Source of the DNA: Candidatus Aphodovivens avistercoris
GTDB taxonomy: Bacteria > Actinomycetota > Coriobacteriia > Coriobacteriales > Eggerthellaceae
DNA: 64,000 bases
Assembly (NCBI GenBank): GCA_018710945.1
Contig: DVIW01000004.1
Span: 1 to 64,000, forward strand
Direction of reading: 5' to 3'
In this document: piece after piece, positions 1 through 64,000 of the stretch
How the letters are laid out: every line of letters begins with the position of its first letter
Position numbering within the stretch: the stretch's first letter is position 1
Made by a program: the position numbers and the translations under genes
The notes under the pieces: model-generated
Told to the model about the DNA's origin: nothing
The model's input: the letters and a program-made list of their open reading frames with translations, nothing else
Databases searched by the model: none

Positions 1-136
1 TTTTCCAAGGGCGCCCCATGAAGCGCGTAAACGAAAATCCGAAAAAGTCTCTCTCGCAGTATCCGGTTCTCAAGGTCCCGCCGGCGCCCTTCCGGGCCCG
101 CCGGCCGCTCCGCGCTCCCGCGCGGCGCAAGAGAAT
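1..136 (-). promoter_or_regulatory. Probable rRNA operon leader (16S gene would lie left of the window)
   Basis: Read on the minus strand, the roughly 130 bases after the promoter at 137-165 contain CCTTGAGAACCGGATACTG (about 58-77). This resembles the box-A-like TTTGAGAAC leader motif that precedes 16S rRNA genes in many Gram-positive bacteria. There is no open reading frame or ribosome-binding site before the window edge. The rRNA itself is not in the window, so this is an inference from the leader motif and promoter strength. It could instead be the long 5' leader of a protein gene. Confidence 0.5.
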
Positions 137-165
137 ACTTTACCCGCACCCGCCCTTGCTGTCAA
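137..165 (-). promoter_or_regulatory. Strong sigma-70-type promoter firing leftward
   Basis: On the minus strand a consensus -35 TTGACA (160-165) is followed after exactly 17 bases by the -10 box TAAAGT (137-142). Transcription would run off the left window edge. A second, weaker -10-like TATACT lies upstream at 284-289, as in operons with tandem promoters. The rest of 166-416 is G+C-rich and non-coding, apart from a short hairpin (GGCCCCG...CGGGGCC, about 245-269). Confidence 0.7.
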
Positions 166-416
166 GAACTTTTTTCAGAAATTTTTGAAGCGCTTCCCTT
201 CCGGGGTTCTGCTCCAAATGCCGAAAGCCCTTGCCTCAAGCGAAGGCCCCGCTCTCTCATACGGGGCCGGCGAATGCAGCTGGAGTATAGTACGCCTCTT
301 TTTCGCCCGCGGGAAGCGGGAATCCCCCGCTTCACAAACAGCGCACACAGGGCGCCGGGCCAAGGACGGCGCCGCGTCCGCGCGCCGCCGGCCGCAGGAG
401 AGCGCAAGCGCAACGG

Positions 417-1376
417 CTAGCGCCGGCCGCCTTGCCAGCCGTGCCCATGGTGCCCTTCGCCTTCATGCCCGCCTTCTTCCGCGCCGCCCTCATGGCAGGC
501 GGCTATGCGGTCGCGCAGCTCGCGCATCGACATATGCGCGCAGTCCTCCGGCTCCACCGTGGGATCCAACTTCGCAAGCTCGCACGCCGCACGGTACTTC
601 CCCACGCCCATGCCCGCATGGTGGGCCTGCTCGCGCGTCGCCTCGTCCACGCGGCTGCAGGCGCCGGAGCAGCCTGTCGTTTGCAGCCACGCATCGCTTT
701 CCCCCTGCAGACGCTGGGCCAAGCCCTCGTCCGACGAGGTTACGCTTACTTCCAGATACGCGTCTTCGCTTAAATAAGAGGAGAGGCCCTCGTTCGCCAG
801 CTGATCCAGCGCCTGGTCGTAGGGCTTTCCCTCCAGCGCCAGGCCTTCCAGCACGGCGCCCGCGTCGTCGTTGAGGGGCTGGGCGTCCACCACCAGGCCG
901 AACGTGTTGACGGAAAGCTCCAGCGAGGGGTTCACGTCGATCCCCACGTACGCGGCCGGTGTGAAGTACAGCCGAGCACCCAGCACGCACAGGGCCGCAA
1001 CGGCCACGCAGGCTGCCGCCGCCAAGGCGCGGCGCACCGCGACGAAGCGCGTGCGCCGACGGGGAGCAGGAGCCGCGACAGCCGCCGCCGCAGCCGAGCC
1101 GGCTTCCGAGCGAGCGCCAGAAAGCGCAGCCGTCCGTTCCGCAACTTTCCGTGCGGCATTCCCAGGGGCCGGCATCTCTGCGCCTTCCGCATCGCGCCCC
1201 TGATCGGCTGCGCGCCGCTCGGCGATGGCCTGCAGCGTTGCGCGCTTCACTTCGTCAGGAGCCGCAATGCCGTCGAACGCGGACGCAACCGCCTGGCCGA
1301 GCTGCCCGTCATCCAGCCCATCCGCCGCTTCGCGCCGCGTTGGCAGCTTGTCCCTGTTGTCCACGGTATCGCTCAT
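417..1376 (-). CDS. RsgI-like transmembrane anti-sigma factor
   Basis: Predicted membrane anti-sigma factor (319 aa) that would hold the ECF sigma factor encoded just upstream. The cytoplasmic N-terminal part (about 1-110) is followed by one membrane segment (about 116-137). An extracytoplasmic region then starts with YVGIDVNPSLELSVN and continues with NDDAGAVLEGL, the pattern of the RsgI middle domain of clostridial anti-sigma factors. The tail is rich in His and Gly (GEGHHGHGW) and could bind metal. Its ATG overlaps the stop of the sigma gene by 4 bases, so the two are translationally coupled. The signal it senses is unknown. Confidence 0.8.
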   Translation of the reverse strand: MSDTVDNRDKLPTRREAADGLDDGQLGQAVASAFDGIAAPDEVKRATLQAIAERRAADQGRDAEGAEMPAPGNAARKVAERTAALSGARSEAGSAAAAAVAAPAPRRRTRFVAVRRALAAAACVAVAALCVLGARLYFTPAAYVGIDVNPSLELSVNTFGLVVDAQPLNDDAGAVLEGLALEGKPYDQALDQLANEGLSSYLSEDAYLEVSVTSSDEGLAQRLQGESDAWLQTTGCSGACSRVDEATREQAHHAGMGVGKYRAACELAKLDPTVEPEDCAHMSMRELRDRIAACHEGGAEEGGHEGEGHHGHGWQGGRR

Positions 1377-1864
1377 CGCAGCTGCTCCCTCAGCTTCGCC
1401 TTGCCGCGCGCTATCCAGGTGTACACGGTGTTCACCGGCGCCTCCAGAAGCCGCGCGATCTCCGGGGCGGTGTAGCCCTCGTAAAGGGAAAGGTACAGCG
1501 GGGTGCGCGGCGGGTCGTCCAGGGCGCGCATCGCGTCCACCACCTCGCGCTCGAACGAGCCGGGCTGGCCGGCGGAGTCCGCAGCCGCCACCGTCTCCAA
1601 GCGTTCAGGCGCCTCCTGGCGAGCGGCACGGCGCGAAGAGGCGCGCCAGAGGTCCTTGCAGGCGTTGGAGGCGGTGCGCAGAAGCCATGCCTTGCGGTGC
1701 TCTTCGTCGTTGAACGCGGCGCCGTCGGCCAGCGCGTACTTCAGGAACGCGTCCTGGAAAGCGTCCTGCGCGTCCTGGCGCTCAGAGAAGTGCAGCACGC
1801 AGACGCGCCACACGGCGTCTGCGTGCTTGCCCATGGCGGACTCGATGTCCTCTTGCGAGCGCAC
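1373..1864 (-). CDS. ECF-type RNA polymerase sigma factor
   Basis: Sigma-70 family factor of the small ECF class (163 aa, normal length). Region 2 is in the first half (FQDAFLKYAL and following). Region 4 is C-terminal, with a helix-turn-helix around GYTAPEIARLLEAPVNTVYTW. The chosen start is GTG at 1862-1864, directly after a GGGGAG ribosome-binding site. The gene lies between a secreted EF-hand-like protein (34 bp upstream) and its presumed anti-sigma factor (4-bp overlap), so the three genes probably form one autoregulated operon. Confidence 0.85.
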   Translation of the reverse strand: MRSQEDIESAMGKHADAVWRVCVLHFSERQDAQDAFQDAFLKYALADGAAFNDEEHRKAWLLRTASNACKDLWRASSRRAARQEAPERLETVAAADSAGQPGSFEREVVDAMRALDDPPRTPLYLSLYEGYTAPEIARLLEAPVNTVYTWIARGKAKLREQLR

Positions 1865-1897
1865 CGCTCCCCTTCCTGCTGTTTCACCTTCCGCCTG

Positions 1898-2467
1898 CTA
1901 TGCGGCGCGGCATCCGTGGCCGGCGCCGTGATGGCCGCCGCTGCCGTAGCCGCAACCGGCGCCCTGGCCGTACCCGTTGCCGTAACCAGCGCCCTGGCCG
2001 CTCCCCTGCTGCACGCCGCAGCCGGCGCCGTAGGCCGCTGCGCAGTTGTCGCAGAGGCCATCGCCGTCGGCATCGGCGTAGCCGGGGCAGGCGGACGCGC
2101 CGTCAGCGCGATTATCGCACACGCCATCGCCGTCCGCGTCGATGAAGCCGGCGCAGGCGGCGTTCCCGCTTGCGCCGAGGCCCGCTGCGGCGTCCTGGCC
2201 CGTTCCGCGGTTGTCGCACACGCCGTCGCCGTCGGCATCCACGTAGCCGGGGCATGCCGCTGCCGTCGCCGAAGCGTCCTGGGCAACCCGCGAAACGGCC
2301 GCGCCCATTCCCTGCGGCGCCGCGACGGCATCCGCCGCCGACCCCGAAGCGGCAAGCGCGCTGCCTGCTCCCACCGCGACTGCCGCTACGAGCGCCAGCG
2401 CCGCGAGCGCCCCCATTCCTCCGTACAGGACCTTGCTGCCCCACGTCTTCGTCTGCTTCTGCGCCAT
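1898..2467 (-). CDS. Secreted protein with three DxDGDGxCDN calcium-binding-like repeats
   Basis: About 189 aa. An N-terminal hydrophobic segment (about 10-37, ending SALA-A) looks like a signal peptide. The mature protein holds three copies of a YVDADGDGVCDN-type motif (DxDxDG plus Cys), resembling EF-hand or dockerin-like calcium loops. The tail is Gly/Tyr/Gln-rich and ends in a His-containing stretch. The start is the second of two adjacent ATGs (2467), which has better spacing (6 bases) from AGGAG. It is first in the operon with the ECF sigma and anti-sigma genes, and may be a regulon target or a ligand of the sensor. The function is unknown. Confidence 0.7.
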   Translation of the reverse strand: MAQKQTKTWGSKVLYGGMGALAALALVAAVAVGAGSALAASGSAADAVAAPQGMGAAVSRVAQDASATAAACPGYVDADGDGVCDNRGTGQDAAAGLGASGNAACAGFIDADGDGVCDNRADGASACPGYADADGDGLCDNCAAAYGAGCGVQQGSGQGAGYGNGYGQGAGCGYGSGGHHGAGHGCRAA

Positions 2468-2470
2468 CAT

Positions 2471-2770
2471 GGGCTCCTTTCCTTTGCCACCGCTCCAGCA
2501 GCTTTGCTTTTCCGGTTCACCTTGAACACGTTTGGGAAGGGGAGATCCTTTCAACGAATTTGAAAAAAATTTCCGAAGGGCTTTCTCATGTGCGCTTTGC
2601 GCTCCACGAAGGGGCCACAGGTGCGTTGTCGGACGCGGCGTCGGGCACATTGCTCGGACGCGCTGCCTGAGCGACGCCGCCCGGCTTCGCCGCTCTGCCG
2701 CGCCTCCCAGTCGCGCCGCCCGGCTCCGCTGCCCTGCCGCCCCCCGCACCCAGCAATCCGCCCCAACACG
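2471..2770. other. Intergenic region without a recognisable gene
   Basis: About 300 bases between the sigma/anti-sigma operon and the tyrS terminator. A more A+T-rich patch (about 2545-2580) could hold the operon promoter, but no convincing -35/-10 pair is visible. The remainder is G+C-rich with simple CCG-type repetition, and all open frames there look like chance. Confidence 0.4.
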
Positions 2771-2799
2771 AAAAAAGGGCGCCGCTTTCGCGACGCCCC
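2771..2799 (-). terminator. Rho-independent terminator of tyrS
   Basis: On the minus strand a 9-bp stem (GGGCGTCGC / GCGGCGCCC, one G-T wobble) closes a GAAA tetraloop and is followed by TTTTTT. It lies 27 bases past the tyrS stop codon. Confidence 0.9.
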
Positions 2800-2825
2800 G
2801 CATCGAACCCGTTTCGCAGCCGGCG

Positions 2826-4037
2826 CTACACCAGCTTCACGAACTTGCGCTTGCCCACCTGGATGGTGGCGCCCGCAAGCAGGGACGGATCGACGTTGTA
2901 GCTCTTGGCGGGAACGGGCTCGCCGTTCACCTTCACGCCGCCGCCGTCGATGAGGCGGCGCGCCTCGCCGGTGCCCGACGCCAGGCCGGCCTCGTGCAGA
3001 AGCTTCGCCAGATACACCAGGCCCTCGTCGTTGGGCGTGAGGTCCGCGTGGAACTCCGGCACCACGTCGGGCGCCGCATGCTCCTTGAACATGCGGTCGA
3101 ACGTCGCCTCGGCCGCCTCGGCCGCCGCCGCATCGTGGTAGAGCTCCACGATGTTGCGGGCCAGGGCGCGCTTGGCCTTGTTCGGATGCAGCGAGCCGTC
3201 GGCCAGGGCGCGCTCGATCTCGTCAACCTCGGCCACGTCCACGGTGGACGCCAGGCGGTAGTACTTCACCATCAGCTCGTCGGGGATGGACATCAGCTTG
3301 CCGAACATGTCGGACGGCTCGTCGGTCAGGCCCACGTAGTTGCCGTAGCTCTTCGACATCTTCTGCACGCCGTCGGTGCCCTCCAGAAGCGGCATGGTAA
3401 GCGCCACCTGGGGCTCCATGCCCATCTTCTCCATCAGCTCGCGGCCGGCCAGCAGGTTGAACAGCTGGTCGGTGCCGCCCATCTCCACGTCGGCCTTGAT
3501 GACCACCGAGTCGTAGGCCTGCATGACCGGGTAGAGGAACTCGTGCAGCGCGATGGGCGTGTGGTTCTGATAGCGCTTCGTGAAGTCGTCGCGCTCCAGG
3601 ATGCGCGCCACCGTGAACTTGGCGCACAGGTCCAGCAGCCCCTTCAGGTCCAGCGAGAGGATCCAGTCGGCGTTGTTCACGACGGTGGTCTTTTCAGGAT
3701 CGAGCACGTTGAACGCCTGCTCGACGTAGGTCTTCGCGTTCGCCGCCACCTGCTCGGAGGTGAGCTGGGGGCGCGTGGTGTTCTTGCCCGACGGGTCGCC
3801 GATGATGGCCGTGCCGCCGCCGATGATGAGCGTGACCTTGTGGCCCAGATCCTGGAACTGGCGCATCTTGCGCAGCGGCACCGCATGGCCCAGGTGCAAA
3901 TCGGGGCTGGTGGGATCGACACCCAGCTTGATGTTGAGCGGCGTGCCGCGGCGGAGCTTCTTCAGCAGCTCTTCCTCGGGCACGATGTTCGCCGCGCCCG
4001 ATTTGATGATGTGCAGTTGTTCTTCGGCTGAAAGCAT
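2826..4037 (-). CDS. tyrS: Tyrosyl-tRNA synthetase
   Basis: Charges tRNA-Tyr with tyrosine in the cytoplasm. The class I signature HLGH is at residues 48-51 and KMSKS at 226-230. A C-terminal S4-type RNA-binding segment ends in FVKLV. The KMSKS loop (rather than KFGKS) marks the TyrZ-like branch of the family. I start the protein at MLSAEEQL (4037) because AAAGAGG sits 6 bases upstream; an in-frame start 10 codons earlier has no such site. Length is 403 aa, normal. It is a single-gene unit with its own terminator. No T-box leader fits in the short gap to tgt. Confidence 0.95.
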   Translation of the reverse strand: MLSAEEQLHIIKSGAANIVPEEELLKKLRRGTPLNIKLGVDPTSPDLHLGHAVPLRKMRQFQDLGHKVTLIIGGGTAIIGDPSGKNTTRPQLTSEQVAANAKTYVEQAFNVLDPEKTTVVNNADWILSLDLKGLLDLCAKFTVARILERDDFTKRYQNHTPIALHEFLYPVMQAYDSVVIKADVEMGGTDQLFNLLAGRELMEKMGMEPQVALTMPLLEGTDGVQKMSKSYGNYVGLTDEPSDMFGKLMSIPDELMVKYYRLASTVDVAEVDEIERALADGSLHPNKAKRALARNIVELYHDAAAAEAAEATFDRMFKEHAAPDVVPEFHADLTPNDEGLVYLAKLLHEAGLASGTGEARRLIDGGGVKVNGEPVPAKSYNVDPSLLAGATIQVGKRKFVKLV

Positions 4038-4141
4038 CGATGGCCTCTTTCTTATATATAGGTGCAACGGAATGGGATTCTAACACAGCCGCGCGCGGCG
4101 CCGGCTTCGCGCTTGCCGGCGGACAGGCGCAGCCGAACGTC

Positions 4142-6213
<2,072 letters not shown>

Positions 6214-6430
6214 CCGAATACCTCCATCGGCCCGCGAAGGGCCGCTCTCGCGTTTGCTTTTGCCGCCTGCCAGTATAGATGAGTTGGCCGCATGGCGGAC
6301 GGCGGCGCGCCAACGTGCGGAAAACGCCCGGAAACGCCGAGCAGGCGCGGGCGGGGCGCGGGGCGGGGGCATCGCGGGACGGATGCGCTCGCTCCGCCGC
6401 CGCGGCGGAGGGGGGGGGGTGGCCTTTTCC

Positions 6431-6489
6431 GATCTTCGTCCGTTTCGCGCGCCAATGCGCCCCGCAGGCGCGCGAAACGGACGAAGATC
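6431..6489. repeat. 23-bp perfect inverted repeat
   Basis: Arms 6431-6453 and 6467-6489 are perfectly complementary (left arm begins GATCTTCGTCCG) around a 13-base loop. It lies in the 430-bp gap between the divergent HAD/tgt and queH transcription units. No T-run follows on either strand, so it is not an obvious terminator. The remainder of 6214-6600 holds no gene. Confidence 0.9.
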
Positions 6490-6600
6490 CGATCTCGGCG
6501 TGCCTTGGTTTTGCAGGCGCCGGCCGCACGCGGTGCCAGATGCCGGTCACACGCGGCACCGCAGCGCCCCGGCGCGCCCAGGCGCGGGCGGCGGCGCAGG

Positions 6601-6609
6601 TGCTATAGT
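6601..6609 (+). promoter_or_regulatory. Extended -10 promoter of queH
   Basis: TGCTATAGT matches the extended -10 form (TGN plus TATAGT, 6604-6609). It leaves a leader of about 30 bases before the queH start, too short for a preQ1 riboswitch. Confidence 0.55.
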
Positions 6610-6644
6610 GGGGCGGACGACCACGACGAAGGAGCGCTTTCGGC

Positions 6645-7613
6645 ATGAAACTGCTGCTGCACGCCTGCTGCGGACCCTGCTCGCTGGAACCCGTGCGCCT
6701 GCTGCGCGACGCGGGGCACCGCATCACCATCTACTACGCGAACTCCAACATCGCGCCGGCCGACGAGTACGCACACCGATTGGAAACGCTGCGCGCCTGG
6801 GCGGGCAGCGAAGGCCTTTCCGTTGAAGAGGGGAGATACGACCCCGAGGCCTGGCAGGCCAGCGCGGGGCGCATCGGAGACGCAGCGCTGGCCGAAGCGC
6901 GCGAACAACTGCTGGACGCGAAGGGCACGGGCGATACAGCGGAGGCGGGCGAAAGCGCCGCGGAAAAGAGCGCCGGATCGGCGGCGACGGGCGCGCGGGC
7001 GGAGCGCGACGCGGACTCCCCCGCCGAATCGCATGCTGACGAAGATGATGCCGCCGCGCCGAAACGCGGCTTCGGCGCGCACGGCGAGCTGTCGCTCGAC
7101 GAGGCGGCGTCGCTTGCCGTAGACCCCGCCAGGCGCGCGGCGCGCTGCCGCGCCTGCTACCGGCTGCGCTTGGAGGAAACGGCGCGAAGGGCGGCGGAGC
7201 AGGGGTTCGACGGCATCGGCACCACGCTGTCGGTTAGCCCCTACCAATACACCGACATCATCCGCGAAGAGCTCGAGCGCGCTGCAGCCCAAGCGGGCGT
7301 GGCCGCCGTGTTCGAGGACTTCCGCCCCTTCTACCCTGAAGCGACGCGCCGCAGCCGCGATTTGGGCATGTACCGCCAGAACTACTGCGGCTGCGCCCTG
7401 TCCGATCTGGAAGCCGCCGCCGAGCGCGCCGAGCGCAAAGCGGAGCGCAAGGCCGAACGCGCCGCCGAGCTGGCCGCCCGCGCCCACGAGCGCGCCGCCC
7501 AAGAAGCCGCCCGCCAAGAACGCAAAGCCGAACGCGCCGCCTACGACGCCAAACAAGCCCGCAAACGAGCCGTCCTGAAAGCCCTGCGCGAAGGACGGAG
7601 CATCACGGAGTAG
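6645..7613 (+). CDS. queH: Epoxyqueuosine reductase QueH with insertion and charged tail
   Basis: Catalyses the last step of queuosine synthesis, reduction of epoxyqueuosine in tRNA. It is the non-cobalamin QueH (former DUF208) type. Conserved cysteines: C8-C9 in HACCGPC, C168 and C171 in CRACYRLR, and C248/C250 in NYCGCALSD. The 322 residues are much longer than usual (I recall roughly 180-220). Residues about 76-158 form an acidic, Ala-rich low-complexity insertion between the cysteine pairs. Residues 256-322 form a KAER-rich, probably helical tail. All core motifs are intact, so I expect an active enzyme. It stands alone on the plus strand. Confidence 0.9.
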   Translation: MKLLLHACCGPCSLEPVRLLRDAGHRITIYYANSNIAPADEYAHRLETLRAWAGSEGLSVEEGRYDPEAWQASAGRIGDAALAEAREQLLDAKGTGDTAEAGESAAEKSAGSAATGARAERDADSPAESHADEDDAAAPKRGFGAHGELSLDEAASLAVDPARRAARCRACYRLRLEETARRAAEQGFDGIGTTLSVSPYQYTDIIREELERAAAQAGVAAVFEDFRPFYPEATRRSRDLGMYRQNYCGCALSDLEAAAERAERKAERKAERAAELAARAHERAAQEAARQERKAERAAYDAKQARKRAVLKALREGRSITE

Positions 7614-7718
7614 CTGCGCTTCCGCGTTGCTGGGAAGCGGCGCTCGGAACGCGATGACTCGCAGAGACCCCAGCGTACGCCGCAGAGCGAAATCAAAACA
7701 TCCCAGGTCGAACCAAAG

Positions 7719-7864
7719 TCAGCGAGCGGGGCCCTGGCGAGTGCAGATGGCGTGAAAGGTTTCCGAAGCGGCCTTCGGGCCGTGAGGAAACCTTGGAGCG
7801 CCAGCTGTGCCGCCAGGGCCCTGCGCAGCGTCGGCCCGTTGCGCCGTTCGGCAGAACGGCGCAA
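7719..7864 (-). repeat. Structured repeat family II, copy 1 (candidate RNA element after queA)
   Basis: It begins 1 base after the queA stop on the minus strand. In transcript order: hairpin TTGCGCCGTTC-TGCC-GAACGGCGCAA (7839-7864), fixed GCCGACGCTGCG, then a long hairpin and fixed CTCGCTGAC (7719-7727). The long hairpin has outer stem GGGCCCTGGCG/CGCCAGGGCCC, middle stem AAGGTTTCC/GGAAACCTT and apical CGGCC-CGAA-GGCCG. A second copy at 46777-46926 keeps the fixed parts, hairpin plan and CGAA loop but has a different long-stem sequence. Function unknown. Confidence 0.8.
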
Positions 7865-7865
7865 T

Positions 7866-8954
7866 CTAAATGATCAGCATCGCATCGCCGAAGGAGAAGA
7901 AGCGGTAGCGCTCTTCCACGGCGTGGCGGTAGGCCGCCATCACGTTCTCGCGCGTGGAGAAGGCGCTGACCAGCATCATGAGGGTGGAACGGGGCACGTG
8001 GAAGTTCGTGATGAGACCGTCCACCACCTTGTACTCGTAACCGGGAAGGATGTAGAGCGAGGTGGCCTCGCGGTCGCGCACCCGCAGCGTGCCGGCCTCG
8101 GCATCCCAGGCGCTTTCGAGACTGCGCACGCTGGTGGTGCCCACAGCCACCACGCGGCCGCCGCGCCCCTTCGTCTCCCGCACGGCGTCCACAGTGCGCT
8201 GCGGAACCGTGTAGAACTCGGTGTGGATGCGATGCTGCTCCGGGTCGTCCTCGTCCACCAGGCGGAACGTGTCCAGGCCCACCTCCAGCTCCACCGTCTC
8301 CCAACGGACGCCCTGCTCCTTCAGGCGCGCGATGAGCTCCGGCGTGAAGTGCAGCCCGGCCGTCGGCGCTGCCGCGGAGCGCTCGCGCGTGGAGTAAACG
8401 GTCTGGTACAGCTCTTCGTCACCCGCGTAGTCTTTGATGTAGGGCGGCAGCGGCGTGTGCCCCACCGCGTGCAGCGCCTCGTCCAGCGACCCGAGCGTTG
8501 TGGACAAGCGCACCAGGCGCTCGCCCTTGCCGCCGTCGCCTTTCTCTTCCACCCAGTCCACCACCTCGGCGGAAAGCGCCACCGCGCCCGAGGCGTCGAG
8601 GAAGTCCACCACGGCACCCGGCTTCAGGCGGCGTCCCGGACGCACGAGCGCCTCCCACAGCGCCGAGGCGTTCGTCTTAGGTTCGCGCCCGAACACCTCG
8701 CGCAGCAGGAACACCTCGGCGGCCCCGCCCGTTCCGCGCTTCGCGCCCAGCAGGCGGGCGGGCATCACGCGCGTCTCGTTCGCCACCAGCAAATCGCCAG
8801 GACGCAGGTAGTCGCCGATGTCGTGGAAGATGCGGTCCTCCCATGCGCCGGTGCGGCGGTCCATCTTCAGCAGGCGGCAGGCGTCGCGCACGGCGGAAGG
8901 CTCCTGCGCGATGAGCTCCTGCGGCAGGTCGTAGTCGAAATCGTCGGTTCTCAT
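7866..8954 (-). CDS. queA: S-adenosylmethionine:tRNA ribosyltransferase-isomerase
   Basis: Transfers and rearranges the ribosyl group of SAM onto preQ1-modified tRNA to make epoxyqueuosine. Family motifs include FDYDLPQELIAQ at the N-terminus, LLVANETRVMPARL, PTAGLHFT, and VGTTSVRSLE with ITNFHVPRSTLMMLV toward the C-terminus. Length 362 aa is normal. Together with tgt and queH it covers the steps from preQ1 incorporation onward; the genes for making preQ1 are not in this window. A -10-like TATAAT lies at 8990-8995. The stop codon is followed at once by the family II structured repeat. Confidence 0.95.
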   Translation of the reverse strand: MRTDDFDYDLPQELIAQEPSAVRDACRLLKMDRRTGAWEDRIFHDIGDYLRPGDLLVANETRVMPARLLGAKRGTGGAAEVFLLREVFGREPKTNASALWEALVRPGRRLKPGAVVDFLDASGAVALSAEVVDWVEEKGDGGKGERLVRLSTTLGSLDEALHAVGHTPLPPYIKDYAGDEELYQTVYSTRERSAAAPTAGLHFTPELIARLKEQGVRWETVELEVGLDTFRLVDEDDPEQHRIHTEFYTVPQRTVDAVRETKGRGGRVVAVGTTSVRSLESAWDAEAGTLRVRDREATSLYILPGYEYKVVDGLITNFHVPRSTLMMLVSAFSTRENVMAAYRHAVEERYRFFSFGDAMLII

Positions 8955-9011
8955 GAGGCTCCTTCTTCCCGCGCGTTGGATTCTGGGGAATTATAGCGCT
9001 TCGCCGTGGCA

Positions 9012-9042
9012 CAAAAATGGCCCCGCGGAACCGCGGGGCCAT
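9012..9042 (-). terminator. Rho-independent terminator of the cold-shock gene
   Basis: On the minus strand a perfect 12-bp stem (ATGGCCCCGCGG and its complement) with a 2-base loop is followed by TTTTTG. It lies 27 bases past the cold-shock gene stop. Confidence 0.9.
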
Positions 9043-9069
9043 CGGCATTCATCCGTATGCGAGCCGGGG

Positions 9070-9273
9070 TTACAGCTTCACCACGTTGCTCGCCTGCAGC
9101 TTGCCGTTCTGACCGGTGGTCACGTCGAACGACACGCGCTGACCCTCGTCGAGGGTCTTGAACCCGTCCATCTTGATCTCGGAGAAGTGAACGAACAGAT
9201 CCTCGCCGTCGTTCTGGGAGATGAAACCGTAGCCCTTCTCCGGGTTAAACCACTTCACAACGCCTTCCGCCAT
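9070..9273 (-). CDS. Cold-shock domain protein
   Basis: A 67-aa single-domain nucleic-acid-binding protein of the CspA family, an RNA chaperone in the cytoplasm. Both RNA-binding motifs are present: KGYGFI (RNP1) and DLFVHF (RNP2), after the start [13 protein letters not shown] use the ATG at 9273, placed 7 bases after GAGG, rather than an upstream in-frame start. A -10-like TATAGT at 9371-9376 implies a leader of about 90 bases, which is common for cold-regulated genes of this family. It is a single-gene unit with its own terminator. Confidence 0.93.
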
Positions 9274-9556
9274 TTTACATCCTCTTTCCTTCCCCAAGCA
9301 TTCGCCCGGGGGATTAACGCTTCGTGCTGCATGGCGGCAACACTGCCCTCACCTCGAGAGCACGAGGCATACTATACGCTATTCGCCCGCGTTTTCCGGG
9401 GAGGTTTGCCATTTCGTAGGAATTAATCTCAGCCCTTTGGTGCGGTTCGAAACAGCCCGGCTTCTCTGCGCGAAGCACCCGCCAGGCGGCACTTGGCGGA
9501 AGCTGGCAAAGCCTCTGCTCCGCTTGGCGCCAACCAGTCCGTTCGGCCCCGTGCGG

Positions 9557-10168
9557 CTACTTGCCGCCGTCCCAGCCGAAGCGACCCTCTTCGCGCAGGG
9601 CGTTCGGCATGAGCGGCGCATCGGGGTCGAAGCGGGCGGACACGTCCTCTTCGTCGTAGTACGCCGTCGCATGCGCCTGGCCGACGGCATCCAGCAGCGC
9701 GCCCTCGCCCGCCGCCGCACCACCTACCGCATCCGAGCCGTCTTCCGCAGCACCATCTGCCGCCAAGCCCTGCTCTGCCGCGTCGAGCAGCAGGCCCTCG
9801 GCCTCCGCCGGGTCGTCGGGAAGATCGACTCCGTAGGCTTCCGCCAACGCGCGCGCTTGCTGCTCGCGCAGCTCGGCGCGGGCGAAGTCGCACGCCATCA
9901 TGAGGTAGTGGGACTCAAGCAGCAGCGCGTGCGCCACGAAGCCCACCACCTTCGGGTCGGTTCCCGACACCTGCAGGATGCTGGCGATGGAATCAGGCGA
10001 CAGCGACAGCAGCACGTCGCCGTCCAGCTCGGTCGCGTCGCCGATGGCGCGCTCCAGCAGGTCGGCCGCGCCTTCGGGGTCCTTCTCCTTCTCCGCGCGG
10101 CGCACGACGATGCACACCGTCTGGAAGAAGCCCAGGATGAGCCTCATAAGGTAGTCGCGTTCAAACAT
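9557..10168 (-). CDS. DUF6483 family protein
   Basis: A 204-aa protein whose N-terminus, MFERDYLMRLILGFFQTV, matches the opening I associate with the DUF6483 family. A helical, acidic middle follows, with a Gly/Ala/Asp-rich segment near 160-185. There is no signal peptide or membrane segment. The start at 10168 follows AAGGAT. The 280 bp upstream (10169-10447) is G+C-rich and shows no gene or clear promoter. Function unknown. Confidence 0.6.
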   Translation of the reverse strand: MFERDYLMRLILGFFQTVCIVVRRAEKEKDPEGAADLLERAIGDATELDGDVLLSLSPDSIASILQVSGTDPKVVGFVAHALLLESHYLMMACDFARAELREQQARALAEAYGVDLPDDPAEAEGLLLDAAEQGLAADGAAEDGSDAVGGAAAGEGALLDAVGQAHATAYYDEEDVSARFDPDAPLMPNALREEGRFGWDGGK

Positions 10169-10447
10169 CGAATCATCCTTTCCGATCGGGCGCCGGACGC
10201 TGGACGGGCCGGGGCGCCCTCCCGTCGCGCCGCGATCCACAAACGATGCGCAGCGGCAAGGCGCGCAACGTGCGATCTCGTCCGATGCAGCATGCCGGCG
10301 CACCGCACCCTCGCGCGACAGACGGCGAGCCGCCCCCCGTTGCTCGCACGCCCCACGGGGCACGCCACGTCTGACCCCACCACGCAGCGTCCGCCGCAAC
10401 CAGCGCCCGACGTAAAACGTCCCGCATCGCAAGGCGCGCGCTGCGCC

Positions 10448-11563
10448 CTACGCCCCGAACCCCTTCGGGGGCGTGAGGCCCAAATGCTCGTAGGTGCGCT
10501 CAGTGGCCTGGCGTCCCTTCGGCGTGCGGATCATCAGGCCCTGCTGCATCAGGTACGGCTCGTACACGTCCTCCACCGTGTCGGTGTCCTCCGACAGCGC
10601 CGAGGCCAGCGTGGTCAGGCCCACTGGGCGGCCGGAGAACTGCACGGCCAGGATTTCCAGCAAGCGATTGTCCACCGCGTCAAGGCCCAGCGCGTCCACC
10701 TCGAAGAAGCTGAGCGCCTGCGCGGCCACATCCTCGTCTATCACGCCGTCCCCACGCACCTGCGCCCAGTCGCGCACGCGCTTGAGCAGGCGGTTCGCCA
10801 AACGCGGAGTGCCCCTGCTGCGGCGCGCGATTTCCAGGGCGCCGTCCTGGCACACCTCCACGCCCAGGATGGAAGCCGAGCGGCAGACGATGTTCGCCAG
10901 CTCGTCGGGCGTGTAGTACTGCAGGCGGAACGCAATGCCGAAGCGGTCGCGCAGCGGCCCGGTGAGCAAGCCGGTGCGCGTCGTCGCGCCGATGAGCGTG
11001 AAGTGCGGCAGATCGAGCCTGATGGAGCGCGCCGCCGGCCCTTTGCCCACCACGATGTCCAGCGCGAAATCCTCCAGCGCCGGATACAGCACTTCCTCCA
11101 CCATGCGGTTGAGGCGGTGGATCTCGTCGATGAACAGCACGTCGCCTTCCTCGAGGTTGGTGAGGATGGCCGCCAGATCGCCCGTGCGCTCGATGGCCGG
11201 GCCGCTGGTGGTGCGGATGTTCGCGCCCAGCTCGTTCGCCACCACCTGGGCGAGCGTCGTCTTGCCCAGGCCCGGAGGGCCGGAGAACAGGATGTGGTCC
11301 ACCGTCTCGCCGCGCTCCTGCGCCGCCTCGATGAGGATGGCCAGCGACTCTTTGATCTTCGTCTGGCCCAGGTAGTCACCCAAGCGCTTCGGCCGCAGGC
11401 TGCGGTCGAACGCAAGGTCGTCCTCTTGCAGCTCGGCAGACACCGTGCGCTGGCGCGCATCGGCGCGCGCGCCGCCCGCGCCCCATCCCGCGCTGCCGGC
11501 GCCCGATGCGCCGCCGGCCGCTTCGAACACGACCCCTTCCAGTTTCACGCCGTTTTCAGCCAT
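10448..11563 (-). CDS. ruvB: Holliday junction branch migration helicase RuvB
   Basis: AAA+ motor that, with RuvA, drives branch migration of Holliday junctions. Walker A is [10 protein letters not shown], Walker B is [10 protein letters not shown], and sensor and arginine-finger regions appear as [20 protein letters not shown] winged-helix C-terminus ends LGLTPPKG. The 371 aa include an N-terminal Gly/Ala-rich extension of about 30 residues before the usual start of homology near [10 protein letters not shown]. It is last in the ruvC-ruvA-ruvB run, 27 bp after ruvA. Confidence 0.95.
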
Positions 11564-11590
11564 GGCTCCCTACACGCTTTCGCCGCACAC

Positions 11591-12199
11591 CTACGATGCG
11601 GATCCTAATCGTTTCAACGCGTATTTTAGCAGCGCTTCCGCATCGGCATCCTCCGGCGCTCCCTTCAGCGACAAATCGACTTCGGCGGAGGTGAACCCCA
11701 TCGACAGCAGCGCCTCGCGCGCGCCCTGCATCCCGGCAGACGAAGCGCCGGCGGCCGGTGCGGCGCCCTGGGCGTCGAACAGCTGGCCGATGCCGTGGTC
11801 GAGCGAGCCCTTCAACTCCAGGATGATGCGCGACGCCATCTTCTTCCCCACGCCGGGAACGCGCTGCACCGCCGCCACGTCCTGCGCGGCGATGGCGGAG
11901 GCCAGCGCCTGCGGCGACGGGAACGTGGAAAGCGCCGCCAGCGCCACCTTCGGACCGACGCCGCTGACGCCGATCAGCTGCTCGAACAGCGCCTGCTCTT
12001 CCATCGAAAGGAAGCCGAACAGCGCCATGCCGTCCTCGCGCACCTGCAGATGCGTGTGCACCTGCACCGGCTGGCCCGCCTCCGGCAGCTTCGCCAGACT
12101 TGCCTGGGACATGCCGACGGCGAAACCCACGCCGTTCACCTCGACGAATGCGGTGTCGGCGGTCTTGCCCGCCAAAACGCCCTTCAAAAACGCGATCAT
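11591..12199 (-). CDS. ruvA: Holliday junction DNA-binding protein RuvA
   Basis: Binds four-way junctions and loads RuvB. The OB-fold N-terminus is MIAFLKGVLAGK. Two helix-hairpin-helix motifs are visible as GVSGVGPKVALAAL and RVPGVGKKMASRIILEL. The C-terminal domain III (EALLSMGFTSAEVD) contacts RuvB. Length 202 aa is normal. Its ATG overlaps the ruvC stop by 4 bases. Confidence 0.95.
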   Translation of the reverse strand: MIAFLKGVLAGKTADTAFVEVNGVGFAVGMSQASLAKLPEAGQPVQVHTHLQVREDGMALFGFLSMEEQALFEQLIGVSGVGPKVALAALSTFPSPQALASAIAAQDVAAVQRVPGVGKKMASRIILELKGSLDHGIGQLFDAQGAAPAAGASSAGMQGAREALLSMGFTSAEVDLSLKGAPEDADAEALLKYALKRLGSAS

Positions 12200-12936
12200 G
12201 CCCGTCCTTCCCGAACCCGTGCCAACAGCTCCGCGCGCGCCGCCGAACCGCGGTGCGCCGCCGATGCGGCACCCGATGCTGCAGCCGCGCCCGACGCTCC
12301 GTCATCCTGCGCCGCTGCCGAATGCGCTCCGTCTGCAGCGATGCCGCCATCCGCCCTCGCGCGCCGCGCGGCCGCCTGTGCCTCGTCCCGCGCCAACGCC
12401 GCGGCCACCAGCGCGTCGAGCCCGCCTGCGCCCGCGCCGCCCGCGCTTGCCGGCCCGTCGTGCGTCGTGTAGCAGATGGCGGCTGCCAGCGCGTCGGAGG
12501 CGTGGTCGGGCTTCGGCTCGTGATCGAGCGAGAGCAGCTTGCGCACCATGTACTGCACCTGCTCCTTCTCCGCAGAGCCGGTTCCCACCACCGCCAGCTT
12601 TATCTGGCGCGGCGTGAACTCGCCCACGTCCAGCCCGCCTTCCGCGCAGGCCACCAGCGCCGCGCCGCGCGCCTGCCCGGTGGCGAACGCGGCGGTGATG
12701 TTCTGCCCGAACCACACTGTCTCGATGCCCACGCACGTCGGCGCGAAACGCTCGATGACGGCACCCATCTGCTCGTGAATCAGCTTGAGGCGCTGCGCCA
12801 GCGGCTGGGAGGTGTCGGTGGAGATGCAGCCATACGCGACGCACGAAAGGCGCGACCCGCGCTGCAGCACGACGCCCCAGCCCGTGTTAGCCAGGCCGGG
12901 GTCGATGCCCAACACGATGCGCTCTTTGGACGACAT
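12196..12936 (-). CDS. ruvC: Holliday junction resolvase RuvC with Ala-rich C-terminal extension
   Basis: Endonuclease that cuts Holliday junctions symmetrically. Catalytic acidic residues are seen in GIDPGLANTGW (first Asp), GIETVWFG (Glu) and KPDHASDALAAAIC (two Asp). The start MSSKERIVLGID at 12936 follows GGGGAGGG. The 246 aa exceed the usual 160-190: after about residue 180 there is a low-complexity Ala/Arg/Gly extension that ends LLARVREGRA. It overlaps ruvA by 4 bases. A -10-like TATAAA lies at 13105-13110. Confidence 0.93.
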   Translation of the reverse strand: MSSKERIVLGIDPGLANTGWGVVLQRGSRLSCVAYGCISTDTSQPLAQRLKLIHEQMGAVIERFAPTCVGIETVWFGQNITAAFATGQARGAALVACAEGGLDVGEFTPRQIKLAVVGTGSAEKEQVQYMVRKLLSLDHEPKPDHASDALAAAICYTTHDGPASAGGAGAGGLDALVAAALARDEAQAAARRARADGGIAADGAHSAAAQDDGASGAAAASGAASAAHRGSAARAELLARVREGRA

Positions 12937-13181
12937 CGCCCTCCCCTCTTCGCCAGTCTTTGCAGCAGCGGCACCCACGACGCCGCTTCGCCCCTTCGCG
13001 TTTCCAGCGGCACGCAGACGCCGGCTTGCCCCGCTTCGCTCCTCGCCTCAGCGGAGTCCCGCTTCGGCCTTTCGCTTCGGCGCCGCGCCTGTTTCGGCCC
13101 TTGCTTTATACCAAACGCATGTTCGCAATAATAGCATACCGTGCACGGACGAGACGGGCATCCTCCCTCTTTCCGCGCAAG

Positions 13182-13417
13182 ACGTTCTTTTCTTCCGAAA
13201 ACCAGACGCTTCGCACCTCGAAATGCGGAAAAGGCAGAGAAAAGTACGTCAGCGAACGGAATCAACGGCGCCGGAAGAACAAGGGAAATCGCGCGACCTG
13301 GGAAAACGCCGCCATTCGATTCCCGATTCGCGCGCAGCTTCCTCTCGGCGGGTACTTTTCTCGCCAAAACCGGGCCCCGAATGCTCGGGAATGCGCAAAA
13401 GCAAGAGGAAAGAACGT
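13182..13417. repeat. Inverted pair of diverged 66-bp repeats
   Basis: One unit (13182-13247, plus) runs from ACGTTCTTTTCT to GAGAAAAGTAC. A second unit (13352-13417, minus) runs from ACGTTCTTTCCTC to GAGAAAAGTAC. Both are exactly 66 bp with conserved ends and a diverged middle. They occupy the otherwise gene-free gap between ruvC and the yebC terminator (12937-13454). Confidence 0.55.
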
Positions 13418-13454
13418 TGGGGGTCGGGAGCACCTTCACCCCCTCCCAACACGC

Positions 13455-13486
13455 AAAAAGCCGGGACGGCGGACCGTCCCGGCTTT
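13455..13486 (-). terminator. Rho-independent terminator of yebC
   Basis: On the minus strand a perfect stem of about 13 bp (AAAGCCGGGACGG and its complement) with a 4-base loop is followed by TTTTTG. Between it and the yebC stop the 16-mer CGTTGTCGTCGCAGGT occurs twice (13496-13511 and 13530-13545). Confidence 0.9.
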
Positions 13487-13546
13487 CCAAAATCACGTTG
13501 TCGTCGCAGGTCCGCCCTCCTGCCGAACCCGTTGTCGTCGCAGGTG

Positions 13547-14350
13547 CTACTCCTCGTCGAGCGCTGCGGCGATCTCGTCGGTGATGTCCATGGTGTGGTA
13601 GACGTTCTGCAGGTCCTCAAGCTCCTCCAGCTTGTCGATGAGGCGCATGACCTTCTTCGCGTCGGCCACGCTCACCGCGGTGGGGGTGGTGGCCTCCATG
13701 GTCAGCTCGGCGCCCTTCACCTGGATACCCTGCTCTTCGATGCCCTTCTTCACGGCCATCAGGTCGGTGGGGCCGGTGTAGACGATCCACTCGTCCTCGG
13801 CGTCCTCGTAGTCATCGCCGCCAGCCTCGGCCACGGCCATCATGAACTCTTCCTCGTCGGCGGCGGCGCCGTTGGGCTCCATGCCCGCCTTCTTGCCTTC
13901 GCCCTCGATCTCCTTCGGGACCATGATCTGGCCCTTGCGCTCGAACTGGAACGCCACGGAGCCGGAGGTGCCCAGGCTGCCGCCCGCATGGGTGAACGCG
14001 CTGCGCACGTCAGCGGCGGTGCGGTTGCGGTTGTCGGTCAGCGCCTCGCAGTACACGGCGATGCCGGCCGGGCCGTAGCCCTCGTAGACCACCGTCTCGT
14101 AGTTGGCCGCGTCCTTGCCGCTGCCGAACGCCTTGTCGATAGCGGTCTTGATCTTGTCCTTCGGCAGGGAGTAACCCTTCGCCTTCTCGATAGCGGCCGC
14201 CAGGGAGGCGTTGTTCTCGGGATTCGGGTCACCGCCCTCCTTCGCCGCCACCGTGATGTTGCGGGACAGCTTGGAGAACAAGGCCGAACGCTTCGCGTCC
14301 TGCGCCGCCTTACGATGCTTCGTGGTAGCCCATTTTGAATGCCCAGACAT
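13547..14350 (-). CDS. yebC: YebC/PmpR (TACO1) family protein
   Basis: A 267-aa member of a family described both as DNA-binding regulators and as translation factors that help ribosomes through difficult sequences. The N-terminus MSGHSKWATTKHRKAAQDAKR and the segments NVPKDxI-like YSLPKDKIKTAIDKA and YEGYGPAGIAVYCEALTDNRNRT are diagnostic. The C-terminus is acidic and somewhat longer than usual. The start is 8 bases after AAAGG. An extended -10 (TGATAGAAT) lies at 14387-14395 on the minus strand. Confidence 0.9.
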   Translation of the reverse strand: MSGHSKWATTKHRKAAQDAKRSALFSKLSRNITVAAKEGGDPNPENNASLAAAIEKAKGYSLPKDKIKTAIDKAFGSGKDAANYETVVYEGYGPAGIAVYCEALTDNRNRTAADVRSAFTHAGGSLGTSGSVAFQFERKGQIMVPKEIEGEGKKAGMEPNGAAADEEEFMMAVAEAGGDDYEDAEDEWIVYTGPTDLMAVKKGIEEQGIQVKGAELTMEATTPTAVSVADAKKVMRLIDKLEELEDLQNVYHTMDITDEIAAALDEE

Positions 14351-14515
14351 AACCGTACCTTTCGATGTTGCTGTTGCCAACGGCGCATTCTATCACACGC
14401 GCCAACAGCTGCGGAACAGACCAGGGGCATCCTTCGTAGGAACTGCAGAACAGGGCGAACGCAACGCGGGCGCGAAGAACGAGCGCAGGCGCCGAAGCAG
14501 GCACGAACGCCAGCC

Positions 14516-15970
14516 CTAGCGCACCTGGACCACCTGCATGACGTTGGTGGCCGACACGCCCTGGTACCCCGAGCGCAGGTCCTCGCAGGGAGCGGTTTCC
14601 GGGTCGCCCGCCGTCACCACCGCCAGATCGCCGGGCTTCGCGAAGCCGCACGCGCGCACCTTCTCCACGGCGTTGCCCAGCACCTCCCGCATGCCGCCCT
14701 GCATGTCGTCAAGCAGCGGAGTAACGCCCCAACTCAGCATCATCTGGCGCATGACGCGCGCATCGGGCGTGACAGCGTAGATGGGCATGCGCGGTCGCAG
14801 GTTCGAGATGAGCCGCGCCGTGCGCCCCGACACCGTGGGGGCGATGATGCACGCGGCGTCCAGCGTTTCCGCCGTCTGAACTGCGGCTATGCCCACCGCA
14901 AGCGAGGCGCGGGCATGTGTGCGGCGCCGGTCGGGCAGGGCGTCGTCGAACAGGTGCGGCTCGGTTTCGGCCGCGATGCGCGCCATCGTGCGCACGGCCT
15001 CCACCGGATGGCGCCCCGAGGCCGTCTCGCCCGAAAGCATTACGCAGTCGGTGCCATCGTAGATGGCGTTGGCGACGTCGGCCACCTCCGCGCGCGTGGG
15101 GCGCGGATTGCGGATCATCGAATCGAGCATCTGCGTGGCCGTGATGACCGGCTTCGATTCGCGGTTGCACAGGTGGATGATCTCTTTCTGCAGGTACGGC
15201 ACGCGGTACGCCGGCACCTCCACGCCCAAATCGCCGCGGGCCACCATGATGCCGTCGGCCTCCAGCACGATGTCGCGGATGTTGTCCAGCGCGCCCGCCG
15301 CCTCTATCTTGGCGATGACGCCGATGCCCGCGCCGCCGTGCTCGGCCAAAAAGCGCTTGATCTCGCGCACCCCCGCCCCGTCGCGAACGAACGACGCGGC
15401 CACCACGTCGACGCCCTGCTCGATGCCGAACAGCAGGTCGGCGCGATCTTGGTCGGTCACCGCCGGAAGCGGCAGCTGCACGCCCGGGACGTTGATGGAC
15501 TTGCGCTGTCCCAGCACGCCGTCGTTTTGCACCTGGCACTCGATGTCGGCGCCGGAAAGGCGCGTGACGACAAGCTCTATCAGCCCGTCGTCCAAAAGCA
15601 GGAGCGCGCCCAGCGCAAGGCTGTCGGCCAGATCGGCGCAGCTCTGCCATACACGCCCGTCGCTGCCGTCCGCGCCGGCATCGGACGTGAGCACGAGCGT
15701 TTGCCCTGCCCGCAGCGTCAGCGGGCGCCCTTCGGCCAGCATGCCGGTACGGATCTCGGGCCCTTTGGTGTCCAGCATGATGGCGCAGGGGATACCCGTC
15801 TGCGCGCTTTGGCGGCGCACCGCCGCGATCCGGCGGGCGTGCTCTTCGTGGCTGCCGTGGCTGAAGTTGAGTCGCGCCACGTTCATCCCGGCGTCAAGCA
15901 GGTCGCGCAGCGCATCGTCGCCGTCCACCGCCGGCCCCAACGTGCATACGATCTTCGTGCGACGCGCCAT
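14516..15970 (-). CDS. pyk: Pyruvate kinase
   Basis: Makes pyruvate and ATP from phosphoenolpyruvate and ADP. Motifs in order: MNVARLNFSHG, MLDTKGPEIRTG, a B-domain, VMVARGDLGVEVP, the signature ITATQMLDSMIRNPRPTRAE, and VMLSGETASGRHPVEAV. A C-terminal allosteric-type domain follows. Length is 484 aa. I start at MARRTKIVCTLGP (15970) after GGGGAT; the longer in-frame extension runs through the promoter. A clear -10 box lies 46 bases upstream. No terminator is evident downstream. Confidence 0.95.
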   Translation of the reverse strand: MARRTKIVCTLGPAVDGDDALRDLLDAGMNVARLNFSHGSHEEHARRIAAVRRQSAQTGIPCAIMLDTKGPEIRTGMLAEGRPLTLRAGQTLVLTSDAGADGSDGRVWQSCADLADSLALGALLLLDDGLIELVVTRLSGADIECQVQNDGVLGQRKSINVPGVQLPLPAVTDQDRADLLFGIEQGVDVVAASFVRDGAGVREIKRFLAEHGGAGIGVIAKIEAAGALDNIRDIVLEADGIMVARGDLGVEVPAYRVPYLQKEIIHLCNRESKPVITATQMLDSMIRNPRPTRAEVADVANAIYDGTDCVMLSGETASGRHPVEAVRTMARIAAETEPHLFDDALPDRRRTHARASLAVGIAAVQTAETLDAACIIAPTVSGRTARLISNLRPRMPIYAVTPDARVMRQMMLSWGVTPLLDDMQGGMREVLGNAVEKVRACGFAKPGDLAVVTAGDPETAPCEDLRSGYQGVSATNVMQVVQVR

Positions 15971-15991
15971 CGCATCCCCTTCCAACGAAAC

Positions 15992-16045
15992 GGCCCCGCT
16001 TTCCTGCCCTGCCCCATTATACGGAGCCGGCCGGAAAGCGGGGCC
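15992..16045 (-). promoter_or_regulatory. pyk promoter enclosed by a 13-bp inverted repeat
   Basis: Perfect -10 TATAAT (minus strand, 16016-16021) lies between two arms of a perfect 13-bp inverted repeat: GGCCCCGCTTTCC at 15992-16004 and its complement at 16033-16045. The spacer is 28 bases. No good -35 is visible. The repeat may be an operator. Confidence 0.6.
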
Positions 16046-16118
16046 CAAAGCCAAGACGCGAAATCGGAACGGGAAGCTGCCCGCAATCGCCCGCAGCCTC
16101 CCGCGCGAGCGGCGAAGC

Positions 16119-16628
16119 CTACGCCTGCTCGTCGCGCAGCCACAGGCCGGTCTTGCCGCCGTCCTTCTTCAGCAGGCGCACGTCCACGATCTCCATGCCG
16201 CGGTCCACCGCCTTGCACATGTCGTAGACGGTCAGGCAGGCGATGGACGCTGCGGTGAGCGCCTCCATCTCGATGCCCGTCTTGCCGGTGACGCCGCAGG
16301 TGCACGTCACGTGAATGCCCACGCGGCCGTCTTCACGGTCGCCCGGCTGGATGGGATCGCATTCGACCTTCGCCTTGGTGATGTTGAGCGGATGGCACAT
16401 GGGGATGAGGCTGCTGGTCTGCTTGGCCCCCATCACGCCGGCCACGCGCGCGCACGCCAGCACGTCGCCCTTGGCGGCCTTGCCCTCCACGATGAGCGCC
16501 AGCGTCTCGGGGTGCATGAGGATGGAGCCTTCCGCCACCGCAATGCGCTCCGTGTCGGGTTTGGCGGACACGTCCACCATGCGGACGTCGCCCTTTTCGT
16601 CGATGTGGGTGAGTTTCTGGTCGGTCAT
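16119..16628 (-). CDS. moaC: Cyclic pyranopterin monophosphate synthase MoaC
   Basis: Second enzyme of molybdenum cofactor synthesis. It converts the MoaA product 3',8-cyclo-GTP to cyclic pyranopterin monophosphate. Motifs: VRMVDVSAKPDTERIA near the N-terminus, IPMCHPLNI, and GVTGKTGIEMEALTAASIACLTVYDMCKA with the catalytic lysines and aspartate. 169 aa is normal. It lies 111 bp after moaA and is probably cotranscribed with it; AAAGG precedes the start by 8 bases. Confidence 0.95.
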   Translation of the reverse strand: MTDQKLTHIDEKGDVRMVDVSAKPDTERIAVAEGSILMHPETLALIVEGKAAKGDVLACARVAGVMGAKQTSSLIPMCHPLNITKAKVECDPIQPGDREDGRVGIHVTCTCGVTGKTGIEMEALTAASIACLTVYDMCKAVDRGMEIVDVRLLKKDGGKTGLWLRDEQA

Positions 16629-16739
16629 GTTGGTTGCCTTTCTGCTGATCGAATGGCTCGATTCGGAAAACGTCAGCGGTGCGGAGCAATACGGTGCGGT
16701 GCGGCGCGGCGAAGCGGAACGGCGCGCGGTCGCAAGCCC

Positions 16740-17741
16740 CTAACCGCCGATCTGGCTCATGCCACGCTCCGTCCCCACCTTATTGTGATGCTCGTCGGGC
16801 TTGGCCCGCAGCGTGGTGGCGAACACGTCGCGCACCGCGTCGTCGTCGCCAGAGCGCAACGGAGTGCGCACGTCGAACTCCAGGTCGGAGAACAGGCACG
16901 GGCGCAGCTTGCCGTCGGCGGTAAGGCGCACGCGGTTGCATTGCGCGCAGAAGTGGTTCGACAGCGCCGAGATGAAGCCCACCGTTCCCTGCGCGCCGGG
17001 GAACTCCCAGTAGCGCGCCGGACCCCAGCCGAGCGGCTTGTCGTCGTCGGCGGGCACGAGCTCGGACATGCCCTGCTCACGCGCTTGCGCATTGATGGCG
17101 GCAAGCACCTCTTCGTTGGGAACCACGTCCTGGGGGCCCCAGCCGCAGCCGTCCACGCCGGAGCTTTCGCCCACCGGCATGTACTCGATGAAGCGCACGT
17201 GCAGCGGACGGTCAACCGACAGGCGCGCGAAGGCCAGGTAATCCTGGTTCAGGCTGCGCACGGTGACGGCGTTGATCTTCACCGGGTCGAAGCCCGCCTC
17301 CAGGGCCGCCTCGATGCCGTCAAGCGTCTGCTGCAGCTTGCCGCGGCGCGTGATGTATTCGAACTGGGCGGGGTCGAGCGTGTCCAGCGAGATGTTCACG
17401 CGCGAGAGGCCCGCGCGCTTCAGATCGTCGACCATCTTCGGCAGCAACACGCCGTTGGTGGTCATCGACACGTTCTCGATGCCGGGCGTGTGCGCGATCT
17501 CGTGCACCAGGTCGACCACACCCAGGCGCACGAGCGGCTCGCCGCCGGTGAGGCGCACGCTCTTGATGCCCATGCCGGCGGCGATGCGCACCAGATGGGC
17601 CATTTCCTCGATGCGCAGGATCTCGTCGTGCGGCAGGCTGCACACGCCCTCTTCCGGCATGCAGTAGATGCAGCGGAAGTTGCAGCGGTCGGTCAGCGAG
17701 ATGCGCAGGTACTCGATGGTGCGCCCCAACCCGTCTTTCAT
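16740..17741 (-). CDS. moaA: GTP 3',8-cyclase MoaA
   Basis: Radical SAM enzyme that starts molybdenum cofactor synthesis from GTP. The N-terminal 4Fe-4S site is CNFRCIYC (CxxxCxxC). The SAM-binding segment is RLTGGEPLVR. The C-terminal cluster cysteines are in FCAQCNRVRL and, about 14 residues later, LRPCLF. The usual C-terminal GG tail appears as SQIGG. Length 333 aa is normal. AAGGAG sits 6 bases before the start. It heads the moaA-moaC unit, next to the molybdate transporter genes that supply the metal. Confidence 0.95.
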   Translation of the reverse strand: MKDGLGRTIEYLRISLTDRCNFRCIYCMPEEGVCSLPHDEILRIEEMAHLVRIAAGMGIKSVRLTGGEPLVRLGVVDLVHEIAHTPGIENVSMTTNGVLLPKMVDDLKRAGLSRVNISLDTLDPAQFEYITRRGKLQQTLDGIEAALEAGFDPVKINAVTVRSLNQDYLAFARLSVDRPLHVRFIEYMPVGESSGVDGCGWGPQDVVPNEEVLAAINAQAREQGMSELVPADDDKPLGWGPARYWEFPGAQGTVGFISALSNHFCAQCNRVRLTADGKLRPCLFSDLEFDVRTPLRSGDDDAVRDVFATTLRAKPDEHHNKVGTERGMSQIGG

Positions 17742-17826
17742 GGACGTCTCCTTGTCGCAGCGGCGCCCTTACGGCATGCGGCGTGCAGCCGATGCGGCGT
17801 CGCGGTTTCGTCGATTTCCGCAATCC

Positions 17827-17855
17827 ATTATAGGCGAAGGCGATTCATTCCCAAA
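17827..17855 (-). promoter_or_regulatory. moaA promoter
   Basis: On the minus strand TTTGGG (17850-17855) is followed after 17 bases by a perfect TATAAT (17827-17832). The leader to moaA is about 80 bases. I see none of the helical architecture of a Moco riboswitch in it. Confidence 0.6.
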
Positions 17856-17963
17856 CGAAATTGTTTGCGCGCGAGAACAAAAGATGCCCCGCAGGCCGCC
17901 AAGGGACGAAAAGCGGAAGCGGCGCGCCGCGGGAACCCGTTGCGCGGCGGGCGCCGCTGAGCG

Positions 17964-19073
17964 CTAGCGGGCAACCAGGTACACTTTGTCGGAGGGGATG
18001 CGAATCCACAGCTCGTCGCCCACCTGCGGCAGCGCATCGGGGCCTTCCGTCTTGGGGACGCGCCAAAACAGATGCTGGTGCAGGTACTTCATCTCGTCCT
18101 CGTCGGGCTGCACCGTGGGCACCTCGCGCTCGTCGCGGTCGAGGAAACCCAGCAGCACGGTGCGCTCGAAACGCGAATCGCTCGTGCGGTCCACGCGCAC
18201 GCGGAAGCAGTTGCGCCCCGGCCCGTCCACGCGCTCCAGGTAGCGGGCGCGCACGCCCAGGTACGCCGCGTCGTCGGCCACCGGATCGTCCACCTCCACC
18301 GTCACGCCCCACTTCGCCGACCACACGCTCTTCGCATCCGCGCGCACGACGGGCGTGGCGTTCTTGCAGCCGGACAGCTTCAGCGCCGCCACGGACTTCG
18401 GGCTGTTCACCAGCTCGTCGCCGGTATCGATCTCCATGATGCGCCCGGAGTCCACCACCGCGATGCGGTCGCAGAACCGCAGCGCCTCGTCGATGTCGTG
18501 GCTCACGTACAGCACGGTGCCGTCGAAGGCGCTGAACAGGCTCACGAGGTTCTGCTCCAGCACCTCTTTTAGATGCGCGTCCAAAGCGGAGAACGGCTCG
18601 TCCAGCATGAGGATGCCGGGCTTCGCCGCCAACATGCGCGCCAGCGCCACGCGCTGCTGCTGGCCGCCCGACAGCTGGCTGGGGTAACGCTCGTCGAAGC
18701 CCTGCAAGCCGAAGCGCTTCAGCTCGCGCTGCACGATGGCGTCGCGATCGGCCTTCGACGCGTCGCGCCCGATGCCCGCCGCCACGTTCTGCGCCACCGT
18801 CAGGTTGGGGAACAGCATGTAGTTCTGGAACAGCAGCGCCGTCTTGCGCTCCTGCGGCGTAAGGTTGATGCGGGCCGCCGAGTCGAAGAACACCTTCCCG
18901 TTCACCACGATGCGCCCCTCGTCCGGCGTCTCGATGCCCGCAACGCAGCGCATGGTCAGGCTCTTTCCGCACCCCGATTCGCCGAGAAACCCCAGCGTCT
19001 CGTCGCCTGCGGAAAACGCCACCTCCAACGTGAACCCCTTGAAGGCCTTCCTGATGTCCACTTCCAAACTCAT
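17964..19073 (-). CDS. modC: Molybdate ABC transporter ATP-binding protein ModC
   Basis: ATPase of the molybdate (possibly tungstate) importer, cytoplasmic side of the membrane. Walker A is GESGCGKS, the signature LSGGQQQRVALARML, Walker B ILMLDEPFSALD, and the switch His is in YVSHDIDEAL. The C-terminal third (about 240-369) is an accessory domain where TOBE/MOP-type oxyanion-binding folds are found in relatives. It is third in modA-modB-modC but separated from modB by 232 bp that contain a family I structured repeat. Confidence 0.9.
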   Translation of the reverse strand: MSLEVDIRKAFKGFTLEVAFSAGDETLGFLGESGCGKSLTMRCVAGIETPDEGRIVVNGKVFFDSAARINLTPQERKTALLFQNYMLFPNLTVAQNVAAGIGRDASKADRDAIVQRELKRFGLQGFDERYPSQLSGGQQQRVALARMLAAKPGILMLDEPFSALDAHLKEVLEQNLVSLFSAFDGTVLYVSHDIDEALRFCDRIAVVDSGRIMEIDTGDELVNSPKSVAALKLSGCKNATPVVRADAKSVWSAKWGVTVEVDDPVADDAAYLGVRARYLERVDGPGRNCFRVRVDRTSDSRFERTVLLGFLDRDEREVPTVQPDEDEMKYLHQHLFWRVPKTEGPDALPQVGDELWIRIPSDKVYLVAR

Positions 19074-19179
19074 ACCCGCACCCTAACTCGCAACCGTCCA
19101 ACCACAACGCCACCCGCAGCCCGCTCCCCCCTTCCAGCACGTGAATACCGCCTTCGGGAGGGACATTCATCATCCTGTC

Positions 19180-19290
19180 GGGGAGGCGGGGCGGGGGCTC
19201 CGCGCGCAGTTCCGCACGAGCCGAACCGTCCAGCGGACGGTTCGCGCGAGCCCAGGACTGTTTGAGCACGGAGCCCCGCCCCGCCTCCCC
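19180..19290 (-). repeat. Structured repeat family I, copy 1 (between modB and modC)
   Basis: The outer stem pairs 19180-19202 with 19269-19290 (one bulged G). The inner hairpin pairs CGAACCGTCC (19222-19231) with GGACGGTTCG (19235-19244) around AGC. Unpaired segments GCGCGCAGTTCCGCACGAGC and CGCGAGCCCAGGACTGTTTG are identical to those of the copy at 40923-41043, while both stems differ but still pair. It starts 15 bases past the modB stop. It may alter expression of modC relative to modB. Class unknown. Confidence 0.85.
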
Positions 19291-19305
19291 GGCCCCCAAG
19301 CATCG

Positions 19306-20706
19306 TCATCCCTCCCGCCGGCGGTACTTCGTCGTGCGCCTGCTCCAGAGGTTGATGAACAGTATCACCACGAAGCTGAAGATCATCACGATGACCGTCC
19401 AGAACAGCGCCTCGCTGATGTTGCCGCTCATCCACTCGAAGTAGATGGCGATGGGGATCGTGCGCGTGACGCCCACGTAGTTGCCCGCCAGGAACAGCGT
19501 GCAGCCGAACTCGCCCAGCGCGCGGGCGAACGACAGCACCGTGCCCGCCGCGATGGAGCTCCACGACAGCGGCAGCATCAGCTTGAAGAAGATGCGCCGA
19601 TTGCTCCACCCCAGCGTGCGCGCCGCATCCAGCATGTTCGGGTCAAGCCCTTCGAACGCACCGCGCGCGTTGCGGTACATCAGCGGGAACGCCACCACCA
19701 CGGCCGCGATGACCGTGGCCGGCCAGCTGAAGATCAGCGGGAACCCGATGTCGATGAACCAGCGGCCCAGCGCCGAGTTGTTCCCCAGCGTCAGAAGCAG
19801 CAGGAAGCCGCACACCGTGGGCGGCAGCACCATGGGGATGGTGAAGATGGCATCCGCGATGTCCTGCGCGCGCTTGGGGATGCGCAGGCTGAAGTAAGCC
19901 GCCGCCAGCCCCAGAATGAAGATGAACACGATAGCAACGCCCGTGGTGCGCAGCGTCACCCAAAGCGGGCTGAAATCGACGCCGGCCAGAAACTCGCCGA
20001 ACGCTGCCAAGCCCGTAGCCTCGGGCACGATTTCCACCGCGTCCGGCGCCACGATGTGAGCGAAATCCACGTATTCGGGACGCGCCTCGTTGCCGGTAGC
20101 GCTCACGATGTCGCTGCCGTCGACCCCCGCCACCGCAACGTAGTACCTGCCTTCATCCGCCTCGACGCCGAAGGAGTACACGACGCCATCGCTTTCCCAT
20201 GAGCGCTCGGTCGTGAAGATCCACGGCACGTCGTCTCCGACGACCACGCCTCCGTTGACCGACGCCTCGTCCAGCGCAGTCAGGCAGCGCTTCAGCAGAT
20301 CCTGCGCGGCGGGGTCGGAGGCGTCCAACAGGGCTGCGGCGCTTTCGGGCACGTGCACCACCACATAGTCGTCGGTGGCCACCATGGCCAGGTAATCGTC
20401 GCTGGATCCCTGGTAGTAGCTGTAGCCGATGTAGGCGCCGGCAACATCGCGGTTGGAGCCCTTCTGGGCACGGGAGAAGTCGGCGAGGGCGAACGACGCG
20501 CCATCCGCAAGGGCAGCATCGGCCTCGGCAGACACCGACACGCCCGAAGAAGCAGCCGCATCCCCTTCATCAGGCTCGGCAGCGAACGAGCGAACCGGCG
20601 TCAGAAGCGCCGCGCCGAAAAGCAGCACCGCAAGAAAGGCCGCCATGCACGCCCGCACCGCCTTGCAGGTCCTTGCCCCTCTTTCGTCCGTCATTCTCTC
20701 TCCCAT
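19306..20706 (-). CDS. modB: Molybdate ABC transporter permease ModB with extracytoplasmic N-terminal domain
   Basis: Membrane subunit of the molybdate importer. The C-terminal 225 residues form the permease, with IPMVLPPTVCGFLLL and the EAA-type loop contacting ModC (EGLDPNMLDAARTLGW and ARALGEFGCTLF). Unusually, a signal-peptide-like segment (about 17-42, ending SFAAEP) and about 200 residues of predicted extracytoplasmic domain precede it, giving 466 aa instead of about 220-280. The added domain is of unknown function. Two starts 4 codons apart (20706, 20694) are both possible. A -10-like TATAAT at 20833-20838 suggests an internal promoter. Confidence 0.85.
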   Translation of the reverse strand: MGERMTDERGARTCKAVRACMAAFLAVLLFGAALLTPVRSFAAEPDEGDAAASSGVSVSAEADAALADGASFALADFSRAQKGSNRDVAGAYIGYSYYQGSSDDYLAMVATDDYVVVHVPESAAALLDASDPAAQDLLKRCLTALDEASVNGGVVVGDDVPWIFTTERSWESDGVVYSFGVEADEGRYYVAVAGVDGSDIVSATGNEARPEYVDFAHIVAPDAVEIVPEATGLAAFGEFLAGVDFSPLWVTLRTTGVAIVFIFILGLAAAYFSLRIPKRAQDIADAIFTIPMVLPPTVCGFLLLLTLGNNSALGRWFIDIGFPLIFSWPATVIAAVVVAFPLMYRNARGAFEGLDPNMLDAARTLGWSNRRIFFKLMLPLSWSSIAAGTVLSFARALGEFGCTLFLAGNYVGVTRTIPIAIYFEWMSGNISEALFWTVIVMIFSFVVILFINLWSRRTTKYRRREG

Positions 20707-20841
20707 TCCCCTCCAAGGCGCCCGCGTGCCGGCCCGCTTCCCCGCTGCCGCGCTCGCTGCGCCTGACGCGCCGCGACGCGTTTTCCCGCCGAAAGCTTCT
20801 CGGCGAGGCGCCCGACGCGAAAAGCCCTCCCATTATACGCG

Positions 20842-20877
20842 AAGGAGGATGGACGCACGCTCGCCCATCCTCCTTCT
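20842..20877 (-). terminator. Hairpin between modA and modB
   Basis: A perfect 12-bp stem (GAAGGAGGATGG, 20842-20853, and its complement 20866-20877) lies 48 bases past the modA stop. There is no T-run, so it is more likely a partial terminator or mRNA-stabilising structure that favours the binding protein over the permease. It sits just upstream of the TATAAT at 20833-20838. Confidence 0.5.
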
Positions 20878-20925
20878 GCAGGCGGGACGCTTGCACCACC
20901 TGCCGCATCATACGATCATGCGTGA

Positions 20926-21816
20926 TTACGCCAGCTCGAAGCCCCATTCCTGCCAGATCTTCAGCGCGTCCTCATCGCTGACGGCCCAGTCCAGGAACGC
21001 CTGGGCGGCGTCGGCGTTTTCGGTGTCGGCGCACACGGCGGCGGGATACACGATGGCCTTGCAGGCGTCGGCGGGCACGGTGCCCACGATCTTCACGTTG
21101 CCGAAGCGGTACACGTCGGAGCTGTACACGAACGCCAGGTCAACGTCGCCGGTGTTGGCGTAGGAGCACACGTCGCCCACGGACTTGCCCTCGGTCACCA
21201 TGCCCTCGAGCGGGGTGCCCTCGAAGGTGCCGCCCTTGCCGTCGGACTCGGAGCCCACGGTGCCCTCGTCGTCAACCCATGCGCCCACGGTGGACAGCGC
21301 CTGCTTGGCGTAGTTGCCAGCGGGAACGTTGTCGTCGCCCACGGCGATCTTGTAGTCGCCGGAAGCGGCTTCCTCAAGGGTGATCTCGTCGATGTCGGAA
21401 TCGATGCCCGCCACGATCACCAGGTCGTTGGTGAACATGTCGAAGCGGGTGCCCTCGTCAACGTAGCCTTCTTCCACGGCGGTGTCCATCGTGCCCTTGG
21501 AAGCGGTGATCTCGATGTCGGCAGCAGCGCCGCCGCCGAGCATCTCGTTGAGCGTGCCCGAGGCCTCGTACTGCGTGTCGGCGAAGGTCACGCCGGTCTG
21601 CTCGGTGTAGAGCGCCTGCACCTCGTCAAGCGCCTTCTCCAGCGAGTTCGCCGCGAAGATCTGCAGCTCCACCTGCTCCGACGACTCAGCGGCGGCAGGC
21701 TCTTCGGACTGCGGCTCTTCGGTCTGCGTGCCCGACGAGCAGCCGAACATGGCAAGCGACCCGGCCAGCGCAAAAGCGCACACGCCGGCGAACAACATGC
21801 GCGAACGTTTCTTCAT
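20926..21816 (-). CDS. modA: Molybdate-binding lipoprotein ModA
   Basis: Substrate-binding component of the molybdate importer. Signal peptide with a lipobox ending MFGC (Cys26), then an acidic linker and a periplasmic-binding-protein fold. Typical stretches are FAANSLEKALDEV, GTLNEMLGGGAAADIEITA, FTNDLVIVAG, VPAGNYAKQAL and DLAFVYSSDV. 296 aa. The start follows GGAAGGG. It is first in modABC and directly under the palindromic promoter at 21920-21953. It could also carry tungstate; sequence alone does not separate the two. Confidence 0.92.
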   Translation of the reverse strand: MKKRSRMLFAGVCAFALAGSLAMFGCSSGTQTEEPQSEEPAAAESSEQVELQIFAANSLEKALDEVQALYTEQTGVTFADTQYEASGTLNEMLGGGAAADIEITASKGTMDTAVEEGYVDEGTRFDMFTNDLVIVAGIDSDIDEITLEEAASGDYKIAVGDDNVPAGNYAKQALSTVGAWVDDEGTVGSESDGKGGTFEGTPLEGMVTEGKSVGDVCSYANTGDVDLAFVYSSDVYRFGNVKIVGTVPADACKAIVYPAAVCADTENADAAQAFLDWAVSDEDALKIWQEWGFELA

Positions 21817-21919
21817 GATGTCCCTTCCCTCGTTATCCCATCCCGGACGCCGCGCGGACGCGGCGCCCCCCTTGCCCAGTCCCGCCCTATGGCGCAGCTC
21901 GCAAGGTCTTCGAACAAGG

Positions 21920-21953
21920 ATATTATTCTTGAATAGTTATATAGTCAAGAATA
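21920..21953 (-). promoter_or_regulatory. mod operon promoter overlapped by a palindromic operator
   Basis: On the minus strand TTGACT (21943-21948), a 17-base spacer and TAATAT (21920-21925) form a good promoter. A palindrome TATTCTTGA (21924-21932) and TCAAGAATA (21945-21953), 12 bases apart, covers both boxes, as expected for a repressor site. No modE-like gene is in the window, and the sequence differs from the E. coli ModE site as I recall it. The leader to modA is about 95 bases. Confidence 0.75.
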
Positions 21954-22053
21954 AATATTCGCCTATCCGGCTATTCGATGCACAGGATAAGTTAAGGAAG
22001 GCTCCGAAGGTCTACGGCTACGACTCCGCGCCCGGCGCAAACGCCTCTGTTGA

Positions 22054-22145
22054 TGGCAAAGGGACACGTCTGGTGGCACGCAAGCGTGCCACCAGACGTG
22101 TCCCTTTGCCACCCAAGCGTGCCATTAGACGTGTCCCTTTGCCAC
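22054..22145. repeat. 28-bp perfect hairpin plus a tandem partial copy
   Basis: Arms 22054-22081 and 22084-22111 are perfectly complementary with a 2-base loop (left arm begins TGGCAAAGGGACACGTCTGG). The right arm is repeated once more in direct orientation (about 22115-22142, two changes). Shorter fragments (CCCTTTGCCACC, CTTTGCCACC) continue to about 22173. No gene is present in 21954-22277. Confidence 0.9.
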
Positions 22146-22190
22146 CCTTCCCTTTGCCACCACCTTTGCCACCAAACCCGGCCGCACAGC

Positions 22191-22227
22191 AAAGAGGCGG
22201 GGCGGCACCGTGCGCCGCCCCGCCTCT
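22191..22227 (-). terminator. Likely terminator hairpin after ligA
   Basis: On the minus strand a G+C-rich stem (AGAGGCGGGGCGGC and its near-complement) is followed only by a short TTT. It lies about 50 bases past the ligA stop. Confidence 0.55.
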
Positions 22228-22277
22228 CGGGATCGCCTTCCAAGGGAAAACGCCTACGCCTCCGCGTCGCCCTCCGC

Positions 22278-25132
<2,855 letters not shown>

Positions 25133-25318
25133 GGAACCCTCCCTTTTTCTGAGGCGGAATGCCGCCGCCCGCGGCCGCGGCTCCGTTGTGGAGCAGCGCT
25201 TCTTTTAGCTTCATTATACGGAGGCGCCGCAGCGTCGATGAGCTGCTGCGGCACGGGGAAAGGAATGTTACCGTATCGAAAACAAATGAGGTGAGCGCAG
25301 GGCGGGCGCGGACCCAGG

Positions 25319-26581
25319 CTACCGGCGGCTCAGTCGGCGCAGAAGGCCGGGCTGCTGCGCGGCGGCATCGGAGCGCGACGGGGCCTCTGCCACGTCCACG
25401 ATGGCGGCGGGCAGGAACTCCACCACGTCCTCTGCGGCAACGCCGATGTCGGTAAGGCGCTGGGCGGCCAGGCGGCCAGCGCGCGCATGCAGCGTGACGG
25501 CAAGGACCGCCGCGTCGAGCGGCGCCCTGCCCTGGGCCAGCAGGGCGCCCAGCATGCCGGCCAGCACGTCGCCCGTCCCCGCCTTCGCCAGAGCAGGCGT
25601 GCCTTCGGCCACGCGCACCACCTCGTCGCCGTCGGAGATGAAGGTGTCAGGGCCCTTCACCACCGCCACCACGCCGTAGGCGAGCGCCAGCAGGCAGGCC
25701 AGGCGACCAGGGTCGTCGGTGGGCAGGCCCAAGGGCGCCGCCAGCCGCGCCGCCTCGCCCGCGTGCGGCGTGATGACGGTGGGCCACCCGTTCACGAAAC
25801 GACGGCGGAGCAGGCGACGGCCTTTGCTGGAGGCGAGGGCGGAAAGGCCGCCGCCGTCCACCAGCACCGGAGCATGCGCGTGCTTGAGCGCGGCGTGCAC
25901 CAGGCGCTTCGCCTCTTCCGCACCCTGCTTCGAGGCGGCGTCCATGCCGCTGCCGACGGCATAGGCGGCGGGTCGGCCGATGCGGGCCGGAGCGAAGTCG
26001 TCCGCTTCGAGACCATCCCACGCGCGCACCACCAGCGACGGACGGAACGCCCGCACGACGGCCACCGACTCCTCGGCGCAACAGACCTCCGTGTAGCCCG
26101 CGCCCATGCGCTGCGACGCAGCGGCGGCCAAGCAGACGGCGCCCGGATAGGCGGCCGCGCCTCCGATGAGAGTCAGCTTGCCGCGCGAGTACTTGTGCGC
26201 GCGAGCGTCGGGCATGGGCAGCAGCGCCGCCAGCTCGTCGGCGCCGTAGGCGCGCACAGCGATGAGCCCGCGATCCATCGCACGGCGCACAGACGGGAAG
26301 GCGGCGTCGAAGGCCGGCGTCGGTGCTGCAGCGCTCGACTGCGCGGGTGCGGACGCATTCGGCCGCACGGGTGCGCCTGCGTCTGGCTGCGCAGGCACTA
26401 CCGCATTCGGTTGCGCAGACGCGGATGCGCTCGAATGCGCGGGCCCAGCCGCGCCCGGGCGCGCGGACGCCGCACCGCTGCGGGAAGAAGCGGCCGCGCG
26501 GTCCTCACGGGTCACACGCTCCCAAAACGCCGCGTACCGGTTCTCCCCCGCGCGCTTCCGCCCGCTGCGTCCCTGCACCAT
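25319..26581 (-). CDS. nnrD: ADP-dependent NAD(P)H-hydrate dehydratase
   Basis: Repairs hydrated NAD(P)H. The ribokinase-like domain (about 120-400) contains KYSRGKLTLIGGAAAYPGA, VLVDGGGLSAL, TPHAGEAARL, VVAVVKGPDTFI and AKAGTGDVLAGMLGAL, where Asp of GTGD is the catalytic base. The epimerase domain found in fused Nnr proteins is absent. The first ~95 residues are a low-complexity Ala/Pro/Ser segment with PNA/PDA-type repeats. I use the ATG at 26581; a GTG at 26602 is also possible. A -10-like TATACT is at 26618-26623. It is close to acpS but a pseudogene intervenes. Confidence 0.85.
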   Translation of the reverse strand: MVQGRSGRKRAGENRYAAFWERVTREDRAAASSRSGAASARPGAAGPAHSSASASAQPNAVVPAQPDAGAPVRPNASAPAQSSAAAPTPAFDAAFPSVRRAMDRGLIAVRAYGADELAALLPMPDARAHKYSRGKLTLIGGAAAYPGAVCLAAAASQRMGAGYTEVCCAEESVAVVRAFRPSLVVRAWDGLEADDFAPARIGRPAAYAVGSGMDAASKQGAEEAKRLVHAALKHAHAPVLVDGGGLSALASSKGRRLLRRRFVNGWPTVITPHAGEAARLAAPLGLPTDDPGRLACLLALAYGVVAVVKGPDTFISDGDEVVRVAEGTPALAKAGTGDVLAGMLGALLAQGRAPLDAAVLAVTLHARAGRLAAQRLTDIGVAAEDVVEFLPAAIVDVAEAPSRSDAAAQQPGLLRRLSRR

Positions 26582-26759
26582 CTTCGCCGCCTTCCGCCGC
26601 ACCTTCCGTACCGCTTCAGTATACGGCTCCAGCCACCAAAACGCCGGCCGCGCTCGCGACGCACATCAGCCCCCGGCGCGACGCTAGCACACAGCACTCG
26701 CCATGCGCAGCCTGCTGGCAGCGCGCACAGCACCCACGTGCGATGCGCTTCCAAACACG

Positions 26760-27615
26760 CACAGACGGCCCCTCCGCCCCGAAGCACGTAACGACCTGCG
26801 AAAGCGTGAGGCCCCGCTTCGAGCCGAAGAAGCTGCCGAAGCGCCGCCCGCGCTTGCAACGGGAACCCTGCGCCGCATCGCTTTCCGCTCGCCCCGAACG
26901 GCTCGTTCACCACGTGCTCGCCACGCCAACCCCGTCGCGTTCGTTCCGCCGCATCGCTGACGGACTGCACGTCGCCTCGCCGGAGCTTGCATTCCTTCAG
27001 ATGGCGCGCGAGCTTGACTTCCTCGATCTCGTTCGGCTCGGCTTCGAGCTCTGCGGCTCGTACTCGCTCGACGCTCGCGCAGAAGGCAGCTTCTTCGATC
27101 GCGCTCCCCTCACCGACCCGCGCAAGATCAGATCGTTCGCCGAGGCCTCTCCGCATTTGAAGGGACGCAAGCACGTGCTGCGGGCGCTGCAGCACGTGCT
27201 TCCCGGCTCCGCCTCGCCAGCCGAGACGCGCCTTGCCATGCTGCTTTCGCTTCCCTGCAGGCTCGGCGGCTTCGGCCTCCCGAAACCCCTGATGACCAGC
27301 GCATCGATCTATCGAAGTCCGAAAAGGCCCTCAGCGGGAAGCGCTTCGTCAAATGCGACCTCTACTGGCCCGAGCAGCGCCTGGGCATCGAGTACGACAG
27401 CGACGCGGTGCACACCGGGTCCGACCGGATAGCCGCTGACGCGGCGCGCCGCAACTCGCTCACCTTCGCGAACCACGGCCCCGCCGGCGGCACAACAGCT
27501 TTGGAGCCCTTTCCGCCCTGGCCAAGGCAACCGCGCAGCTTCTTGGAACGAAGATCCAACCGCGCTGCCGCGATTACGCGCTGCGCCCCCCATGCGGCAG
27601 CCCAGCGCCTTCCGC
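26760..27615 (+). pseudogene. Decayed endonuclease-like (PD-(D/E)XK, DUF559-type) gene, frameshifted
   Basis: Coherent protein-like sequence runs across all three plus frames. Frame 1 (to about 27290) reads IADGLHVASPELAFLQMA, GFELCGSYSL and LGGFGLPKP. A second frame (about 27291-27480) reads KALSGKRFVKCDLYWPEQ then LGIEYDSDAVH, like the acidic core of Vsr/DUF559-type nucleases. The third (about 27497-27590) reads ALSALAKATAQLLGTKIQP. At least two frameshifts separate them. I recall related intact proteins as common in Eggerthellaceae, but this is from memory. Ends are approximate. Copy A of the 53-bp repeat lies 5 bases beyond. 27674-27876 holds nothing recognisable. Confidence 0.75.
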
Positions 27616-27620
27616 AGGCA

Positions 27621-27673
27621 CCCCAACAAACAGCTTTTTTGATATTTTGGATAGGTTTTGCCGAATCTTGGGG
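27621..27673 (+). repeat. 53-bp repeat family III, copy A
   Basis: Begins CCCCAACAAACAGCTTTTTT and ends TTGGGG. It shares the first 19 bases and TTTTGGATAGGTTTT with the copy at 30980-31032. It is more A+T-rich than its surroundings and is placed just past the endonuclease-like pseudogene. Confidence 0.85.
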
Positions 27674-27876
27674 TTTCGAAGAGTCTGGAAAGCACCCCTT
27701 CCGCAAGGCGCTTTTCGGGACAGCTGAAAGAACTCGTCACAACAGCAAGATGACCTGGGGTTTCGAAAACGCAGCGAAATGAAACGCACCACGAGAGAGC
27801 GCCAACCGCGCTCGCACCAGCGCACCGGCCACGCCGGCCACACGCGCACCAGCCCGCCGCGCGCCAGCGTCGGCCG

Positions 27877-28404
27877 CTACCGGGCGTCGCCCTGCTTCGG
27901 CTCCTCCGCTGACGGGCCGGGCATCTCGTCCAGCAGGGCGCGCGCTTCCTTGAACTGCTGCGCCAGCTCGGCCACCGGGTCCACGCGCTGCTCGGCCGCG
28001 CGAACGCTGTTCTCGGTGATGGCCATGGCGCACGCCACCGCCTCGGTGTGCGTGAACGACAGCGACAGCGGCAGCTCGCGCACCCCCAGCTCACGCGCCA
28101 CCTCGCGGGCGCGCCCGGTCAGCGCCACGTAGGGACGGCCCTTCGATGAGCGCTTCACCTCGATGTCGCGCGGATTGATGCCGCGCGCGAACCCCGTGCC
28201 CAGCGCCTTCACCACCGCTTCCTTCGCGGCGAAGCGCGTGGCGTAGTGCACCTCGGGCGCCGGCTTCGCGTCGCAGTAGGCGCGCTCGTCCTCGGAGAAC
28301 AGGCGCTCGCGGAAGCGCGGCGTGCGGTCCAAGATGCGCTTCATCCGCGCGATCTCCACGATGTCGACCCCCAGCCCTACCTGGCCTTCGATGCCCTCGC
28401 CCAT
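27877..28404 (-). CDS. acpS: Holo-[acyl-carrier-protein] synthase
   Basis: Transfers 4'-phosphopantetheine from CoA to apo-acyl-carrier protein. Motifs: GLGVDIVEIARM (metal-binding Asp) and ATRFAAKEAVVKALGTG. The core is about 130 residues; a C-terminal extension of roughly 45 residues (after AITENSVRAAEQ) is helical and charged and not typical of the family. It starts 18 bp after the glmS stop and is likely cotranscribed with it. Confidence 0.92.
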   Translation of the reverse strand: MGEGIEGQVGLGVDIVEIARMKRILDRTPRFRERLFSEDERAYCDAKPAPEVHYATRFAAKEAVVKALGTGFARGINPRDIEVKRSSKGRPYVALTGRAREVARELGVRELPLSLSFTHTEAVACAMAITENSVRAAEQRVDPVAELAQQFKEARALLDEMPGPSAEEPKQGDAR

Positions 28405-28422
28405 GGCGCCCTCCTGCTCCGC

Positions 28423-30276
<1,854 letters not shown>

Positions 30277-30489
30277 AGGCGCTTCTCCTTCGCGACGCTC
30301 GATGACAAGCCCGCCGCACGCGTCCGCCGCGTACGGCCGCACGGCAGCCGCAGCCGCCGCGCCGTCCGCTATTGTAGGCGAAGCAGCCTCGCGCCGCGCC
30401 CCGCTTCGGCGAACCGCAGCGGAAAACCAGGAGGCGACGGCAGCAGCGAGGGGAGGGCGGTGCGCCAGCAGCGGCGCTAATCGCCGGCG

Positions 30490-30885
30490 CTACCCCGCCA
30501 GACGCGCCGCCAGCTGCTGGCCGGCAAGCGCCGCCACCAGGCACACGGCCACGCTCGCCAAGATGTAACCGCCCGCGACCAGAACGTCGCCGCGCTGGAT
30601 GAGCTGCAGCGATTCCCACGTGAACGACGAGAACGTGGTGAAGCCGCCGCAGATGCCCGTCATGGCGAAAAGCAGCCAGCGGCCGTCCAGCCCCGCCTGG
30701 CGCAGGAACCATGTGGCGACGAACGCGATGGCGAATGCGCCGATGGCGTTGACGGCGAAGGTCCCCAACGGGAAGCCCGACTGGTGCGCCGGGACGAGCA
30801 GCCCCATCAGGTAGCGGGCGACGGCGCCAACGAAGCCGCCCGCGCCCACCACGACGCAGTTGAGCAGCAATCCCTGCAGCGGCAC
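30490..30885 (-). CDS. crcB: Fluoride channel CrcB/Fluc
   Basis: Small fluoride-exporting membrane channel (131 aa, four membrane segments) acting as a dimer. The family motif GGFTTFSSFTWE and NAIGAFAIAF are present. It starts with GTG (30883-30885) after GGGGGG. A -10-like TATAGT at 30927-30932 leaves a leader of about 35 bases, too short for a fluoride riboswitch. Directly upstream lies a cluster of 53-bp repeats. Confidence 0.93.
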   Translation of the reverse strand: MPLQGLLLNCVVVGAGGFVGAVARYLMGLLVPAHQSGFPLGTFAVNAIGAFAIAFVATWFLRQAGLDGRWLLFAMTGICGGFTTFSSFTWESLQLIQRGDVLVAGGYILASVAVCLVAALAGQQLAARLAG

Positions 30886-30979
30886 GGCGCACCCCCCTTC
30901 TTCAGCGGAACTAACGGTGGCCTCGTACTATAGCGCTTTCCGCATTCAAACCCCAATCGGGAGGTTGCATATGTCCAAA

Positions 30980-31032
30980 CCCCAACAAACAGCTTTTTCG
31001 CTCTTTTGGATAGGTTTTTACGAAAGTTGGGG
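30980..31032 (+). repeat. 53-bp repeat family III, copy B
   Basis: Begins CCCCAACAAACAGCTTTTTC and ends GTTGGGG; 53 bp. It lies upstream of crcB, 18 bp from the inverted copy D (31051-31103). Confidence 0.85.
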
Positions 31033-31050
31033 TTCTCAGAGGCGCTTCGA

Positions 31051-31103
31051 CCCCAACATTCGCTCGTTTTGAGCGCCAAACGGGGAAATCCGCTTGAACG
31101 GGG
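31051..31103 (-). repeat. 53-bp repeat family III, copy D (diverged)
   Basis: On the minus strand it ends GCGAATGTTGGGG as copy C does and begins CCCC exactly 53 bases earlier. The left half has diverged. The intervals on either side contain only short open frames. Confidence 0.6.
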
Positions 31104-31154
31104 TTCTTTTCTGGCAACTTTTCCCCAATAAGCACGACTCGGAAAGGAACGCGA

Positions 31155-31207
31155 CCCCAACATTCGTGAAAAATGAGCTCAAACAGCGAAAAAGCTGTTT
31201 GTTGGGG
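31155..31207 (-). repeat. 53-bp repeat family III, copy C
   Basis: On the minus strand it begins CCCCAACAAACAGCTTTTTC, identical to copy B for the first 23 bases, and ends CGAATGTTGGGG. It is inverted relative to copy B. Confidence 0.85.
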
Positions 31208-31393
31208 TCGAAAGAGACCGGAAGCGTCGCAAGGAGCCGCGAAAGAGCGCACCCGAAGCCGCCGCAAAGCCGCATCGCTGCCGCAACAGGGCCGCACGGA
31301 GACCGTAACCCGCCTGTTGATACCCGCGTGCGGTTTCAAAGGGTAGAATCACCCGTGAAAAACAACTCGACGATTCCGCGGAGGCAACCTGTC

Positions 31394-32386
31394 ATGCTCG
31401 CTACGCAAGTCCACAGCGCACCCGATGTGTTCCACATCAAGGTGCCGTTCAAGAACCACAAGCTCGACTCCACGAACTGCTACGTCATCCGCGACGGCGG
31501 CGACGTACTGATCGTGGACACCGGCGCTCCCGCCGAAAAGAGCCGCGACTACCTGGCCGCTGCGCTGGATGAGCTGGGAGTGGATACGGCGCAGGTCGGC
31601 TTCTTCCTCACGCACCTGCACATGGACCACGCCGGGCTCATCGACCCGCTGGCGCCGCCGCAGGCGCCCGTCTACCTGAACGAGCGCGACTACCGCGACG
31701 CGCACCCCGATGCACCCGAGCTGCGCTTCGCCGACCTGGAGCAGGCGTTGGCAGCCGAAGGCGTCGATGCCGACCAGGCGCACGAGCTGATCTCGCGCCG
31801 CCGCAGCCGCGCAGGCATCTTCACCGGAGACCACAAGCTCGTGTTCGTGAAGGAGGGCGACGTCATCCCCGTGGGCCGCTTTGCCTTTCAGGTGCTGAAC
31901 ACCGCCGGGCACACGCCGGGGCACCAAACGCTGTTCGAGCCGACCTCGGGCATCCTGTTCAGCGGCGACCACATCCTGTTCACGCTCTCGCCCGGCGTGG
32001 GCCTGTTCCTGCCCGAGGGCGACAGCGTACGCACCTACCTGGACAACCTGCGCAAGGTGCAGCAGCTGGGCGTGAAGCACCTGTTCCACTCGCACGGCGA
32101 CATCCGCCCCGACTTCGAAGCGCGCATCGAGTGGCTGATAGGCCACAGCACCGAGCGCGCCGCGCAGGTACGCAGCATCGTGGAGCAGCATCCCGGCATC
32201 AACGGCCTGGAAGTGACGAAGCGGATGGACTTCAACGTGCCCTTCGACTGCTGGGAGGACATCTCGCGCGTGCAGCGCCTCAGCCTGATGGAGATCGGCG
32301 CGGCGTTCCTGCGCCACCTCGTGCTGGAAGGCCAGATCCGCATGGAAGAGGACGAGAGCGGCGTGCGGCGCTACTTCGCCGAATAG
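31394..32386 (+). CDS. Metallo-beta-lactamase-fold hydrolase with winged-helix tail
   Basis: A 330-aa cytoplasmic protein. Metal-binding motifs: THLHMDHAG (HxHxDH), NTAGHTPGHQ and SGDHILF, plus a late HSHGD. The C-terminal ~70 residues look like the winged-helix found in LACTB2-type members. The start MLATQVHSAP (31394) has GGAGG 9 bases upstream; the longer in-frame extension runs through the 53-bp repeats and is not protein-like. Substrate unknown; thioester, lactone or nucleic acid are all possible for this fold. It stands alone before a PadR regulator. Confidence 0.8.
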   Translation: MLATQVHSAPDVFHIKVPFKNHKLDSTNCYVIRDGGDVLIVDTGAPAEKSRDYLAAALDELGVDTAQVGFFLTHLHMDHAGLIDPLAPPQAPVYLNERDYRDAHPDAPELRFADLEQALAAEGVDADQAHELISRRRSRAGIFTGDHKLVFVKEGDVIPVGRFAFQVLNTAGHTPGHQTLFEPTSGILFSGDHILFTLSPGVGLFLPEGDSVRTYLDNLRKVQQLGVKHLFHSHGDIRPDFEARIEWLIGHSTERAAQVRSIVEQHPGINGLEVTKRMDFNVPFDCWEDISRVQRLSLMEIGAAFLRHLVLEGQIRMEEDESGVRRYFAE

Positions 32387-32461
32387 CCGCTCCACAAAAG
32401 GCTGCCGACCCGCCGCCCTCCTCTTCTTCCCGCGCCCCGCAGGGAAGAAAATAATGGCGCT

Positions 32462-32502
32462 TTGCAACTAATTATGGGATGATGGTATGCGCTGATTGCA
32501 AC
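32462..32502 (+). promoter_or_regulatory. Direct repeat TTGCAAC upstream of the PadR gene
   Basis: TTGCAAC occurs at 32462-32468 and 32496-32502, 34 bp apart, within the only A+T-rich patch before the PadR gene. It may be a promoter/operator region for autoregulation. No palindrome of the classical PadR type is visible. Confidence 0.35.
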
Positions 32503-32557
32503 CATTGTTGATACGCGCCGCGCTTGGCCGCCGCGCATGCGAGGGAGAGATACGTCC

Positions 32558-32992
32558 ATGTGGAGCACCTGCCACCCCAAATCCGACGAGGACCTGAAAG
32601 AATGCGCCGAGCTGGGGAAGTCGCTGAACCGCCTGTCCCAGCCCACCATCCTCACGCTGCTAGCGGCCTCCGACAAGCCCCTGCACGGCTACGTGATCGT
32701 GCAGCAGGCAGCGCACTCCCCCATGTTCGGCGGCAAGAAGCCCGACGCCACCGGCATCTACCGCGCGCTGAAGCGCATGGAGGAATCCGAGCTGGTCACT
32801 TCTGAATGGGAGACGCCGGAGGAGGGCTCGGCTAAGCGCCTGTTCACCCTCACCGACAAGGGCCGCCGCTGCCTGCGCCGCTGGATCGACGCGCTGGCCT
32901 GCTACGAGCTGACCCTGGAAGAGCTGCGCGGCGACGCCGCCCAGGCCCTCGGCATCGACCTGCCCGACACCCCCATCTGCTCGCACGAGTAG
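32558..32992 (+). CDS. PadR family transcriptional regulator
   Basis: A 144-aa DNA-binding repressor-like protein. The winged helix spans about residues 25-110: LSQPTILTLLAASDKPLHGYVI, then TGIYRALKRMEESELV and RLFTLTDKGRRCLRRW. A short C-terminal helix follows and the protein ends in a Cys-His-containing tail. The ATG at 32558 follows GGGAGAG. Family members respond to phenolic or other small molecules; the ligand here is unknown. It is convergent with the transhydroxylase-like operon and could regulate it or the preceding hydrolase. Confidence 0.85.
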   Translation: MWSTCHPKSDEDLKECAELGKSLNRLSQPTILTLLAASDKPLHGYVIVQQAAHSPMFGGKKPDATGIYRALKRMEESELVTSEWETPEEGSAKRLFTLTDKGRRCLRRWIDALACYELTLEELRGDAAQALGIDLPDTPICSHE

Positions 32993-33033
32993 GCGCAACG
33001 CACCCGACAGGCTACGGCCCAGAACCGCGAACG

Positions 33034-33078
33034 AAAAGCCCAGAGGCGAAGCGGCAATCCGCCAGCCTCCGGGCTTTC
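33034..33078. terminator. Bidirectional terminator
   Basis: AAAGCCC (33035-33041) pairs with GGGCTTT (33071-33077), with inner pairings GAGGC/GCCTC and GCGG/CCGC. T-rich ends occur on both strands. It separates the PadR gene from the convergent Fe-S subunit gene. Confidence 0.75.
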
Positions 33079-33142
33079 CTCGTCTTGACGGCAATCGAAG
33101 AAGGGCGGCAGGCGCTCAGCACCCGCCGCCTCGTGAGCTCCG

Positions 33143-33955
33143 CTACGCCTTGCGCACGCCCAAGTCGCCCGTGAACAGATCCTTCTCCGTCACGTCGGCA
33201 GCCACGCGCGCTTCGGGATAACCTTCCGCCCGCACGACGACCGTGTAGGCTCCCGGCTCTATCTGGTCGAACTCCCAATCGCCGAACTCATCGGTCTCCA
33301 CCTGGGCCACCACGGCGCCCACCGCGTCAAGCAGCTCCACCGTCGCGCCGATGAGCACGTCGTTCGCGTCAGCGTCGTACACGCAGCCGGCCACGAAGCG
33401 CTTGGGCAGGTTGCGGTAGTACGCCCGCGCGCCCGCGCCCTCCAGGCCCGGCAGCGTCACGGCCCCGTCCAGGTCGAGCTCCGCCTCTTCGCCGAACTGC
33501 AGGGCGCCCGTCGCGCACGAATCCACGCAGCGCGGAACCTTCCAGCCGTCGTCCAGCAGATGCGCGCAGCCCGTGCACTTCTGGGCAATGCCCAGCTCGT
33601 CGTTGAAGTACACCGCGCCGATGGGACACGCCTCGACGCACGACCCGCACCCCGTGCACGTTTCAGGGTCGATGAGCAGCAGCCCGTCATCGCGCCGCTG
33701 GAACGCTCCCGAAGGGCATGCCGCCGCGCAGGGAGCACCGGCGCAATGGGCGCACAGCGTGGGCATGTACGACACGCGCACCACGGGCACCTGTCCGCGC
33801 TCCTTCTCGTTCACCTTCATCCAGAACTGGCCAATCTCCGGCTGCGCCTGCGCATAGGGCAGCCACGCGTGCCCGCAATGCTCGTCTTTGCAGGCGATCT
33901 GGCAGTTGTGGCAGCCGTTGCAGCGCGCCACGTCGATAAGGAAGGCCTTCGCCAT
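33143..33955 (-). CDS. Fe-S electron-transfer subunit with Cna-B-like tail (transhydroxylase small-subunit type)
   Basis: 270 aa. The first ~165 residues carry Cys motifs for up to four 4Fe-4S clusters (CNGCHNCQIACKDEH, CAHCAGAPCAAACP, CTGCGSCVEACP, CTGCAHLL...C...C). The last ~80 form a transthyretin/Cna-B-like beta domain (ATVELLDAVG, EPGAYTVVVRAEGY). The same architecture is known for the small subunit of pyrogallol-phloroglucinol transhydroxylase. There is no Tat signal. It follows the catalytic subunit by 2 bp and would pass electrons to or from it in the cytoplasm. Confidence 0.85.
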   Translation of the reverse strand: MAKAFLIDVARCNGCHNCQIACKDEHCGHAWLPYAQAQPEIGQFWMKVNEKERGQVPVVRVSYMPTLCAHCAGAPCAAACPSGAFQRRDDGLLLIDPETCTGCGSCVEACPIGAVYFNDELGIAQKCTGCAHLLDDGWKVPRCVDSCATGALQFGEEAELDLDGAVTLPGLEGAGARAYYRNLPKRFVAGCVYDADANDVLIGATVELLDAVGAVVAQVETDEFGDWEFDQIEPGAYTVVVRAEGYPEARVAADVTEKDLFTGDLGVRKA

Positions 33956-33957
33956 GG

Positions 33958-36567
33958 TTATTCCCCCTCCACGATGAAATCGGACGCTACCTGGCCGGCA
34001 GCCGGGTCGAACGTGCGCCCGAACGCCTCCGGATACCGCTTCGCCAGCTCGAACACGTCCACCTTCTCAACGCCCACCAAGAAGCTGCTGGTCACCTCGC
34101 CGGCGCAGTTGGGCGACGTCACCGCCGACGGGCAGATGAGGTTGTTCGCGCCGCCGCGGTCGAGCCCGCCGTAACCGGGCACGATGGAATCCACGCGCGC
34201 GCCGTGGTCCTGGTACACCACGCCGGGCATGATGCGCTCCGTCACGCGCACGCCGCCCAGCACCGCTCCGCGCTCGTTGAAGATCTTCGCCACATCGCCG
34301 TTCTTCACGCCCAGCTTCTCGGCATCCCGGGGATGGATCCACAGCGGCTCGTAGGCGTATCCGTCGGGGCCTTTCACCTTGCAGGTCTCGATCTCGCGCA
34401 GCCAGGGAAGGTCGTCATGCTGGGCATGCACGCGCCAATGCGGATGGTTGCTCACCATGAGGAACGGGTAGAGCTTCGCGCGCTCGGAGGTGTAGCGCTC
34501 CTTGTGCTCGTCGCTCTCCTCGATCCATTTGGGGAACGGCCCGCGGATGTCGTCATCGGGGAAGTGGTCGGCCAGCTCCTGGGAGTAGATCTCCAGCTTG
34601 CCCGTGGGCGTGTTGAGCGGGAACATCTCGGGATTCTCGCAGAACAGCTCGAGCGGGGTCTTGCGATCCTCCCAGTTCTCGAGCGTGGGGCCCATCCAGA
34701 ACTTGTCATCGGACTCGAACAGCTCTTTGAAGCTGCCGTACTTGTCGGTCTGGGTGACGCCGGAGGTTTCCCAAGCGCGGCGCATCCATCCTTCGTAGCC
34801 CATGCCCTGCGTGTATTTTTCCACCACGCCCTCGTAGGGGCTGCCCGGCTTATCCAGCTTGCGGAACACCGACAGCACCGCCTCGTAATCGGTACGCGCC
34901 TCGCCCACCGGCTCGATGGCCTGCTTCTCGTAGTAGAACATCGAGTACTGGCCGTTGTTGTTGTCGGTGCCGAAATCGTCGCATTCGAACGTGGTGGTGA
35001 TGGGCAGGATGATGTCGGCGAACTTGCAATCGTTCTCGAACCACGGATGCTGCACCAGCACGAACTCCAGGTTTTCGCTGCGCAGGGCATCCTGGTCGCG
35101 CCCGCCGCAATTCCAGCAGGTCGACCAGCAAGGGGCGTCCGACCAGATCATCTTGATGCCCGCCTCGCCGGGGCGCGGATACTCGAAGGGCTGGAACTGG
35201 GTCTCGCGCGGGGCAAGGAACACGCCCAGGCTGTACCAGTCGACCTTGTCCGAGATGATGGCGTCGGGCAGAAGCGTCTTGATGATGAAGCTGTCGCCCA
35301 CGTTGTAGGCCCATCCGTGATAACATGCGCGCTGGTTCGCTGTCACCTTCGATGGCGGAAGGGGGTTGCAGCTCTCGCCCATCACGCCCATGTCGGTGAA
35401 CGTTGCCTGGTGCGCCCCGGGCTTATCGAGGCCCTGCATGGCGAGCAGCACCACTTCCAAGCGCGCAGGCTCGTGGCTGAACGCCGAGCGGATGTAGCTG
35501 CCGCCGTTGCAGTGCGCGATGGACACCGCATGCTTGGCCCAGTAGCGCGCGAGCGCCTTGATCTTGTAGATCGGCACGCCGCATTTGGGGCTGGCCCACT
35601 CCGGAGACTTCGGCACGCCGTCGGTGACACCCATCACGTAATCGCGGAACACGTCGAAACCCACTGCGTGCGTCTTCAGGAACTCCTCTTCGTAGGTGCC
35701 CTCGCTGATCCATGTGTAGGCGATGGCAAGCTGCAGCGCGGAGTCGGTATTGGGCAGCACGGGAATCCACTTGTCGGCATGCACCGCCGCGCCGTAGTTG
35801 ACGTCGGGGCACACGTAGATGGATTTGATGCCGATCTCGCTGAACCAGTAGCACAGGCGCGAGGGCTGCTGGCCTCCCCAGCCCCACGGTGCCGTCTCGG
35901 GATCGCAGCCCCAGAACAGGATGGCGTCGCCGTTTTGCGTGATGTCATGGAAAGCGTTCACCTGCGAAGTGGACGACCCCACCGGCTCCATGCCCCACAC
36001 GTGCTTGGCGCCCCACACCCAGCCTTCCCAGCTATCGGGCTGGCGCGCTTGCAGCGTGCAGCCATCCGCCATGTGGAACAGGTTGATCATGCAGCCGTGG
36101 CCTCCGGCATAGCAGTTGCCCTCGCCATGCCCATCGCCTTCGCAGTAGATGGAGCGCGGGCCGTACGTGTCGTGGATGCGCATGATCTCCGCCGCGATGA
36201 TGTCGGTTGCCTCATCCCAGCTGATGCGGCGGTACTTCGAGGCGCCGCGGTTTTGCGGGTTGCGATTGCCGTTCGGATCCCAATCCACGCGGATCAGCGG
36301 ATACGGGATGCGGTTCGGCGAGGTCGCGCGGCGCTTGTACGCCAGGGACAGCGGCGGCAGGAACGTTTTGTCGCCCGCTTCGAACACATGCCCGTCCTTC
36401 TCGAAACGCCAGGCGTTCAGCTCCTCGGGCGTGTAGCACTCGTCGAAGTGGATGGGCCTGATGCGAACGATTTCACCATCCATCACATCAACGTGGGCGG
36501 CGTTCGACCCCCCTCCGCTGCCGAGCCAGGCAAGCGACTTGTTGACGGTCTTGTCCTTGGTTCTCAT
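33958..36567 (-). CDS. Molybdopterin enzyme of the transhydroxylase / catechol dehydroxylase type
   Basis: 869 aa, DMSO reductase superfamily. There is no N-terminal CxxCxxxC cluster site and no Tat signal, so it is probably cytoplasmic with all Fe-S in the partner. H147, D178 and S179 (ARQPDSWEGW) fall within a few positions of His144, Asp174 and the Mo-ligand Ser175 of Pelobacter transhydroxylase as I recall them. C-terminal dinucleotide-binding segments include YPFLMVSNHPHWRVHAQH. It is cotranscribed with the Fe-S subunit and near an MFS transporter and LysR regulator, the layout reported for gut Eggerthellaceae catechol dehydroxylases. The substrate cannot be read from sequence. Confidence 0.8.
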   Translation of the reverse strand: MRTKDKTVNKSLAWLGSGGGSNAAHVDVMDGEIVRIRPIHFDECYTPEELNAWRFEKDGHVFEAGDKTFLPPLSLAYKRRATSPNRIPYPLIRVDWDPNGNRNPQNRGASKYRRISWDEATDIIAAEIMRIHDTYGPRSIYCEGDGHGEGNCYAGGHGCMINLFHMADGCTLQARQPDSWEGWVWGAKHVWGMEPVGSSTSQVNAFHDITQNGDAILFWGCDPETAPWGWGGQQPSRLCYWFSEIGIKSIYVCPDVNYGAAVHADKWIPVLPNTDSALQLAIAYTWISEGTYEEEFLKTHAVGFDVFRDYVMGVTDGVPKSPEWASPKCGVPIYKIKALARYWAKHAVSIAHCNGGSYIRSAFSHEPARLEVVLLAMQGLDKPGAHQATFTDMGVMGESCNPLPPSKVTANQRACYHGWAYNVGDSFIIKTLLPDAIISDKVDWYSLGVFLAPRETQFQPFEYPRPGEAGIKMIWSDAPCWSTCWNCGGRDQDALRSENLEFVLVQHPWFENDCKFADIILPITTTFECDDFGTDNNNGQYSMFYYEKQAIEPVGEARTDYEAVLSVFRKLDKPGSPYEGVVEKYTQGMGYEGWMRRAWETSGVTQTDKYGSFKELFESDDKFWMGPTLENWEDRKTPLELFCENPEMFPLNTPTGKLEIYSQELADHFPDDDIRGPFPKWIEESDEHKERYTSERAKLYPFLMVSNHPHWRVHAQHDDLPWLREIETCKVKGPDGYAYEPLWIHPRDAEKLGVKNGDVAKIFNERGAVLGGVRVTERIMPGVVYQDHGARVDSIVPGYGGLDRGGANNLICPSAVTSPNCAGEVTSSFLVGVEKVDVFELAKRYPEAFGRTFDPAAGQVASDFIVEGE

Positions 36568-36597
36568 GCTTCCCCCTCTCTCGTCTTTCCTATCGTT

Positions 36598-37893
36598 TCA
36601 CTCGATACCGACCGGTGCTTCCTCGAAACGGGAAGAGGCATCGGAAGATACGCGCACCACATACGATCCGGCAAGGAACGCACCGATGACGCATGCCAGC
36701 GCCACGGAGAAGAACGGCACGAAGTCACCGGTAGCGAGCAAGCCCCATACCGGGTTGGCGATCGCCGAGCACAGGGCGGCGGCGGTCGAAATGCGCGAAT
36801 AGATGTTGCTGTAGTCGAGGTTGCCGAAGCTTCGCCGGGCGAACAGCGGCGGGATCACCGTCGCCGTGGCGAAAAACACGCCGAAAAGGAAGCCGCCTGC
36901 CAAAAACGCCGGCACGCTCGAAGCCCCGAGCCAGATGAGAAGGAAGCCCGCGATGCCGCAAACCGATCCCGTGAGCAGGCCGGCAAATGCGCTCCTGTCG
37001 CATATCGCACCAAGGGCGATCTTACCGAGCAAACCGCCTGCCGATGCGACGGAAACCACCGTGGCGGCAACCGCGGCAGTTGCCGGGAACGACCCCGAAA
37101 GCGATTGCGCGAAAGTGGGGAACATGGTCATGGAAATGGAGCCGAACGTCGCCAAGCCCGCATAGAGGGCGAGCACGTAGAACACCGGGCTGCGCATCGC
37201 CTTCGCAGCGGAGATGCCCCGCACGGCAGCAGGTGCGGCGGCATCCGTCGGCCCGGTGCCCGCGCCGTAGGGGGCGAGCCCGACGTCCGCTGGCTTGTTC
37301 TTCAGCGCCAAAGCGGTGAACGGGAGAGTGCACGCCAGGCACAGCGCGCCGAACACCGCGTAGCCCGTTCGCCAACCCTCGGGCCCCGAGGCGATGAGGA
37401 TGCCCGCAAGCTGGTTGAACACGATGCCGCCTATCCCCGAAAACGCCAGGCACAGGCCCACGAAGAAGCCGATGCGCTGCGCGAACCAGCGGTTGATCAT
37501 GGTGGGGATGGCCACATACAGGTTGAATGCAAGGCCCATGCCCTGGACGACGCCCGCCGCATACCACTGCCACACGGCATCGAACTGGGTCATGGCAAGA
37601 AATGCAAGGCCTATGAGCGCAGACGACGCGGAAAGGACGATGCGCGCGTCAGCCTTCGCAAGGATCTTCCCCGCGAACGGCAGCACCACGATCATCGTGA
37701 CGCTCATGAAAGTCTGGTACACCGAAAGTGCCGCCGTCGAAGAAAGCCCCAGATAGGAGACGAGCGACGGATAGTACACGCCTGCGCAGGAGAGCGGCAG
37801 GCAGCATGATGTGAAGCACATGAGGCTCATGGTGACGACCACGAGCACATGGCGCGCAGTCAAGCCATCGCGACGCGAATCCACATTGGACAT
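36598..37893 (-). CDS. MFS transporter
   Basis: A 431-aa major facilitator with about 12 membrane segments and a Pro/Ala-rich central loop (about 210-235) between the two halves. I start at MSNVDSRRDG (37893) after AGGGGG; the longer frame would run into the shared regulatory gap. It is 30 bp upstream of the molybdoenzyme gene and in the same direction, so it probably imports that enzyme's substrate or exports its product. It resembles oxalate/formate-type or monocarboxylate-type MFS proteins only loosely, and I do not assign a substrate. Confidence 0.85.
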   Translation of the reverse strand: MSNVDSRRDGLTARHVLVVVTMSLMCFTSCCLPLSCAGVYYPSLVSYLGLSSTAALSVYQTFMSVTMIVVLPFAGKILAKADARIVLSASSALIGLAFLAMTQFDAVWQWYAAGVVQGMGLAFNLYVAIPTMINRWFAQRIGFFVGLCLAFSGIGGIVFNQLAGILIASGPEGWRTGYAVFGALCLACTLPFTALALKNKPADVGLAPYGAGTGPTDAAAPAAVRGISAAKAMRSPVFYVLALYAGLATFGSISMTMFPTFAQSLSGSFPATAAVAATVVSVASAGGLLGKIALGAICDRSAFAGLLTGSVCGIAGFLLIWLGASSVPAFLAGGFLFGVFFATATVIPPLFARRSFGNLDYSNIYSRISTAAALCSAIANPVWGLLATGDFVPFFSVALACVIGAFLAGSYVVRVSSDASSRFEEAPVGIE

Positions 37894-38129
37894 CTCGAAA
37901 CCCCCTCGCATCATAGGCCGCGCGAAGGTGCCTGCTGGCGTTTCGCGCGGCAACGTCCGATTCGGGATGTTCCGCAAGCGCTTGCTTTCCCCCTTCATCC
38001 ACGATACACGCCGAGCGGGATTCTGGAAACGAACGGTTTCAACCTATGGTTTGCAACTTCTGGTTGTACCTGCTACCCTGCAGTGCAAGCGGTCGGCATG
38101 TGCTTTGCGTCCCAGGGGGGGGGTGGACA
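37894..38129. promoter_or_regulatory. Divergent regulatory region between MFS and LysR genes
   Basis: 236 bp. Contains the dyad GAAAC-GAACG-GTTTC (38026-38040), immediately followed by repeated GGTT-type half sites (GGTTTCAACC, GGTTTGCAAC, GGTTG up to about 38068). This fits a LysR-type binding region next to the regulator's own start. No clear -35/-10 pair could be fixed. Confidence 0.45.
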
Positions 38130-39086
38130 ATGCGCGTCGAGAGCTTCTCCTATTTGATCGAGCTGGAACGCGCCGGTTCGATCAATGCTGCTGCGAAAAA
38201 CCTCTTCATCTCGCAGCAAGGGCTTTCTAAGACGCTCGCATCGATGGAGCGCGATATGGGCGTTCAGCTCGTCGAGCGCAACCGCAGCGGAACCGGATTC
38301 ACTGAAGCGGGACGTATCGTTCTCGAGCATGCCAAGTCCATCTGCGCCGAAATCGATGAGATGAGGCGGCAGCTCGACCGGATCTCCGCTGAGAGCGCGG
38401 AAGGCGCCGCCGAACTCGTGGTGTCGCCCTATGCAAGCATCACGCTCCTTGGCAGGCTCATGGAGCAGCTGCCTCATTTGAGGCTGCTCGCCACCGACGA
38501 ATGGAGCAAGGCCCAGATCCGCAACTCCCTGAGAAACGCGCGGCAGGCGAAGCTGTTCCTCTACGATTGGACGATCTCGCCCGATGCGGCGGACCTAGGC
38601 GACGAGCGACTGGGAAACCTGGGCGGGATCGTGTTCGATCCGTTGTTCACCACGAAGTTCGGCGTCATGCACCAAGACGCGCCTCCCTTCGCGCAATCGG
38701 AGGCGATTTCCGTCGAGCGTGCTCGTAGCATACGCTTGGTAAGCTTCAACGGGCACGACTACCAGCAGACCTTGGAAGAGGTGCTGGGAGCGGGCTGCTT
38801 CGCGAACGTCACGTTCAAGGTGTCCGATAGGCATGCGCTCACGTCGTATGTCGAACAGCACGCCGATGCGGGGATGTTCTTGGACGGGTTCTCGTTCGCC
38901 GTCCGCACGCCGCGTCCCGACAAGCTGACGTTCACGCCCTTCGCCGACGCGCCCGACCTCGCCGTCGGATTCGCCTACCGCAGCGACGATCCACATGCTG
39001 CATCGTATCCTGCCGTTATCGAGCGCTTCCGCACCGTGCTGGAGAAACAGAGCCGCCACTGGCAGCCCTACTGCCGGATACGCTGA
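38130..39086 (+). CDS. LysR family transcriptional regulator
   Basis: 318 aa. The N-terminal helix-turn-helix (about 1-60) reads ELERAGSINAAAKNLFISQQ, then LSKTLASMERDMG. A coiled linker and an effector-binding domain of the LysR type follow. The start at 38130 follows a run of G (AGGGGGGGGG). Transcribed away from the MFS-molybdoenzyme operon, it is the obvious candidate to switch that operon on in response to its substrate. It reads through to a gene-free gap before the convergent GNAT gene. Confidence 0.88.
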   Translation: MRVESFSYLIELERAGSINAAAKNLFISQQGLSKTLASMERDMGVQLVERNRSGTGFTEAGRIVLEHAKSICAEIDEMRRQLDRISAESAEGAAELVVSPYASITLLGRLMEQLPHLRLLATDEWSKAQIRNSLRNARQAKLFLYDWTISPDAADLGDERLGNLGGIVFDPLFTTKFGVMHQDAPPFAQSEAISVERARSIRLVSFNGHDYQQTLEEVLGAGCFANVTFKVSDRHALTSYVEQHADAGMFLDGFSFAVRTPRPDKLTFTPFADAPDLAVGFAYRSDDPHAASYPAVIERFRTVLEKQSRHWQPYCRIR

Positions 39087-39184
39087 GACGAACCGAGATC
39101 TTCGAACAGACGCGCATCTGATCGTCGCCGGCTGGAGCGAGGCGGCGACGCACCCGCCGAGGCGCTCGAACGGGTCGGACCCGG

Positions 39185-39619
39185 CTACTCGCCCAGCTTC
39201 TTGCCCATGGGGACGGGGTTGCACTCGTCTACCAGCTGGCAGATGCGGCAGTCCTCGGCCACGTCCAGACACACGTCCTCCCAGGGGATGCGCCGGTAGC
39301 CCAGCCGTTCGTAGAAGCCCACCGACGCACCGCGCGCCACGAAGCGCAGCTCGCCGTGGCGGGCAAGCGCCTCTTCCATCAACGCGCGCCCTACGCCGAA
39401 GCCGCGCCACGTGGGATAGGTGACCACCGGATTCACGTGCGCGACGCCCTCCGGGCTGAACGCCAGGCGCAGGTACCCCACGATGTCGCCATCGGCGTTC
39501 ACCGCCACGCGGATGTTCTCGACGGAGGGAAACGCGTCCATCCCCTCCTGGTAGTTGTACGCGTTCAGCGTAGGCAGATCGTCCTCGCGCGCATCGCGGA
39601 TGGTGAACAAATCGGGCAT
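39185..39619 (-). CDS. GNAT family acetyltransferase
   Basis: 144 aa. Acetyl-CoA-binding core seen as VVTYPTWRGFGVGRALMEEAL and a C-terminal ASVGFYERLGYRRI. The end is unusual: three cysteines (EDCRICQLVDECN) that could bind a metal. Start MPDLFTIRDA at 39619 after AAGGAT. It is 8 bp downstream of the ferredoxin-DUF169 gene and cotranscribed with it. Substrate unknown. Confidence 0.8.
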   Translation of the reverse strand: MPDLFTIRDAREDDLPTLNAYNYQEGMDAFPSVENIRVAVNADGDIVGYLRLAFSPEGVAHVNPVVTYPTWRGFGVGRALMEEALARHGELRFVARGASVGFYERLGYRRIPWEDVCLDVAEDCRICQLVDECNPVPMGKKLGE

Positions 39620-39627
39620 GGGAATCC

Positions 39628-40602
39628 TTACATGATCGGCGGCACGTAGATCTTCATGCGGGAGTGCGGAATGGCCTTCTTCGCCAGCTCGGTCAGGCCC
39701 TGCACTACCGTGGGCAGCTTGTCGGTGGGGATGCCCATGAACATCATGTCCTCGCCGATGTCGCTCGCTGCGCGGCAGCCGTAGCAGCCGAACGTGATGT
39801 TCGGTTCGCCGTCGCGCAGCGGAATGAGCACGGCCTCCACGCACATCGAGTTGTAGCCCGACGCGTGGAAGTCGAAGCGATGCCCCGTGTAGTAGCTCAT
39901 CGACATGCACAGCCACATCATCTGCTCGGGCGTGCCGGTGAACACCACCACCTCGGGTTCGCGCACCGTCTTGTCGAGCGGCGCCACGTAGGTGGCGCGG
40001 CGGCTGTGCGGCGGCAGCGTGGGACGCTCGGCCACCATCTGCGCGGCTGCCTCGGCCGTGTCGAGCTTGTGGAACAGCACGTAGATCTCGCCCGTGGCAA
40101 GCTTCTCGGGCACGCCGGTCATGCCGAAGATGGACGTGCCGTCGGGACAGGAGTGCTTGTGCGGCGGCATGAGGATGCTCGCGCCGCGACGGGCGGCCAT
40201 CATGGCCTGGCAGAAGCGCAGGTTCTCGGGCGGCATGGGCACGTCGGGCAGCAGTTCGTCCTTGTCGATGAGGCCCACCGCCACGGGCTGCCAGCGCAGA
40301 CCGAGCTTCTCCATGATGATGCGCTGCCACCCGGCGAACTGCGCGCGGCGCTCAGCCGCGAGCGGCTCAGCGCGCGGCTCGTCCGCGAACGGGTCGTAGG
40401 TCGCATCGCCCGTGGCCTCCACGAGCAGCGCGCGCTGCGGGCAGTTGCCCGAGCACGTCGTGCAGCCCACGCACGCCTCGGGATGCGCCGCGTAGGGGTA
40501 GCCCGCCTCGTTCATCTCCAACACGTCGCACGGGCAGAACGCCACGCACAACCCGCACTGCACGCAGCGCTTCGGATCGTTCGTTATAGAGTAGTCAGCC
40601 AT
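39628..40602 (-). CDS. Ferredoxin-DUF169 fusion protein
   Basis: 324 aa. Two 4Fe-4S motifs at the N-terminus (CVQCGLCVAFCPCD and CVGCTTCSGNCPQ), then a DUF169-like domain with GASILMPPHKHSCPDG, VLFHKLDTAEAAA, PEVVVFTGTPEQMMWL and TFGCYGCRAASDIG. DUF169 is found in many anaerobes and archaea without an agreed function; conserved Cys pairs suggest metal or cofactor binding. The start at 40602 follows AGAGGA. It is separated from the radical SAM gene upstream by 470 bp containing a family I repeat. Confidence 0.75.
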   Translation of the reverse strand: MADYSITNDPKRCVQCGLCVAFCPCDVLEMNEAGYPYAAHPEACVGCTTCSGNCPQRALLVEATGDATYDPFADEPRAEPLAAERRAQFAGWQRIIMEKLGLRWQPVAVGLIDKDELLPDVPMPPENLRFCQAMMAARRGASILMPPHKHSCPDGTSIFGMTGVPEKLATGEIYVLFHKLDTAEAAAQMVAERPTLPPHSRRATYVAPLDKTVREPEVVVFTGTPEQMMWLCMSMSYYTGHRFDFHASGYNSMCVEAVLIPLRDGEPNITFGCYGCRAASDIGEDMMFMGIPTDKLPTVVQGLTELAKKAIPHSRMKIYVPPIM

Positions 40603-40815
40603 CGAATTCCTCTCATCCCGCCCAGCAAACCACCTGCTCGCGGCCCAGCGTTCATTCTTCACTTTGCCTCAAAGGGAAGGAGAAGGCATCCGGAAACCCA
40701 CGGAAAACCGCGAAACCCCGCAAAGCCAAACCCACTCGGAGCCCACCAGCGAGCCCTCCAGCAGAAAAGCACCGTCTCCTGCAAAGCCTCGCCCGTCGCC
40801 CAGGCCCCAAGCGCC

Positions 40816-40891
40816 TTCGCGCAAAGCGCGAACAGCCCACCCGCAGCTCTGCCCAGGTCGCAACCATCATCCAATTCGCGCAAAGCGCGAA
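40816..40891. repeat. Pair of identical small hairpins
   Basis: TTCGCGC-AAA-GCGCGAA occurs at 40816-40832 and again at 40875-40891 in the gap between the DUF169 and radical SAM genes. The remainder of 40603-40922 holds no gene. Confidence 0.6.
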
Positions 40892-40922
40892 AACCTCTTC
40901 CCCCGAGCAAGGCAGCGCCGCC

Positions 40923-41043
40923 CGCGGGGCCTGCGGAGAGGGGGTCTCGCGCGCAGTTCCGCACGAGCCGAAACGCCCAGCGGGCGTTTCGCGCGAGCCC
41001 AGGACTGTTTGAGCACGAGACCCCCCTCTCCGCAGGCCCCGCG
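40923..41043 (-). repeat. Structured repeat family I, copy 2 (after the radical SAM gene)
   Basis: The outer stem pairs 40923-40949 with 41016-41043 (27 bp, one bulged G). The inner hairpin pairs CGAAACGCCC (40969-40978) with GGGCGTTTCG (40982-40991) around AGC. The unpaired core is the same as at 19180-19290. It lies 30 bases past the radical SAM stop, in the same orientation as copy 1 relative to its gene. Confidence 0.85.
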
Positions 41044-41073
41044 CCCAGTCCAGCCCAAGCCCAAGCCCCTAAG

Positions 41074-42438
41074 CTACCGCAGCTCCTCCTTGCACCAGGG
41101 CGCATACACCCGCCGCCCGCTCGCATCCGTCAGATGGTACGAGCAGAACGGAATGGCGCGCCCATCGGGCACCGTCACCATCATCGAGCACTCGCGCAGG
41201 CGCTGCACGTCCATGGAGTAGGCGTCCATGTAGTTCATGATGATGACGGACAGCCCCGTCTTCACTTCCACGCCCTTCTTCGCCAGGATGTCCAGGAACA
41301 CCGAGCCCTGCGGCGAATCGGGGCTGTAGCCTTCCGCGTACTCCTGCATGGTCATGCGGCGCGTGGCCGGGTAGAAACCCGAAGGATGCTCGGCGTCATC
41401 GCTCTTCACCAGGAACACGCCGGTGTCGCACAGCGGGTTGGAGCAGCCCAGCGGCCAGATGTCGCGCGGTTCAAGCAGCCCGTCGGACTGCTCGGCCAGC
41501 TTGAAGATCACGTCTCCCGAGGTCAGCTGCATCGCGCGCTCCGCGTCGAAGCGTCCCGACACGAAGGCCGGCTGCAGCGCCAAACCCGCGATCACGTCCG
41601 AGTTCTCCAGGCTGAAGCGCAGAAGGTCGCCCAGCTGCCCGTCGTTGAGGCCCGCCACCACGGCCACCGACAGCACGCACTGGATGCCCACCTCGCGGCA
41701 CCGCTCGATGGCGCGCAGCTTCACGTCCAGGATGTCGCGGCCGCAGGTGCCCTCGTACACGTCGCCGGTCAGGCCGTCGAACGACAGGTACACGCCGGTC
41801 AGACCCGCACCCACCAGGTCCTCCAGATAGCCCTTGCGCGAGGCGATCACCAACCCGTTGGTGTTCACCTCGATGCCCCAGAAGCCCTTCTCGCGCCCGC
41901 GGTAAATGATCTCCGGCAGGTCCTTGCGGCAGGTGGGCTCGCCGCCGGTCAGCTGCACCGCGCCGTCGATGCCCACCGCGTTCGCGATGACGTCGTACAT
42001 GGCGTCGATCTCGTCCATCGTGGGGTCATCGTCGCCGTTCTCCGCGCTCATGAAGCACACGGGGCAGTGCAGGTTGCAGCTCTTCGTCACCTCGATCTCC
42101 AGCAAGGTGCCGCGGCGCTCGTGGCGCGCGCACGTGCCGCAACCGAATGGGCACGGCGCGTTCGCAGGAATGGTGTTGCGTGGCTTCGTCTTGGGGAACG
42201 CCTCGGAGCGCAGCCACTCGTAGTGCTGCGCGTCCGGCCACACGCGCGTGGTCAGCGGCCCGTGCTCAGGGCACGTGCGCTCCATCCACACGGTGCCCGC
42301 CTCGTCGGCGAACACCTGCGCCGGCAGCTCCTTCAGGCACTCCGGGCACAGCGCCACCGTCTTGTGCAGCGCCGTGTGCCCCGCGGCCTCCGGCGCTGAG
42401 CCGGCCGCGACGTGCGCCACCTTCACGGAATCGTTCAT
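41074..42438 (-). CDS. Radical SAM protein, Tes/MJ0619-like
   Basis: 454 aa. Zinc-ribbon-like N-terminus (C31, C34, C56 in CPECLKELPA...CPEHG), a second Cys group (C96, C100, C103), then the radical SAM site CNLHCPVC (C121, C125, C128) and VQLTGGEPTC. The N-terminal CPECLK...CPEHG layout resembles the MJ0619/tetraether-synthase branch, whose members methylate pterins or couple lipid carbons. That assignment is from pattern only. Downstream by 8 bp of the CofC-like transferase and in line with a molybdopterin enzyme, it may act on a cofactor or lipid. Confidence 0.8.
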   Translation of the reverse strand: MNDSVKVAHVAAGSAPEAAGHTALHKTVALCPECLKELPAQVFADEAGTVWMERTCPEHGPLTTRVWPDAQHYEWLRSEAFPKTKPRNTIPANAPCPFGCGTCARHERRGTLLEIEVTKSCNLHCPVCFMSAENGDDDPTMDEIDAMYDVIANAVGIDGAVQLTGGEPTCRKDLPEIIYRGREKGFWGIEVNTNGLVIASRKGYLEDLVGAGLTGVYLSFDGLTGDVYEGTCGRDILDVKLRAIERCREVGIQCVLSVAVVAGLNDGQLGDLLRFSLENSDVIAGLALQPAFVSGRFDAERAMQLTSGDVIFKLAEQSDGLLEPRDIWPLGCSNPLCDTGVFLVKSDDAEHPSGFYPATRRMTMQEYAEGYSPDSPQGSVFLDILAKKGVEVKTGLSVIIMNYMDAYSMDVQRLRECSMMVTVPDGRAIPFCSYHLTDASGRRVYAPWCKEELR

Positions 42439-42446
42439 GGGCCTCC

Positions 42447-43313
42447 CTATTCCTGCTCGTCCAGGTACTGGCGCGGGTCGTGCTCCTCGTTGGGCGGCGT
42501 GGACACGGTGATGCCCATCCAGTCCACCCAGTCCAGCACGCGTTGCGGAATGAACACGTCGGACTGGTACTTGCCCGCCTCGGCGATGGCGCGCATGCAC
42601 GAGATGGCGTGCGCCAGGTCGGTGCGCTCGTCGATGTCGGCGATGGGCGACAGGTACGCCGAGGGGATGTTGCCGTCCTTGAGCTTCTGCACGTAGCCGT
42701 CCAGCGCGGGGCGGCCCGTCATGTTGTAGTAGATGCCCTGGTGGTTGATGGGCGTGTTGTAGCTGAAGCCCACCAGCGACGTGCCGCATTCCTGGCACGG
42801 CGCCTGCACGAAGCCGGGCGTGCCAAGCGACTGGAAGTAGTCGAGCCACTGGAACGCCTGCGTGATGTGCGACTTCGGCAGCGTGGGGATGTCGCCGCCC
42901 ACGGACACGATGGCCTCGTAGCCCGCGTCGAAAATCTGCTTGAACGCGTAGTCGAAGTGGTCGTCGAACGTGGCGCCCTTGTCGGTGAGGTAGTGGATCT
43001 CCATCGGCCACGGCCCGATCTCGTCGTAGGTGGCCTTCATGATGTCCAGGTCGGCCGCCGGCGTGGACACGAAGAAGTCGTAGGTCACCTTGTCGGCGGC
43101 GGGGTCGGCCGCCACCTTCGCGTCGTTTTCCGCCTGCAGCTGGTACAGCGCGTGCATGCACAGCTCCGACACGTCGTACAGGCAGCGCTTGTAGAAATCG
43201 GCCGACTGCTCGGGGGTCATGAACCCGCCGTGCTCGATGGTCAGGCGCGTCTTGACGCGGCCCGCCACCGGGGGCTTGCTGAACAGCAGCAACGCTTGCT
43301 TCTTCTCCGCCAT
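42447..43313 (-). CDS. DUF2064/CofC-like nucleotidyl- or glycosyltransferase
   Basis: 288 aa, GT-A-like fold. The N-terminal LLFSKPPVAGRVKTRL is the nucleotide-binding signature of the family described as CofC-related transferases associated with radical SAM proteins (TIGR04282 as I recall). VGGDIPTLP is the likely metal-binding segment. CofC and MobA, cofactor guanylyltransferases, have related folds. It starts after AAGGAG. Placed between a molybdopterin oxidoreductase (53 bp) and a radical SAM gene (8 bp), it could add a nucleotide or sugar to the radical SAM product. Confidence 0.75.
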   Translation of the reverse strand: MAEKKQALLLFSKPPVAGRVKTRLTIEHGGFMTPEQSADFYKRCLYDVSELCMHALYQLQAENDAKVAADPAADKVTYDFFVSTPAADLDIMKATYDEIGPWPMEIHYLTDKGATFDDHFDYAFKQIFDAGYEAIVSVGGDIPTLPKSHITQAFQWLDYFQSLGTPGFVQAPCQECGTSLVGFSYNTPINHQGIYYNMTGRPALDGYVQKLKDGNIPSAYLSPIADIDERTDLAHAISCMRAIAEAGKYQSDVFIPQRVLDWVDWMGITVSTPPNEEHDPRQYLDEQE

Positions 43314-43366
43314 GCGGTTCGCTCCTTCTCTCGTCATCGCGGCCTCTCGTCGCCGCGCATGGTTGC

Positions 43367-45643
43367 CTATTCCGCCGTCGCGCCCGCAGGGTCAGCGTCC
43401 GCGCGCGGCGCGTCCTCCTGCCAGCTGAGCGGCTCGTCGACGCGCCGGATGACGCAATCGATGTCGTTGTAGCTCCACGTGCCGATCATCGGCTCGGCCA
43501 GCGCGCAGGAGGTCAGGCAGTTCACGTTGCTCTCCCACATGCCGCCGAAACGCGGGGCGCCCGGCTCCCACTCGGGGTGCCACCAGCCGTAGTCCACGTT
43601 CACCAGGTCGTCGCGCATCCGCGCCGTCGCCAGCACGAAGCGCGCGCTGCCCTTGTCGGTAGCCACCTCCACGGTGCAGCCCGGTTCCCAACCCAAACGC
43701 TCGGCGGTGGCGGGGCTCACCTCGGCCACCGGCACCGGCGACTTCTCGCGGAACGCCGGGTTGTTGAAGTACATCGAGGCGTTGTAGGGCTGCTTGCGCG
43801 ATCCGGTGATCATGCGCAGGTGCGCCCCGCCCGCCGCCTCGGCGCGCGCGACCAGCTCCGCCGAGCACAGCGAAGGATGCCCCGCCGGCTGCGGCAGCCG
43901 CGTTCCGCCCACCTGGGGAAGGAACTCGCTCGCCAGCTCGATCTTGCCCGTGGTCGTGGCGAAGCCGCGCGGCGCGCCGTCCGGCCCGGGAAGCTCGTGC
44001 TTGCCGTAGGCGGGCGGCTGGGCGTACATGCCCAGCTGGCAGTAGGCGTCCCATTCCATGCCGGTGGGCGTCAGCTGCGCCGCAAACGCCTCTTCCAGCG
44101 TCTCCTGCGGCCACGCCGCCTCTTGGCCCAAGCGCAGGCCCAAGCCGCGGAACACGTCGTAGTCGGTCCGGCGCTCGTAGTAGGGAGCCACCGCGGCCGG
44201 GCCGCCGTAGCCCATGTTCGCCACGCCGCCGTGCACCTGGAAGATGGGGCGCTCGATGGCTCCGGCGATGGGCAGCACGTAGTCGGCGATGCTAGCCGTC
44301 GGCGTCATATAGTAGTCCAGAACCACTATAAGGTCTAGACCCATGAATGCCTTGAACACGCGGTGGGTGTCGGCGTAGGTGAGCAGGGGGTTCGTCGCGT
44401 TGACGACAAGCGCGCGCACCGGGTAGGGCTCGCCCTCCTCCATCGCGCGCAGCACCAGGTCGGGGGCGGCGGAGGTAAGGTAGCGCTCCGGCAGGCGGCG
44501 CCCCAGCTTCTCCGTCAGCGCACGCGCCTTCGCATAGCCCTCGTAGCACTGCAGCGGCGTGCGGCGGGTGTTCAGGCAGCGCGCACGGTGCTCGGGCGCC
44601 AGGGCGTCGGTCATCTCCATGTCCACCTCGGACACGAAGTCGGCCCCTTCCGCCAGCACGCAGGCGCCGCGCTTGTCCACGTTGCCCGTCACGGCGCGCA
44701 GACAGCAGATGGCGCGGTGCGTGGGCGCCACGTTGGCCCCCACCTGGTCGATGCCGCGGCCCGACACCAGCGCCGCGGCCTGCGCCCCGCCGAACAGGCG
44801 GGCGGCCCGCACGATGTCGGCCTCCGGCACGCCGCACTCGCGGGCGGCGGCGGCGGGCGTGTAGGGCTTCACATGGGCGGCCAGCTCGTCGAAGCCATGG
44901 CACCACGCGTCCACGAACTCCCGGTCGACCAGGTCTTCCTCTATGATGACGTGCAGAAGCGCCAAGGCCAGGGTGCAGTCGGTGCCGGGGCGCACCGGCA
45001 GCCACACGTCCGCCAGGGCGGCGGCCTGCGTGCGCCGCGGGTCGATGACCACCAGCGCCGCGCCGGACTTCGCGAACTGGATGATGGCGCGCCAGAACGC
45101 CGAGTTGTCCGACTGCGCGGGGTTGGTGCCCCAGATGAACAGGCACTCGGTGAGGCCCGGCACGATGTCGGCCTCCACGGTCCAGCCGAAGGTGAGCGCG
45201 TCCATCCAGATGCGCGGGTTCCAGCAGATCTGCCCGATGCCCATGTTGTTGGGGCTGCCGAACAGGTTCATGAAGCGATGTAGCGGCCAGAACGACGCGT
45301 GCGGCCCGCCGATGGCGCTGGCAAGCGTCTCCGGGCCGTGCTCGTCGGCCAGCGCGCGCAGACGCGCGGCAATGTCGTCCAGGGCCTCGTCCCAGCTGAC
45401 GCGCTCCCACTGGTTGCCGCCGCGCTCGCCAGCGCGGCGCAACGGGTAGTTGATGCGGTCGGCGCCGTCCAGCGCATCCAGGTTCATGCGCCAGCGGCGG
45501 CAGCCTGCCAGGATGCGCTCGTCGTAGGGGTAGCGCGTCGGGTCGGGCGCCAAATCCACCACGCGGCCGTCCTCCACCGTGGCGGTGAAGGCGCAGCAGT
45601 AGCCGCAGTAGTGGCAGTTGGTGGGTTTCAGCTCGCGCGTCAT
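43367..45643 (-). CDS. Molybdopterin oxidoreductase (DMSO reductase family)
   Basis: 758 aa, cytoplasmic (no Tat signal). The N-terminal 4Fe-4S site is C10, C13, C17 and C48 (NCHYCGYCC...GCRRW). Cofactor-binding regions include GTNPAQSDNSAFW, DPRRTQAAALADVWLPVRPG and, at the C-terminus, MITGSRKQPYNASMYFN and DYGWWHPEWEPG. It is shorter than the 967-aa paralogue at 48517 but alignable with it. There is no partner of the NrfD type. Instead the gene overlaps a CCG-domain Fe-S gene by 4 bases, so electrons may come from that protein. Substrate unknown. Confidence 0.85.
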   Translation of the reverse strand: MTRELKPTNCHYCGYCCAFTATVEDGRVVDLAPDPTRYPYDERILAGCRRWRMNLDALDGADRINYPLRRAGERGGNQWERVSWDEALDDIAARLRALADEHGPETLASAIGGPHASFWPLHRFMNLFGSPNNMGIGQICWNPRIWMDALTFGWTVEADIVPGLTECLFIWGTNPAQSDNSAFWRAIIQFAKSGAALVVIDPRRTQAAALADVWLPVRPGTDCTLALALLHVIIEEDLVDREFVDAWCHGFDELAAHVKPYTPAAAARECGVPEADIVRAARLFGGAQAAALVSGRGIDQVGANVAPTHRAICCLRAVTGNVDKRGACVLAEGADFVSEVDMEMTDALAPEHRARCLNTRRTPLQCYEGYAKARALTEKLGRRLPERYLTSAAPDLVLRAMEEGEPYPVRALVVNATNPLLTYADTHRVFKAFMGLDLIVVLDYYMTPTASIADYVLPIAGAIERPIFQVHGGVANMGYGGPAAVAPYYERRTDYDVFRGLGLRLGQEAAWPQETLEEAFAAQLTPTGMEWDAYCQLGMYAQPPAYGKHELPGPDGAPRGFATTTGKIELASEFLPQVGGTRLPQPAGHPSLCSAELVARAEAAGGAHLRMITGSRKQPYNASMYFNNPAFREKSPVPVAEVSPATAERLGWEPGCTVEVATDKGSARFVLATARMRDDLVNVDYGWWHPEWEPGAPRFGGMWESNVNCLTSCALAEPMIGTWSYNDIDCVIRRVDEPLSWQEDAPRADADPAGATAE

Positions 45644-46590
45644 CGCGCCGCCTCCTCGCCACCCAGCCCCACGAACGTGCGATGCGACTCTTCGGCCGGG
45701 GCGGGCTCGTCGAACAAAAAGCGCAGGCTCATGTAGGGCGGCGTGGCGTCCCAGTCGATGCGCCAGTTGTACAGAAGCTCCAGGTAGTGGAACACCGGCA
45801 CGTCGCGCTGCTCGCGCGAAAGCAGAAACGCGCAGCTCATGCACGCGGTCACGATGGCGTCGGCGCCCGCCTCCACCGCCTCTTCGCCATGGCGGCGCGA
45901 CTGCTGGGCGGCGCGCTCGGGCTTGCCGGCCGCGCGCAGCAGGTTGCCGCAGCAGAACGACTTGCGGCGGTTGTGCTTCGCTTCGCGCACCATGCCCTCG
46001 GGCAGAAGCGCCCGCAGGCCGTCGGCGAACTCGCCCGTGTCGCGGTCGGGGCAGGAATCGTGCGGGGCAAGGTGCGCCTCCCCGCCCGACGCCGCCTCGG
46101 AGGCCGGGCAGGCGGCGGCCACCATGCCGCGCGCCGTGTCGGCGTCGATGCGGTACCCCATCTCCGCCAGCTCCACCGGCAGCGGCACCACCTCCACCGC
46201 CGCGGTGCGCTCGTCGGCCGCCAGAAGCGCGCGCAGCGCCTTCACGCAGTTCGGGCACGCCGCCACGAGCCGCTTCACGCCCGCGCTTGCGATGTGCGCG
46301 CGCAGCTGCTCTTCGAACGCCGCGCGCACCGCCACGCCGTCGGGCTCGAACTGCAGGATCTTCCCGCAGCACAGAAGCGAGATGCCGTCCACGCACCCCG
46401 CGCCCTTCAGAAGGTCGTAGACCGCCTGCACGAGCGGCAGGCTGTAGTTGATGAACGAGCAACCCGGGAAGAACACCGATGCGGCGCCCTCCGCCGCGCC
46501 CGCACCCGGCTCCACCGCCGCGCCGAACGCCGGGTTCACGCACGTCACCGTGCTGCCCGACAGCGCATCTTCGAACACGTAGCCGTCCAC
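45640..46590 (-). CDS. CCG-domain (HdrD/GlpC-like) Fe-S protein
   Basis: 316 aa. Two cysteine-rich CCG-type modules: FFPGCSFINYS with LLCCGKIL and AACPNC; then HDSCPDRD with SFCCGN and ACMSC. Such domains hold unusual 4Fe-4S clusters in heterodisulfide reductases and related redox proteins. There is no classical ferredoxin domain or membrane segment. I use the GTG at 46590, right after AAGGGGGAG; an extended reading upstream is Arg/Pro-rich and runs through the terminator hairpin of the neighbouring operon. It is the first gene of the run leading to the molybdoenzyme, transferase and radical SAM genes. Confidence 0.8.
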   Translation of the reverse strand: MDGYVFEDALSGSTVTCVNPAFGAAVEPGAGAAEGAASVFFPGCSFINYSLPLVQAVYDLLKGAGCVDGISLLCCGKILQFEPDGVAVRAAFEEQLRAHIASAGVKRLVAACPNCVKALRALLAADERTAAVEVVPLPVELAEMGYRIDADTARGMVAAACPASEAASGGEAHLAPHDSCPDRDTGEFADGLRALLPEGMVREAKHNRRKSFCCGNLLRAAGKPERAAQQSRRHGEEAVEAGADAIVTACMSCAFLLSREQRDVPVFHYLELLYNWRIDWDATPPYMSLRFLFDEPAPAEESHRTFVGLGGEEAAR

Positions 46591-46671
46591 GCGCTCCCCC
46601 TTTCCGTTTGCCTGAGGCCGCCGTCGCAGCCATCGCCGTAGCAGCCCGCGCCACGGCGGCGGCCCCAAGCA

Positions 46672-46705
46672 AACGGGGGCGCGACCCGCAGGCCGCACCC
46701 CCGTT
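46672..46705 (-). terminator. Terminator-like hairpin of the MopB-FeS-NrfD operon
   Basis: On the minus strand a 15-bp stem (AACGGGGGTGCGGCC, with wobble pairs to GGTCGCGCCCCCGTT) and a TGCG loop is followed by TTTG. It lies beyond the family II repeat that follows the NrfD gene. Confidence 0.65.
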
Positions 46706-46776
46706 ATTTCCCTTCCGACCGTCGCGTCCCCAGCTGAACGCGCTACAGCCAAGATAGACTCAGGCCAAGAGCATGC

Positions 46777-46926
46777 GTCAGCGAGGGTGGCTGTGGTGCC
46801 CGAGATTCGCGGGATCGCGAGGGTGAAGCGTACTTCGGTACGCGAACCCCCGGGATCGTGCGAAGATTGGGTACCACAGCCGGCCGCAGCGTCGGCTCGT
46901 TCCGCCGTTCGGCAGAACGGCGGAAC
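46777..46926 (-). repeat. Structured repeat family II, copy 2 (after the NrfD gene)
   Basis: It begins 4 bases after the NrfD stop. In transcript order: hairpin GTTCCGCCGTTC-TGCC-GAACGGCGGAAC (46899-46926), fixed GCCGACGCTGCG, a long hairpin (outer stem GGCTGTGGT/ACCACAGCC; apical GCGTAC-CGAA-GTACGC), then fixed CTCGCTGAC (46777-46785). The first hairpin shows a compensatory G-C to C-G change relative to copy 1 at 7719-7864, and the long stem has a wholly different sequence with the same plan. Confidence 0.8.
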
Positions 46927-46930
46927 TCGA

Positions 46931-47911
46931 CTAGAACAGGTTCTTGCCGTACTCCCACTTGTGGACGAACTCCGCGTCGGGCTTCGCAGCCTTGTTGTAG
47001 TAGCGGATCTCGCCGGGGATCTCGGCGCGGTCGTCGGTGTTGACCACCATGAAGCGCAGCAGGCAGCCGCCGCACAGCACCAGCACGGGAGCCACGATCT
47101 GCGAAGCCGCAGAGTGGCCGCCGCCGATGTACATCATCAGCGGAACCAGCAGGCCCAGGAACACAATGCCCACCCAGAACGGCAGGGCGTAGGAGCCCTT
47201 CACCCAGCGGGTCGCCGCCTGCTTGGCGGTCACGTTGCCGGCGCCCAGGAACGACAGCACCATGGTCAGCAGCACGATGAGCTCGGCCACCACCAGGATG
47301 ATGTCCACGATGTGCAGGATCTCCAGCACCAGCGCGGCGGCGATCAGGCTCTCCAGCGTGATCTGCGCCGGCCAGCCGCCGATGGACAGCACGATGGCCG
47401 CGCAGCCCGTCGAGATGGCCGAGATGGTGAACAGCACGGGCAGCGCCGGGGTGGCCCAGAACGCATGCGCCTTCAGGGTGGACAGCATGATGCCGGTGTA
47501 CATCATGATGCACAGGCCGAAGAAGCCCGCCACGATCAGGAAGAAGTCGGCGGCCGGGAGCAGAAGCTGCGAGAGCCCCGCGAAGATCGGCCACGCCTGA
47601 TCAAGGTAGGCGACCAGGTACAGCAGCGCGAACACGGCGGCGATCACCAGGAAGGTGGCGCCCCACTTGATGATGGAGGTAGCCGTGGTCCACACGCGCC
47701 AGAACACGCCCGGCTGGCCCAGGTCGACGACCAGGAACACGCAGCCGATGGCCACGCAGATCAGCGAGATGAGCACCGGGAAGGCGAAGATCTCGCCGTA
47801 ACCGGGGATCACGAACGTGTTGAAGATGGCGGAAAGGAACAGAATGCCGCCGGCCAGACCGCCCAGGAACAGGTACAGGGCGATAGGCGGTTCCCAGTAA
47901 TGATGTTTCAT
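46931..47911 (-). CDS. NrfD/PsrC-like membrane subunit
   Basis: 326 aa, about 8-9 membrane segments. The N-terminus HHYWEPPIALYLFLGGLAGG matches the quinone-reactive NrfD/PsrC family. It would anchor the Fe-S and catalytic subunits to the membrane and exchange electrons with menaquinone. Its ATG shares one base with the stop of the Fe-S gene (TAATG), so translation is coupled. The stop is followed by a family II structured repeat and then a terminator hairpin. Confidence 0.9.
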   Translation of the reverse strand: MKHHYWEPPIALYLFLGGLAGGILFLSAIFNTFVIPGYGEIFAFPVLISLICVAIGCVFLVVDLGQPGVFWRVWTTATSIIKWGATFLVIAAVFALLYLVAYLDQAWPIFAGLSQLLLPAADFFLIVAGFFGLCIMMYTGIMLSTLKAHAFWATPALPVLFTISAISTGCAAIVLSIGGWPAQITLESLIAAALVLEILHIVDIILVVAELIVLLTMVLSFLGAGNVTAKQAATRWVKGSYALPFWVGIVFLGLLVPLMMYIGGGHSAASQIVAPVLVLCGGCLLRFMVVNTDDRAEIPGEIRYYNKAAKPDAEFVHKWEYGKNLF

Positions 47912-48489
47912 TATGCCTGACCTCCCAAGCACGGAATGTAGTAGATCTGCGGCTCGGTGCCAAACTCGGTGAAGATGCGATCAGTCTTCACCGATCCGAT
48001 GAGCTTGGACACCTCGCTGTTCGGGTCGTCCAGATCGCCGAAGATGCGCGCCTTCTGGTGGCACGTCTCCACGCAGTACGGCTGCGCGTCGGGATCGAGC
48101 TGGCGCTTGTCGCGGCAGAAGGTGCACTTGCGCACGAAGCGGTGCATGCGGTTCTCCAGGTGGGAGGCGTCGCGCATGCCGTAGGGGCAGGCGTTCACGC
48201 ACACCTTGCACGACAGGCACTTCTTCGGATCCACCCAAACGGTGCCGTCCTCGTCCTGCTGGCTGGCGCCAGAGGGGCAGCACGGAACGCACTCGGGGTT
48301 CTCGCAGTGCATGCACAGAAGCGGCGTCCAGTTGCGGTGCACGTTCGGCCACGTGCCCTGCACGCCCTCGGAAACCACCGGGTTGTAGATGATGTCGAGC
48401 GGAAGCTTGTTCCACACACGGCAGGCAACCGTGCAGGAGTGGCAGCCGATGCAGCGACGCTGGTCGATGACCATGACGTAACGGGTCAT
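47911..48489 (-). CDS. DmsB/PsrB-like 4Fe-4S electron-transfer subunit
   Basis: 192 aa with four Cys groups for four 4Fe-4S clusters: CIGCHSCTVACRVWN, CMHCENPECVPCCP, CLSCKVCVNACPYG and CTFC...C...C. There is no signal peptide. It carries electrons between the NrfD-like membrane subunit and the molybdopterin subunit; it lies 27 bp after the latter and overlaps the former by one base. Confidence 0.92.
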   Translation of the reverse strand: MTRYVMVIDQRRCIGCHSCTVACRVWNKLPLDIIYNPVVSEGVQGTWPNVHRNWTPLLCMHCENPECVPCCPSGASQQDEDGTVWVDPKKCLSCKVCVNACPYGMRDASHLENRMHRFVRKCTFCRDKRQLDPDAQPYCVETCHQKARIFGDLDDPNSEVSKLIGSVKTDRIFTEFGTEPQIYYIPCLGGQA

Positions 48490-48516
48490 TTCCTATCCTT
48501 TCTCCTACTCGAATGC

Positions 48517-51420
48517 CTACTGTTCAATGGGGTTGTACGACATGTCGTAGCGCTTGCCCGTGGCCTCGTCCACCAGGCAGTTGCTGCCGGCGTCGTAGAG
48601 CCAGCCGTAGTACGCGTCGTGGTAGGCGTTGGTGGCCGGGTCGAGCATCCAACCGCTGTTCGGGTCGTAGATGTAAGGCTTGTCGCCCAGCACGGCGTAG
48701 CCCTTCTCCTGATCCCAGGTCAGCTGCTCAGGGACAGCGTAGGGCGCGGCCTGGCCGGGATAGGTGCGCACGCCGGCCACGAAGACGATCTCCTCGCGCT
48801 CCATCGTGTACATCTTGCCGGTCGCGTCGTCCACCAGGCACTCGCTGGCGGCGTCGTAGCGCCAGCCGGTGTGCGGATCGATGTAGGACTTCGTCTTCGG
48901 GTCGATCAGCCAGCCGGAGTCGTCCAGCTTGAAGTGCGTGCCCTTCTGGTAGATGCCGTCGTTCTGCCACACCCAGTAGTAGCCCTCGGGGACGTCCTTG
49001 GTGCACTCGGGCATCTCGAAGGGGATCTTCTCCTTGCACAGCTTCTGCTCGCTGGGCTTCACGTGGATGCCGGGCTCGGGCGAAGAGCTGGGAATGGAGA
49101 ACTGCGCGTCCTCGGCGGTGAACTCCTTGTCGAAGTCACCGCACTTGTACACCTTGCACAGCATGCCGCGGTTGGACCACGAACCGCCCATGGGGTCGCA
49201 GTCCTCGTCGTCAACGGAGGTCAGCGTGTTGACGTTGGACTCCAGGCAGCCGAAGGGGTTGTCCAGGTTGGCCGAGCCGTCGCGCTCGGGGAACCACCAG
49301 CCACGCGGGCACATGACCACGCGCGGGTCCACGATGGGCTCCACGTCGGCGCGCATCTTGATGCGGCCGCGGCGGGTCTCGATCCAGCACCAGTCGCCCT
49401 GCTCGATGCCCAGCTTCTCGGCCAGCTCCGGGTTGATGCAGAAGTACGGATCCGGATACAGGTAGCGGATGTTGGGCATGTTGAAGTGCTCGGAGTGGTG
49501 GTAGGGCATGAAGCCGCCGCCGGTGGTCAGCACGATGGGGTACTCGTCCAGCAGCTCAGGCGTGTCCTCGGGGTTCTCGGCCGTGCCCGTGTAGGAGGGC
49601 ATGCCGTCGTAGCCCAGCTGGCGCATGATGGTGGAGTTGCACTCGATCTTGCCCGTCGGCGTCCAGAAGCCGTTGTTGGAGATGAACTTGCTCTGGTGCA
49701 GCGGCGGGTAGTACATGCGGAAGTTGTCCACGAACTCGTCCCAACCGGCAACCGGCAGGCCCAGCGGCTCGATGATGGCGGAGTACGCCTCTTCGATGGT
49801 CTCCCACGGCCAATCGGCCTCGTCCTGGCCGCAGGCGATGCCCAGCTTGCGCCAGAAGGTGAAGTCGTCGTGGCGGTCGTACTTCGGCTGGATGGCGCGG
49901 CGGCCGCCCATGACGGAGTCGGTGGCGCCGTAGTGGGTGACGATGATGGGACGCTCCAGCGCGCCGGCAGCCGGGAACACGTAGTCGGACATCAGCGCGG
50001 TGGGGGTGATCCAGTACTCGACGGTCACCAGGAACTCGACCTTCTTCAGGGCGGCGAGCGTCATCTTGGAGTCGCCGTAGGAGTTGATCGGGTTGGTGGC
50101 GTTCACGATGAGGGCGCGCACCTGGTAGGGGTCGCCCGTCAGGATGGCCTTGAAGACGCTCGGGCCGTGGGCCTCGCAGAACCACTCGGCCGGCAGGGTC
50201 TTGCCCCACGTGCGCTTGGCGTTGTCAGAGATCAGCTGGTAGCCGGGCCAGGAGGTCAGCTTGAACTTGTTGGAGCCGATCTGCTTGGCCTTCTGCTCCT
50301 CGGGCAGGCGTTCGTTGAGCTCCATCTCCTCGTCGGTGAGGTAGTTCAGCGCCGGGCCGGGCATGCCGTCGCCGCCGGGCACGTCCAGGTTGCCGCAGAT
50401 GGCGCGGATGAGCGTGAGCGCGTGGGCCACCGTGGTGGACGCGCGGCCCATCTGGTCCCACGTGCAGCCCCACTGGATGCAGCCGGGCTTGTTCATGGCG
50501 TACAGGCGCGCCGCCTGGCGGATCTGGTCCGGGTCAAGCCAGGTGATGGTGGAGGCCCACTCCGGGCTGTAGTCGATCATGCGGTTCTGCAGCTCGTCGA
50601 AGCCGTCGCACCACTTCTCCACGAACTCCCAGTCGTAGAGACCCTCGAAGATGATGGTATGCAGCAGCGCCAGCGCCAGCGCGGAGTCGGAGCCGGGACG
50701 CAGCGGCAGCCACAGGTCGGCCTTGGAGGCCGTCTCGGAGTAGCGCGGATCCACCATGATGATCTTCAGGCCGTTCTGCAGCTTCAGATCGGTGTAGCCG
50801 TTCATGGAGGGCAGCGAGGACGCACCGGGGTTCATGCCCCAGAGGATCAGGCTCTTCGCCGCGCCCAGGTCGGTCTCGAAGGGAGACCAGCCGCACACGC
50901 AGGTCTCGGTCATGAACGTGGGAATCCAGCACAGCAGCGCGTTGTGGAAGCCGTTCGGGGTGCCGAACAGGTTCAGGAAGCGGCGACGCGCGAAGTCGTC
51001 GGTGCGCGTGGTGCCGCCCGCAGAGGCCACGGCCTCGGCGCCGGATTCGGCCTTGATCTGGTTCAGGCGGTCAGCGACCTCCTGGATGCCCTGATCGTAG
51101 GGAATCTGCTCCCACTTGCCTTCGCCCTTCTCGCCCACGCGCTTCAGCACGTGGTTGACGCGGGCCGGGTGGTTCACGTGCAGCAGGGCGCTGGTGCCGC
51201 GGCAGCACAGGCCGCCCTTGTTGCTGTAGTCGGGATCACCCTTGATCTTGATGACGTCGCCGTCTTTGACGTAGGCCAGAACGCCGCAGTTCGCATGGCA
51301 GAAATAGCACAGCGATTTGACCATTTCCACGCCAGGAGCATTGACATCGACCTCGGTCGACACGATATCGGGACACACGAGGTCCTTCAAGCCGTGCGAC
51401 TCTTTGGAAATCTCCGCCAT
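48517..51420 (-). CDS. Molybdopterin oxidoreductase catalytic subunit with OCRE-like C-terminal repeats
   Basis: 967 aa. Fe-S site C38, C41, C45 and C72 (CYFCHANC...LCCRG). DMSO-reductase-family segments include LILWGMNPGASS, DPRYSETASKADLWLPLRPG and PTALMSDYVFPAAG. There is no Tat signal, so the catalytic site faces the cytoplasm unless exported otherwise. After the usual end (near 800) there is an extra ~150 residues with two copies (836-873, 923-960) of GWxxDPxT...GWxYDAxSxCLVDxATGKxYxM. First gene of a three-subunit complex. The substrate is unknown; the layout resembles Psr/Phs/Ttr or Dms complexes. Confidence 0.88.
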   Translation of the reverse strand: MAEISKESHGLKDLVCPDIVSTEVDVNAPGVEMVKSLCYFCHANCGVLAYVKDGDVIKIKGDPDYSNKGGLCCRGTSALLHVNHPARVNHVLKRVGEKGEGKWEQIPYDQGIQEVADRLNQIKAESGAEAVASAGGTTRTDDFARRRFLNLFGTPNGFHNALLCWIPTFMTETCVCGWSPFETDLGAAKSLILWGMNPGASSLPSMNGYTDLKLQNGLKIIMVDPRYSETASKADLWLPLRPGSDSALALALLHTIIFEGLYDWEFVEKWCDGFDELQNRMIDYSPEWASTITWLDPDQIRQAARLYAMNKPGCIQWGCTWDQMGRASTTVAHALTLIRAICGNLDVPGGDGMPGPALNYLTDEEMELNERLPEEQKAKQIGSNKFKLTSWPGYQLISDNAKRTWGKTLPAEWFCEAHGPSVFKAILTGDPYQVRALIVNATNPINSYGDSKMTLAALKKVEFLVTVEYWITPTALMSDYVFPAAGALERPIIVTHYGATDSVMGGRRAIQPKYDRHDDFTFWRKLGIACGQDEADWPWETIEEAYSAIIEPLGLPVAGWDEFVDNFRMYYPPLHQSKFISNNGFWTPTGKIECNSTIMRQLGYDGMPSYTGTAENPEDTPELLDEYPIVLTTGGGFMPYHHSEHFNMPNIRYLYPDPYFCINPELAEKLGIEQGDWCWIETRRGRIKMRADVEPIVDPRVVMCPRGWWFPERDGSANLDNPFGCLESNVNTLTSVDDEDCDPMGGSWSNRGMLCKVYKCGDFDKEFTAEDAQFSIPSSSPEPGIHVKPSEQKLCKEKIPFEMPECTKDVPEGYYWVWQNDGIYQKGTHFKLDDSGWLIDPKTKSYIDPHTGWRYDAASECLVDDATGKMYTMEREEIVFVAGVRTYPGQAAPYAVPEQLTWDQEKGYAVLGDKPYIYDPNSGWMLDPATNAYHDAYYGWLYDAGSNCLVDEATGKRYDMSYNPIEQ

Positions 51421-51978
51421 CTACCTTCCCCTCTTCTACTCGTCCGTCTTACCTTAATCTTCGCCGTCTTCAATAGACCGCATGCCACGAAGGCTGCCGT
51501 CGGATGGGAAGACAGCCCGCAAACGGTGCAAGTGTATAGGAACGCCTCTACCTTGCACATCGCACTGGGAGCTTTAAATGGCACGAGCGGGTGAACCCAT
51601 CGGTACGAGGTGCGCCGCACGCCGCGAAAAGGCCACCGCCCGCCGCAACGCGACGGCGCAGCCGTTCAAGCGGCGCGTCGCACGCAGGCGCGCACCGATC
51701 ATGGTCCCCCGTTCCGGAAGCGCACCCCCGCGCGCCCCCTGCCGCCAAAGCCCCCGCCCCGCTCGAATCCCCACAGGTCGCGCCGCGCCCGAAGGCGGCC
51801 GCGCGGCCCATGCTTCGATGGCATCCGATACTGGATGTTGTCGGCTAGTCGATTATAGCCACCTCGTCAAGGGCGGGCCACCCGCCCCATCCTTTTTGCG
51901 GTGAAAATCCCCGGGCGGCGCTTGTGCTATATTCGAGCGGAAACCGACGGCGCAAGCGCGCGCAGGCAGGAGGATGCG
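51421..51978. other. Long intergenic region between the MopB operon and the PhnP-like gene
   Basis: 558 bp between divergent units, with no convincing gene. An extended -10 (TGCTATATT, 51927-51935) precedes the plus-strand hydrolase. The promoter of the large minus-strand operon must lie in 51421-51600, where TATACA (minus strand, about 51533-51538) is the best -10 candidate; no good -35 was found. The middle part is G+C-rich and featureless. Confidence 0.45.
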
Positions 51979-52779
51979 ATGCTCAACCACACGTTCACCT
52001 TCATGGGCACGGGGGCCGGCTGCGGCGTGCCCGCGTTCTTCTGCGACTGTCCAGCCTGCCAGGAGGCGCGGCGCAACCCGCGCGCCCGGCGCGGCGACTG
52101 CGGCGTGATGGTGCAGGGGCGCGGCGAGGACGGGCTGACGGTGCTCATCGACACGCCGCCCGACGTGCGCTATCAGCTGAACCGCGAGGGCGTGTTCGCC
52201 ATCGACCGGCTGCTGCTCACCCACGGCCACTCCGACCACATCGGCGGCATGGAGGAGCTGGAGTACATGGTGCAGCTGAAGACCAAGCGCCCGCTGCCCG
52301 TCTACGGCAGTCCCGGCACGCTGGACACGGTGCGCACTGAATACCATTACATGACCTACTGCCTGGACTTCCACGAGGTGCTGCCCAACGAGGCCGTGGA
52401 GCTTGACGGGGTGCGCTACACCGCGCTGCCCGTGCACCACGCCCCCGGTACCTACGGCTACCTGGTCGAAACGCCCGAGACGCGCCTGTTCTACGCTTCC
52501 GACACCGGGCATCTGCCGGAAGCCACCGCCGAGCGCGTGCGCGGGGTGGACGTGATGGCATTGGACGCCACCTACTGGAAGGAGTGCCCCACCGACCAGC
52601 ACCACAGCGTGCAGCAGGCCATCGAAGAGGCGCTGTCGCTGGACGTGGGCACGCTGTACCTCACACACCTGTGCATGCACTACGCCGAACCGGTCACGCT
52701 GGTGGAGCTGGAGGATTCGCTGCGCCCCTACGGCGGGCGCGTGCGCGTGGCGGCAGACGGGCTGGCATTCGGCATCTAG
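51979..52779 (+). CDS. PhnP-like metallo-beta-lactamase phosphodiesterase
   Basis: 266 aa. N-terminus FMGTGAGCGVPAFFCDCPAC with following EARRNPRARR is the PhnP layout, including an extra metal-binding Cys group. The metal centre HGHSDHIGG (HxHxDH), VHHAPG and SDTGHLPE follow. PhnP hydrolyses 5-phosphoribosyl 1,2-cyclic phosphate in phosphonate degradation; no other phn gene is in the window, so another cyclic phosphodiester substrate is possible. The start has AGGAGG 6 bases upstream. Confidence 0.85.
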   Translation: MLNHTFTFMGTGAGCGVPAFFCDCPACQEARRNPRARRGDCGVMVQGRGEDGLTVLIDTPPDVRYQLNREGVFAIDRLLLTHGHSDHIGGMEELEYMVQLKTKRPLPVYGSPGTLDTVRTEYHYMTYCLDFHEVLPNEAVELDGVRYTALPVHHAPGTYGYLVETPETRLFYASDTGHLPEATAERVRGVDVMALDATYWKECPTDQHHSVQQAIEEALSLDVGTLYLTHLCMHYAEPVTLVELEDSLRPYGGRVRVAADGLAFGI

Positions 52780-52809
52780 CGCCGCGCTGCAGCGTTCGCC
52801 GGTGCCGTC

Positions 52810-52828
52810 AAGGTGCATCATGCACCTT
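52810..52828. promoter_or_regulatory. Near-perfect 19-bp palindrome
   Basis: AAGGTGCAT-C-ATGCACCTT lies 31 bases past the PhnP-like gene, with further outer pairing GCCGTC/GACGGC. There is no T-run. It may be an operator for the next gene, whose likely -10 TATAAT is at 52934-52939, or a weak terminator. Confidence 0.5.
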
Positions 52829-53008
52829 AAAGACGGCCCTGAACGTCATTTTCGACAAAATATCATACCCAGGGGCGGAGAAACCGCCTCCCATCTTGAC
52901 CTTTCGGTCGCATGCGGCTATGCACCGCGTCGCTATAATGGGTATCCGCGCCGAACGGGAGCGGCGCGAATCAATGTGGCTACAGCTTCATAATCTGGGA
53001 GGAGATGT

Positions 53009-53899
53009 ATGAAACAGCCTAAGAGCATCGTGTACGCATTTCTGATCGGCGGCATGTTCGCACTCATCGCACAGGCCATCCTGGCCTTTTGGACGTTCGC
53101 CCTCGCCGGCACTCCGATGGAGTTCTTCATGGGCGGCGCCACGCTGGTGAGCATGGGCGTGATCGGCTGCGTCCTGGGCGGCTTCGCCGTGTACCAGCGC
53201 GTCGAGGAATGGGGCGATTTCGGCGCCCTGCTGCCGTTCTCCGGCTTTGCCATGGCGGTGGGAATGAAAGCCGTCGGTCCTTGGACCACGCAGAACGAGA
53301 AGTTCGGCAAGTGCGTGTGGAACTGCGTGTGGTTCGTCGTGTGGTTCAACGTGGTGTTCGCCGCCATCTGCATCGTCATCGGCTTCGCCTGCGGCGCCCT
53401 GAACCTGAACAACCACATCATCGAGGTGCCCAAGACCGAAGGCGGCATGCTGTTCTTCTGGGCGTTCGTGGTGGGCGGCCTGCTCGCCGCCATCTTCCAG
53501 TGCATCTTCATGATCGTGCAGCGCATCACGCCGAAGGTGAACCACCTGCACATCCTGATCGCTGCCTGGATGATCGGCTGCATCCTGGCCCCCATGGGCA
53601 TTTCCACCGCGCTGGCGAACTTCGCCGGCCAGGGCTTCTCGGTGCTGATCCTGGTAGGCGGCTACAACATGTACAACGTGGGCCTGGACTTCTTCCTGGG
53701 TCACACGGGCACGGCGCTTCTGCACCTGGGCTCGTTCCTTTTGGCCGTCACCGGCCTGGCCATCACGGCGCTGTTCACCTTCTTCATCTACAACTGGAAG
53801 TTCGGACGCACCCCGCTGCGCGAGGTGCACAAGCAGCAGGCGCTCCATTCGCTGGAAGAGCTGGGCTACGAGGCGCAGCTGACCGACGCGAAGGCGTAA
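53009..53899 (+). CDS. SpoVA/SpoVAEb-like membrane protein
   Basis: 296 aa with about 8 membrane segments. The first half matches the SpoVAC/SpoVAEb pattern: SIVYAFLIGGMFALIAQAIL, MGVIGCVLGGFAVYQ and GALLPFSGFAMAVG. The second half may be a diverged duplicate (HLHILIAAWMIGCILAPMG). In Bacilli SpoVA proteins move dipicolinate across spore membranes. Here there is no SpoVAD partner and no sporulation gene nearby, so the role is probably different. The start follows GGGAGGAG. A hairpin (53943-53980, GGAAAGCCGCG and complement, then TTTCC) could terminate it. Confidence 0.75.
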   Translation: MKQPKSIVYAFLIGGMFALIAQAILAFWTFALAGTPMEFFMGGATLVSMGVIGCVLGGFAVYQRVEEWGDFGALLPFSGFAMAVGMKAVGPWTTQNEKFGKCVWNCVWFVVWFNVVFAAICIVIGFACGALNLNNHIIEVPKTEGGMLFFWAFVVGGLLAAIFQCIFMIVQRITPKVNHLHILIAAWMIGCILAPMGISTALANFAGQGFSVLILVGGYNMYNVGLDFFLGHTGTALLHLGSFLLAVTGLAITALFTFFIYNWKFGRTPLREVHKQQALHSLEELGYEAQLTDAKA

Positions 53900-54108
53900 G
53901 GCGCTGCCCGGGCCCCCGCGCCCGTTTCCGCATGACGCTTCGGGAAAGCCGCGTCCGCCTTACCAGCGGCGCGGCTTTCCGCTAGAATGGCCAGCAATGC
54001 CCCACGCCCCGCACGCCGCGAAGGGGACGCGGCCGGGCGGAAGCAGCAACCGCGATGATGCGGTCGGTTTTGCGGCAACGGCCGAGCCGACCCGGCAAGG
54101 AGGATGGC

Positions 54109-54426
54109 ATGTCGAAGAAGAAGCTGCGCAAGGACCGCGCGCTCATGGAGATCGCGCGCGAGAAAGGGAGACGCCGCAGCGGCATCGTGTGGACCTCCTT
54201 CGGCGGCATCCTGGCCGTGCTGGTGATCATGGGCATACCGGTGCTGCAGCAGAGCGGCATCCTGCCCTACGGGGACATGATCGTCAGCATCGTCACCTTC
54301 GCCAGCGCCGTGGTGGCGTGCGCCATCCTGGGTCTGGGCGTGCAGAAGTTCACGCGCGCCAGCCAGAAGATCAACCAGCTGCGCCAGCAGTTCGGCATCT
54401 CCAACGAAGAGATGCGCAACCTGTAG
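54109..54426 (+). CDS. Small two-helix membrane protein
   Basis: 105 aa. A basic N-terminus (KKKLRKDRALMEIAREKGRR), two hydrophobic segments (about 27-47 and 58-78), and a polar C-terminus with a short coiled region (KINQLRQQFGISNEEM). The start has AAGGAGG upstream. A -10-like TAGAAT is at 53983-53988. I do not recognise the family. Two terminators follow. Confidence 0.65.
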   Translation: MSKKKLRKDRALMEIAREKGRRRSGIVWTSFGGILAVLVIMGIPVLQQSGILPYGDMIVSIVTFASAVVACAILGLGVQKFTRASQKINQLRQQFGISNEEMRNL

Positions 54427-54482
54427 GTTTCGCGGTCGCAGCCAGGCGCGTTCGGCTGCAGCTGGCTGCAACCGAACGAACG

Positions 54483-54533
54483 ACGGGGCGGACGGGCCGA
54501 TTTCCATCGCGGCCCGCCCGCCCCGTTTCTTTT
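54483..54533 (+). terminator. Rho-independent terminator of the small membrane protein gene
   Basis: A long G+C-rich stem (ACGGGGCGG... and CCGCCCCGT) is followed by TTCTTTT. Confidence 0.8.
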
Positions 54534-54573
54534 CGCCGCGCTGCGCCGACGCGCGCTCCCCCCTTGAACCGCC

Positions 54574-54619
54574 AGCGGGCGGGCCCGGCGCCGATGCCAG
54601 ACCCGCCCGCTGCTTTTTT
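54574..54619 (+). terminator. Second plus-strand terminator
   Basis: AGCGGGCGGG (54574-54583) pairs with CCCGCCCGCT (54602-54611) and is followed by GCTTTTTT. It would stop read-through before the convergent purB gene. Confidence 0.8.
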
Positions 54620-54650
54620 GCCACACTGCGCCCTTTCGCCGGCGCTTCCG

Positions 54651-55994
54651 CTAGAACTCCAGCCCCTCCAGGCGCTCGAACACGGCATCCTTGCGGGTGA
54701 GAAAGTCCCACGGGTCGAAGATCTCGTCAAGCGTCTCCTTCGACAGCTTGGCCTCGGGGTCGGCCTCCAAGCGCTCGCGGTAGGTGGGGCCGTCAACCGC
54801 GTTCTGGATGTCCTCCCACACCTTCATGGCGTTGCGCTGCACGATGACGTAGGCCTCCTCGCGCGTGATGCCCGTCTGCACCAGCGCCAGCAGCACCTTC
54901 GAGCTGAAGATAAGGCCGCGCGTGCGCCACAGGTTGTGCTCCATCTTGTCGGGGTAGGTCTGCAGGCCGTCCAGCATCCACTGCATCTTGCCGAACATGT
55001 AGTCCAGCGCCGTGAAACTGTCGGCCAGCGCCACGCGCTCGGTGCCGGAATGGCTGATGTCGCGCTCGAACCACAGCGCCACGTTGTCAAGCGCCACCTG
55101 GACGTTCGCCTTCACCACGCGCGCCAGGCCGCACACGCGCTCGGCCGTGATGGGGTTGCGCTTGTGGGGCATGGCCGAGCTGCCCTTCTGGCCCTTCGTG
55201 AACGGCTCCTCGGCCTCGATGACGTCGGACTGCTGCAGCAGGCGCACCTGCAGCGCGATGGACTCCAACGTGGCGGCCACCGTGGCCAGGCCGCACATCA
55301 CTTGGGCGTGGCGGTCGCGCGCGAGCACCTGGGTGGACAGCGGGTCGGGGGTGAGGCCCAGCTTCTCGCACACGTACTGCTCGACGAACGGGTCGATGCT
55401 GGAGTAGGTGCCCACTGCGCCGCTGATGGCGCCCGTGGCGGCCACCTCGCGTGCCTGCTCCATGCGGGTCTGCGCACGCTTGAGGGCCCAGGCCCAGCTG
55501 CCGAACTTCATGCCGAAGGTCATCGGCTCGGCGTGGATGCCGTGCGTGCGGCCCACGCACAGCGTGTCTTTGAACTCGAACGCACGGCGACGGCACGTCT
55601 CGCCCAGCTGCTTGATGTCGGCCAGGATGATGTCGATGGCCTGCGTGATCTGGTACGACAGCGCCGTGTCGCCCAGGTCGGAGGACGTCATGCCGTAGTG
55701 CACCCAGCGGCTCGGCTTGGGCTGGCCCTCGGGCACCTCGGCGTCGATGTGCTCAGCCATGTCGGTGGTGAAGGCGATGACATCGTGGTTCGTCACCTTC
55801 TCGATCTCCGCGATACGCTCCGCCGTGCAGTCGGCGTGGTCGCGGATCCACTGGGCCTCTTCCTTGGTGATGCCCGCCTGGCCCAGCTCGGCCTGGGCCT
55901 CGCAGGCCAGCACCTCGATTTCCTGCCAGATGTCGAACTTGTTCTGCAGCGTCCAGATGTGCCCCATCTCGGGGCGCGTGTAGCGGTTGATCAC
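54651..55994 (-). CDS. purB: Adenylosuccinate lyase
   Basis: Acts twice in purine synthesis, cleaving SAICAR and adenylosuccinate. Fumarase/aspartase-superfamily signature GSSAMPHKRNPI; also VHYGMTSSDLGDTA and GRTHGIHAEPMTFG with catalytic His regions. 447 aa with the GTG start at 55994 (AAAGG 8 bases upstream); an upstream in-frame reading crosses the promoter, whose -10 TATAAT is on the minus strand at 56034-56039. It is convergent with the terminated small membrane protein gene. Confidence 0.95.
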   Translation of the reverse strand: MINRYTRPEMGHIWTLQNKFDIWQEIEVLACEAQAELGQAGITKEEAQWIRDHADCTAERIAEIEKVTNHDVIAFTTDMAEHIDAEVPEGQPKPSRWVHYGMTSSDLGDTALSYQITQAIDIILADIKQLGETCRRRAFEFKDTLCVGRTHGIHAEPMTFGMKFGSWAWALKRAQTRMEQAREVAATGAISGAVGTYSSIDPFVEQYVCEKLGLTPDPLSTQVLARDRHAQVMCGLATVAATLESIALQVRLLQQSDVIEAEEPFTKGQKGSSAMPHKRNPITAERVCGLARVVKANVQVALDNVALWFERDISHSGTERVALADSFTALDYMFGKMQWMLDGLQTYPDKMEHNLWRTRGLIFSSKVLLALVQTGITREEAYVIVQRNAMKVWEDIQNAVDGPTYRERLEADPEAKLSKETLDEIFDPWDFLTRKDAVFERLEGLEF

Positions 55995-56141
55995 CGACGT
56001 GCCTTTCCCTCGCGAGCTCGCATTGCTGGGCTGATTATACCCCGCGCGCTGCCGCAGCGCGCCCAGCTGAGGGGAAGTCCCGCCCATCTGCGGGAAGCGG
56101 CCGAAGCCGCCGGCGCTCGGCGGCATGTGGGCTGGCTGCGC

Positions 56142-56813
56142 CTACAGGCCGCGGATGAGGGCGCGCACCTCGTCCAGCACCTCGTTGTCGGCGGCGATGA
56201 TGGCGGTGTCGCCGGGCATCAGCACCGTCTCGGGCCCCGCCACCTGCACGTCGTCGGCCGTGGACACGGCCACGATCAGGCTGTTCTCAGGCATGGGCAG
56301 ATCCTGCGCCAGAATGCCCGTGTCGTTGGAGTGGTAGCGCATGCGCGGGATGGTCAGCTCGGTCAACACCACGTTGCCGTGCGTCAGCGACGACGCCACG
56401 CTCACGCTGCCCAGAAGCGTCTCCTCCTCGATGAGGTTGGCGATGAGCGTGGTGGACGACACGCACTCGATGCCCACCTCCTTGAAGATGCGCAGGTTCT
56501 TCGGGTGGTTCACGCGCGCGATGCAGCGGGGCACGCTGAACACGCGCTGGGCGATCTCGCACGACACGAGGTTGTTGGCATCCTGGCCAGTGGCGGCCAC
56601 GAACACGTCCGCGCGGCGGATGCCGGCGTCCTCCTGGTACTTCGAGTCGCAGCCGTCGCCGTGGATGACCATGTAGCTGCCCTGCAGCACGATGGAAAGC
56701 CGGTCGGCCGTGGCCAGGTCGCTCTCGATGAGCGCCACGTCGTTGCCGCTGCCCAGAAGCACCGTGGCAAGGTACTCGCCCACCTTGCCGCCGCCCATGA
56801 TGACCACGTACAT
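56142..56813 (-). CDS. trkA: TrkA/KtrA-type potassium channel regulatory subunit (second)
   Basis: 223 aa. RCK domain with a Rossmann nucleotide-binding start (MYVVIMGGGKVGEYLA) and an acidic residue ending beta-2 (ALIESD), then a C-terminal TrkA-C region (IPENS-like LPMPENSLIVAV). It gates potassium uptake in response to nucleotides. It lies 11 bp downstream of a second, related TrkA gene. No TrkH/KtrB membrane partner is present within this window. Confidence 0.88.
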   Translation of the reverse strand: MYVVIMGGGKVGEYLATVLLGSGNDVALIESDLATADRLSIVLQGSYMVIHGDGCDSKYQEDAGIRRADVFVAATGQDANNLVSCEIAQRVFSVPRCIARVNHPKNLRIFKEVGIECVSSTTLIANLIEEETLLGSVSVASSLTHGNVVLTELTIPRMRYHSNDTGILAQDLPMPENSLIVAVSTADDVQVAGPETVLMPGDTAIIAADNEVLDEVRALIRGL

Positions 56814-56824
56814 GCTGGCCTCCC

Positions 56825-57487
56825 TTACTCTTGGATGTAGCGCGAGAACGAGTCGATGAGGTCGTGCCGGATGCACACCAAAAGCGAGTCGCCGTGGTAG
56901 AGGATGGAATCGCGCGTGGGGATGGAGCTGGCCGAGCCGTCGGAGCGCTCGAAGGCCACGATGCGAATGTCGTGGTCGCGCTCCAGCTCGCCCGCGCGCA
57001 CCGTGCGCTTTTCGGCCCAGCTGAGGTCAAGCGAGAAGCGCAGCACCTCGAACTCGCCAAAGGTGTCCAGATGTGAGCCGTGCCCCGACACGATCTTGCC
57101 GAACACGTCCTCGGCCACCAGCGACGTGCCGCACACGTAGTCGATGCCCAGCTGCATGTAGGCGCGCTCGTGGTCGGGGTTGTACAGGCGCGCGATGACG
57201 TGCGGCACGTCGTAGAGCAGGCCGCCCACGCGCGCCACCATCAGGTTCGTGTTGTCGAACTGGGTGACGGCCGCCAGCACGTCGCATTCCTCCACGCCGG
57301 CCTTCTCCAGCGTGTCGCCGTCGGTGCCGAGGCCCTGGACGGTGGAGCCGTTGAAGTTGCGGCCCAGGTTGGCGAACGCGTCGGCGTTGCGGTCGATCAC
57401 GCACACGTTGTCGCCGTTGTCGGACAGCATGTTGGCCAGCTGCGAGCCCACGCGCCCGCACCCCACCACGATGACGTTGCTGCTCAT
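56825..57487 (-). CDS. trkA: TrkA/KtrA-type potassium channel regulatory subunit (first)
   Basis: 220 aa. Same architecture as its neighbour: GCGRVGSQLANMLSDNG with CVIDRNADAFANL, and a C-terminal domain with IPTRDSILYHGDSLLVCI. Two separate RCK subunits in tandem are common in Gram-positive bacteria, where one or both form the octameric gating ring. It leads the pair; ATG at 57487. Confidence 0.88.
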   Translation of the reverse strand: MSSNVIVVGCGRVGSQLANMLSDNGDNVCVIDRNADAFANLGRNFNGSTVQGLGTDGDTLEKAGVEECDVLAAVTQFDNTNLMVARVGGLLYDVPHVIARLYNPDHERAYMQLGIDYVCGTSLVAEDVFGKIVSGHGSHLDTFGEFEVLRFSLDLSWAEKRTVRAGELERDHDIRIVAFERSDGSASSIPTRDSILYHGDSLLVCIRHDLIDSFSRYIQE

Positions 57488-57557
57488 GCCCTGCCTTTCC
57501 CGCCGTGCGCCCGAAAACGGGGCGCCTCTTACGCACGGCAAATTCTACCGCAAGATG

Positions 57558-57590
57558 AGAAAAGGGCTGCGGCTCGATGCCGCAGCCCTT
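57558..57590 (-). terminator. Rho-independent terminator of the lysozyme-like gene
   Basis: A perfect 12-bp stem (AAGGGCTGCGGC and its complement) with a 5-base loop is followed on the minus strand by TTTTCTC. It lies 30 bases past the stop. Confidence 0.88.
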
Positions 57591-57619
57591 CGCGTTTCCC
57601 GTGCGTTGCGCGCCCTGCG

Positions 57620-58432
57620 CTACATGATCATCATCTGCGACAGGGTGTTGTGGAACCAGTGGTCGTAGTTCGGGGGGCAGTACTTCTGCGCCGCCGCGTA
57701 GGTGAGCGAGTAGCCGTAGCCGCTCGCCAGACCGGCCACGTGCGCGTTGATGGCCTCTTCCCAGCTGCTCCAGCTGCTGGAACCCCAGCCCCAGGCGTTG
57801 TAGGGAAGGAAGCAGATCGCGCCCTTCGAGCTTTCGGTGTTGGCGATGGCGGGCGACCAGCGCGGGTCCACGCCGTTGTTCCACGCCGCCTGGGCGAACG
57901 TCGCGCCCTGGCCCGCCAGGGGCGAGCCTGCCAGGTAAGCGTCGATGCGCTGGGTCCACTCGGCCACGAAGGCCTCTTCGCCCACGCTCCAGTCCACGTC
58001 GGGCAGCGCCGCAAGCTCCGCCGCAGCGGCGTCCTGGGAAGCGGCCTGCTGCTGGACGGCCTTGGCGGCCTCGGCGGCGGCGATGCGCTCCGCTTCCTCG
58101 GCGGCGGCCAGCTCTTCGGCGGCCTTGCGCTCCGCCTCAAGCTGCTCGTCGATGGCCTCCACGTTCAGGCTGATGTCGCGCTGCGAGGTGCTCTCCAGCG
58201 AAGAGTCGTCCACTGCGGCGCTCGTGCTCGTCATCGAAACGGGGCGCTGCTCGGCAGACGTAGCCGCGGCCGACGCGTCCAGGCCGAACGCGCCCTCTTC
58301 AGAGGGGGCGTTGCCCGCCGACGCGACGCCGAAGCCGATGCAGCCGGCCAGCGCCAACGACGCGCAGCCCACCGCCATCGTCCGTGCGATGACGCTGGAA
58401 GCGCGCTGCTTGTATCGTCTTTTAATAGCCAA
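57620..58432 (-). CDS. Secreted lysozyme-like / glucosaminidase-like protein
   Basis: 270 aa. Basic N-terminus and hydrophobic segment (about 12-40, ending VASAGNA) act as signal peptide or anchor. A Ser/Thr-rich linker and an Ala/Glu-rich coiled coil (about 95-135) come next. The C-terminal domain reads IANTESSKGAICFLPYNAWG, SWSSWEEAINAH and SLTYAAAQKYCPPN. The TES motif (possible catalytic Glu) and this spacing match bacterial lysozyme-like folds that cut peptidoglycan. The start appears to be TTG (58430-58432). The 380-bp gap to the PspC gene shows no gene; TAAAAT at about 58556 (minus) is a possible -10. Confidence 0.75.
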   Translation of the reverse strand: MAIKRRYKQRASSVIARTMAVGCASLALAGCIGFGVASAGNAPSEEGAFGLDASAAATSAEQRPVSMTSTSAAVDDSSLESTSQRDISLNVEAIDEQLEAERKAAEELAAAEEAERIAAAEAAKAVQQQAASQDAAAAELAALPDVDWSVGEEAFVAEWTQRIDAYLAGSPLAGQGATFAQAAWNNGVDPRWSPAIANTESSKGAICFLPYNAWGWGSSSWSSWEEAINAHVAGLASGYGYSLTYAAAQKYCPPNYDHWFHNTLSQMMIM

Positions 58433-58813
58433 AAGGTACAGCCTTTCTTCGCAGCACGCGCACGGCCAAGCCCCGCGGGGCGAAGCAGCCTATTTGGTTG
58501 TGAGGGTGTGATTGCTGCCAGAACGGTGCGCTATGCTGTTGTGACTGACGGTTATTTTACCGTAGGGCGCCCGTCGGCCGCAAAGTTTTGTGGAGACGGC
58601 CTCCATCTTTTGTTCGCTTGACAGCGCGCGAACCGCCGATGCCGCAGGTGAGCGGCGCGAAAACCCGCCGTGCCACTGCGTTTTGCCCACCCGTCCCGCC
58701 ATCGCGCGGCAAACGGCGCCTATCGGGTCGCGAACGGCATCCGCGCCGCCCTGAAGCAGCCCGCCGGCGGCGCAGAGCAAGCGCCAAAACCGGCGTCGGA
58801 ACCAACGCCAAGG

Positions 58814-59941
58814 CTAGAAGGGGAAGCGGAACACGAGGTCGCGCCCCAACGGCAGCTCGACCAGGATGAAGGGGGCCGGCCCGGGCTCGGCGAACAGCAG
58901 CAGCCCGCCGAAACAGAACGCCCCGAACAGCACGCCCGCCGCCAGCGCCCACGGCCACGAGCGCCGCACCCATCCCACCGCCAGGCAGCACGCCGACGCG
59001 ACGAGCACGGGCCACAGCGCCCACAGCCACGGAACGAGCGACGCCCAGCTGACCAGGCGCAGGCTCATCGGCAGCACCACGCTGCCCGCTGCGAGCAAAA
59101 ACCAGCCGGTCACCGCATGGGCCATGCGGCGCCCCGACTTGCCCGGCACCGCCATGACGGCGATGCCCGACACCGTGAAGAACAGCGGCCACAGCCGCCA
59201 CCACGACGCACCCTGGACGAACCCGCCCACAAGACGCAGGATGCCGATGAACAGGGCTGCCAGGCACGCCCAGAACACAAGAGGGCGCACCACGGAAAGG
59301 CACGCCTTCGCGAAGGGAGAGCGCCCCCGCTGCGCACGCCGTCCCTCGGGCGCAACGGCGGAAGCGGCAGCGGACGCGCCCGAAGCGGGAACGGCGCCAG
59401 CAGGGTCTGCGCCGGCGGGACCGGGAACCGCGCCTGCGGCGGAGCCGGGAGCCGCAGCTGCCGCGGAAGCGCCACCGAAGGCGCCGGGGGCCGTGCCCGT
59501 GCCCGCAACAGGGCCAGGAACCGCAACGCCCGCGCCGGCCGCGCCCCAGGGCGCCTCGCCCGCCGCCATGCGCGCCGCCACGGCGGCAGCAGCAGCCTGC
59601 GCGGCAAGCGGGGGCTCCGGTGGCTCGTGCCCCGCGCCGACGTACAGCCCGCGGCCGGGCGCCGGCATGGCGGCCGCAGCCGGGCCGGCTCCGCGCTCGC
59701 CGTAGGTTTCAGAGGTGACTTCGCGGGGTTCCACATCGACCGGATGGTCGGAAGCGGGCTCCAAGGGAAGGACGGCCCACAGGATCGCGTAGACGACCAC
59801 GCCCGCGCCGAAAGTCAGCAGGCACGCCAGCACCATCAGGATGCGCGCCACCACGGCGTCGATGCCCAGGCGCGCGGCAATGCCGGCGCATACGCCCCCC
59901 GCCAGCGCGTCGCGCGACCGCTGCACTTTCCCGTTCGACAC
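58814..59941 (-). CDS. PspC-domain membrane protein with long Ala/Gly/Pro linker
   Basis: 375 aa. The PspC domain (about 5-62: RSRDALAGGVCAGIAARLGI, then a membrane helix ending VLPLEP) is followed by about 130 residues of low-complexity Ala/Gly/Pro. Five or six membrane segments complete the C-terminal half. PspC proteins take part in envelope-stress responses; the rest of the architecture is not one I recognise. GTG start at 59941 next to GGGGGG, 28 bp after the CNNM-like gene, so probably cotranscribed with it. Confidence 0.75.
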   Translation of the reverse strand: MSNGKVQRSRDALAGGVCAGIAARLGIDAVVARILMVLACLLTFGAGVVVYAILWAVLPLEPASDHPVDVEPREVTSETYGERGAGPAAAAMPAPGRGLYVGAGHEPPEPPLAAQAAAAAVAARMAAGEAPWGAAGAGVAVPGPVAGTGTAPGAFGGASAAAAAPGSAAGAVPGPAGADPAGAVPASGASAAASAVAPEGRRAQRGRSPFAKACLSVVRPLVFWACLAALFIGILRLVGGFVQGASWWRLWPLFFTVSGIAVMAVPGKSGRRMAHAVTGWFLLAAGSVVLPMSLRLVSWASLVPWLWALWPVLVASACCLAVGWVRRSWPWALAAGVLFGAFCFGGLLLFAEPGPAPFILVELPLGRDLVFRFPF

Positions 59942-59969
59942 GGCGCCCCCCTGCCCCGCTTGCTGCAAC

Positions 59970-61334
59970 CTAGGAGGCGTCCTCCGCGGCGGGCTGCACC
60001 CCCTGCTCGGCCGACGCGTCCTGGCTGTCATCCGCCTCATCGGACGGCGCAAGCCGCCTCACGCGGATGGTGGAGATGCGGCGGCGGCGCATGGCCTGCA
60101 CCTTGAAGCTGAAGCCGTCCACCTGGAACTCGTCGCCCATCTGCGGCACCACGTCGATGGTGTCCATCAGCCAGCCGGCGATGGTCTCGTAGTCGTCCGA
60201 CTCCGCCACCGGCCAGCCCAGCTCGGCCGCGTCGTCCACCGGCAAGCGGCCGTCCACCACCCATTCGCCCTCGTCGATGGTCGAGACGTACTTGCCGTCC
60301 TCCACGTCGGTCTCGTCGCCGATCTCGCCGACGATCTCCTCCAATATGTCCTCGACCGTAATTAAACCATCGGTGCCGCCGTACTCGTCAACCACGATGG
60401 CCATCTGTTGCCGATTCGTTTGCATCTCCGACAGCAGCGGGTAGACGTCCTTCGTCTCGGGCACGAACAGCGCCTCGTAGGCGTAGGGGCCCACCGGCTC
60501 GTCGCCCTTGCCGTCCAGGATGGGCGCCACCAGGTCCTTGTAGTGCACGATGCCCACAATGCTGTCGTAGTCCTCGTGGTAGACCGGCAGGCGCGAGTAG
60601 CCCGTGCCGCGCATGCGGTCCACAGCCTGGCGCACGGTTTCCACATCCTCCACGAAGATCATGTCCACGCGGGGCTGCATCACCTCGCGCACGGTCATGT
60701 CGCCCAGATCCAGAATGTCGTGGATCATGCGCTTCTCGTCGTCAAGCAGCTCGTCGTTGTCTTTAACGATGTACTTGATCTCCTCTTCCGACACGCTCTG
60801 GCGCTCCTCAGCGCTCTTGATGCCGAACAGAGCCGACAGCGCATTGGCCGACGCGGAGGTAAGCCACACGAGCGGTTTGGCGATCTTGCGGAACACGTTC
60901 AGCGGGCCGGCCACCATCTTGCTCACGCGCTCGGCGTCCGACAGCGCGATGCGCTTGGGCACCAGCTCGCCCACCACGATACTCAGATACGACACGGCCA
61001 ACGTGATGAGCACCGGCGCCAGGGCAGGCGCGATGAACGTGAGCCAATCGACGCCGAAGCTGGAGAACCACCCCGCCAGCGGGTCGGAGAGGTTCGTGGA
61101 TGCGGCGGCGGAGGCGAAGAACCCCACCAGGGTGATGGCCACCTGGATGGTGGCCAGGAAGTTGCCAGAATCGGAGGCCAGGGCCAAGGCGCGCTTCGCA
61201 CGGCGGTCGCCTTCCTCGGCGTCTTTCTGCAGCATCACCTGCTTCGCGTTCACCAAGGCCATCTCCGACATGGAGAAATAGCCGTTCACCAACACCAGAA
61301 CGAACGTGACGGCGATGCTTATGCCTATGTCCAT
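59970..61334 (-). CDS. CNNM/CorC-type (HlyC) transporter-like protein with CBS domains
   Basis: 454 aa. Order: DUF21 membrane domain (about 1-190), a CBS pair (MTVREVMQPRVDMIF; SRLPVYHEDYDSIVGIVHYKDL; AIVVDEYGGTDGLITVEDILEEIVGEI) and a C-terminal CorC-HlyC FAD-type domain (VDGRLPVDDAAEL). Members export magnesium or cobalt or tune their transport. There is an acidic tail. The start MDIGISIAV lies at a distance from GGAAAGG, so it is slightly uncertain. Confidence 0.88.
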   Translation of the reverse strand: MDIGISIAVTFVLVLVNGYFSMSEMALVNAKQVMLQKDAEEGDRRAKRALALASDSGNFLATIQVAITLVGFFASAAASTNLSDPLAGWFSSFGVDWLTFIAPALAPVLITLAVSYLSIVVGELVPKRIALSDAERVSKMVAGPLNVFRKIAKPLVWLTSASANALSALFGIKSAEERQSVSEEEIKYIVKDNDELLDDEKRMIHDILDLGDMTVREVMQPRVDMIFVEDVETVRQAVDRMRGTGYSRLPVYHEDYDSIVGIVHYKDLVAPILDGKGDEPVGPYAYEALFVPETKDVYPLLSEMQTNRQQMAIVVDEYGGTDGLITVEDILEEIVGEIGDETDVEDGKYVSTIDEGEWVVDGRLPVDDAAELGWPVAESDDYETIAGWLMDTIDVVPQMGDEFQVDGFSFKVQAMRRRRISTIRVRRLAPSDEADDSQDASAEQGVQPAAEDAS

Positions 61335-61379
61335 AGCGGTTGTATCACCCTTTCCGCAAAGGCGCGCGACGCGGCGCCC

Positions 61380-62282
61380 TTATATGACGAACAAAACCAC
61401 GGCGAGGAAGTGGCACACGCTTCCCGCCAGAACCCACACGTGGAACAACGTGTGCATGTAGCGAACCTTCTTCAGCACGTAGAACACGCAGCCGATGGTG
61501 TAGCACGCCCCGCCGGCGGCCAGAAGGGCCATGCCCGGGCCGGGCAGCGCCTCGATGAGCTGGGGCAGAAACCACACGACGCTCCAACCCAGCAGCAGGT
61601 AGAGCACGGCCGACACCCAGCGCGGGCGGAACACCCAGAACGACTCGGTGGCCACGCCGGCCAACGCCACCGCCCACACGAACGCCGCCAGCCACACGCC
61701 ACCGAAAGGAGCAAGCGTGACCAGGCAGAACGGCGTGTAGGTTCCGGCGATGAACAGGTAGATGCAGCTGTGGTCCAGCACCTTGAACACGCGCTTTGCC
61801 TTGTCGGCCGAGATGGCGTGGTACAGGGTGGACATGAGGTACTCCAGCAGCATGGTGAGCGCGTACACCAGCGCGGTGAACAGGTAGATGCCGCCGCCGG
61901 CCCCCAGCGCCTCCACCACCAGGATGGGGATGGCGGCCAGGGCCAGCACGGCGCCGATGCCGTGGGTGACGGAGTTGGCTATCTCCTCGCCGAGCGTGTA
62001 CTCGCGCACGTTGCGCTTGCGCTGGCGGGCGTTGGCCGGCGTGGCGGCGCGCTCGTCGCGGTGGGCGTAGGCCTCACGCGCCGTGCGCGGACGGAACTGG
62101 GAAGGCGTCCATTCGTGGACGGGAGCCTCGCCGTCAGCCAGCGCCGAAGCGGTCGGCACTGACGGCGCCGCCGAGGCGCTGGCGGCAGGGTCGCGTTTCG
62201 CCGCGCCGCTGCGGGCAGAGAACGCCGCAGGGCGGCTACTTCGGCCACCTCCGTCGGCAGGGGATGTCGCTTGAGCGTTCAT
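61380..62282 (-). CDS. Hemolysin III / PAQR family membrane protein
   Basis: 300 aa. The first ~95 residues are a low-complexity Ala/Ser/Pro/Arg extension. A seven-helix HlyIII domain follows, beginning YTLGEEIANSVTHGIGA, with STLYHAISADKAKRVFKVLDHSCIYLFIAGTYTPF and a C-terminal HTLFHVWVLAGSVCHF carrying the conserved His residues (putative metal-dependent lipid hydrolase centre). The start at 62282 lacks a clear ribosome-binding site but has TATCAT 6 bases upstream, so a leaderless mRNA is possible. It lies 4 bp after the YdbT-like gene. Confidence 0.85.
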   Translation of the reverse strand: MNAQATSPADGGGRSSRPAAFSARSGAAKRDPAASASAAPSVPTASALADGEAPVHEWTPSQFRPRTAREAYAHRDERAATPANARQRKRNVREYTLGEEIANSVTHGIGAVLALAAIPILVVEALGAGGGIYLFTALVYALTMLLEYLMSTLYHAISADKAKRVFKVLDHSCIYLFIAGTYTPFCLVTLAPFGGVWLAAFVWAVALAGVATESFWVFRPRWVSAVLYLLLGWSVVWFLPQLIEALPGPGMALLAAGGACYTIGCVFYVLKKVRYMHTLFHVWVLAGSVCHFLAVVLFVI

Positions 62283-62286
62283 ATGC

Positions 62287-64000
62287 TTATGATACCGCAT
62301 TCCCACCGGGGCGCACCCACTCCAGCCAGGCGCGGGCATCATCTTCATACACGTCGACGAGGCGCACCGTGGTGCCGCCCGTGCCCGCCGCCGTGCGCAC
62401 AGCGATGGTGGCCGTGCGGGCGCGGCGCTGGAAGGGGTTGGTCTTGGTGAAGCCGAACTGGATCTTGCGGCGGGGGAAGCTGACCGACTCGCGGGACAGG
62501 CCGCCGTTGACCACCTTCATGAAGCGGCGGTTGTAGGAGAAGCCGCTGCCGCGCGCCCACAGCACCGCGCCTGCGACCTCCAGCGCGAAGATGACGGCGC
62601 ACACCGCGTAGGCAGCGACGGCCCCCGTGTTGACGACGCCGAGCGCACCTTCCGCCTGGCCCAGGGAAACGTCGAACAGCTGCGCGATGGAACGCTCGCC
62701 CATGAGGTTGAAGCCGATCTGCACAAGCGCCACGGCCACCGCCAGCCAAAAGCCCGCCCCTTGCAGGATGGCGCGCCGCACGATGGCGCGGCGCAGCGCC
62801 ACCCGCGGCAGAGGCGTGGTCTGCTGCGGCATGTCGGCGAACTCGGGGACGAGGCCCGCCAAAATCTCCGGCACGCGGTCCACCTTCACGAAGGGATGGA
62901 TGACGATGCCGGGATGCGCGGCGCCCTGGCCCTGCTCGCCCTGGGAGGCGTCGGCGGCGTCGATCTTGCCCAGCGACAGCTCGCAGTAGCCGATGAGGCG
63001 GCGGATGACGCTCTGCTTCACCGCCACCGACTGCACGCGGTCCACGTCCACGCCGCTGATGCGGTGCTGCAAAAGCCCGTGCTCCACCTCGATGCGGCTG
63101 CCGCGACGGCGCGCCTTGAACCCGCCGTACTGGATGCAGGTGCCCAGCACCGAAACGCCCCACATGACGGCCAGCACCAGCAGCACGGCGATGATGCCGA
63201 ACAGCACCAGGTTGCCGCCAAGCAGGCTGGTTCCCACCGACACCGCGGTGCCGGCGATGTCGTTCACGTTGCCGCCGAACAGCTCCAACGCGCCGCCCAC
63301 GGTCTGGAACACGGCAGCCAGCGCGCCCACCACGATGAGCACGAGGCCGGTGCTGTTGGACAGGCCGGTGAACACGAGCTCCTTGTTGGTGAGGCCGTAT
63401 TCGTAGGACGAGCGCCCCATGTCCACCGCGTCGCCGGCGAACACGCCGCGCAGGTCGTCCCACGCCTCGGCGCCGATGTCGAGCACGTTGCCGGGAACCG
63501 CCGCAGGCGCAGCGGGCGCGAACGCAGCCGGGGTCGCGCCGGGAGCGACCGGGGCGCCGAGCATTGCGGGCGCAACGGGCATGGCGGGAGCGCCAGGAAC
63601 CACCGGGGCCGCGCTCGGCTGCTGCGCAGCAGGAGCGCCGCCCAGCCCCAGGATGCGGCGCTTGCGCAGGTACAGCTCCATGCGCAGGCGCTCGGCCTGA
63701 TCTTTGCGCACGTAGGGGACGCGCACCGCCGTATGCGAGGCGCCGCCGGCGGTGTCGATGCTCACCGTGCACACACCGAAGACGCGCTGCAGCAGCGACG
63801 CCTGCTGGTCGACCGACTGCACGCGCTGGTAGGGCACGTGCACGCGCTTCTTGTTGAAGATGCCCGAATAGAAGCTGAATTCCTCGTCGCCGATCTCGTA
63901 CCACAGATGCCGGTACGACCACCACTGGTAGGCCAGGCACAGGCCCACCACCAGCGCGATGACGGCCAGCAGAACCAGCCCGGCGATGAGCACGCCGAAG
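62287..64000 (-). CDS. YdbT-like PH-domain (DUF304) membrane protein, 5' end outside window
   Basis: At least 568 aa visible. Hydrophobic helices alternate with bacterial PH (DUF304) domains: YEIGDEEFSFYSGIFNKKRV with VPYQRVQSVDQ; SRIEVEHGLLQHRISGVDVD with RVQSVAVKQS; and a third near the end (FSYNRRFMKVVNG). A Pro/Ala/Met repeat linker (VAPAM and GAPVAPG-like) lies at about 125-170. The first in-frame start inside the window (GTG at 63991-63993) falls within a membrane helix, so the gene most likely continues past 64000. Function unknown; family members are membrane scaffolds. Confidence 0.78.
   Translation of the reverse strand, partial: FGVLIAGLVLLAVIALVVGLCLAYQWWSYRHLWYEIGDEEFSFYSGIFNKKRVHVPYQRVQSVDQQASLLQRVFGVCTVSIDTAGGASHTAVRVPYVRKDQAERLRMELYLRKRRILGLGGAPAAQQPSAAPVVPGAPAMPVAPAMLGAPVAPGATPAAFAPAAPAAVPGNVLDIGAEAWDDLRGVFAGDAVDMGRSSYEYGLTNKELVFTGLSNSTGLVLIVVGALAAVFQTVGGALELFGGNVNDIAGTAVSVGTSLLGGNLVLFGIIAVLLVLAVMWGVSVLGTCIQYGGFKARRRGSRIEVEHGLLQHRISGVDVDRVQSVAVKQSVIRRLIGYCELSLGKIDAADASQGEQGQGAAHPGIVIHPFVKVDRVPEILAGLVPEFADMPQQTTPLPRVALRRAIVRRAILQGAGFWLAVAVALVQIGFNLMGERSIAQLFDVSLGQAEGALGVVNTGAVAAYAVCAVIFALEVAGAVLWARGSGFSYNRRFMKVVNGGLSRESVSFPRRKIQFGFTKTNPFQRRARTATIAVRTAAGTGGTTVRLVDVYEDDARAWLEWVRPGGNAVS

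Follow-up and report, generated by a model that had tools for sequence, protein, structure and literature searches.

The molybdate transporter operon of Candidatus Aphodovivens avistercoris (Coriobacteriia; Eggerthellaceae) is interrupted between modB and modC by a long hairpin, and a second hairpin with the same core lies elsewhere on the contig. Does this structure serve the mod operon, or did it arrive there by a route of its own? We addressed this question starting from a window of 64,000 nucleotides (contig DVIW01000004.1, positions 1 to 64,000), for which an initial annotation had described the two hairpins as copies of one structured repeat, here called family I. The reported identity of the cores was confirmed, as each of two 20-nt core strings occurs exactly twice in the window (at 19202 and 19245 in copy 1, and at 40949 and 40992 in copy 2), with chance expectations of 0.06 and 0.01. 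The outer closing stems read through as perfect or near-perfect duplexes of ~22 bp in copy 1 and ~27 bp in copy 2, with inverted-repeat arms at 19179-19196/19274-19291 and 40923-40944/41022-41043, respectively. The inner hairpins, GAACCGTCC-AGC-GGACGGTTC in copy 1 and GAAACGCCC-AGC-GGGCGTTTC in copy 2, differ by the two compensatory changes that had been proposed, and both copies indeed lie 3' of a minus-strand stop codon, that of modB (copy 1) and that of a gene for a radical-SAM protein (copy 2). The core had also been described as unpaired, which is correct in part; CAGTTCC and GGACTG are able to pair in a bulged helix of 6 bp, invariant in 19 to 21 of 21 copies. With its arms, a copy measures ~110-125 nt, and the folding energy of copy 1 is -95.9 kcal/mol, with z = -7.7 for the minus strand and z = -7.9 for the plus strand. 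The features of both loci are listed in Table 1.

Table 1. Coordinates of family I copies and adjoining features in the window
Feature	Position	Strand	Remark
modC, ABC transporter ATP-binding protein	17964..19073	-	PF00005; modC_ABC match below cut-off; adjoins modB and modA
Gap from modB stop to modC start, ~230 nt	19074..19305	.	3 nt in both same-genus relatives
Inverted copy of modB end, partly decayed, far side of copy 1	19146..19163	+	Repeat I10, 89% complementary to 19309-19326 (L072)
Copy 1 outer arm, CGCAG side	19179..19202	+	Perfect inverted repeat of 19269-19291 except one bulge
Copy 1 conserved core CGCGCAGTTCCGCACGAGCC-hairpin-GCGAGCCCAGGACTGTTTGAGCA (element plus strand)	19203..19268	+	Core common to ~20 genome loci
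Copy 1 inner hairpin GAACCGTCC-AGC-GGACGGTTC	19223..19243	+	Covariation (helix 3)
Copy 1 outer arm, GAGCA side, towards modB stop codon	19269..19291	+	
modB, molybdate ABC permease with N-terminal extension	19306..20706	-	TIGR02141 5e-63, residues 249-457
Copy 2 outer arm, CGCAG side	40923..40949	+	
Copy 2 conserved core	40950..41015	+	
Copy 2 outer arm, GAGCA side, towards radical-SAM gene stop	41016..41043	+	
Radical SAM protein, ends beside copy 2	41074..42438	-	PF04055

Six copies in the window's genome fit an exact pattern, and ~20 are detected there by a covariance model for which 21 copies were aligned. Among 398 sampled Coriobacteriia genomes, 195 contain matches to this model (E <= 0.001). 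The model counts are 31 copies in Collinsella G260, 13 in C. intestinalis and 6 in Gordonibacter pamelaeae, and DNA searches reveal further, decayed Gordonibacter copies. G260 shares most of its copies with G280, and no replication-strand bias was seen by eye in G260. In the alignment, the core columns are nearly invariant between families and the outer and inner helices covary strongly; two types of ends are present, CGCGCAG...GAGCACG, and CGAG...GAGCG or GCAGC. The view of family I as structured, conserved in its core and paired in its stems, is correct; additional copies with unpaired outer stems would have spoken against it, and the outer stems of the additional copies pair as well. At the curated threshold no Rfam family matches within the window, and only weak matches, to miRNA precursors, were seen. 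Searches of open-licence full texts turned up no Coriobacteriia element of this kind.

In the other two genomes of the genus, G018 and G017, modB is followed by TAG, 3 nt and the ATG of modC, with the modC ribosome-binding site located within the end of modB, whereas the two genes are 232 nt apart in the window's genome. Two precise losses are far less probable than a single gain in the window's genome; the relatives are ~80% identical, so that the junctions are not readable base by base. The suggestion that the element serves the mod operon is not supported, as family I neighbors scores of unrelated genes, lies within coding sequences and is absent from the modB-modC junction of the relatives. 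A modABC riboswitch or terminator is ruled out as the main reading by the unrelated hosts, the occurrence in both orientations and the in-frame copies.

Gene positions were determined with our own codon-based gene caller, which reproduces the mod genes. In nearly all intergenic copies, the GAGCA end is found at the edge of a coding sequence (62 stops and 29 starts), and for most of them the base of the stem coincides with this edge or lies close to it. The median distance from the stem base to the coding edge on this side is -9.5 nt at stops and 17 nt at starts, where single negative distances are inexact because the pairing program carries the stem ends somewhat too far. On the CGCAG side, the next gene typically lies at a distance of ~130 nt. 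This polarity holds in both directions of transcription and is therefore a property of a DNA event rather than of an RNA with a fixed reading sense. With 3 cases, divergent intergenic regions are avoided.

Family I could instead be a structured regulatory RNA or a terminator-like 3' UTR element under selection on its host mRNAs. Such a role would fit the very stable fold, the strong covariation, the frequent location directly after stop codons and the fact that orthologues keep the site despite diverged stems. However, tandem contexts are divided 48 to 26 between the two orientations, so that either element strand is transcribed depending on the locus, the excess of wobble pairs described below is independent of the host strand, and the hosts are unrelated, with the element found also within open reading frames. 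Few stems are followed by a U-tract like those of intrinsic terminators and SPRITE elements (7 of 54 with at least 5 T in the next 9 nt), and ordinary terminators can occur past the element. We consider this explanation very unlikely.

Fourteen family I copies lie within continuous reading frames, two of them (L012 and L126) weakly supported, and the in-frame copies sit in protein linkers. At least 10 unrelated genes are hosts, including RecQ in two genera and DEAD-box helicases in two families, in each case in opposite orientations, as well as genes for an ABC-F protein, a GltD-like oxidoreductase, a GATase and a DUF1385 protein. The RecQ of L008 has 57 residues where the Cronobacter-type RecQ 4tmu has 3. 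Five of the six frames of the consensus core are open. That family I is palindromic, mobile over evolutionary time and tolerated in frame is well supported. In-frame palindromic repeats have been described mainly for Rickettsia, and their mobilizer is not known.

The outer arms of family I differ in every copy. In five Gordonibacter genomes, orthologous copies at one site have different arms, and at another locus five stem pairs have changed, in two blocks. In the valS leader of 24 Collinsella genomes that are ~94-95% identical, three states segregate: arms A with the core, arms B with the core, and arms A without the core, closed by a 4-nt loop. In arms B, ~17 bp are replaced on both sides, with the flanks unchanged and the core kept. 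The outer stems are locus-specific arms that are exchangeable as blocks, and an accumulation of compensatory point changes alone does not account for them. Since the arms change as blocks, covariation in a long bacterial hairpin need not indicate selection on an RNA. A search of six genomes for the source of the B arms gave chance matches only and no credible second source. The valS haplotype tree did not resolve, with haplotypes mixed on it, and gave no direction of change.

The valS leaders bear on the main rival to fold-back copying (discussed below), in which pre-existing UTR hairpins, such as terminators or attenuators, receive the core as a cassette in their loop, and the outer stem belongs to the host. 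Consistent with this, in the valS leaders of seven Collinsella genomes the core is absent and a TNNC loop closes the same outer stem, and at the locus after the radical-SAM gene, G000 and G017 harbor family I with different arms while G018 harbors an unrelated hairpin element. On the other hand, the outgroup G275 has the core at valS, which makes loss of the core as likely as gain, and the modB-modC junction of the relatives is 3 nt long and hairpin-free. Neither the in-frame copies in protein linkers nor the inverted copies of coding sequence that continue past the stem would be expected from insertion into a loop. Such insertion may also occur, and we regard it as a rather unlikely explanation for family I.

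The variable arms also bear on whether family I is a conventional MITE, derived by deletion from an insertion sequence and mobilized by a transposase acting on terminal inverted repeats. Family I resembles a MITE in being short, non-coding, palindromic, dispersed, multicopy and tolerated in frame, but the terminal inverted repeats of a MITE are conserved, whereas here the outermost repeats vary from copy to copy, so that a transposase would have no fixed end to act on. The comparisons made here revealed neither a parent element nor a mobilizing gene, nor any target duplication, for which the empty sites at modBC are too diverged and the closer pairs look like losses. G285 was considered as the empty site of a C. 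intestinalis copy, and the outgroups G391 and G427 have the element or a remnant, making loss likelier; L131 in G280 looks like a loss of the palindrome center. Among the genomes compared, no recent insertion could be matched to an empty site in a very close relative. Matches in plasmid, phage and virus collections were weak, with none credible, and 11 pattern matches on virus contigs proved on read-through to be due to chance. A conventional MITE is highly improbable.

The mismatches in the stems bear on the question of the folding strand. On the element plus strand, the inner 9 bp contain 90 GU-type and 22 AC-type mismatches, whereas in the outer arms the numbers are 50 and 49. When the whole stem is counted, GU-type mismatches are in excess both where the host gene runs with the element (39:18) and where it runs against it (99:49). 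Related copies are not independent in these counts, including those of the inner stem, and the effect size is uncertain. This pattern of substitutions suggests an element-level constraint on the folded plus strand, with arms that are probably free of constraint at the RNA level.

The arms of some copies can be followed into the adjacent gene. For 75 copies, the coding sequence outside the perfect stem was compared with the reverse complement of the tail on the far side. Matched pairs scored 13.7 and mismatched pairs 11.2 (sd 2.6), and the mean was reached in 0 of 20,000 shuffles (p <1/20000). An inverted copy of the coding end past the stem was present at p<0.01 in 8 of the 75 copies, compared with 0 of 75 in the direct-orientation control. 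When untranslated flanks were included, 30 of 105 were positive at p < 0.05, compared with 8 in the direct control. A detectable inverted gene copy is thus confined to a significant minority of family I copies; the best cases, roughly colinear with the stem, are L062, L066, L154, L042, L077, L084 and L156. Within the window, the end of modB provides such an example, with 19146-19163 as its inverted and decayed counterpart.

Taken together, family I is probably a non-coding, interspersed mobile palindromic element of the Coriobacteriia that obtains its arms by fold-back copying of the target flank. We infer the fold-back step from the polarity of the ends and the inverted gene copies. The mobile unit would consist of the ~66-nt core and ~9 bp of element-borne inner stem, and the plus strand (CGCGCAGTTCC...GGACTGTTTGAGCACG) would be the strand that must fold, presumably in a single-stranded intermediate. 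The element would enter untranslated gaps that border coding sequences and, in some cases, genes in frame. The flanking strand on the GAGCA side would be joined to the core, and the core would then fold back and prime copying of this flank, generating an inverted arm and an inverted gene end on the CGCAG side. The inner palindrome would stay perfect while the outer part decays, leaving a long outer stem with no fixed terminal repeat. Mobilization would take place in trans, by an enzyme. It is also conceivable, but unlikely, that family I is a bacterial SINE-like element whose small folded plus-strand RNA is reverse-transcribed at a free 3' end in the genome, beginning at the GAGCA end. The cDNA would snap back and copy the target strand, and each insertion would build its own palindrome from the adjacent gene. 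If true, this would jointly explain the end polarity, the strand-specific wobble and the inverted copies of gene ends.

Among known repeats, family I is closest in behavior to the Rickettsia palindromic elements, stem-loops of ~100-150 bp found in intergenic regions and in frame in conserved protein genes (PMC2229807, PMC10969869). By description, the two have in common a dispersed palindrome (~110-125 nt and ~20-31 copies per genome in family I) and in-frame insertions. Unlike the Rickettsia elements, family I occurs in a different phylum and has a locus-specific outer stem that may continue into an inverted copy of the neighboring gene. In ERIC, RUP, Correia/NEMIS and other bacterial MITEs, the terminal repeats are conserved and a target duplication is often present (PMC2229807). 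Like these, family I comprises short dispersed palindromes in tens of copies, mostly in transcribed untranslated regions, but its center is conserved and its ends vary. The SPRITE hairpins of Streptococcus pneumoniae, with an 18-bp duplex, a uridine-rich tract, an AT-rich composition and ~30 copies per genome (PMC3049150), are likewise enriched shortly after coding sequences; family I differs in its conserved core, its variable arms and the usual lack of a U-tract. REP/BIME palindromes are 20-40 bp long and carry the tetranucleotide tag GTAG or CGTC (PMC3733652); family I resembles them in being an extragenic palindrome between genes. Five Coriobacteriia genera were looked for in the text of PMC3733652, and none is mentioned. 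Family I provides a tractable system, since its many copies span a whole class of common gut bacteria of which several can be cultured, and arms that mirror the neighboring gene suggest copying by a mechanism unlike ordinary transposition.

Several further features were observed. ModB (19306-20706) has ~245 extra N-terminal residues with a signal-peptide-like start ahead of the permease domain. The modA-ligA gap contains a perfect 28-bp hairpin with a 2-nt loop, partly repeated alongside (22054-22111). Between moaA and moaC, G018 has a family I copy (L252), and the window's genome has no copy and only a faintly similar CGCGCGCCGTTCCGC stretch (16628-16740). Also in G018, the family I copy at L011:7372-7505 has its inner hairpin replaced by ~50 nt with another palindrome, GTCAACAGTCCAGTGGACTGTTGAC. 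Another hairpin family, distinct in its core (TCGCGGGATCGCGAGGG...AGCGTACTTCGGTACGCG) and likewise variable in its outer arms, is present at 46776-46926 of the window, L295:8384-8534 and L018:7605-7743; in G018 it occupies the radical-SAM locus that is held by family I in G000 and G017. Finally, 55-nt inverted repeats with ACCCCAACA ends lie 120 nt apart at 30979-31208 of the window and possibly represent a small transposon-like element.
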